NCBI GenBank assembly: GCA_900299055.1
Contig: OMII01000062.1
Location: forward strand, 1 to 37,886
Length of the DNA: 37,886 bases
Origin: Pseudomonadota bacterium
Lineage (GTDB): Bacteria > Bdellovibrionota_C > UBA2361 > OMII01
Direction of reading: 5' to 3'
This document shows positions 1 through 37,886 of this stretch, one piece after another (the first letter of the stretch is position 1; the number at the start of each line of letters is the position of its first letter). The notes beneath the pieces are model-generated. The model saw only the letters and a list, made by a program, of their open reading frames with translations. It ran no database searches and had not been told where the DNA came from. The position numbers and the translations under genes are program-made.

Positions 1-29
1 CGGCAGCGTCAGATGTGTATAAGAGACAG
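1..29. other. Illumina Nextera (Tn5) read-1 adapter remnant, including the 19-bp mosaic end AGATGTGTATAAGAGACAG at 11-29; assembly artefact
   Basis: Sequence CGGCAGCGTCAGATGTGTATAAGAGACAG is identical to the last 29 nt of the adapter TCGTCGGCAGCGTCAGATGTGTATAAGAGACAG. Confidence 0.98.
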
Positions 30-1020
30 GTAGGTGTTCCGCTATCTGTTCACGCACCTGCTCGCGGCGACTTTTAAAGCCCGCATGACTCTCTTTGGTG
101 AGATGCTCTCGCTCTCGCCAAAAATTAGAGAGCGGCTGCACTTGGATTTCGAACACTCTCCCGCCCCAGACTACAACTGATTTTAGCGCTTCCCAGCCAC
201 TTTGCTTACTCTGAGACTGTATGTAGTCCTTAGTCTCAATAAAGCGCATCGCGGCATGGGCCCCGTCAGGACTAAGTCCTCGCGCGACAAGCTGAGCAGG
301 CTCCCAACACAAGGCAGTCAAGGCTTCGTGCAACCTGACAGCCTCGTGCACGTCGGCTACTACCAATTTAATTCCAAAAACATCCTTTACATACTTACTC
401 ATGTGTCGCAGCTCTTTGTCTCGCTTCACAAGCATATCAAGACCAAAGATTTCATCGACTACCTTATTCCAAAGCTCCTCTTCCGCTTTTATTCGACTGA
501 TAATCTTATGGATACCTTTTTCATTCGGTCCCGTCGGCTGGTACTCAACCACATTTGCTACTAGATTGGGCGACACCCAATTTGCGCCATCATAATATCG
601 CAGTTTCCGCAGCTGTCGGTTACCGAGATCAAGATCGATTGTGGAATAGAGGTCTAGTGGTGCGAGTAGCTGAGTTAGCGTGAACCTCTCACCAGTTGTG
701 GGCACCTCACCAATAACGACACTCTGTAGCTGGTAAGCGCCCACATACGAGTCACATAGCAGTTCACACAAACGATGAAGTCCTTCTTCACCTTTCCGAA
801 TCATCCGGTCGAACGCCGCCCTGCAGAGCCTTATGTGTCCACGGGAAAACTGCATATGGCAGGTAACATTCGGATTACCCTGCAGCGCCTCTTTTATTTT
901 ATCGAGGTACGAGACGAGGTCATTAAGGAGAGGCTCCTGACTCACCATCCACAGCGGCGACCGTGCTCTGGAAGCCTCGTTAGAGTCGAATACTAGAGTG
1001 GATTCATTCTGGTTTTGCAT
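30..1020 (-). CDS. Divergent RelA/SpoT-like (p)ppGpp synthetase-domain protein, 3' end truncated by contig edge
   Basis: Manual translation from ATG at 1020 is open for about 330 codons to the adapter (MQNQNESTLVFDSNEASRARSPLWMVSQEPLLNDLVSYLDKIKEAL...). Motifs KYVKDVFGIKLVV, ETKDYIQSQSKQSGWEALKSVVVWGGRVFEIQVQPLSNFWREREHL...HAGFK resemble the RelA_SpoT pattern D..GiRvv / DYI..PK.NGYrSLH..v...vEiQiRT..mnfWa..EH...YK. Absent from ORF track because there is no in-window stop. Confidence 0.72.
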
Positions 1021-1041
1021 TGATAACCGAGAGCATCTCCT

Positions 1042-1072
1042 CTGAGCGCCTGACTACCCTGAGCGCCTGACT
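1042..1072. repeat. Two direct copies of CTGAGCGCCTGACT, 17-bp period, upstream of the RelA/SpoT-like gene
   Basis: CTGAGCGCCTGACT at 1042-1055 and again at 1059-1072. Confidence 0.8.
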
Positions 1073-1140
1073 CTACCAGTATGGATACAATCATCCAGGC
1101 TACACAATTGGGCTGGGAACAACTGCGGGAAGAATACTTG

Positions 1141-1213
<73 letters not shown>

Positions 1214-1383
1214 AAGTGCTAAAGATGGTAACACATCCGCCGCAAAATGGAACAATCCGCGCACATAGTACGGCACACCGACGGACGTCTCCACGTTTGT
1301 CGGTGCGTACGATGAAAAAACGAAATCTAGACGAGAAGGTGCTCGCCCACGAAACGCTCTTGGAATCAGTGGGGTTGAGAAGG

Positions 1384-1469
1384 TGGTGGTGAGAGAGGGA
1401 TTCGAACCCCCGTAGGCCGGAGCCAGCAGATTTACAGTCTGCCCCCTTTAGCCACTCGGGCACCTCACC
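1384..1469 (-). tRNA. tRNA-Tyr (anticodon GTA), class II with long variable arm
   Basis: Reverse complement GGTGAGGTGCCCGAGTGGCTAAAGGGGGCAGACTGTAAATCTGCTGGCTCCGGCCTACGGGGGTTCGAATCCCTCTCTCACCA; loop CTGTAAA. Confidence 0.95.
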
Positions 1470-1578
1470 AGATGAGTGGATTGACCGTGACCTTGTGCCC
1501 TGCCTTGCACTTCCGGACAAAGTCCAGCGCGCGTAGCTGTCTATCTAGCTGCAGCGGGTGCAGGATCTCCTGCTACTC

Positions 1579-1608
1579 AAACAAATCCTGGCTGGGCCAG
1601 GTTTGTTT
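1579..1608. terminator. Strong inverted repeat, potential bidirectional intrinsic terminator between tRNA-Thr(GGT) and tRNA-Tyr
   Basis: AAACAAA-t-CCTGGC-tgg-GCCAGG-TTTGTTT: 13 paired bases, one bulge, 3-nt loop, A/T-rich outer arms. Confidence 0.6.
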
Positions 1609-1619
1609 AGGTACTAGAT

Positions 1620-1692
<73 letters not shown>

Positions 1693-1812
1693 ACGTCACG
1701 TTCAATAGGGCGGCATTATGATCAAATAATAGGATCAAGTAAATACGGCAGAATCAGGGAAGCGAGGGGAATTGAATTTTACCCGATTCGCGGTTATTGT
1801 CTTACGTAAGGT

Positions 1813-1888
1813 GCTGGCATAGCTCAATTGGTAGAGCAACTGATTTGTAATCAGTAGGTTCCCCGTTCAAGTCGGGGTGTCAGCTCCA
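1813..1888 (+). tRNA. tRNA-Thr (anticodon TGT), CCA encoded
   Basis: GCTGGCATAGCTCAATTGGTAGAGCAACTGATTTGTAATCAGTAGGTTCCCCGTTCAAGTCGGGGTGTCAGCTCCA; loop TTTGTAA. Confidence 0.95.
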
Positions 1889-2063
1889 TAACTTTCCGGG
1901 TCCGGAATTAAGCAGTCCATAACCACGAATCGCACTGACCACGGGGATATGCCGGTGGCGGTCACTGAGAGGTTCTCACCAGGGCGCACGCCGAATCCTG
2001 CAGCCATCACCCCCGACGTAGGGCTCATCGGTGAGACACCACCTGCACCAATCCGAAAAGACT

Positions 2064-2453
2064 ATGAGCGAACTACTGAGCCCGAATCAGCAAGCTGCCG
2101 TGGAGCGCCTTATCGGATTCATCCCGCTTCTGGAGAGCGGGGCGCTTAGAGACGTTCACACCGCATACATTACCACCGGCGAATATCCGGCTCCTCTAAG
2201 GGACCTCCAGATTACTTTCAAGACTGCCGCTCTCGCTCCTGAATCTGATAATTGGTTAGCTTGGAGCGAGCAGGCTCGGCCATACCTGCAGCAACCAGAG
2301 AGGATTGCATTATCCGACGCAGAGACGTTCTCGCGGCTACTTTCAATAGCGACACATTCGGAGCGTTTTAACAGAAGCCTCTTCCCCCATCTCTGCGCTT
2401 CCGGATTTATGCTGCATCTACTCAAGAGACTGCAAGCGAACCACAACCATTAG
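2064..2453 (+). CDS. DUF6508-like hypothetical protein
   Basis: MSELLSPNQQAAVERLIGFIPLLESG...W...FSRLLSIATHSERFNRSLFPHLCASGFMLHLLKRL resembles the DUF6508 C-terminal pattern (LLT...R.eRF..G.....ieng.i..iL.RL). Start taken at the second Met of the 2031 ORF. Confidence 0.6.
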   Translation: MSELLSPNQQAAVERLIGFIPLLESGALRDVHTAYITTGEYPAPLRDLQITFKTAALAPESDNWLAWSEQARPYLQQPERIALSDAETFSRLLSIATHSERFNRSLFPHLCASGFMLHLLKRLQANHNH

Positions 2454-2575
2454 AGCGAACCTTGCCTGACACCGCTCATGGCAGACACGCCGCGTGTGCG
2501 AAACACTTTCCACCGTGAGGAAGGATACCTTCAGCTCACAATCGAAGAACAAGAACACTATGACAAGGACTCACC

Positions 2576-3277
2576 ATGAAAACCTTCAGATATATCAACC
2601 AGGCTATATTGACGTTAACGCTCTTTACCTCTGCTGCTAGCAACCTTGTCGCAGAGGAACGTCCAATTGACCGATCGTCACGGGCATTTAAAGAGGCAGA
2701 CTATACTCTCACCAAATCAACGGATGTGTACCGTGAGATCAGTGAGGGCAAGCAAGGCAAAGTGCCTCAATCGGTCCTCGATAAGACCCGCTGCGTCGCT
2801 ATATTTCCAGACACAGTCACTGTATCGGCAGGTCTGGGCGGTACACACGGCGATGGTGTTGGTTTCTGCAAAACTGCCGCCGGAACTTGGGAGAACCCGA
2901 TGTTTCTTAACCTCATCGGAGGGAGTGTTGGACTACAGGCCGGCGTCAAATCCGCAGATATGGTGCTTTATATCACCGGCGACAAAGCAGAGCAGGCGCT
3001 TCGCCGTGGCAGCTTCAAGGTGGGCGGCGAGCTCAGCGCAGTGGCTGGCTCATTCGATAAAACGGTTCCATCACCACAAGCTGAGGTCGTCGCATACTCT
3101 CGAAGCAAAGGACTCTTTATGGGAGCTAGCCTTGACGGCGTGAGTGTCAGCCGGGACGAGAGCGATGAACGAGCCTTCTACGGCTCTCGAGATCTCGCGC
3201 TAACCGCTAAAATACCAGAGGACCTTGAGAGCAAAGTGAAGCGATTACAGGACGAGCTTCCCGCTCACGTGGGATAA
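2576..3277 (+). CDS. SYLF (Ysc84/DUF500) lipid-binding domain protein with signal peptide
   Basis: N-terminal signal sequence, then VLDKTRCVAIFPDTVTVSAGLGGTHGDGVGFCKTAAGTWENPMFLNLIGGSVGLQAGVKSADMVLYI. Confidence 0.88.
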   Translation: MKTFRYINQAILTLTLFTSAASNLVAEERPIDRSSRAFKEADYTLTKSTDVYREISEGKQGKVPQSVLDKTRCVAIFPDTVTVSAGLGGTHGDGVGFCKTAAGTWENPMFLNLIGGSVGLQAGVKSADMVLYITGDKAEQALRRGSFKVGGELSAVAGSFDKTVPSPQAEVVAYSRSKGLFMGASLDGVSVSRDESDERAFYGSRDLALTAKIPEDLESKVKRLQDELPAHVG

Positions 3278-3283
3278 TTCGCT

Positions 3284-3357
3284 GGGCGGTGAAGGGAGGT
3301 TTCGGAGCAAACTCGCTGCCGACGTACTTCTGCACCAGAGATCTCCTCTCACCGCCC
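3284..3357. terminator. Inverted repeat at convergent gene ends; possible shared terminator
   Basis: GGGCGGTGA at 3284-3292 and TCACCGCCC at 3349-3357 flank the junction of the SYLF and DUF2520 genes; the 56-nt separation lowers confidence. Confidence 0.3.
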
Positions 3358-4227
3358 TTGCAGCAACTCTGTCAGTCGCTTCACGTCCTCGCAAGATAGA
3401 GCGCCTTTTCTCTCTGCAATTCGAGTTGCAACCTGCCCCATGAGCGAATATACCGAGGCTGCATCGCTGAGCTTAGGCTCCTGTCTGAGGCTCTCGAGTT
3501 GTTGAGAGACTGTGGCAATTTCACCCCGCACGATAGGACCCGTTAGTGCCCCGGCAATACCCAACGCTTTTACGTTCTCTACTGTCCCTTGGGCAAGAGA
3601 GCTCATGAAACTGTCGATGGAATCATCTGGCACCCCCGCCGACTCGTACACTCTGCGTCCTACATCAAGAAGCGCAACCAGATAATTGCTGACTATCACG
3701 TGTCCTGCGTGGCAGCGAGATTTACTCTCGGCTGAAAGCTCAAACGTTTCTGCCCCAATAGCCGAAAAAAGTGCATGAAGAAGCTCTATAGCCTCGGGCT
3801 CGCCCTCAAGTGCACATGAAGTGCCGCAGAACAAACGATGTGCAAGCTCCGGATCAGCAAAGCTACGAATGGGATGTACGCTGCCTAGCAACACACTTCG
3901 TGCTCGCAGGGGCAACAAAACAGAGGAATCAACGGCGCCACTGCAATGAAAGATAAGGTTACGCGAGCTTTGAGCCCCTACATCCGCGAGCTCTCGAGCG
4001 ATAGCGCTAAGCCTTGCGTCTCCTGCTGCTATCATCCACACATCCGCCGCGGGCAGCTCTGCGATGCTATTTTTCGGATCGCCTAAACCAATAAAATCGC
4101 GCGCGCTTTTCGCAGAATCTAGTGAACGACTCACCAAGCAGAGCCGCGAGACGAGCCCTTTCTCTACAAATAGGCGAGTCAAAGTCCGCCCGACTTTTCC
4201 ACATCCGATCACGTTCAGGCGATACAT
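3349..4227 (-). CDS. Rossmann-like / DUF2520 domain protein
   Basis: N-terminal NVIGCGKVGRTLTRLF Rossmann motif; GSVHPIRSFADPELA...FCGTSCALEG...CHAGHVIVSNYLVALLDVG typical of the DUF2520 C-terminal half. Confidence 0.85.
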   Translation of the reverse strand: MYRLNVIGCGKVGRTLTRLFVEKGLVSRLCLVSRSLDSAKSARDFIGLGDPKNSIAELPAADVWMIAAGDARLSAIARELADVGAQSSRNLIFHCSGAVDSSVLLPLRARSVLLGSVHPIRSFADPELAHRLFCGTSCALEGEPEAIELLHALFSAIGAETFELSAESKSRCHAGHVIVSNYLVALLDVGRRVYESAGVPDDSIDSFMSSLAQGTVENVKALGIAGALTGPIVRGEIATVSQQLESLRQEPKLSDAASVYSLMGQVATRIAERKGALSCEDVKRLTELLQGR

Positions 4228-4229
4228 CG

Positions 4230-5729
4230 CTACCGCAAACCAAAGAAGAAGAAAATGTTAACTATCAGGGGCACCAGCGCAGCTATCAAAAGCTTCATAG
4301 GAGACACGCCTCCGTCGAAGAATCGCGATAACAAAGCATTACCCGCCGGATTCGGCGCGTTGGCAATAATCGTAAGTCCACCGCCTGCCAACGCTCCAGC
4401 AACTACGGTGTATTTAAGCTCATCTGAGAAGTGTGGCACAAGTGAGGCAAGGTAGGTAATTGACGCGTTATCATTAAAAGCTGAAAGAGCGATACTGCTG
4501 GTAAACAACGTCAGCTCATCTAGACGAGTAAGAAGAGGCTCAATCCACCAGGCCTGAAACTCCCCGTGGATGACAAGTCCAGCCAAGAAGAAGCCTACCA
4601 AGAGCGGAGCCCTAAGCGATACTGATCGCTGGAAATGCCGCGTGGCGTCCACAAATGCCAAAAAGAATAGAAAGCCCATAATGACGAGTCGAGAGCTATC
4701 GGCGTGCGCGACAGTCCACACAAGAAATACTACATTTCCCAAGATCACAAACAGCGAGACTGGGCGTTCATGGAGATGCCCTACTCGTAAATCAATCGCC
4801 TCAGATTGTTCGGCTAGAGTACGAAACTCCCTCCTGAACATGAAGAAATACAACAGTGTTGATACCACGACCGAGCACAGAGCACGCCAGCCGAAGGTAA
4901 AAAACATATAGCGCGTATCCCAGCTCCACACTGAGGACACCATTATCACGGGCGGTGCAGCGAAATGCGTACATACTCCACCGATGGATATATTCGAGAA
5001 AAGAAGCGCACACGTCGCATATGAAAGCTTCGACGAGGGTCGATAGCGAAAGAAGTGCTGTGCAAGTAAGATGGCGCATATCGTCATCGCCGCGGGCTCC
5101 GTGATCAAAGAACCCAATACTGGGCCGACTGAAACAAGGGTAAACCACCAGGCAACAGGGGAACCCCCAAGCGCTGACGCCACAAAAGACAGCACTCGCT
5201 CGGCGAGGTACAGCACCGGCTGCGTCGAAGCGATCGCCATGACTACAACTACGAACACAGCCTCATTGAAGTGGACCGTCTTCTCAAGAAAGTACGTCGC
5301 CTCTGCTGGGCTCTTCATAATGGCAACACCTACCATCAGAGGAATCGCCCAAACACCAAAGACAGCCTCAATCTCGCCCAAGTAGTGCAGTGTAACCGCC
5401 AGAAAGCTCGCTGGTTCGTCGCGGTGCGAAGTCAGGTCGCGCTCGGCAAGCCACCGCAGATGTCGCCCCTCTTCTACTCTCCGAGCCCATCGAAGGAGCA
5501 TCGGAGCAAAAAAAGTGTGGATGATAGCGAGAAAGAAAAGTGCTGTGGCGAATAAATTGAGCGGCTCAATCTGGACTCGGTGCCGCAGCACCTCAACCAG
5601 AGACTGAAAGTGCCCATCGTCGTAGGCAGAGACGGGAAGCGGAAGCCCCATCTCTGCGAGCGCATGCAGTGGCCCTTCAGCAGCCAAGGCAAATAACCCT
5701 GATGTGTACTCACTTGCGATTCGTATCAC
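4230..5729 (-). CDS. Putative Na+/H+ antiporter (multi-pass membrane protein)
   Basis: Many hydrophobic segments; SSIALSAFNDNASITYLASLVP...VVAGALAGGGLTIIANAPNPAGNALL resembles the ArsB/NhaD-like putative Na+/H+ antiporter family. Confidence 0.75.
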   Translation of the reverse strand: MIRIASEYTSGLFALAAEGPLHALAEMGLPLPVSAYDDGHFQSLVEVLRHRVQIEPLNLFATALFFLAIIHTFFAPMLLRWARRVEEGRHLRWLAERDLTSHRDEPASFLAVTLHYLGEIEAVFGVWAIPLMVGVAIMKSPAEATYFLEKTVHFNEAVFVVVVMAIASTQPVLYLAERVLSFVASALGGSPVAWWFTLVSVGPVLGSLITEPAAMTICAILLAQHFFRYRPSSKLSYATCALLFSNISIGGVCTHFAAPPVIMVSSVWSWDTRYMFFTFGWRALCSVVVSTLLYFFMFRREFRTLAEQSEAIDLRVGHLHERPVSLFVILGNVVFLVWTVAHADSSRLVIMGFLFFLAFVDATRHFQRSVSLRAPLLVGFFLAGLVIHGEFQAWWIEPLLTRLDELTLFTSSIALSAFNDNASITYLASLVPHFSDELKYTVVAGALAGGGLTIIANAPNPAGNALLSRFFDGGVSPMKLLIAALVPLIVNIFFFFGLR

Positions 5730-5922
5730 AATGTCGTGTCAGGCATCTGGCATCAGCCGGAACCGTCTGAAACAACACACGCTCCGTCAAGATTGGAGGT
5801 CGGCAGAGGCTAGTAGTTACTGGACACAAATCGGCAAAACGCCGTCTCGCAATCCAGTGCCAGTAAGGCACTACCCCGGCGGATACGCTCTCGGTCTACC
5901 TTGATTAGTCAAAAAGCGAGCG

Positions 5923-7383
5923 CTACCGAAGCTCTACCTGAGTGTCCTCGATTCTCGTCATCGACGCGGGGATACTCACGCGCGCCCCCGGCACCGCCGT
6001 TACCACGGCGTCCTCTACGATCTTCACCTGGTGGTCAAAGACCACGTCGCCCTTAACGGTTAGACTTGCTGCGTCGACGAGAGAGGGAACCACTTTCATG
6101 CGCGACTCGAAATCTTTTAACAAGCCGAAGAACTGCGAATCGAGTGACACAAGCGGCAGTCCAGGGAGCACTCGCGCCGGATTTATAGCTAATGTGCAAT
6201 CGTCCTGCAGCACGTACGCATCGGAACGCACGACAAGCAGATCGTTATTCGACTTAACAGGGGCGAATCTTCTCCTGGGTACCTGAAGCGCCAGCGCGCC
6301 CTCGAACACCTCAATCGCCGCTCCCATCGCTGTCTCTATCTGCACGACCTTACGACTTGAGCGATCGCGCGGATTAACCGTCTTCTTATTACTAATCAAC
6401 GGCAACGGTATCGTGCCCTCGTGATTACGAGCCACCTGTACTACCGCCTGAAGATCGAGCCATATCGAGTTCGTGTTGAAATGACGATACTTCGTGATGT
6501 CTTGAAACTCGGGTATGATATCTCCCCCTGGGCCTGTCGGAGCTTGCCCACTCTCACGAAGCACCAGGCGCCCAGTAGATCGCCGTCTTGCCAGATGTCC
6601 GCCTTTTGCGTCCGCTTTCGTCCGCTCCGCTGTCTCCATCAGAAACGGAGCACCAGTTCGCGCAAAGTACCCCAAAATCGCCGGCTCGACCGTAGCTCCA
6701 AGATTGTCCGCATTCGCAACGAACGCATACCGTTTGCCCATCGCAAGCAATTTTTCAGCGAGACCACTCGCTAATAGCGCAGCATAAATATCTCCATGTC
6801 CCGGCGGATTCCAGTTGAGAGAGTCATTCTCCTCCTCCGCCGGCATCATGGTATCTAGGTATATTTTTGGATGCTTATGCTGAAGGAATGTAATTGGAAG
6901 ATCCCCAGGTCTCAGGTCTGGATAGCAGGACATCGCCTCACGAACGTCCGAATCAGTCGAAAAACTAGTCATGTGTACCAATGGGATTGCTACACCGACC
7001 TTCTCCCCCATGCACTGAAGCTGCTTGGCGATAATGTCATTGAATGACAGCTCACCCTTTACCTTCAAAAGCGACTTAGCACGCTCAAGACCCATAGTGG
7101 TCCCGAGGCCACCATTGAGACGAATAACAACAAGCTTTTCGAGCAGTCGCATTCCCTCATTCACAGTATCTGCACATTCTGTAATCTCTGAGAAACAAGC
7201 AACCTCTCGTACAGGCTCGATCTCTTCCTCTGCGATTACTCCCGTCTTTCCGTGGATGACGTCATCAAAAAGCCTCTCAAAGTTTCGAATAACAGACTCT
7301 GGCAGCTTGTCACGCCTCATCTTTTCAGCCGCTTTTTGGACTCCCGACGTCTCTTGCCTTACCACGTTCACCTCACTACGCAA
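5923..7383 (-). CDS. UTP--glucose-1-phosphate uridylyltransferase, UDPGP (eukaryotic UGP2-like) family
   Basis: VVIRLNGGLGTTMGLERAKSLLKVKGELSFNDIIAKQ, FLQHKHPKIY, WNPPGHGDIYAALLASGL, FVANADNLGATVEPAILGYF. Confidence 0.92.
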   Translation of the reverse strand: MRSEVNVVRQETSGVQKAAEKMRRDKLPESVIRNFERLFDDVIHGKTGVIAEEEIEPVREVACFSEITECADTVNEGMRLLEKLVVIRLNGGLGTTMGLERAKSLLKVKGELSFNDIIAKQLQCMGEKVGVAIPLVHMTSFSTDSDVREAMSCYPDLRPGDLPITFLQHKHPKIYLDTMMPAEEENDSLNWNPPGHGDIYAALLASGLAEKLLAMGKRYAFVANADNLGATVEPAILGYFARTGAPFLMETAERTKADAKGGHLARRRSTGRLVLRESGQAPTGPGGDIIPEFQDITKYRHFNTNSIWLDLQAVVQVARNHEGTIPLPLISNKKTVNPRDRSSRKVVQIETAMGAAIEVFEGALALQVPRRRFAPVKSNNDLLVVRSDAYVLQDDCTLAINPARVLPGLPLVSLDSQFFGLLKDFESRMKVVPSLVDAASLTVKGDVVFDHQVKIVEDAVVTAVPGARVSIPASMTRIEDTQVELR

Positions 7384-7421
7384 TTGGACACAAATTGATA
7401 CCGCTCTTTACGAATCTATTC

Positions 7422-8609
7422 TCATGCTCGACTCGCCAAGAAGATAGCGGCGTTTCGTCGCTCGATGGTGTAAGGCCCACTCTGAGCCGGCAGGAATACC
7501 GCTCCCCCATCTTTGAGAGCAACAGCACGATGAGCTCCCGAAACCTTCGCCTGCTCACCGATACATAACATGATAGCATCACGAGCAACCTTCGGTATGA
7601 ATACAGACCCGGTACCCTGGGGAGTCAGTGCCAACGTGAAGTCATCTATCGGAAGATCGAAGACAGCTAACTCACTATTCACAGCGCTGGCCTTCGCCAG
7701 CACCGGCAGCCCGGCGTTAGCATACGACACGCTTCTCAGCAGCGTATCGATATCTTTAAACTTCGGTGTTAGCCCTGCCCTAATAACGTTGTCAGAGCTC
7801 GCCATACACTCTACGAGGTCTCCATCCAGATATGCATGAGGGCAATTGGGTCCGATAAATACTGCCTCTCCCGCCTGAAGATGCACTATGTTCATCATGA
7901 AGATAGCGAGCAAGCCAGTATCACCATCACCGTAACACTGCCGAAGCCTATTCACTACTGAGAGCTCTTCCTCGAGACCACTTCCGTCAACTCGCAATCC
8001 ACAAATTTCTCTCACCACTGAGGCAGCCTCGTCTCCCGGAAAATTGAGAGTTCGAGAAAACATATCCTTCAGCAACTCAGGTTGGTGAGTTTGTGATTGA
8101 ACTCGCTGCAGGCGCGCAATAAGCTCGCCGCCCCACACACGCTCGAACGCGGGCAGCTGTCTTACTATCTCGACAAACTGAGACATGGGGCGAAAGCCGT
8201 ATAACAACGTGACTGGTGTCAAGGCTACTCCGATCTCCGGCTTATGAGATGCGTCGGGATAATTACTTGGGTCTCGCTGATGCAGCGTCTTCGCCCACAA
8301 CGAATCTGGATGACTCTGGATCGAAAGACCGAACTCGGGATTGATCGACAGAACTTTGAGCATAAATGATAGCTCCGTCGATCCATCTAGAAACGAACCT
8401 AAGGGAGCAATCTCGCCAGAGGGCAGTAGCACATCACTAGGCCCTTTCGGATGAGTGCCAAGCCAATACTCAGCCAGGGGTTCACACGACTCAAAGCGCT
8501 CAAGGAACCCCGAGATGCGAGATGCTGCCCCCTGCTTACCCCACGAGTAGCGCTGCACATGGCCACGCAACTCAACAGGCCCCATTACTTGAAGATTGTG
8601 CGTTCTCAT
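7422..8609 (-). CDS. manA: Mannose-6-phosphate isomerase, class I
   Basis: QRYSWGKQGAASRISGFL, EYWLGTHPKGPSDV, LSINPEFGLSIQSHPD, HKPEIGVALTP, GEAVFIGPNCPHAYLDGDLVECMASSDNVIRAGLTPKFKD. Confidence 0.95.
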   Translation of the reverse strand: MRTHNLQVMGPVELRGHVQRYSWGKQGAASRISGFLERFESCEPLAEYWLGTHPKGPSDVLLPSGEIAPLGSFLDGSTELSFMLKVLSINPEFGLSIQSHPDSLWAKTLHQRDPSNYPDASHKPEIGVALTPVTLLYGFRPMSQFVEIVRQLPAFERVWGGELIARLQRVQSQTHQPELLKDMFSRTLNFPGDEAASVVREICGLRVDGSGLEEELSVVNRLRQCYGDGDTGLLAIFMMNIVHLQAGEAVFIGPNCPHAYLDGDLVECMASSDNVIRAGLTPKFKDIDTLLRSVSYANAGLPVLAKASAVNSELAVFDLPIDDFTLALTPQGTGSVFIPKVARDAIMLCIGEQAKVSGAHRAVALKDGGAVFLPAQSGPYTIERRNAAIFLASRA

Positions 8610-8834
8610 GAATAAGACACGGAAACCCCTGCAACTCCCCTTGGAGAATGCCTAGAGCCTACTGAGAGAGGGTTGCCCATTCGACAAAAATAATCAATAA
8701 GATTGAGGATGTAAACCGACTATGCGCGATTACGCCCACTTGAGCCAATTGCGCCGAGACCTTACCCTTCAGTAAGGAATAGAATCTCGGTACCATAGGA
8801 AGGGTTGTAACGCTCTTGTTCTCATTCTGCAGTC

Positions 8835-11087
8835 ATGTACGTAGCCCGCCTCCATATCCCCGCTAAAGCCGCCTCACTGGAGGGTGCGATATACGACACG
8901 ACTTTTGGCTCGTCTAACGCCAACTCATTTTTTGGCCAATTAAAGGATATCTGCTCCTCCGGAGTACTGGAGCCTTTCTCACTTGAGTACTACTCAAAAG
9001 ATAATTGCGTCTACGTCTGCATCGCTGGTGAGAAGGCAACTGTCGATGCCGTCACTTCTAATATCTACGGATATTTAGGAAACGTGGAAGTAGTCGAAGT
9101 AAGCGACTACACCGAGCAACTACCCTCAAACGCTCTGGTCGCGAGTATGGACCTCTACCTGGAGTTACCCGACATTTACCCGTTACAAAACTTCAAAAAC
9201 TTTGCGTGGGATTGCACAACTCCCGTACTAACCGCCCTTGGTAGAGTTCCCGAAGGGGACTCGGCCCTCGTTCAAGTGCTTGTGCGTCCGTTACGGGACA
9301 GTACGGCTCTGCATATGGAGAACGCGCTCGCGCGGTATTTTGATTTCTTTAGCCGAATGTTTCGTGTTCGACACTGGTGGAAGTACCACAACAAAGAGGA
9401 AACGGCGAAGGTCATGCACGAAAAGCTGATGATGCAGATGTTTCGCGTGAACTACCGCATAAGCTCCCATGCAGTGATTCCTCCCAAAGCTACAAATGCC
9501 GACATACGCCGAATCAAGACTCGGCTCGCTACCAACTTGCGCAACATCGCTAACGGCTCGAAATCTCTCAACACCACACACCAGAACCGCTTCAGAAGTG
9601 GTCCGGTAGTTTTCGGCGCTTCCGCGAGGAAAAGAATCTCTCAACGGCAATTCAGCAGTCCGTACAAAGTCTGCGCAAAAGAACTGACCTCCATGTGGCA
9701 TCCACCGTCCTTGGGGGTACTACCGAACACCGCTCGAGTTCTCTCGCGCAAAACACCAGCCCCCATGGCCCTTCCGAAGACTCCTAACGACCCGCAGATA
9801 AGCTTCTTCGGGCGTACTAACTATCGTGAGCAACGTCACGAGTTCGGCATCAGAAGATTTGATCGCAGACGCCATCTGTACGTCGTGGGCAAATCGGGAA
9901 ATGGCAAGTCCTGCCTGCTCCACTTACTCGTTAAAAGTGACATCGACCAAGGTTACGGCTGCGCAATCCTCGATCCTCACGGCGACCTCATCGATGACGT
10001 GCTTCGGATCATCCCGAAAAATCGGGTCAAGGATGTTGTCATCTTCGACCCAAGCGATATCGAGCACCCGCCAAGCTTCAACCCGATGATTCCGATCAGG
10101 CCCGAGGACTCGATGCGCGTGACGCTCAGCTTCTTGGATACATTCAAGAAGGTGTTCGGTGGTTCGTGGTCAGACAAAATGGATTATGTGCTCCGCTACG
10201 CACTGATAGCGCTGCTCAATATCCCGGGGACGAGCATTGTGTCCTTACGCCGATTTCTCTCTGATGATGAGTTCCGCAACGAGGTAGTCCGGCGCAGTCC
10301 AGACGAGGTCGTGCGACGATTCTGGGAGGTTGAGTTTCCTTCTCGTCGTGGTGAGTTCGATGCTGGGCCCATCTCACAGCTGCTGAATAAACTAGATGAG
10401 CTACTCGCAACCGACATGGTACGAAACATCCTCGGCCAGCCATCGAATACATTCGACTTCCGAGACTTCATCGACTCGCGAAAGATAGTTCTCTTTAAGA
10501 TCTCAAAGGGAGTCCTTGGCGCAGAGAATGCCTCTCTTCTCGGCTCCCTTATCGTGTGGAAGCTCTATGAAGCTGCTATGTCACGTGCTGACCAGGCAGC
10601 GGACCAGCGACAAGACTTCTATTTCTATGTCGATGAGTTTCAGAACTTCGCAACTCCATCGTTTGGTGAGATTTTGAGTGAGTCGCGAAAGTATCGACTC
10701 TGTCTTACCTTCGCAAACCAATTTCTTGGACAACTCCAATCTGGAATCGCAAGCACTGTCTTCGGAAACATCGCCAACTTAATCTCCTTTCGAGTTGGCT
10801 CTGAGGATGCAGGAGCAGTAGCCAACGAACTAAAGCCTCAGATAGGAGCGAGTGATTTACTGAACCTGGGTCTCAGAGAATTTTACATCAAGATGAGCGT
10901 CGACGGAGAGGTGCAAGAGGCCTTCTCGGGTCGTACCCTTGATGTACATCGGCCAACGACTCAAACTTCTCACACACAGGAGTGCATCGAGCACTCAAGA
11001 AAGACCTATGCGCTCCCCCTCGCCCAAGCAGAGGAGCAGTTAGCGCTATCAGAGATCCTCTCGCCGCGAGCGATAGGAATGAGGTAA
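8835..11087 (+). CDS. VirD4/TraG-type (type IV coupling protein-like) ATPase
   Basis: Walker A VVGKSGNGKSCLLHLLVKSD; GCAILDPHGDLIDDVLRIIP; Walker B FYFYVDEFQNFA; ESRKYRLCLTFANQFLGQL; unusual N-terminal about 320 aa. Confidence 0.85.
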   Translation: MYVARLHIPAKAASLEGAIYDTTFGSSNANSFFGQLKDICSSGVLEPFSLEYYSKDNCVYVCIAGEKATVDAVTSNIYGYLGNVEVVEVSDYTEQLPSNALVASMDLYLELPDIYPLQNFKNFAWDCTTPVLTALGRVPEGDSALVQVLVRPLRDSTALHMENALARYFDFFSRMFRVRHWWKYHNKEETAKVMHEKLMMQMFRVNYRISSHAVIPPKATNADIRRIKTRLATNLRNIANGSKSLNTTHQNRFRSGPVVFGASARKRISQRQFSSPYKVCAKELTSMWHPPSLGVLPNTARVLSRKTPAPMALPKTPNDPQISFFGRTNYREQRHEFGIRRFDRRRHLYVVGKSGNGKSCLLHLLVKSDIDQGYGCAILDPHGDLIDDVLRIIPKNRVKDVVIFDPSDIEHPPSFNPMIPIRPEDSMRVTLSFLDTFKKVFGGSWSDKMDYVLRYALIALLNIPGTSIVSLRRFLSDDEFRNEVVRRSPDEVVRRFWEVEFPSRRGEFDAGPISQLLNKLDELLATDMVRNILGQPSNTFDFRDFIDSRKIVLFKISKGVLGAENASLLGSLIVWKLYEAAMSRADQAADQRQDFYFYVDEFQNFATPSFGEILSESRKYRLCLTFANQFLGQLQSGIASTVFGNIANLISFRVGSEDAGAVANELKPQIGASDLLNLGLREFYIKMSVDGEVQEAFSGRTLDVHRPTTQTSHTQECIEHSRKTYALPLAQAEEQLALSEILSPRAIGMR

Positions 11088-11271
11088 TCATCACGGCGCG
11101 GCAACAACCCTGAATTACCACTATACAGCCCGGGAATAGAACGCGGTCACTTGGCTTTAGTGTGCTAAAAACGCTCTTATCGGCCACCGGCGATTCGATG
11201 GCTCGCTACATGGAATCTAACACGAGAGGCGTTGCTTAAACGAAACGCCACGCAAACGAGGTTTCAAAGCC

Positions 11272-12375
11272 ATGCACACCATTGCCCTATTCGGAGCAGG
11301 TAAGATAGGTGAGTCGATTACCGCCCTTCTCACTTCCTCAGGTCGCTACAAAGTCAAAGTATGTGACGGCGATCTCAGTGCCGCCACGAGACTTGCACAG
11401 GCATGGCCCAACGCCGAGCCTCACATACTCGACGTAGGCGATAAGGCATCTGTCACACAACTTCTTGTTGGATGCTCTGCTGTACTGAGCGCACTTCCTT
11501 TTTCGTGTAACGCAATGATTGCTGAAGCTGCTTCGGAGTGCGGCGTTCACTATGCGGATCTCACAGAGGACGTGAAGACGACGCAGTATGTCGCTAAAGT
11601 GGCGTCGACATCGAAATCGTGGTTTATGCCTCAGTGTGGTCTCGCGCCCGGGTTCATCAGTATCGCTGGGGCCCACCTCATCGCTCTCTTTGACTCAGTC
11701 GATACCCTGAACCTGCGGGTTGGCGCCCTTCCTCTCTACCCCACTAATAAACTCAAATACAATCTCACGTGGTCTACCGTCGGACTCATCAACGAGTACT
11801 GCAATCCCTGCGAAGTGATTAAGGACGGTCACATAACAACTGTTCCACCCCTGCAGGGTCACGAGGTACTTGCGCTAGATGGCGATGAGTACGAGGCGTT
11901 CAACACCTCTGGGGGATTAGGCACCCTCTGTCACTCGCTACTCGGCAAGGTGCGCAAACTGGGCTACAAGACGATTCGTTATCCGGGCCACAGAGACCTG
12001 ATGGCTTTCTTGCTTAACGAACTGCGCTTTTCCGACGACCGAGATTCGTTGCGAGCAGTATTTGAACGCAGCATTCCCACAACAACCCAAGACAAGTGTA
12101 TCATTTTGGCCGAGGCAAAAGGCACGATTCAAGGGCGCTATGTGCAGAAGACATACGCCAGCACTGTTTACCACCAAACCATCGCGGGACGTCATTTTGG
12201 CGCGATTCAGGTGACTACGGCCGCCGGCATCTGCGGCGCCGTCGATCTTGCACTCTCTGGAGCGTTGGGACCACGTAAGGGCTTACTCAAAGTCGAGGAG
12301 ATCGACCTCAAAACATTCCTCGCTAACGAATTTGGAAAATACTTCCTCGATCAGAAAGCGCTTAGTGATCTCTAG
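11272..12375 (+). CDS. Saccharopine dehydrogenase-like NAD(P)-binding oxidoreductase
   Basis: IALFGAGKIGESITALL, SALPFSCNAMIAEAASECGVHYADLTED, PQCGLAPGFISIAGAHLI; C-terminal saccharopine dehydrogenase fold. Confidence 0.87.
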   Translation: MHTIALFGAGKIGESITALLTSSGRYKVKVCDGDLSAATRLAQAWPNAEPHILDVGDKASVTQLLVGCSAVLSALPFSCNAMIAEAASECGVHYADLTEDVKTTQYVAKVASTSKSWFMPQCGLAPGFISIAGAHLIALFDSVDTLNLRVGALPLYPTNKLKYNLTWSTVGLINEYCNPCEVIKDGHITTVPPLQGHEVLALDGDEYEAFNTSGGLGTLCHSLLGKVRKLGYKTIRYPGHRDLMAFLLNELRFSDDRDSLRAVFERSIPTTTQDKCIILAEAKGTIQGRYVQKTYASTVYHQTIAGRHFGAIQVTTAAGICGAVDLALSGALGPRKGLLKVEEIDLKTFLANEFGKYFLDQKALSDL

Positions 12376-12384
12376 CGTCGAGAC

Positions 12385-12972
12385 CTACCGAGTCGGGTCG
12401 AGGATCGCATCAAGAATCGCTCGAGAAGCTGCGTAGACAGTTCCTGGCTCAAAACTCTCTCGTGGCCCGCCGATATTGAGGATGCGGATATCGTTCGTGG
12501 TGATCCACTTCCAACACCCTTCGACATCTGGCGCCTCACCGAGCGTCATGACAAGCGTAGGCTTCCCGTGCAGCTGAGCTCTTTCAACAGTAAGCGGAGT
12601 TCCATCTTGTGGATTACCTTTTGTGAGAACCAGCGTTCCATCTGAATCAATAGCGTTTAACTCAGTGCGAACCGCTGGCGTCGGGCTGCCACACTCCTGC
12701 ATCGGATAATGCGCAGATATCACTCCGTCCTCGGCCCAACGCTCGGTTGGACACCAGCCACGGCACGGCAGCATGAGCTTGAAGGCCGAGTCGAGAGCTG
12801 CTCTATCGACGCCACTTTGACCGCCATTGACGATACACAGACGACGTTTTCCTAGCTTTACGCCACGGATACATCTTCCTATCTCAAGACTCTCTGTCTC
12901 TGAGAGCAGTTTACCTATTCGCATATTTCCTGACCCTTCCCGCCACCGTACCGAATCCTGGACACAAACCAA
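12385..12972 (-). CDS. Putative molybdenum-carrier / YpsA-like (LOG/SLOG-type Rossmann) protein
   Basis: LCIVNGGQSGVDRAALDSAFKLMLPCRGWCPTERWAEDGVI, NAIDSDGTLVLTKGNPQDGTPLTVERAQLHGKP, ILNIGGPRES. Start may be the internal Met at 12924. Confidence 0.85.
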   Translation of the reverse strand: MVCVQDSVRWREGSGNMRIGKLLSETESLEIGRCIRGVKLGKRRLCIVNGGQSGVDRAALDSAFKLMLPCRGWCPTERWAEDGVISAHYPMQECGSPTPAVRTELNAIDSDGTLVLTKGNPQDGTPLTVERAQLHGKPTLVMTLGEAPDVEGCWKWITTNDIRILNIGGPRESFEPGTVYAASRAILDAILDPTR

Positions 12973-13272
12973 CTGAGAGTCAATGAGTGTTCATGAACCG
13001 GAACACCCCTATCACACTCCCCTTTGGAGGCTTAATGATAGCCGATCATAGACCCCTAAATCGACTATTTACGACACATTCGGACCAACTACGACTCACT
13101 CTAATCTGAACGACGTCTGCGTTCGTGAGTTTTCTGTAAATTTACTAACGTCTGCTTGGGTAGCGCCGCTCGCTCTGGTATGAAGCGTGTCGAAATGAAG
13201 GAGCATTGAGCCGTCCGCGCGCGGGCGACTCACGGTCGATAGTAGCTGAATAAGAGTTTCATCTGGTGTCAG

Positions 13273-14586
13273 ATGGGTACTGAGCCAAATCCCCACGATC
13301 CGTCCGCAGAAAAGCCATCCATCGAAGCAGGCCCCCCTGCTGGAGATACTCCTACAACGCCCACGCCGGGGGAAGAAAACCATGACAGCGCCACACCCGC
13401 CGGAACACCAAGTGAGATCTCCGCTCTAAAGGGCCCGCAACGCGATGCAGCCGACCTCGCTGATGCTGCGCTCGATGAACTCGGCAGTGCCTACCCCAAC
13501 GGAACACCACTCCTTTCGGCAGACCCAACAGTTGCTAAAGCTCTCTACTCCTACTCGGACCTTCTCTCAATCACAGATGCCCTAAAGTTCGCTGCTAAGA
13601 TCTTTACCCCTGACCGAACACCAGGCACTTCACAGCCACAAGTGCGGCCAAATGTGCCGGTGCCGCTGCTAGAGTCCTCCGTTGACATCGCACTGCAACT
13701 GATTGTCGCCGGAGCACCGACTAAATACGTCGTGGCAGGCATCCTCCATGACGTCTTCAGTGGCTACGTTGACGCAAATCGTGCGGATCTCAACGACACC
13801 ATCAATCGAAAGTTTGGTGACCTAGACGACACAGGAGAGATATCAGATTTGATCGGACTGGTGGGCAAACCAGATAGTCCAGTCCGTGAGGTATGGCTTC
13901 AGAGGAAAACCAAGGTCGTAAGCTCGCTGCTCGCTGAGATACCGGATACGGACCGACTAAAATCTCCATACTCTCCTGATGATCTAAAGTTTATGACCAA
14001 GGCCCTGCGCTACGTTCACAACACCTTTGGAGAAGCTAAGCCAAGACCTTGGGGGCCACACGAGACCCTCCCGATGTTTCATCATGCATCGCAGGTAGGG
14101 CTTCTTTTGGTTGGATCGGGCCAACCTAAAGAAGTAGTAGTCGCTGGTTTAATGCACGACTTCTATGAGGGCTATGTTAAGAGTCCAACGCGAGACGAGC
14201 TTGAAAGTCACGTGAAAATTCATTTTGGAGCGAGAGTTCACGAGCTCATCTCTGCGGTTACTGAACCCGCAAAGGGCCCGCAAGAGGGCAACTGGAGAGA
14301 GCGCAAGCTCGCCGTAGTTAACAGCCTACGATATGCTGGCCGCGAAGCGAGTACGATCGTGTGTGCGTCAAAGATCTCGACGATGGCCGAGGGAAACAAG
14401 TTCCTTTATCAGACGGGAGATGTGTGTGGATGGTCAGCTGGCAGCTGGGCTGACAACTTGAGCGTATTTCACGAGCTCCGGTCGATTTTTGTGGCTAACC
14501 GAGTGCCGTGGTCTCTAGTCCATCGCTACGACGTCGAACTAAGTCGCTGGTCAAAACATGGCAACGAGGACGACGTAGTACACTGA
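13273..14586 (+). CDS. Tandem HD-domain protein resembling SpoT/MESH1-type (p)ppGpp hydrolase domains
   Basis: Two modules: SSVDIALQLIVAGAPTKYVVAGILHDVFSGYV...FGDLDDTGEISDLIGLV...WLQRKTKVVSSLL and HHASQVGLLLVGSGQPKEVVVAGLMHDFYEGYV...FGARVHELISAVTE...WRERKLAVVNSLRYAGREASTIVCASKISTM. Confidence 0.75.
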   Translation: MGTEPNPHDPSAEKPSIEAGPPAGDTPTTPTPGEENHDSATPAGTPSEISALKGPQRDAADLADAALDELGSAYPNGTPLLSADPTVAKALYSYSDLLSITDALKFAAKIFTPDRTPGTSQPQVRPNVPVPLLESSVDIALQLIVAGAPTKYVVAGILHDVFSGYVDANRADLNDTINRKFGDLDDTGEISDLIGLVGKPDSPVREVWLQRKTKVVSSLLAEIPDTDRLKSPYSPDDLKFMTKALRYVHNTFGEAKPRPWGPHETLPMFHHASQVGLLLVGSGQPKEVVVAGLMHDFYEGYVKSPTRDELESHVKIHFGARVHELISAVTEPAKGPQEGNWRERKLAVVNSLRYAGREASTIVCASKISTMAEGNKFLYQTGDVCGWSAGSWADNLSVFHELRSIFVANRVPWSLVHRYDVELSRWSKHGNEDDVVH

Positions 14587-14590
14587 GATA

Positions 14591-14606
14591 CCGCATGAGC
14601 TTGCGG
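14591..14606. terminator. Short hairpin between convergent HD-protein and rocD genes
   Basis: CCGCA-tgagct-TGCGG just after the stop at 14586. Confidence 0.3.
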
Positions 14607-14618
14607 CACTCTGAGCCC

Positions 14619-15818
14619 CTACGACGTGAGCACTTTAATCATCTTGTCTAACCCCCACTCCAGATCCTCTTTTGTGATCGTAAGAGGTGGCGCCACTCGA
14701 ATCGTCTGAACACGGGTATCCTTACACAAAACGCCCTCGTACTTTAGCTTCTTACAGAAGTCCTTGGCGGTTCCCGCTTTTGGATCAATATCGATACCAT
14801 ACCAGAGGCCTCGACCACGCACCGCGCGCACGACCCCCGGTTGTATCGCTTGGAGTCGCTCCAACCCGTATGCGCCAAGCTCGGCCGCTCGTACGTGCGG
14901 CTTCTCTTCTCGGATCAACGCCAAAACCTCTCTGGCAATCGCACAGGCTAATGGATTCCCTCCGAACGTACTACCATGCGTACCTGGGGTAAAAACTCGC
15001 ATTATGGCGTCATCTGCCGCCACAGCTGACACGGGAACAACTCCTCCTCCAAGCGATTTTGCGAGAATATACATATCCGGCACTACGCTCTCGTGATCAC
15101 AGGCGAAGATCGAGCCGGTCCGGCACATACCGGACTGAATCTCATCAGCCACCATCAACACATTACGACGCGAGCAAATCTCTCTGACCTGACGCACATA
15201 TCCATCTGGCGGAATGATGATTCCCCCTTCTCCAAGAATTGGTTCAAAGATAAATGCAGCTGTACGATCCGTGATCGCTGCATCGAGCGCCGCAGCATCG
15301 CCGTACGGTATGGAAGGAAAGCCGGTAGTGAACGGGCCAAAGTTCGTTCGACTATCCGCTGACGTACTAAAACCGACGATAGTAGTTGTTCGGCCATGAA
15401 AATTATCGGAGCAAACTATTATTTCGGCTTCATCCTGCGGAACGCCCTTTACCTCGTACGCCCACTTCCGGGCTGCTTTCACCGCCGTCTCGACAGCTTC
15501 GGCACCAGAGTTCATCAAGAGCACTTTGTCTTTTCCGCAAAACTCAGCCAACTCCTGACAGAGGTAGGCGAAGTTCTCCGAGTAAAAAGCCCGACTAACA
15601 AGGGTGAGCCTCTCAAGTTGCTCGTGCGCAGCTTTAATAATACGAGGATTTTTATGACCGAAATTAATAGCCCCGTAGGCGCTCAACAGATCGAGGTAGC
15701 GTTTGCCCTCAATATCTTCTACCCATGAGCCCTCACCGCTGCGCAAAACGACGTCAAGCGGTCCATAGTTGTGCGCCGAAAAACGCTGCGTTAGCTCTAT
15801 GATCTGGCGAGAATCCAT
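14619..15818 (-). CDS. rocD: Ornithine--oxo-acid transaminase (class III PLP aminotransferase)
   Basis: SAHNYGPLDVVLRSGEGSWVEDIEGKRYLDLLSAYGAINFGHKNPRI, LMNSGAEAVETAVKAARKWAYEVKGV, DEIQSGMCRTG, HGSTFGGNPLACAIA. Confidence 0.95.
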   Translation of the reverse strand: MDSRQIIELTQRFSAHNYGPLDVVLRSGEGSWVEDIEGKRYLDLLSAYGAINFGHKNPRIIKAAHEQLERLTLVSRAFYSENFAYLCQELAEFCGKDKVLLMNSGAEAVETAVKAARKWAYEVKGVPQDEAEIIVCSDNFHGRTTTIVGFSTSADSRTNFGPFTTGFPSIPYGDAAALDAAITDRTAAFIFEPILGEGGIIIPPDGYVRQVREICSRRNVLMVADEIQSGMCRTGSIFACDHESVVPDMYILAKSLGGGVVPVSAVAADDAIMRVFTPGTHGSTFGGNPLACAIAREVLALIREEKPHVRAAELGAYGLERLQAIQPGVVRAVRGRGLWYGIDIDPKAGTAKDFCKKLKYEGVLCKDTRVQTIRVAPPLTITKEDLEWGLDKMIKVLTS

Positions 15819-16012
15819 ACCGAAAGAAACCTCTCAAAGCCACGTGGCTTTCTACGTTAGATGCCTCGTCGGGCAAAACCGTTGTACTACCAACAGTATA
15901 CGGGATAGAGCACCTTCCAACCAGCACAGCGTTTAAAGGAGCCTCGCTATACCTGTAAAAAGAGCAGGATAGCAGCGCCTCAGGGCTCCAACGCTACGGC
16001 AGGCTTCGCCCG

Positions 16013-17410
16013 TCAAAACTTAGCGAAGCCGGGGAACCGTGGGAACGGCATCACATCGCGGATATTCTGCATGCCGGTCATGTACATCAAAAGTCTCTCA
16101 AAACCTAAGCCGAATCCGGCGTGCGGTACGGTGCCGAATTTGCGCAATTCGAGGTACCACCAGTATGCAGCCTCATCGAGACCCATCGCGCGGATCTTTG
16201 CGAGCAACACATCGTAGCGCTCCTCTCGCTGCGATCCTCCAATTATCTCACCAAGTCGGGGCACTAGCACATCCATGGCTCGAACGGTCTTTCCATCTTC
16301 GTTTAAGCGCATATAAAACGCCTTAATGTCCTTTGGATAATTGACAACTGTGACGGGCCCCTTGACGTGCTCGTCTGTCAGAAATCGCTCATGCTCAGAC
16401 TGCAGATCGATCCCCCATGAGACCGGATACTCAAAGCTCTTTCCACTCTTCTCGAGAATGGTAATCGCGTCGGTGTAGTCGAGCCGTGTGAACTTTGACT
16501 CGCACACTGCTTGCAGATTGTCGATGTGTCCTGGCTGAACCCACTCTTGAGATGCGAGAAACTCGATCTCTTTGGAGCAGGTCGAAAGCACTTCCTTGAT
16601 GACTCCCTGGACAAAATCCTGAGCTAGCTCCATGTTATCCTCGAGCTCGTAGAAAGCCATCTCTGGCTCGATCATCCAAAACTCGGCGAGATGCCTCGTC
16701 GTGTTTGAATTCTCCGCTCGAAACGTAGGCCCAAAGGTATAGATCTTCGAGATACCCATCGCGCACACTTCACCTTCTAGTTGACCAGACACGGTGAGGC
16801 TCGCGGGCTCCTTAAAGAAATCTTGTGAATAATCTATCTTTCCGTTCACTCGTGGCGGATTCTCAGGATCTAGCGTTGAGACATGAAACATCTCGCCCGC
16901 GCCCTCGCAATCAGAGGTACTAATAATCGGGGTGTTGAGGTAAAAGAATCCACGCTCTTGGAAAAACCGATGCACGGCGAAAGCAGCCGCTGAACGAACA
17001 CGCAATACAGCTCCCATCGTGCTTGTACGGGGACGCAGGTGAAGCACCTCGCGGAGGAACTCCAAGGAATGCGCCTTCTTCTGCAGGGGAAATTGCTCCG
17101 GGTCCGCTTCACCGACGAGGTCGAAGCTCTTTACCTGGAACTCGTACTTCTGTCCCTTACCAGGGGAAACGATCAGCTCACCTGAGACTCTGATGGAGGC
17201 GCCGGTCTGAACCTTAGACACGTTCTCGGCGTAGCCTGCCAGCGTGGGATCGATAACCAGCTGCAAGCCCGCTACCGCCGTGCCGTCAGTCAATTCAATG
17301 AAGGATACTCGCTTGGACTGTCGATGGGTTTTGACCCAACCTCCGAGCTCGAGGTGCCCGAGGGCAACCTTGTCATCATTAACGTCTCGAATTGTTACAA
17401 ATTTTGCCAT
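16013..17410 (-). CDS. asnS: Asparagine--tRNA ligase
   Basis: Internal start MAKFVTIRDVNDDKVALG; GAVLRVRSAAAFAVHRFFQERGFFYLNTPIISTSDCEGAGEMF, TFGPTFRAENSNTTRHLAEFWMIEPEMAF, GFGLGFERLLMYMTGMQNIRDVMPFPRFPG. ORF track start at 17509 appears too long. Confidence 0.97.
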   Translation of the reverse strand: MAKFVTIRDVNDDKVALGHLELGGWVKTHRQSKRVSFIELTDGTAVAGLQLVIDPTLAGYAENVSKVQTGASIRVSGELIVSPGKGQKYEFQVKSFDLVGEADPEQFPLQKKAHSLEFLREVLHLRPRTSTMGAVLRVRSAAAFAVHRFFQERGFFYLNTPIISTSDCEGAGEMFHVSTLDPENPPRVNGKIDYSQDFFKEPASLTVSGQLEGEVCAMGISKIYTFGPTFRAENSNTTRHLAEFWMIEPEMAFYELEDNMELAQDFVQGVIKEVLSTCSKEIEFLASQEWVQPGHIDNLQAVCESKFTRLDYTDAITILEKSGKSFEYPVSWGIDLQSEHERFLTDEHVKGPVTVVNYPKDIKAFYMRLNEDGKTVRAMDVLVPRLGEIIGGSQREERYDVLLAKIRAMGLDEAAYWWYLELRKFGTVPHAGFGLGFERLLMYMTGMQNIRDVMPFPRFPGFAKF

Positions 17411-17561
17411 AGTGATTCTCCCGCGCTTCGGTATACCACCCTTTGTAACGCTCAGGAAACGGCAGTCATGCGCGCGACTCAAACAATCGCCGGTAACATC
17501 CCCCCACACCTTGATTCGCCCGCCTGAACCAGCTACTCTCCCCGGACCAAAAAAGACACAT

Positions 17562-17636
17562 CGGGGTGTAGCTCAGCCCGGCTAGAGCACTAGTTTTGGG
17601 AACTAGGGGTCGGAGGTTCAAATCCTCTCACCCCGA
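17562..17636 (+). tRNA. tRNA-Pro (anticodon TGG)
   Basis: CGGGGTGTAGCTCAGCCCGGCTAGAGCACTAGTTTTGGGAACTAGGGGTCGGAGGTTCAAATCCTCTCACCCCGA; CCA not encoded. Confidence 0.95.
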
Positions 17637-17909
17637 TTCTTTTTTGAAGAGACCATCATCGGCACGCAGGCGGAATCCCTAACGCCCTGATTATCAAGAG
17701 ATCTTGCCGACACCATCACCAATACCAACCGCTCGCAGCTATCCGTCCTGCGAAGATACCAGACGCCAGCTACCACTTTCTTCAACCGACAGTAGCCTAC
17801 CCCAGAGTCCTCCGTTGATTACCCCCTCGTGCCACACTACAGTTGAGTGGACCGTCGACCTGGATACCAGCCAGACCGGGGACACAACAACCTAGCCAAG
17901 AGGTGGTGA

Positions 17910-18506
17910 ATGAAGAACTTTCTGCTGATGACGATAGCGGCGCTCGGACTCACTCAACTCGTGATAAGTGTCACGATGTATGTGCGTCACGCCCCACTAC
18001 ATGAGTCCGCAGATAGTGCTACCACCGACAGCGCCCCACGTACGCACAACAACGAGCCGGACACCATTACAGCACAGCACGAGGCGCGCCTAGCCACGAC
18101 CGCAGCCAAACCTCTCTCTCACGATCAAGACGAACGGGCTCGGCTTGATATGTCGGGCAAGAAGCGCGATCCATTCGTCCCGTACTATTCGCTGAGCCCA
18201 TCGGGAGCGCCCAACCCTAACGCTCCGCTCACCGCCTATGACCTCACGGAACTTCGAGTTGCAGCGATCATCAAAGACTCCGCCGGTTCCTACTCTGCCT
18301 CGATCGAAACAAAGTCAGGCAAGAACTTCATCGTGAAACGAGGCATTCAGATCGGAACTCGTGGAGGCCAAATTGTGGACATATCCCCGGCGAAAGTTAT
18401 CGTCTCCGAGATAGTGAAAGATAGCACGGGGAAACGAAGCGCTCAGTTTTATGAAATGGCCCTACGCAGCACAAAACCAACTGATGGGATGACCGCGCCG
18501 GAGTAA
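17910..18506 (+). CDS. pilP: Type IV pilus inner-membrane lipoprotein-like PilP
   Basis: KKRDPFVPYYSL...LTAYDLTELRVAAIIKDSAGSYSASIETKSGKNFIVKRGIQIGTRGGQIVDISPAKVIVSEIV, matching the PilP core. Confidence 0.85.
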   Translation: MKNFLLMTIAALGLTQLVISVTMYVRHAPLHESADSATTDSAPRTHNNEPDTITAQHEARLATTAAKPLSHDQDERARLDMSGKKRDPFVPYYSLSPSGAPNPNAPLTAYDLTELRVAAIIKDSAGSYSASIETKSGKNFIVKRGIQIGTRGGQIVDISPAKVIVSEIVKDSTGKRSAQFYEMALRSTKPTDGMTAPE

Positions 18507-18552
18507 TCACAACAACGAGTGAGTCCGCCGCGTACCACTCCCGCTCAGCTTT

Positions 18553-20130
18553 CTAGAGGGTAGTATTTCGAATATATGCGCCCGTCCCGTGCACTATAGA
18601 AGACAATCGATCAAGCGAACGGTACGACACCGCCTCCGCCACGACTTCTTCCGAAACGACATCGTGCCCAGCAAGGTCGGCTATCGTTACGGCCACGCGC
18701 AGCACTCTGGTGTAGCCCCGTGCGCTTATGCCGATCCGCCGTACCGCCTCTGCCAACAAAAGACGGGCTGCATCGGTCACCTGTATAGCAGAGCGCAACG
18801 CCCCCTCTGAGAGCTCACTATTGAGCACACCTTGTCGAGCGAACTGTCTACATCGAGCCGCCAAAACCGCTGCTACAAGCCCCTCAGAAGTCGTCGCGGT
18901 TGACGGCTGCGCCCACACCAAATCTTCCACGCGGACCGCCTCTAATTCCACGTGCAAATCAATTCGGTCGAGGATCGGTTGTGACAGCTTTGCCAGATAA
19001 TCACGCACTGCGTGATGCGAACAACGGCACGTCCCAACATGAGAACCGAAGCGCCCACAGGGACATGGATTCATCGCAGCTATCAACTGGAAACGAGCCG
19101 GAAACGTAACCGAGGCCTTAGCTCGAGCAATTTGAACCCAGCCTGTCTCAAGCGGTGAGCGTAGAGCTTCGACCGCGCTGCGCCGGAACTCAGGGAACTC
19201 ATCAAGAAACAACACACCTCGATGTGCGAGACTCACCTCTCCGGGACGGGGGCCAGCGCCCCCTCCGATAAGCCCGGCGTCACTTACCACATAGTGAGGT
19301 GTGCGAACCGGTCGAACCCCTGCCAGCAGTGCCTCAGTCGCCTGACCCGCAATGCTGTGAATGCGAAGCACCTCAAGCCTCTCGTCGGGTGAGAGCGGCG
19401 GCAGGAGCGTGGAAAGGCGTTCCGCCAACATACTCTTGCCACAACCAGGGGGGCCAATCATTAACAAGTTGTGTCCCCCCGCCGCCGCAATCGTTAGTGC
19501 CCTTTTTGCTATCACCTGCCCGAGGACGTCGTCGAGCGATCGTCGAACAGGCACCCGCTCCATCTCTGGTGCATCGATCTGCCCAGGCTCCTCTCGACCA
19601 CTGAGAATTCGAATTGCCTGCGAAAGGGATGACGTTGGGATAATTCGAACGCCTGGCACCATACAGGCTTCTTGCGCGTTAGGAAGAGGGACTACTACAG
19701 ACCGATCGCCTCGCTGCATCGCCGCAAGTGCGTGAGCGGCCACTCCAACCGTGCTCTTAACGTCTCCAAGCAGAGACAACTCGCCACATATTGAAACTCT
19801 TTCTAACGCTGCTTGAGGCACCCCATCGCAGGCACTAACAATCGCCAACGCGATCGGCAGATCGAACGACGCCGTATCCTTACGGACCTCTGCAGGGGCT
19901 AAGTTCACGAGGATATTCTGCGGTGGATCGAATCCTGCACCTCGTACCGCCGAGAGGATCCGTTCTCGAGATTCTCTGACCGCCGCACCCCCCAATCCAA
20001 GGATTGAAAATCGCTCCTGCCCCTCCTGTAGGCGCACCTCCACTTCCACCGGAACGGCATCTAATCCGACGATGCAACTCGTTTGTGCTGTAGCGAACAT
20101 ACGAGGGGGGTAATCGCTGATGTCCGCCAA
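18553..20130 (-). CDS. comM: YifB/ComM family Mg-chelatase-like AAA+ ATPase
   Basis: IVGLDAVPVEVEVRLQEG...FSILGLGGAAVRESRERILSAVRGAGF, HNLLMIGPPGCGKSMLAERLSTLLPPL, HRGVLFLDEFPEF, NPCPCGRFG, ARGYTRVLRVAVTIADLAG. Confidence 0.96.
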   Translation of the reverse strand: MADISDYPPRMFATAQTSCIVGLDAVPVEVEVRLQEGQERFSILGLGGAAVRESRERILSAVRGAGFDPPQNILVNLAPAEVRKDTASFDLPIALAIVSACDGVPQAALERVSICGELSLLGDVKSTVGVAAHALAAMQRGDRSVVVPLPNAQEACMVPGVRIIPTSSLSQAIRILSGREEPGQIDAPEMERVPVRRSLDDVLGQVIAKRALTIAAAGGHNLLMIGPPGCGKSMLAERLSTLLPPLSPDERLEVLRIHSIAGQATEALLAGVRPVRTPHYVVSDAGLIGGGAGPRPGEVSLAHRGVLFLDEFPEFRRSAVEALRSPLETGWVQIARAKASVTFPARFQLIAAMNPCPCGRFGSHVGTCRCSHHAVRDYLAKLSQPILDRIDLHVELEAVRVEDLVWAQPSTATTSEGLVAAVLAARCRQFARQGVLNSELSEGALRSAIQVTDAARLLLAEAVRRIGISARGYTRVLRVAVTIADLAGHDVVSEEVVAEAVSYRSLDRLSSIVHGTGAYIRNTTL

Positions 20131-20281
20131 AAGTTGCGAAGTAGCTGCATAAAGTAATCACGAAACACGCTGGCCGGTACAGTATGTGCTTGTTAGGGGG
20201 CGAACGTAGCGAAGGTCACTGCAAAGCTCCACACTTCAGGTACTTAGCTAGCGCATCTGGGTAAATTTTTCCGCTTCCGAT

Positions 20282-21157
20282 ATGTCCGACGTGCCCTCAG
20301 TGAACGAGCAGATTGCGCAGGCCTGGTCCAGGGTTCCGGCGGGCGAACGGCGTGAACTCGCAACCCGAGCCAACCTTAAAGGTGCACAGGCGTGCCTGCT
20401 AGCACTACTCTTCGGCACTACCCTCGCTTTTTGCTTCAAGGAAAACACTATCCTTCTAGGTATGCTAGCCTTGCTGCCAGTTTTGTATCAGGTTGTTGCG
20501 ACCCGTGAATGGATTGAGGGGAAACCCCGGCTGCCAATTAGCTACTTTGTAGCCGAAAAAGCCGCGGCCCAATACGCTCGTCACTACAACACGGCTGACG
20601 CATCCGTCAAAGTACTGTTCAAGGGTATTGTAACCCCGCCGACAGGCGCCATGCAGGAGCCCTCCCCTGGGGACTCACCGAAAAAGGTCAGTGTGTGGGT
20701 GGCTCTGTTTGGTGACCGTCTGATTATGTTCTCCGAACACCCAGAAGGTGCGCGCTTAGAGTTCTTGCAGTCACTTGGCGAGCAGCTCATCGTCTCATCG
20801 GACACCGCGGGCGATCCTGATATGGCCCCGGATATCATCTTCCTCGATGTGCGCTCGACGGATGTTGACGAGCCAACACGTTGGACTCTGCAAAGCATCT
20901 GCCCCCAAGCGCTCGCTACGTGTCTACGCAAGGTCCAGTTCTACTCCGAGCAGATCCGAGCAGAGAAGCAGCGACGAGCTGCGCTGGCTGCCGAGAAAGC
21001 TCGGCTTGAGCAAGAAAGGCTTGAGTTGCGCCGTCAGGAGCTGCTTCGCATCGAGGAGGAGCGCCAGGCCCACGAACTAGCAAAACGACAGCAGCTTAAT
21101 GAGGAGCTAGCGGAGAAAGCTCCTACGAAGCCAGAACCTGCGGCTCCACACCCCTAG
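20282..21157 (+). CDS. Hypothetical membrane protein with C-terminal coiled coil
   Basis: 291-aa ORF between well-supported genes; two hydrophobic stretches (ACLLALLFGTTLAFCF, TILLGMLALLPVLYQVV); C-terminal charged repeat RAALAAEKARLEQERLELRRQELLRIEEERQ. Confidence 0.75.
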   Translation: MSDVPSVNEQIAQAWSRVPAGERRELATRANLKGAQACLLALLFGTTLAFCFKENTILLGMLALLPVLYQVVATREWIEGKPRLPISYFVAEKAAAQYARHYNTADASVKVLFKGIVTPPTGAMQEPSPGDSPKKVSVWVALFGDRLIMFSEHPEGARLEFLQSLGEQLIVSSDTAGDPDMAPDIIFLDVRSTDVDEPTRWTLQSICPQALATCLRKVQFYSEQIRAEKQRRAALAAEKARLEQERLELRRQELLRIEEERQAHELAKRQQLNEELAEKAPTKPEPAAPHP

Positions 21158-21361
21158 CAGCAGAGCAAAAATAAAACAGAAGCACCATGGAGCCTCATGT
21201 CCCTGCGGGCGAGGTTTTAGGCTAGGCACCTACGTGCTAAGACGGTACTTTAGGAGGGGGCACGGCTAAAAGAAGATCCTTGAGGCCATCGCCATGGTTA
21301 TACGACACCGCCCCCGTGCGACTAAGGCGAGGGCTGTCATCCTTTGACGCGGACTTTGGTT

Positions 21362-22612
21362 ATGTTGTCTATCAAAAAAATCTCTACATACATCCACCCG
21401 TACGTTGTTTGTGCGGTGTTCTCGGCTATCTCTCTGGGGGGAGTGAGCAATGTCGTAGCGGAGCAGCCATCTGCCTTGTCGGGTGGACCGAAGACAATAG
21501 CCTCTAAAGACCGTGTTTCTGTGCTGATTGACCGTGAAATCGAGGACACGAAGAGCTTTATTATCTTAAAACTAGCGGTGCCTACAGACTCTAAGGTCAA
21601 CGCTTTTCTACTCTCAGATCCTCCTAGACTCGTTGTCGACTTTGAGGGGGCTTCAATCAAGAAGAGCGAGAACTTTGCGGCTCCGAGTAACGGGGTCGTC
21701 AAACAGGTTCGCCTCGGAGCCCACGCAAATAAACTCCGCGTCGTAATTGATTTGATAAAAGCCACTCCCCCCGAGTACGAGTGGAAAGCAGGCAAGCGTC
21801 AAGCGATCATCAAAATCCTAGAAGAGGAGAAAAAAGAGGCTCCTGCTGTATCGCCGGTCGCTGCGCCACCTGCGACATCTGCAGCGCCAGCCACCACCTC
21901 ACCGCAACCGGCTACCCCGGTCGCGATTCAACCAACAGCAAAACTGCCTCCAGCCGAGCCAACACGCGCACCCGCAGCAGCCACTCCCACTATAGCGGCC
22001 ACGGTGACCCCTAAGCCTGCTCTTCCAACAGCCACAGCCGCGCCAGTTGTGACCAACACACCATCTACGACAGCATCCTCAGCGGCATCACCACAACCTG
22101 AGCAACGAAAGCTGGCGGACCTGGAGCAGCCCGGAGCGACAGTGCCGGGCGGCAGCGTACCGGCTGCTGCCAAATCACCAGCCAAGCCCGCGCTTCCAGA
22201 CTACCAAAGCGAGGGAGCCACACAGCCCCAACCCCCGCAAGAGCGCCTTGGCGATCTCGAGTCCAGCAAGGCTCCGCCTGCAAAGGGCTCAACGACATTT
22301 TCAATCAAGGGGTACAAGTTCGAATATCTGCCGGACAAAACACCTGTGCTCAAAATCGCACTCAACAAACCTCGCGCCCAGGCGCAGATTAGTAAGGTGG
22401 ACTCCGAGACCTACAAAATAGAAGTGAAGGACTGCGCCCTCGAAAATGAGGACCTCGAATTACCGCAATTTCCTCCCCATGACTTCGTAGGCTTTGTCAT
22501 GGTGGTCTCAGAGTCTGTTGGTAAAAATGTAGAGATAAGTGTGAGCACCGAGAACGACATGGTACTTACCACCTCGATACACGACTCCGAGATCTGGGTG
22601 AAGAAGCCATAA
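21362..22612 (+). CDS. AMIN-domain protein (PilQ N-terminus-like), no secretin domain
   Basis: Signal peptide; FIILKLAVPTDSKVNAFLLSDPPRLVVDFEGASIKKS...VKQVRLGAHANKLRVVIDLIKATPPEYEW matches AMIN; long A/P/T-rich linker; C-terminal FSIKGYKFEYLPDKTPVLKIALNKPRAQAQISKVDSETYKIEVKDCAL resembles a second beta-domain. Confidence 0.8.
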   Translation: MLSIKKISTYIHPYVVCAVFSAISLGGVSNVVAEQPSALSGGPKTIASKDRVSVLIDREIEDTKSFIILKLAVPTDSKVNAFLLSDPPRLVVDFEGASIKKSENFAAPSNGVVKQVRLGAHANKLRVVIDLIKATPPEYEWKAGKRQAIIKILEEEKKEAPAVSPVAAPPATSAAPATTSPQPATPVAIQPTAKLPPAEPTRAPAAATPTIAATVTPKPALPTATAAPVVTNTPSTTASSAASPQPEQRKLADLEQPGATVPGGSVPAAAKSPAKPALPDYQSEGATQPQPPQERLGDLESSKAPPAKGSTTFSIKGYKFEYLPDKTPVLKIALNKPRAQAQISKVDSETYKIEVKDCALENEDLELPQFPPHDFVGFVMVVSESVGKNVEISVSTENDMVLTTSIHDSEIWVKKP

Positions 22613-22676
22613 CTACCCGGTCAAACTGAATCGAATAGAGCAGTGACCTTCCTTGGAGCGGAGCTCTCTCGTGGTC

Positions 22677-22697
22677 CTATTTTTCTCTTAAAAATAG
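22677..22697. promoter_or_regulatory. AT-rich inverted repeat upstream of the 783-aa protein gene
   Basis: CTATTTTT-ctctt-AAAAATAG, perfect 8-bp arms. Confidence 0.4.
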
Positions 22698-22744
22698 CCA
22701 TCTGGCGTGATACTGTCTCGCTGATTTTCTGAACGCGGGCTGCA

Positions 22745-25096
22745 ATGTCCTCTCGATCACCTCAATCTACGTATGACCCCGCGCTTGCAGAGCGATTGGT
22801 AGGCCTCATCGAGGCCGGGCAGGATTCTGCCGCGCTGCACCAGCTATCAGCAGCCCCGTCGAGCCTACGAGCCGAGGCCGCGCGTGAGTTCCTTTGGAGA
22901 GGAGATGATCAGGGATACCAGTCGGCAAAGACGCTGGTGCGCCAAGGGACATTAGCGCCGGAGGAGCTTCGCTCGATCTTCTCTGCCGCCGCTGAATGTG
23001 GCGAAACAAGGATGCTCAAGCTCATCGCCTCAACGAGCCCAGAGGCAATTGAAGCCGGAACGATTCGAAACGCCCTTCTCGGCGCACTCTACAACTCGCA
23101 GACTGCGAGCATCAGCTGGATCGCTGACACCGAATTATTATCAGTGGAGTCCAAGTATCGAGCTATCGTCCCTCCTCTTTTTAAATCTTCCGAGGAACAT
23201 CGCGGAAGCCTCCAAGCCCGTAATGAGCTAGGCACCGCGGAGATAATCATCACCAAACAGTACCGCGACGCCCAATACGAGCTGCGTCAGCAGCGACGTC
23301 AAGCGCTCCGAACTCAAGAAGAGCCCTCTGCAGCGGAGAAGCGACAACTACGAATTGAGCGAAAGTTCTCAACGCTCCTGAGCAGAGCGATTAATCAGAT
23401 CCGTAGTCATCGACAGCGCCACACCGCAGAGCTGCAGGGCGATGAGCTACGCAATCACCGCGAGATCACTGCACTGCTGATTGAACAAGTAACGCGGGAA
23501 GTTCAGCGTCAACGCGAAGTCGCCCTCATAGAGAGGCCTGAGGCCACCCGCAATCAGAAGCCACATCGGCCATTTGAGGTCACTACATGGCGGGCAACAA
23601 ACCCAGACGGGCACGAGAACTCTCCATCTTTCGCTGAAATGTTAGAGAACTTCTTTCACGCAAACTTCGGGCCAAGGGGCGGAGAAGTAAGAACTTTCGA
23701 CAGTTTTATTGACACGGTCCTCTCAACCTGGGGCGCAAACAATCGCCCACTTTCTCGCGAGTCGCTATGCAGACTCATTGAGAAGAAGCATCCCCAGAAC
23801 GCCAGACTCACCAACAGCGTCTTTTACCAGTGGAGAAACTATCAGAACCAAACTCCAAGTACCGAATCAATCATGACGCTTGTGGCAGCGTTTAATCTCA
23901 ATAAGATTCATGAACTCCTGCTATTCCGAATCGCAAAAGGCACGCCTTGCCACGACGTTGAAACCCTAGTGAGTCGAGCTGAAGACGCCTTAAGAACTCC
24001 AGAAGAAGCAAGAACCCGAGGAGAGCTGTTCACGGCGATCACTGAAGCGTCTGGAATCCCTCTTGTAAACCTCACGAGCGTTCTCGGAGTACATCAAATC
24101 CATATGTGGAAGCGAGGACAGCGGATCGAGGATCCCGCGGTGGTGAGCACCCTCGTAGACCTCATACATCCGGTCGACATATACCCCAAGGAAGAGTTCG
24201 AATCGGCACAGGCCCTCAGCGCTCGAATCAAAGCTATCCTTGGTGGGCGGTCTGCATCAGTCCTTGATGCGGTATTCTTAGCCGAGCGGTCAACCGTGGC
24301 AAATCCAGGCGGCTTACTATTCTCGTTACTCGTCGGCGGACGAGGCATTATGCCCTTATCAGAGAATGCCGCGGCCTCACTACTTGGAGTAACTGAGGGC
24401 AAGGTACGGCGCATGGCGAGACCCTCGCCATGTCGTGGCGGAGAGATAACTGAATCCATCGCTTCTGCGACACTGGATTACGTCCAGGGAGTAACCCCGT
24501 CTACGCGAAATCTCTTATCACCGATTCAAAAAGCAGAGCGAGATCTCGCGCTTGATATTCTTACTGGCGTTCCTTCACCAATTCGACTCCTTATGAAGGC
24601 ATCTCGCGGTGAGTTGTCTCACGCTGGAGAGATCCATCGCTTAACTCGGCAACGTAGAGGCGTTCTACAAGAGTGGGGGTTAAGTGACTTCGAACTCGGT
24701 AAAGCAACCATCACCGCCTCTCGAGCCTCGGCGATGGCTAAATGGCTCGGATTTGTAGGCCCTCAACACCAGGAGTCTCGACGCTTATTCATAACGATGG
24801 CAACAGGGACCCACTCCCAGGAGACTCCATCTCAGATCCTTGACGACATTATCTCCGGCAAAGTAGAGCGACACATTGGAGTCCAGAAGTTTTTTGACTG
24901 GACAGGCCTTACTCGCGCAGAACTCGCCCGGAGAATTGGAGCAAGCAGGACTAGCGGAGCTTCATACACAAGCGCACAACGTGCTGGACGAATATTCAAT
25001 CAAACGCACCTTAGTCTTCTGGCGGAGGAATTGGGCTTGCGTCATCGGTTCGATGAGCTAGTCTCTGTTTTCACCCCTAAGAAATACACACCGTAG
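22745..25096 (+). CDS. Large hypothetical protein with coiled-coil and several degenerate HTH/XRE-like modules
   Basis: 783 aa; modules such as LCRLIEKKHPQNARLTNSVFYQWRNYQNQTPSTESIMTLVAAF, AITEASGIPLVNLTSVLGVHQIHMWKRGQRIEDPAVVSTLVDLI, LTRAELARRIGASRTSGASYTSAQRAGRIFNQTHLSLLAEELGL look like helix-turn-helix units. Confidence 0.75.
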   Translation: MSSRSPQSTYDPALAERLVGLIEAGQDSAALHQLSAAPSSLRAEAAREFLWRGDDQGYQSAKTLVRQGTLAPEELRSIFSAAAECGETRMLKLIASTSPEAIEAGTIRNALLGALYNSQTASISWIADTELLSVESKYRAIVPPLFKSSEEHRGSLQARNELGTAEIIITKQYRDAQYELRQQRRQALRTQEEPSAAEKRQLRIERKFSTLLSRAINQIRSHRQRHTAELQGDELRNHREITALLIEQVTREVQRQREVALIERPEATRNQKPHRPFEVTTWRATNPDGHENSPSFAEMLENFFHANFGPRGGEVRTFDSFIDTVLSTWGANNRPLSRESLCRLIEKKHPQNARLTNSVFYQWRNYQNQTPSTESIMTLVAAFNLNKIHELLLFRIAKGTPCHDVETLVSRAEDALRTPEEARTRGELFTAITEASGIPLVNLTSVLGVHQIHMWKRGQRIEDPAVVSTLVDLIHPVDIYPKEEFESAQALSARIKAILGGRSASVLDAVFLAERSTVANPGGLLFSLLVGGRGIMPLSENAAASLLGVTEGKVRRMARPSPCRGGEITESIASATLDYVQGVTPSTRNLLSPIQKAERDLALDILTGVPSPIRLLMKASRGELSHAGEIHRLTRQRRGVLQEWGLSDFELGKATITASRASAMAKWLGFVGPQHQESRRLFITMATGTHSQETPSQILDDIISGKVERHIGVQKFFDWTGLTRAELARRIGASRTSGASYTSAQRAGRIFNQTHLSLLAEELGLRHRFDELVSVFTPKKYTP

Positions 25097-25119
25097 CGCA
25101 GACATACCACAGGATTGCA

Positions 25120-25869
25120 GTGGCTTGGCGAACACCACCAAAAGAGCAGCGACAAAAACTCAAGCTGCAACGGGAGCTCAGCCGCCGACGGCTGATCGAA
25201 CGGACCGAGGACGACGCAATCTTCGCCGCGTGCGCGTACATAACCAACGCAGATGGACCACCGAGCCGGAGCGAGGAATCGTTTATTCTTGACTACCTAG
25301 CCAGCTGCAGCCGTGGCGAAGGCGACTATGTCCGAGTTACAGCAGCGTCTGTTGCCGCCGTTACCAAAGATCTCGCCACCACAAAGCTTCGCTCATACCG
25401 AGCAGCCTGTCGCGTCTCAATCACCAAACAACGGCGCCTCATCGATGGTCTTCTACGGTTAGCTGCGTGCGACAAACCACTCAACGAACTCGAGCAGAGA
25501 GCCTTACACGAGATCGCTGAAGCGCTTGGTTTTCCCGTTGAGAAGCACGCGACTCTTCGCAGGCATCTAGGAGTCCCCCGGTCAACGTCAACCAAGACCA
25601 CTCGATCAGAGGACCCTCGCAGAGCACAGAAAGCGAAGCCTGCTGCGCCCTCGCCTCACCAGTGGTGCTATGACACCCTAGGGTGCACCGAGAAAGACTC
25701 CGATGAGACCGTAAAACGAGCCTACAGAAGGCTTGCAGCGAAGCTTCACCCAGACAAGCACGCAGGAGGCACGCGCACATCGGAATCAATCCTCGTCTAT
25801 CAGCGCGATTTCCAGAAGCTTCAGGACGCCTATGCGGCCTTGAAGCGAGTGCGCCCAACGCTGCGCTAG
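25120..25869 (+). CDS. TerB-like N-terminus plus C-terminal J-domain protein (soluble DjlA-like)
   Basis: DDAIFAACAYITNADGPPSRSEESFILDYL...LLRLAACDKPLNELEQRALHEIAEALGF resembles TerB; YDTLGCTEKDSDETVKRAYRRLAAKLHPDKHAGG...FQKLQDAYAALK is a J-domain with HPD. GTG start 23 nt after previous stop. Confidence 0.85.
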   Translation: MAWRTPPKEQRQKLKLQRELSRRRLIERTEDDAIFAACAYITNADGPPSRSEESFILDYLASCSRGEGDYVRVTAASVAAVTKDLATTKLRSYRAACRVSITKQRRLIDGLLRLAACDKPLNELEQRALHEIAEALGFPVEKHATLRRHLGVPRSTSTKTTRSEDPRRAQKAKPAAPSPHQWCYDTLGCTEKDSDETVKRAYRRLAAKLHPDKHAGGTRTSESILVYQRDFQKLQDAYAALKRVRPTLR

Positions 25870-25910
25870 CATGAAGACATCAATAGCTGAGCCTGGGAGA
25901 ACAGCGAGGA

Positions 25911-27368
25911 TTACAGTCTCTCAATTTTAAGTGAGTCTCCGACAACCTTAAGTAGACTGCCCTTGCCATTAATACTGGTCTCGAGCACTACCTCTCGCTC
26001 CCAGAGCCTTGCCACGTGTTTAAGGGTGTGGTCTGCGTATTCAAGCTGCAAATCTCGACCATCATGGTAATGCTTAAGGTAGAGGGTCCTGTTGCGGCCA
26101 AAATCGGCATCTTCGACCTTAATAACCGGAATCGAGCCTGTGCCCACGCTCTTAATGAGGGTGTCGCGAACGTCTTTCCATCCCTCTTCGTTGGAAACTT
26201 TGGTTACCACGCGCTCTTTTCCACGTCTGTCATGCTGGAAAAGATTAAGCTCTTCCATCAAGTCTTTCGTGAGAAAACGCCGGAGGAAGGACTGATCTCG
26301 ATCAGATTCACGCACTTCAAAGATCTTTTTTCGACCTGGCGTGTCATTTTCATCTTGGCCCGCTTGGGCGCGCGGAGGCTCGTCATCGCTCCACTCTTTA
26401 CCTGTGTCACCCTGATTCCACCTTCGCTCAATGTCATGCCACATGACAAACCCCAGGTGATACGGATTCAATCCTCCTGGATGGGGGCGCAGCACCTGAT
26501 TGTGCCGAACGAGCAACTCAAGGTGCATATCCTGCGGGAGCTTAAGCTCATTTAATATCTTGTGGTGCCAGTAACTCGCCCACCCCTCGTTCATGATCTT
26601 GGTCTCCATCTGGGGCATGAAGTACTGCGTCTGCTGGTCGACTATCTGCAAGATATCTTGCTTCCACTCTGGAAGGTACGGATTGTACGCGGCTATGAAT
26701 TGAAGCAGATTCTCCTGTGGCTCTGCTGGCGTCTTGGTCAAATTCGGCGCTACATATTCAGGAGATGGATGAATCTCTCGCCATGGGTCCGGTGCCGGCT
26801 GTGCCCTCTCCCATGCTCGCACACGCTGCTCTGCATCGGATAGTTGGCGAATCGCCAAGTTTCTTGAGCGCTGGTAGCAAATAGCATGGGCGTGATCGAT
26901 AGCGTCTTCAACTGCCTCGATACCAATTGAAGGATCCTCTTGGTAACTAGCGATTCGATTTGCTCCATTCTTAAACATCTCCAGAACGTGTCGAGCGTCT
27001 GTTCCACTGGTGAACGTAAAGTTATTGGCAAAAAAGTCATTATGGCCATACACGTGCGCTATTGTGAGCACCTGCAGCAACAAGGAATTATCGCGCATGA
27101 GGTAGGCAAGACACGGATTGGAATTTATCACCATCTCATATGGCAAGCCCGACACACCGTAGTCGTACATCGTCTTTTGGCGTTCATACGATTTCCCATA
27201 TGACCAGTGTGGGTAATGCGAGGGCATTCCAGTGTACGCCATGTACCCTAGCATCTCGTTATGATCACAAACCTCAAACTCCTGCGGGTAGCAATTCAGG
27301 CCGTAGCGACGTACGAGCTCTTGAATTCTCTCATCCCAAACCGCTAATTCTTCAACATTAAATGACAT
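25911..27368 (-). CDS. spoVR: SpoVR family protein (YcgB-like)
   Basis: WDERIQELVRRYGLNCYPQEFEVCDHNEMLGYMAYTGMPSHYPHWSYGKSYERQKTMYDYGVSGLPYEMVINSNPCLAYLMRDN; NEGWASYWHHKIL. Confidence 0.96.
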   Translation of the reverse strand: MSFNVEELAVWDERIQELVRRYGLNCYPQEFEVCDHNEMLGYMAYTGMPSHYPHWSYGKSYERQKTMYDYGVSGLPYEMVINSNPCLAYLMRDNSLLLQVLTIAHVYGHNDFFANNFTFTSGTDARHVLEMFKNGANRIASYQEDPSIGIEAVEDAIDHAHAICYQRSRNLAIRQLSDAEQRVRAWERAQPAPDPWREIHPSPEYVAPNLTKTPAEPQENLLQFIAAYNPYLPEWKQDILQIVDQQTQYFMPQMETKIMNEGWASYWHHKILNELKLPQDMHLELLVRHNQVLRPHPGGLNPYHLGFVMWHDIERRWNQGDTGKEWSDDEPPRAQAGQDENDTPGRKKIFEVRESDRDQSFLRRFLTKDLMEELNLFQHDRRGKERVVTKVSNEEGWKDVRDTLIKSVGTGSIPVIKVEDADFGRNRTLYLKHYHDGRDLQLEYADHTLKHVARLWEREVVLETSINGKGSLLKVVGDSLKIERL

Positions 27369-27374
27369 AGTTCC

Positions 27375-28610
27375 TTATGGAGCTGCGGCTGCTGCACCTT
27401 CACTACTACCAAACACTTTACCGTGCGCTGATACACCACTCGCTTTATCTTTCATCAGAAAACTGCGAAATCCTTCCCACAAGTCCTCTTTCTTTTCGAT
27501 GGTGATCATGTGGAAGTTCTGTGCCTGTATCTGCCCGAACACCTCCAGCATACTTCCGCTATAATATGCGCTGCCTGATGGCTTAATCTCTCCGTAGCCG
27601 AAGAGATTGCACACTTTACACAACTCCTCCGCAGCTTGGAGCGCACGTTCATTATCTGAATAAAAGTTGTCGCCATCAGAGCAGTGAAATGCGTATATGT
27701 TCCACAAAGACGGATGATACCTGTCGTTGATGATGTCCAGTGCCTTGCGATACCCGGAGGAGATGTAGGTACCTCCCGATTCAACTTTATGAAAAAAGTC
27801 TCCCTCTGGAACCTCTTTAGCCTCTGTATGGTGAGCTATGAATACAACTTCAACGTTTGCGTACTTCTGTCGAACAAACTGATACAGAAGAAAGTAGAAG
27901 CTCCGCGCGAGGTACTTTTTCACCGTACCCATCGAGCCTGATGTATCCATGATGCAGAACACGACAGCATTGGAAGCTTCTCGCGTAGTTGGAGCTATGT
28001 GAAAAAAGCTCATGTCGTCTTCATGAAAAGGGAAACGCTGCTCACCTTCCTTGATCGCCTCTCCGCGAGTGCCCTTGACGGACAACATCCGACGCACTCG
28101 ATTACGAGCCGTAGCACGCTTGTCTAGGCGCGGTCTGATACCAGCTTTTCGATGACCTTTTCGCTTGCGCGCATCGTCTGACATTACCTTCTTGAGAGCC
28201 TTGCGCTCGAGCTCAGGGAGCTCAAGGTCATCGAACATGATCGCAATAAGCTCCTCGAGCGTGATGTCAGTCTCAAACGCATCGACACCAGCTTGGCTTC
28301 CGGCGCCTTGACCCTGCCCCTGTCCGTCTTGTCCCCCCTGATCGACAACATCACCGGGCTTTTGATTACCATCACCTTGGGCGGCTCCAGGGGAATTGTC
28401 GCCATAGATGAAGCGATACTCTTTTACTGAGCGAATCGGGACCTTGATGATCTTGTCTCTGTCGCGGCCTATGATCGATTCCTCGGCCAGGATATCTCCG
28501 ATGTTATCGCGAATGGAGTCCTTAATCTTTTGGCGATGCCGCATCCGATCTCTGGCGCTCCGGTCAGATCGCTGTGAGGTCGGAACATACGGACGAAAGA
28601 TTGTCGACAT
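27375..28610 (-). CDS. DUF444 family protein (YeaH/YhbH), VWA-like
   Basis: GDGNQKPGDVVDQGG; ITLEELIAIMFDDLELPELERKALK; VVFCIMDTSGSMGTVKKYLARSFYFLLYQFVRQKYANVEVVFIAHHTEAKEV; GGTYISSGYRKALDII. Confidence 0.95.
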   Translation of the reverse strand: MSTIFRPYVPTSQRSDRSARDRMRHRQKIKDSIRDNIGDILAEESIIGRDRDKIIKVPIRSVKEYRFIYGDNSPGAAQGDGNQKPGDVVDQGGQDGQGQGQGAGSQAGVDAFETDITLEELIAIMFDDLELPELERKALKKVMSDDARKRKGHRKAGIRPRLDKRATARNRVRRMLSVKGTRGEAIKEGEQRFPFHEDDMSFFHIAPTTREASNAVVFCIMDTSGSMGTVKKYLARSFYFLLYQFVRQKYANVEVVFIAHHTEAKEVPEGDFFHKVESGGTYISSGYRKALDIINDRYHPSLWNIYAFHCSDGDNFYSDNERALQAAEELCKVCNLFGYGEIKPSGSAYYSGSMLEVFGQIQAQNFHMITIEKKEDLWEGFRSFLMKDKASGVSAHGKVFGSSEGAAAAAP

Positions 28611-28680
28611 ACGAGCTACGAGCTCCCTACACGAATCAGATCACCAGAAGACGACTCACCATCCATCATGCGACGGGTGG

Positions 28681-30609
28681 CTAGTCCTTCCAGAGGTTAT
28701 TCGCCGCGTACTTCAAAATTACATCAACACAACTGGCTGGGTATCCGTTTCGAATTAACTGTTCGACCATACGGCCATACTTCTTATGTTGGTCGTCATC
28801 GCGGGTTCGAGCCTTAGTGATAATTCTCGAGACATCGCGCACACTCGCCATGAGCTTCTTCTCGATAGCTTCCTTGAGTGGCTCGTAGCACTCATACGAA
28901 ACCTTCTCCCCCCGACGCCCGGCAGACCAGAGATAGGCGATAACCTCCTGCCGGAAACCGTCACAAGCAGTTCCGATTATTGCGATCTGCTCCTCTATCG
29001 ACTTCATGAATCCCTCATCGGGCTCCAGCACCTCTCCGGTACTCCTATCCTTAAACTTCTTCTTCGTCACGTATGACTCCGCATGGTCGAGATAGTTCTG
29101 GAACAGCGCTTCGGCCTGCTCTTGATACGAATAGACAAACGCCTTCGTAATCTCCTTCTCAAGAACCTCGAGATATTCCTTGTGCAGAGTATCTTGCAGG
29201 AACTCAAGGTAGCGCTTCTTCACATCATCCGGAAAATCCGCTTCCTTCACCATATGCACGAGAGACTCTCGCACCGAGATTGGATGGATGGCGTTTTGCT
29301 CAACGTTGTCCGACAGAGCGTTATCAAGCGCCTTCATGATGAAGCGCGTCGAGATACCATTCATCCCCTCGCTCTTCGCCTCTTCTCGCAGCTCTACAAC
29401 ATCGATGCGCTTTGTCTTACCTTTCTCTACAACTTCTTCACCGTTATAGAGCTTTAATTTTGTCATCAGATCGCATTTATTTGTCGGCTCAAGTCGCGAC
29501 AAAATAGCGAACATCGACGCGATTTCAATGGTATGAGGCGCGATATCAGCTGTGAATTGGGATTGTCGAATGATCTTTTTGTAAATCTTCACTTCTTCGG
29601 ACAGACGAAGATTATACGGCACTTTGACTGTCACAATACGATCAAGGATCGCCTCGTTGGTGTGATCGCTCTTAAACTTCTTCCACTCTGCTTCGTTAGA
29701 GTGCGCAACGATACAGGTGTCTACGTAGATCATTCCGTGTCGACCCGGCGCCGGAATCGACTTCTCTTGAGTTGCGGTGATCATCGCGTGGAGGTATTCG
29801 GTTTCGTTCTTGAATACCTCGATGAATTCGACCATTCCTCGATTACCGACGTTCAATGCGCCAGTGAGGTCTAGCACCCGAGGATCTCCCTCTGAATAGA
29901 GATCAAGTTTGGAGATATCTTCTCCTCCGATAAGCACGCTTGTGTCCTGGTTATTGGGATCGACTGGTGGAACGACGCCAACGCCGCGTTTTGCTCGAAT
30001 ACTGAAATCGTAGGTTCGTACGGGGAAGTCTTCCCACTTGCCTTGGTATTCTTCCTTGAGGCGATATCGACAAACCGGGCAGAGGTCTCCCTCGATCTCT
30101 ACGCCAAGCATCTTCGAGAACTCCTTGCGCAGGTGCCGCGGAACCAGGTGCAGGGGCTCCTCAAACATCGGACAGTTCTCGACAGCATGAAATGCCGAGA
30201 GCTGCTCTAACCCCTTCTTCAATCGCTCTACGAGTGAACTCTTTCCGGATCCTACAGGACCAACGAGATACAAGACTTGCCGGCTTTCCTCTCCCTTGAG
30301 GGACGCCGAATGAAAATATCGAACGATTTGATTAATCGTCTTCTCCATTCCGAAGAACTCGTCGGCGAAGAAGTTATAGACTTTTAGTTTCTCACCCTTG
30401 AAGATTCGCTTCAGGCGCGGATTCTGTTCAAGGTCAACTTCAACCATGCCCTGGTCGAAGAGCATATCGTAGAGGCGCTTGTGCGCGAGTTTATGCAACG
30501 ACGGATTCTCGCGTACGAGCTCCAGGTACTCAAGCATCGTACCTTTCCAAGAGGACTTCTTGCGAGTTTCACGGTCTTCTTGAATCAGCTTTTGGAATTC
30601 ATTGCTCAT
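28681..30609 (-). CDS. prkA: PrkA family serine protein kinase / AAA+ protein (YeaG-like)
   Basis: VYNFFADEFFGMEKTINQIVRYFHSASLKGEESRQVLYLVGPVGSGKSSLVERLKKGLE; NVGNRGMVEFIEVFKNETEYLHAMITATQEKSIPAPGRHGMIYVDTCIVAHSNEAEWKKF. Confidence 0.97.
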   Translation of the reverse strand: MSNEFQKLIQEDRETRKKSSWKGTMLEYLELVRENPSLHKLAHKRLYDMLFDQGMVEVDLEQNPRLKRIFKGEKLKVYNFFADEFFGMEKTINQIVRYFHSASLKGEESRQVLYLVGPVGSGKSSLVERLKKGLEQLSAFHAVENCPMFEEPLHLVPRHLRKEFSKMLGVEIEGDLCPVCRYRLKEEYQGKWEDFPVRTYDFSIRAKRGVGVVPPVDPNNQDTSVLIGGEDISKLDLYSEGDPRVLDLTGALNVGNRGMVEFIEVFKNETEYLHAMITATQEKSIPAPGRHGMIYVDTCIVAHSNEAEWKKFKSDHTNEAILDRIVTVKVPYNLRLSEEVKIYKKIIRQSQFTADIAPHTIEIASMFAILSRLEPTNKCDLMTKLKLYNGEEVVEKGKTKRIDVVELREEAKSEGMNGISTRFIMKALDNALSDNVEQNAIHPISVRESLVHMVKEADFPDDVKKRYLEFLQDTLHKEYLEVLEKEITKAFVYSYQEQAEALFQNYLDHAESYVTKKKFKDRSTGEVLEPDEGFMKSIEEQIAIIGTACDGFRQEVIAYLWSAGRRGEKVSYECYEPLKEAIEKKLMASVRDVSRIITKARTRDDDQHKKYGRMVEQLIRNGYPASCVDVILKYAANNLWKD

Positions 30610-30960
30610 GGAACCTTCTCCTTAACGTCGTGCTCTACTACCACTTGTGATCGCTACTGACGCTATCGAAAGCATATCGACAGCATTCTTCCCACCGTGA
30701 CCCGAACAACACATCAACCTGAATCGATACATCACACACCCACACAAGCTGTGCGTATGCGATACCCCGATTTACCTTTAGATCATCCGATCGACGCTCT
30801 CGCCAACGGATTGAATTCACAACACCTACCTACCAAGGTAAACGATCTCTTAGCCGGCCGCCAACCTATTACGGTAGTGTGCATTACCTGGGCACACTGG
30901 TCCTGCTATAGAGTTTGATGTCAGACCTATTGAAATCTGTTCTTGAGCAGCCACATCCTA

Positions 30961-30979
30961 GCGCTATTTAGGCGCTATT
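30961..30979. repeat. Short direct repeat GCGCTATT x2, 11-bp spacing, in the prkA/purL divergent intergenic region
   Basis: GCGCTATT at 30961-30968 and 30972-30979. Confidence 0.5.
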
Positions 30980-31164
30980 AACCTCTTGAAGCCGACAGTT
31001 TAGCGTCAGCACCTCGCTGTAGGGGAAACGCGGACACTCGCGTACTAGCTTTTCCCTCCGAGCTGCGAGTCTTACGCATGCGTGATCATAGAATCACGTT
31101 CGGGACCTGGAGCCGCCCTCGCCGGACACTCCAAACGCTCGAAATTAATTAGCAAAAGCACGCT

Positions 31165-31190
31165 TCTCGATTGAGGTTCGAGAAACCTCA
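31165..31190 (+). promoter_or_regulatory. Overlapping, mutually exclusive inverted repeats just upstream of purL
   Basis: Hairpin A TCTCGA-ttgaggt-TCGAGA (31165-31183); hairpin B TGAGGTT-cgaga-AACCTCA (31172-31190); they share 31172-31183. No poly-T tract seen. Confidence 0.4.
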
Positions 31191-31225
31191 GTATAGACTA
31201 CCGCTGGTTTGAACGGGGACTAACT

Positions 31226-33526
31226 ATGACCAACTCTGCCTCGCATCTGAACGACTCCTCCTGCACAAATAATGCCGCTACGCATACGAGGCCACATCCC
31301 TGGATGCGACTTGCGACCCTGGATGATGCGACACAACACGGTCTCAAAAAGACCGAGTTCGAAGCGATCACTAGCGCACTTGGTCGGTCCGTTAATCTCG
31401 TTGAGCTCGGCATCTGCTCCGCTCTTTTTTCGGAACACTGTTCCTACAAGAGCACCAAGGTCCACCTCCGCACCCTGCCAACCACCGGAACGAGAGTCTT
31501 GGTTGGTCCAGGAGAAAACGCCTGTGTCGTTGATATCGGAGATAACGAGGCCGTGGTGTTTAAAGTTGAGAGCCATAACCACCCCTCGTTCATCGAACCC
31601 TTTCAGGGTGCAGCAACGGGCGTCGGCGGCATACTACGAGATGTCTTTACAATGGGGGCCCGGCCAGTTGCACTCCTCAATTCACTGCGATTTGGTGATC
31701 CATCACTCCCGAAAAGCAAGTACCTTCTGCGCCGCGCAGTAAACGGCATCGGTTTCTACGGAAACTGCATGGGAATTCCGACAGTGGGTGGCGAGCTATC
31801 ATTCCATCCATCTTTCAATGGTAACTGTCTCGTAAATGCCTTCGCACTAGGAGTCGTAAAACAGGATGAAGTATTTCTCGGCACCGCAGCGGGAGTCGGG
31901 AATGTCGTCTTGTATGTTGGCTCAAAGACTGGTCGTGACGGAATTCACGGGGCAAGTATGTCGTCGGAGTCGTTTGATGACAACTCCGAGGCGAAGCGCC
32001 CAACAGTGCAAGTTGGAGACCCTTTTCAAGAAAAGCTTCTCCTGGAGGCGTGCCTTGAGGCATTCAAGAGTGGTCATGTCGTAGGCGTTCAAGATATGGG
32101 CGCGGCCGGCCTGACAAGCTCCTCGTTTGAGATGGCGGATCGCGGCAACAATGGCGTACGACTCCATCTCGACCGAGTCCCTCAACGAGAAGTGGGGATG
32201 AATCCTTATGAAATAATGCTCTCCGAGTCTCAAGAACGGATGCTGTTTATCGTTAAGGCTGGGCACGAGGACAAGCTCATCTCTATCTTCAAGCACTGGG
32301 AGTTAGACGCTGTGGCTATTGGCGAAGTGATCGCGGGAGGCGACGTCGAGCTACTGTGGCATAACGAAGTCGTATCGCGGATCCCGGCTAAACTACTGAC
32401 GAGCGCGGTCCCCGAATACTCGTGGCCGATGAGTCCACCACAAGATCCCTCACTGACCGCCACTATAGACCTCGCCACAATTCAGGAGCCTGAAGACATC
32501 ACCTCGTGCTGGCTGCGGGTCCTTTCGTCCCCAAACAACTGCTCTCGTCACGCGGTGTACAATCAGTACGACTCCACAGTTCGCGCCGACACCGTCATTC
32601 ACCCAGGAAGCGATGCTGGCGTAGTCAGATTAAAGTCAGAACGCCCTACTCAAAAGGGAATCGCTATATCACTGGACTGCAATTCGCGCTTCTGCGCGAT
32701 CGACGCCCAAGCGGGCACAGCACTCTCGCTTGCTGAGTCATGTCGCAATATCGCCGCGACGGGCGCAATCCCACTAGGCATCTCGGATTGCCTCAATATG
32801 CCCAGCCCAGAAAATCCCGAGACAATGTGGCAGATAGCCCATAGCATCAAGGGGCTTGGCGAAGCCGCTCGAGCATTCAATATCCCAGTCGTAAGTGGGA
32901 ATGTCAGTCTCTATAACCAGACACATGGCCAAGGCATCCAACCGACGCCATTGTTAGCACTCGTAGGGCTATTGGAGGACGTTTCACACGCAGTTCCCGC
33001 TCAGTTTCAGTCTGACGGAGATGCAATCTTACTGATCGGGGATACTCATCCTGAAGACCTAGGAGGAAGCGCATACCTGGCGGAGATCCACGGGATTGAG
33101 CGTGGCAAGCTCCCCACTCTTAACTACTCACTTGAGCAAAAGACCTGCGACACAATCCGCTCACTTATCAACCGAAAATTACTTCGCTCATGCCACGATC
33201 TCTCCCAGGGAGGACTTGCTGTAGCGCTCGCAGAGGCCTGCTTTAACGACTATACCTCTCCGAAAGGGGCGACTCTCACTCTAGCCAAACGCCCAGCGCG
33301 GCGCGATGTCGCGCTCTTCTCGGAGAGCGGTGCCCGCTTTATCGTGAGTTGCGCCGTTGAGAAAGCCGAGGAGGTCAAAGCAGCCATCGAAAGCGCTGGC
33401 CTTTCTGTCGCCGGTCAGGGGCGTGTCGGTGGAAACTCAATCTCCATCGAGGGAGTCGGTTCCATCTCGTGCGCTACTGCTTTCGAGGGATGGTTCAACG
33501 GCCTAGAAGAGATTTTCGGGGATTAA
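31226..33526 (+). CDS. purL: Phosphoribosylformylglycinamidine synthase subunit PurL
   Basis: [118 protein letters not shown]-type motif. Confidence 0.98.
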
Positions 33527-33527
33527 T

Positions 33528-34964
33528 ATGGATATCCGGCAGGACAAGTTTCACGACGAGTGCGGGCTCATGGCGGTATGGAACCACCCAGAGGCAGCAA
33601 ACTTGGCGTATCTTGGTCTCTACGCCCAGCAACATCGTGGGCAAGAGGGCGCCGGTGTCGTATCAGTCAAACGCAACGGTGACGACAACCCGCACTTCTT
33701 TTTTCACAAAGGACTGGGGCTCGTAGCTGACGTCTTCGGCAACTTTGACTTCTCTCAACTGCCAGGCGAAACCGCAATCGGCCACGTCCGTTACACTACG
33801 GCCGGGGGCAACAAGCTGGCAAATGTGCAACCCTTTGTCGCCGACATCGCGCTTGGGTATGTGGCGGTCGCTCACAACGGCAATCTCATTAATGCAGATG
33901 AGCTCCGCCGCGAACTGATCGATAGCGGCTCGATCTTTGCAAGTACATCCGACACGGAAACCATCCTGCACCTCTTAGCACACGGCGACAAAGATGCCCC
34001 ACGCGTTGAAACTGTCATCGCCGCGCTGCATAGGCTCAAGGGAGCATTCTCTCTTTTGCTACTTTTTGAAGACAGGCTCATTGTTGCCCGAGATCGACAC
34101 GGGCTGCGCCCACTCGCCATCGGGGAACTTAACGGCGGCCTTGTCTTCGCTTCCGAGACGTGCGCCTTCGATTTGATCGGCGCAAAATATATACGCGACG
34201 TAGCGGTCGGAGAAGTAGTAGAGGTTTTTAGAGACGGCTCCATGAAGAGCTACTTCCCGTTCGGTTTTTCGAAGGAAGCACCATGCATATTCGAGTTTGT
34301 GTACTTCGCACGACCCGACTCGAATGTCTTTGGTAAAAATGTGTACAAGCTCCGTAAAAATATGGGAGCCGAGCTGGAGCGAGAGAATATCGTTGCTGCC
34401 GATCTGGTGACAGCGGTACCAGACTCAGGCGTTGCCGCGGCGATCGGATACGCGGAGGCTGCAAAGCTGCCCTATGAGATGGGCCTTGTTCGAAATCACT
34501 ACGTTGGTCGCACGTTTATCGAGCCGAAGCAGTCAATTAGAGATTTCGGAGTAAAAATAAAGCTAAACGCCAATCCAGCAATTTTGGCAGGCAAATCGAT
34601 TGTGGTCGTCGACGACTCAATCGTTCGTGGCACAACTAGCCGTAAATTAGTTGCGATGTTGCGCCAAGCGGGAGCTCGAGAGGTTCACCTTCGCATCTCC
34701 TCTCCGCCGACCACCGACCCGTGTTACTACGGAATCGACACTCCTGATAAGCACGATCTTATCGCCTCGAAACATTCAGTAGCAGAGATCGCGGAATTTA
34801 TCGGGGTAGATTCACTTGCATACCTTTCTCTCGAGGGACTGTATCGCGCAGTTGAGTCTACCCCGGGTAAGTTCTGCGACGCGTGTTTTAGCGGGAGCTA
34901 CCCCGCCGGCACGCCTGTCGCGATCAACTCGAAACGACAGCAGATGCTGTTTGAGCGTGAATAA
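33528..34964 (+). CDS. purF: Amidophosphoribosyltransferase PurF
   Basis: DECGLMAVWNHPEAANLAYLGLYAQQHRGQEGAGVVS; GHVRYTTAGGNKLANVQPF; SIVVVDDSIVRGTTSRKLVAMLRQAGAREVHLRISSPPT. Confidence 0.98.
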   Translation: MDIRQDKFHDECGLMAVWNHPEAANLAYLGLYAQQHRGQEGAGVVSVKRNGDDNPHFFFHKGLGLVADVFGNFDFSQLPGETAIGHVRYTTAGGNKLANVQPFVADIALGYVAVAHNGNLINADELRRELIDSGSIFASTSDTETILHLLAHGDKDAPRVETVIAALHRLKGAFSLLLLFEDRLIVARDRHGLRPLAIGELNGGLVFASETCAFDLIGAKYIRDVAVGEVVEVFRDGSMKSYFPFGFSKEAPCIFEFVYFARPDSNVFGKNVYKLRKNMGAELERENIVAADLVTAVPDSGVAAAIGYAEAAKLPYEMGLVRNHYVGRTFIEPKQSIRDFGVKIKLNANPAILAGKSIVVVDDSIVRGTTSRKLVAMLRQAGAREVHLRISSPPTTDPCYYGIDTPDKHDLIASKHSVAEIAEFIGVDSLAYLSLEGLYRAVESTPGKFCDACFSGSYPAGTPVAINSKRQQMLFERE

Positions 34965-35068
34965 GCTACGCTCATATTCCACTTAAAGTAGAATAGTGGC
35001 GATTGTGGGACCATCGCGCTGACTGAGCCGTAGCATCCAGATAATCTTTCCTTCGAGAGGAGTGAAAG

Positions 35069-35974
35069 ATGGCAAACGAAGACCTCACGTCATTACGTAG
35101 CTGGTATGCGGACGAAATCGGATGGGCATCCGGGGTCGTTGAGGCGAGCATTCTCAAGGCTTTTGCACGAGTGCCTCGTGAGGACTACCTACCACCTGGG
35201 CCATGGCTTTTATCGACCGCAATGACGCCCGAGCCGTTCCGCAAAACATCAGACGCCGACCCTCACCACCTTTATCACAATGTCGTCGTAGCAATCGATC
35301 CAGACCGCGACCTTAGCTCCGCTCTACCCTCTTATATGGCCCTACTACTCGACCTCGCGCACCTTCAACCGGGCGCCTGTGTCGGGCACATCGGCGCCGG
35401 CCTGGGATACTATTCGGCGATAATGGCTGAGCTTGTGGGCGACAGTGGCTCGATAATCGCGCTGGAACTCGATCCAACGCTAGCTGACCTGGCGACTCGA
35501 AACCTGAAAGACTATTCGAACGTTCAGTGCCTCTGTGCTGATGGCAGCTCGTATACCTTTCTACCTCGCTCGCTTGATGCGTTGATCATCAGTGCCGGGG
35601 CGAGCATTGTGCAGAGATGTTGGCTTGAGAGTTTGCGACAAGGGGGATGTCTCATAGTGCCACTATTCCTCTCCGAGTCAGAGCTTGGACAGGTGACACG
35701 AATTACGCGACGTGGGGAGCGTTTTCGAGTCGAATTCATCATGGATACGATCGTATATCCATGCATCGGCAGTTGTGATAGCGACAGTGGACATCTGCTC
35801 CGTGAGGCAGTTGAAACATTCGGATGGTATTCCGACGCTGAATTACGATTGGACGTCGAGAATGCCGATCAATCTGCCTGGATAGTCACACCGTCATATT
35901 GGATCTCGATGATTGAAGTAGACGGAGATCCCACGGCTCAGATTGCGCCTAACGAGATCGTTGCGGTCCGGTAG
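35069..35974 (+). CDS. Protein-L-isoaspartate O-methyltransferase (PCMT)-like methyltransferase
   Basis: ASILKAFARVPREDYLPPGPW; LLLDLAHLQPGACVGHIGAGLGYYSAIMAELVGDSGSIIALELDPTLADLATRNLKDYSNVQCLCADGS. Confidence 0.85.
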   Translation: MANEDLTSLRSWYADEIGWASGVVEASILKAFARVPREDYLPPGPWLLSTAMTPEPFRKTSDADPHHLYHNVVVAIDPDRDLSSALPSYMALLLDLAHLQPGACVGHIGAGLGYYSAIMAELVGDSGSIIALELDPTLADLATRNLKDYSNVQCLCADGSSYTFLPRSLDALIISAGASIVQRCWLESLRQGGCLIVPLFLSESELGQVTRITRRGERFRVEFIMDTIVYPCIGSCDSDSGHLLREAVETFGWYSDAELRLDVENADQSAWIVTPSYWISMIEVDGDPTAQIAPNEIVAVR

Positions 35975-35980
35975 ACATCA

Positions 35981-36223
35981 CTACCACTTACTCTTATAGC
36001 CCTTCGACCAACCTGCTCGCTTCACGTCAGCGGCACAGTCATTCCAGGGACCGCTCATACAATTCATCGAGTCGATGGGCGTCTTGCGGTACATTTTAAC
36101 CCTGTCATAGGAGGCTTGATATCGCGCTCCACCCTTCTGGTTGAAACCGAGAAAAACTCCCCCAACCAGTGCCATCATCAGCCCTGTCGAAGCTACTCCT
36201 GAAATTGTGAAGAACCCTTTCAT
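35981..36223 (-). CDS. Small single-TM hypothetical protein
   Basis: 80 aa; MKGFFTISGVASTGLMMALVGGVFLGFNQKG N-terminal hydrophobic segment; C-terminal pair of Cys (MNCMSGPWNDCAADVKRAGW). Confidence 0.55.
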   Translation of the reverse strand: MKGFFTISGVASTGLMMALVGGVFLGFNQKGGARYQASYDRVKMYRKTPIDSMNCMSGPWNDCAADVKRAGWSKGYKSKW

Positions 36224-36237
36224 ACTCAGTCTCTCCC

Positions 36238-36361
36238 TCGAGCCACCAACTGGGCTCGATACTCCCTGGGGAGCAAGAGCTATGCCGAGCTAACTGAGCT
36301 TATTCGGCTGCCATAACCCCCTGAAAGCAAGAGAGCATCCCTCAAAACAGGAGATTCTCCT
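36238..36361. promoter_or_regulatory. Cluster of inverted repeats in the intergenic region between the small ORF and the Ca-repeat protein
   Basis: TCGAGCC-accaactg-GGCTCGA (36238-36259); CTCCC-tg-GGGAG just after; GCCGAGC..GCTTATTCGGC around 36280-36310; AGGAGA-t-TCTCCT (36349-36361). Confidence 0.4.
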
Positions 36362-36531
36362 AGGCCTCCACTTCTCATACCGTGAAAAGAATGCAGGGAA
36401 ACTCAGACTGCCTATTTCGGGCAATTTCTCTCCAGCACACAGGGGGTCGCCCAGGTCGAATCAATCTAGACACCAATGTGTCAGGACGTATAGCGTACCC
36501 GTGCCTATTACGTTCGAATTCCGGAGTATTC

Positions 36532-37886
36532 ATGGTCCGATCCTACTTGTGCAGCCTCGCGTACGTGATAGCTGCGTTAACTACTCTCACCCCGCTCACA
36601 CTTATGGCTAACGGTAAGCCTTGCAAGCAGGGACTGAAGGGCGGATACGTAATTTGGAGTAAGGCAGGATCCACGGATGGAACAGGGGCATTTAGCTTCG
36701 GATCGGGACGCGCCTCCGTCTTGCCAGGATTCACCTGGAATGTCTCAGGTAAGCCCTTAAACGTGCGCATTGGAACTGACGAACCATTTAGCGGCGGCAA
36801 CTCCATGAAAGGATTCTATGGACAAGCCGATGACGCAACCAACCTGAACATTCGTATACAAGCTAACGAGACAGACCGTGGTCGCCCGATTCCGCACAGC
36901 GCGATTCTCACGATTCAATTCGACGCAACAACTCCAGCCTCTGGGTGGGGTTTCTCTGTTATAGACCTGGATGTGGACCAGGTCACTATTTCAGCTACAG
37001 ATGCCTCAGGGGCTGCGGTTCCAAAGGACATTATTGCGAAGTGGTTCATTCAAAAATTCGATGCGAACCCCTCTCAGGACGGCGTTAATATCCCCTCATG
37101 GGATCCTACCGACGCTGCCGTCGTAGGCTCGGAGAGTAGATCAACTCGCGTACGAACCACTGTTGAGGGCAGCTTGACTGACAGCGAAGCGGGCTCTGCC
37201 TGGTTTCAACCAAACATTTCTCTAAGGACCCTGACGCTTGAGTATGAGTCTCTCCAGGAGACCGCAACTCCGTCATATCATGTCTTGATCGGCGCGTGTG
37301 CGACGACCTTTACAAGCGCTACTCCAACACCTGCTGCTGGAGGCGACAGCGACGGCGATACGATTTCGGATGCGACTGAGGGTTCCGGTGATGGCGACAA
37401 CGATGACATACCGAATTATTTAGATCTCGACAGTGATGACGACGACATACCGGATTCAGTCGAAGGCGCAGACGATAGCGATAGTGATGGAGTACCAGAT
37501 TATCTCGACGGAGACTCGGATGGAGATAATGTCCCAGATCAAATTGAGCGAGATGCTGATGGCTCTCAATGCGCTGCAACAGGGCTCGACAACAACAGAG
37601 ACGGAATCGACGATGGTGTAGCCTCTTGCTCCACGTCACCGCTCTCTGATGATGACACCGATGGCAACCCGGATCTTACGGACTCCGACTCTGACAATGA
37701 CGGCAAAACTGATGGTGACGAGGCCTACGATATGGATGGAGACGGAGACCGCGACGTAGAGCCGAGCGGAGAGGATACTAACGACAATGGTACCGATGAC
37801 GCCTTTGAGTCGTTTACGACTCCAGATGATCTCAACTTGGGATATGTCGGCGAACTGAATGAGGCGCCGTGCACATCGACATCAGC
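36532..37886 (+). CDS. Secreted protein with thrombospondin type 3-like / DxDxDG calcium-binding repeats, 3' end truncated by window edge
   Basis: Manual translation from ATG at 36532 stays open to the edge (451 codons): MVRSYLCSLAYVIAALTTLTPLTLMANGKPCKQGLKGGYVIWSKAGS...; from about 37340 GGDSDGDTISDATEGSGDGDNDDIPNYLDLDSDDDDIPDSVEGADDSDSDGVPDYLDGDSDGDNVPD. Absent from ORF track because there is no stop. Confidence 0.88.
   Translation, partial: MVRSYLCSLAYVIAALTTLTPLTLMANGKPCKQGLKGGYVIWSKAGSTDGTGAFSFGSGRASVLPGFTWNVSGKPLNVRIGTDEPFSGGNSMKGFYGQADDATNLNIRIQANETDRGRPIPHSAILTIQFDATTPASGWGFSVIDLDVDQVTISATDASGAAVPKDIIAKWFIQKFDANPSQDGVNIPSWDPTDAAVVGSESRSTRVRTTVEGSLTDSEAGSAWFQPNISLRTLTLEYESLQETATPSYHVLIGACATTFTSATPTPAAGGDSDGDTISDATEGSGDGDNDDIPNYLDLDSDDDDIPDSVEGADDSDSDGVPDYLDGDSDGDNVPDQIERDADGSQCAATGLDNNRDGIDDGVASCSTSPLSDDDTDGNPDLTDSDSDNDGKTDGDEAYDMDGDGDRDVEPSGEDTNDNGTDDAFESFTTPDDLNLGYVGELNEAPCTSTS
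37340..37800 (+). repeat. Coding repeats of Asp-rich (D-x-D-x-D-G-x-P-D) Ca2+-binding motifs
   Basis: Recurrent GACxxCGAT..GGA..CCAGAT codon blocks in frame. Confidence 0.8.

Follow-up and report, generated by a model that had tools for sequence, protein, structure and literature searches.

A candidate lineage-specific operon for a large, probably DNA-binding protein and a soluble TerB–J protein in an uncultured freshwater genus

RESULTS

Two adjoining genes upstream of a convergent spoVR

The window, by which we mean the whole stretch of 37,886 nucleotides that was analysed, carries two adjoining genes between an AMIN-domain gene and spoVR. The first encodes a large protein with predicted HTH modules and the second a protein that combines a TerB domain with a J domain. 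The features of the locus are as follows.

22613..25910, no strand: pair-bearing segment, from the AMIN-domain gene to spoVR; lineage-specific as judged by tblastn synteny of congeners and junction sequences
22677..22697, no strand: palindrome CTATTTTT-N5-AAAAATAG, candidate autoregulatory operator
22677..22716, plus strand: upstream 40-nt block, made up of the palindrome and a GTGNTAC box (22707–22713), conserved in three species
22745–25096, plus strand: gene of the large HTH protein, ATG start, 783 aa, genus-restricted family
22772..23194, plus strand: N-terminal helical solenoid, residues 10–150, ankyrin-like by fold comparison only, pLDDT mostly 80–91
23210..23530, plus strand: long charged helices, residues 156–262, from the AF2 model and conservation; least conserved part
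23696..23944, plus strand: helical module 1, residues 318–400, HTH-like by motif only, no Pfam support
23999..24184, plus strand: helical module 2, residues 419–480, XRE-like WKRGQ motif only, no Pfam support
24302..24514, plus strand: helical module 3, residues 520–590, HTH-like by helix order only
24560..24760, plus strand: helical module 4, residues 606–672, weak XRE support (HTH_3, E 0.022, G009 protein)
24860..25078, plus strand: module 5, residues 706–778, predicted XRE-type HTH
25120–25869, plus strand: gene of the soluble, DjlA-like TerB–J protein, GTG start, 249 aa
25213..25554, plus strand: TerB domain, residues 32–145 (PF05099, E 1.2e-8)
25666..25845, plus strand: J domain, residues 183–242 (PF00226, E 4.1e-12), HPD codons at 25747–25755
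25911–27368, minus strand: spoVR, convergent to the gene pair

The sequence-only reading of this locus had described a co-directional pair separated by 23 nt and convergent to spoVR, and the open reading frames at 22745–25096 and 25120–25869, together with spoVR on the opposite strand (25911–27368), bear out both statements. The same two-gene order was found at the same place in a sister species (G001, contig CAIVDM010000001.1), where the gap is shorter than 23 nt. Between the genome of the window (G000) and G001, differences amounted to 29, 22 and 64% at codon positions 1, 2 and 3 of the HTH gene and to 17, 11 and 54% in the J gene. Since these changes are strongly biased to the third position, both open reading frames are real coding genes, and they are under purifying selection. 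Divergence at synonymous sites has reached saturation in the HTH gene and approaches it in the J gene (dS 1.69, dN/dS about 0.09), and the two proteins are 62% and 75% identical, respectively, between the species.

On the far side of the pair spoVR, a yhbH-like gene (DUF444) and prkA follow one another (25911–30609). Their proteins are 95–99% identical to those of G001, a conservation far above that of the neighbouring genes. Upstream, at 20282–21157, lies a gene whose 291-aa product has a charged helix at its C-terminus and matches no Pfam family above the cut-off. It stands between the yifB/comM-like and AMIN genes in eight of the congeners examined, although identity is only 27–57%.

The second gene encodes a DjlA-like protein that lacks a membrane helix

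Both TerB and DnaJ scored above the Pfam cut-off in the TerB–J protein and the HPD is intact at residues 210–212, as had been claimed from the sequence, and the claimed absence of a DjlA-type TM helix was likewise confirmed (best 19-residue hydropathy 0.67). The order of TerB followed by a C-terminal J domain is that of Escherichia coli DjlA. Unlike the latter, the protein has no N-terminal TM helix but a short basic helix at that end. The best specific model was NCBIfam DjlA, and because the score of 65.7 bits is below the 162-bit equivalog cut-off we file the protein as DjlA-like and not as DjlA.

The first gene encodes a large protein with a predicted XRE-type C-terminus

For the large protein no family was found above the curated cut-off in Pfam, NCBIfam or PADLOC, and a PDB sequence search gave no significant match. 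Judged at these curated cut-offs, the protein is outside all described families and previously undescribed. The AF2 models, the full-length one built from three sequences, were of middling confidence, both over the full length (pLDDT 70, pTM 0.35) and for the C-terminal 198 residues (pLDDT 69.5, pTM 0.48). The best-predicted part is the N-terminal solenoid (residues 10–150). When the full-length model was compared with viral models using Foldseek, many ankyrin proteins were listed, none of them at E<=0.001. Residues 151–275, which include the long charged helices, are 18% identical across the three species in which the protein was found.

The description of this protein as multi-HTH held for its C-terminal end, where module 5 and, weakly, module 4 match XRE-type HTH models. 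Among the three family members, the best Xre-like-HTH match of module 5 had E 1.2e-4; the segment used alone gave 0.0015, and the match in the G000 protein was below the curated cut-off. Module 5 also matched a PHROG transcriptional regulator at E 9e-4. Module 4 is the most conserved of the five modules, with 54% identity across all three species. For modules 1–3 Pfam gave no statistical support for HTH, and their assignment comes from motif and predicted helix layout. The helix order in the AF2 models is compatible with HTH modules; hhalign with three-sequence profiles detected no homology among them. In the Foldseek comparison of the C-terminal model the XRE structures 2b5a and 3eus were listed, but at E 5–10, and neither the full-length nor the C-terminal model had a fold match at E<=0.001. 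Taken by its sequence, the large protein probably binds DNA.

A conserved palindrome precedes the HTH gene in three species

In the palindrome that had been pointed out at 22677–22697 the two 8-nt arms pair perfectly around a 5-nt loop. Viewed in isolation the palindrome is at chance level, with five comparable inverted repeats in 3.4 kb; it rises above chance because it is conserved upstream of three homologues, not as a single sequence. In G001 the arms read GTCTTTTT...AAAAAGAC, so that the changes relative to CTATTTTT/AAAAATAG in G000 are compensatory. The block is also present upstream of the HTH gene of the third species (G009), at an unrelated locus, with a weaker palindrome that is kept in part. 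Over the 40-nt block 21 of 40 positions are identical in all three species, compared with at best 15 of 40 in 200 shuffled triples. Pairs that match poorly are passed over in this search, so that the mean of the shuffles is lowered and some weak triples may have been missed. This conserved palindrome is the strongest new evidence at the locus.

A search of the genome found no second site as good as the palindrome. Sites with up to 3 mismatches were no commoner in G000, G001 and G009 than a reversed control pattern, so no regulon can be claimed. No sigma-70-like promoter at the palindrome passed the scan. We rejected the palindrome as a terminator, since it has no G+C-rich stem with a T run and was not among the terminator-like sites; its absence from the empty site of G008, a congener that lacks the pair at this junction, further rules against that reading. 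Because the block precedes all three HTH genes, with compensated arms and no equal second copy, the sequence pattern fits a self-operator and autoregulation. Alternatively, the palindrome may be an RNA hairpin in the leader.

The linked pair is confined to two sister species

Among 46 genomes of the phylum the HTH protein was confined to three (G000, G001 and G009), all of one genus. Single-protein and alignment searches of a genome contig database, which were pattern-seeded and may therefore miss distant relatives, gave matches only in records corresponding to G001 and G009. No match was obtained, at the sensitivity used, in IMG/VR, in phages or in plasmids, the last two searched with tblastn. 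The J protein is present in all three genomes with the HTH protein and in one of nine others (Fisher p 0.018, uncorrected for kinship), several of the congeners being incomplete (60–87%), so that not all absences are certain. In a PurL tree the pair-bearing genomes fell on two separate branches, and because the three genomes thus stand for two branches the evidence from co-occurrence is weak.

Adjacency of the two genes held in part: they adjoin in G000 and G001 and are unlinked in G009, where the J gene, about 33% identical, lies near mutS. In G004 a J gene was found without the HTH gene and is apparently split over two contig ends. Elsewhere in the phylum TerB–J proteins occur without the HTH partner. 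A comparison around the HTH gene of G009, made via a neighbouring aquaporin gene, gave no shared neighbourhood. Downstream of that HTH gene and convergent to it lies a 270-aa open reading frame of unknown kind (L035:9336-10148).

At the corresponding chromosomal place the AMIN stop and the spoVR stop are about 15–17 nt apart, with no pair between them, in G008, G009 and G005, and the junction is also without the pair, at a wider spacing, in G002, G011 and G003. Since these six relatives carry the AMIN–spoVR junction without the pair, gene order indicates that the pair-bearing segment, about 3.3 kb long, belongs to the G000/G001 lineage alone. After the AMIN gene of G010, the flank that was retrieved contains no spoVR match but different sequence (L041 2560-4119), with an open reading frame that by eye resembles a carbon–nitrogen hydrolase. 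We also considered a mobile-element origin of the segment, which was not supported: there is no adjoining integrase, no duplicated target at the junctions and no GC shift.

The sequence-only reading had proposed a new two-gene system. What stands of this is a compact operon kept by selection in two species; a general system does not, the HTH protein occurring in one genus only and its gene being unlinked to the J gene in G009. On these genome comparisons the pair is best described as a lineage-specific operon in two sister species, rather than as a conserved or widespread system.

DISCUSSION

We propose, with a probability of roughly 0.4, that the operon encodes a DNA-bound regulator and its dedicated co-chaperone, that it is autoregulated and that DnaK is brought to the regulator by the TerB–J protein as adaptor. 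The large protein would bind DNA via its C-terminal XRE-type HTH module or modules, would pair or assemble via the N-terminal solenoid and the long helices, and would repress or tune its own operon at the palindrome 22677–22697. The TerB–J protein would dock on the large protein, probably via TerB or the N-terminal basic helix, and its HPD J domain would recruit DnaK, so that the level of free DnaK could alter the assembly of the regulator or its release from DNA. The reading as a dedicated pair draws on a compact operon that has persisted although synonymous sites have come to, or close to, saturation, and the reading as a self-controlled gene on there being no equally good palindrome elsewhere in the genome. 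Counting against a co-chaperone and its regulator, most of the HTH modules are without statistical support. In G009, where the two genes lie apart, the pair would have no need of a shared operon. By analogy with the systems discussed below, control of the regulator by a chaperone is reasonable but unproven.

Nearly as likely is a chance operon, in which a genus-specific DNA-binding protein that controls its own gene and a DjlA-like co-chaperone of general use came together in the ancestor of G000 and G001 and share a promoter with no mechanism between them. Such an arrangement would agree with the unlinked genes of G009, with the solitary J gene of G004, where the HTH gene was not found, and with the TerB–J proteins across the phylum that lack an HTH partner. 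It is harder to reconcile with a gene order that two heavily diverged species still share, and with the finding that no genome with the HTH protein lacks the J protein.

The sequence-only reading had also suggested a stress- or phage-response module, in which the pair would sense folding stress or infection and set off a protective programme, with targets of the HTH protein beyond its own operon. Although the patchy distribution and the otherwise empty junction resemble an accessory module, we consider this role improbable and found no support for it: PADLOC gave 0 matches for the pair, no defence or mobile genes adjoin it (those flanking genes that were scanned have housekeeping functions or are uncharacterised), phages, plasmids and IMG/VR gave no match, and in the absence of a second good operator site in the genome no regulon is visible. 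Least probable is that the large protein has a structural role on DNA, in the nucleoid or in the style of plasmid proteins, and that its assembly is remodelled by the J protein and DnaK, as the RepA or RepE initiators are remodelled by DnaK/DnaJ: the combination of a solenoid and long helices with several HTH-like modules in a single chain would suit such a role, but no replicon, partition or phage genes were found among the scanned neighbours, the setting is chromosomal, among housekeeping genes, and the conserved upstream palindrome suggests a regulator.

Returning to the regulator with a dedicated co-chaperone, the closest arrangement is that of Helicobacter pylori, in which CbpA is encoded in the hspR operon (cbpA-hspR-rarA), binds HspR and hinders its DNA binding (PMC7074700). 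Common to both is a J protein in one operon with an HTH protein, predicted in our case. HspR, however, is a MerR-like repressor of chaperone operons, whereas the large protein here is a 783-aa XRE-like protein; CbpA is of the DnaJ/CbpA type and without TerB, whereas the J protein here is DjlA-like; and no other gene in this genome has an equally good palindrome. By this analogy the pair may work like an HspR/CbpA-type operon, but it is not a member of that type, because the large protein has no MerR/HspR match in Pfam or NCBIfam.

In Caulobacter crescentus DjlA, which like the TerB–J protein here has no membrane anchor, associates with the repressor TipR at its operator and occupies that operator only when TipR is present (PMC10754441). 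The level of DjlA did not change the output of that promoter (PMC10754441), which counts against the mechanism proposed here. The Caulobacter djlA and tipR genes moreover lie far apart, whereas here the genes adjoin, and the main task of DjlA there is to assist the efflux pump; no TipR-family match was found for the large protein. A third comparison is AtcJ of Shewanella, a dedicated J protein that is encoded in the AtcABC operon and binds a partner encoded there (PMC6715715). The likeness lies in a J protein sharing an operon with a protein of unknown function. AtcJ differs in being short and without TerB; no known domains are present in its Atc partners, and the Atc phenotype concerns growth in the cold.

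A more far-reaching form of the proposed mechanism would be a new type of regulator, in which one chain carries as many as five XRE-like HTH modules on an ankyrin-like solenoid, sits at a single self-operator and is remodelled by TerB–J/DnaK. We regard this as unlikely; if it were true, the operon would report free chaperone capacity without controlling the classical heat-shock genes.

The pair is a modest lead, and its reach is limited to three species of one uncultured freshwater genus for the HTH protein and to two sister species for the linked genes. If the mechanism of a regulator handled by its own co-chaperone is true, an XRE-like, possibly multi-module protein would join the few regulators that are handled directly by a J protein (HspR and TipR), and a soluble TerB–J protein would gain a concrete client.
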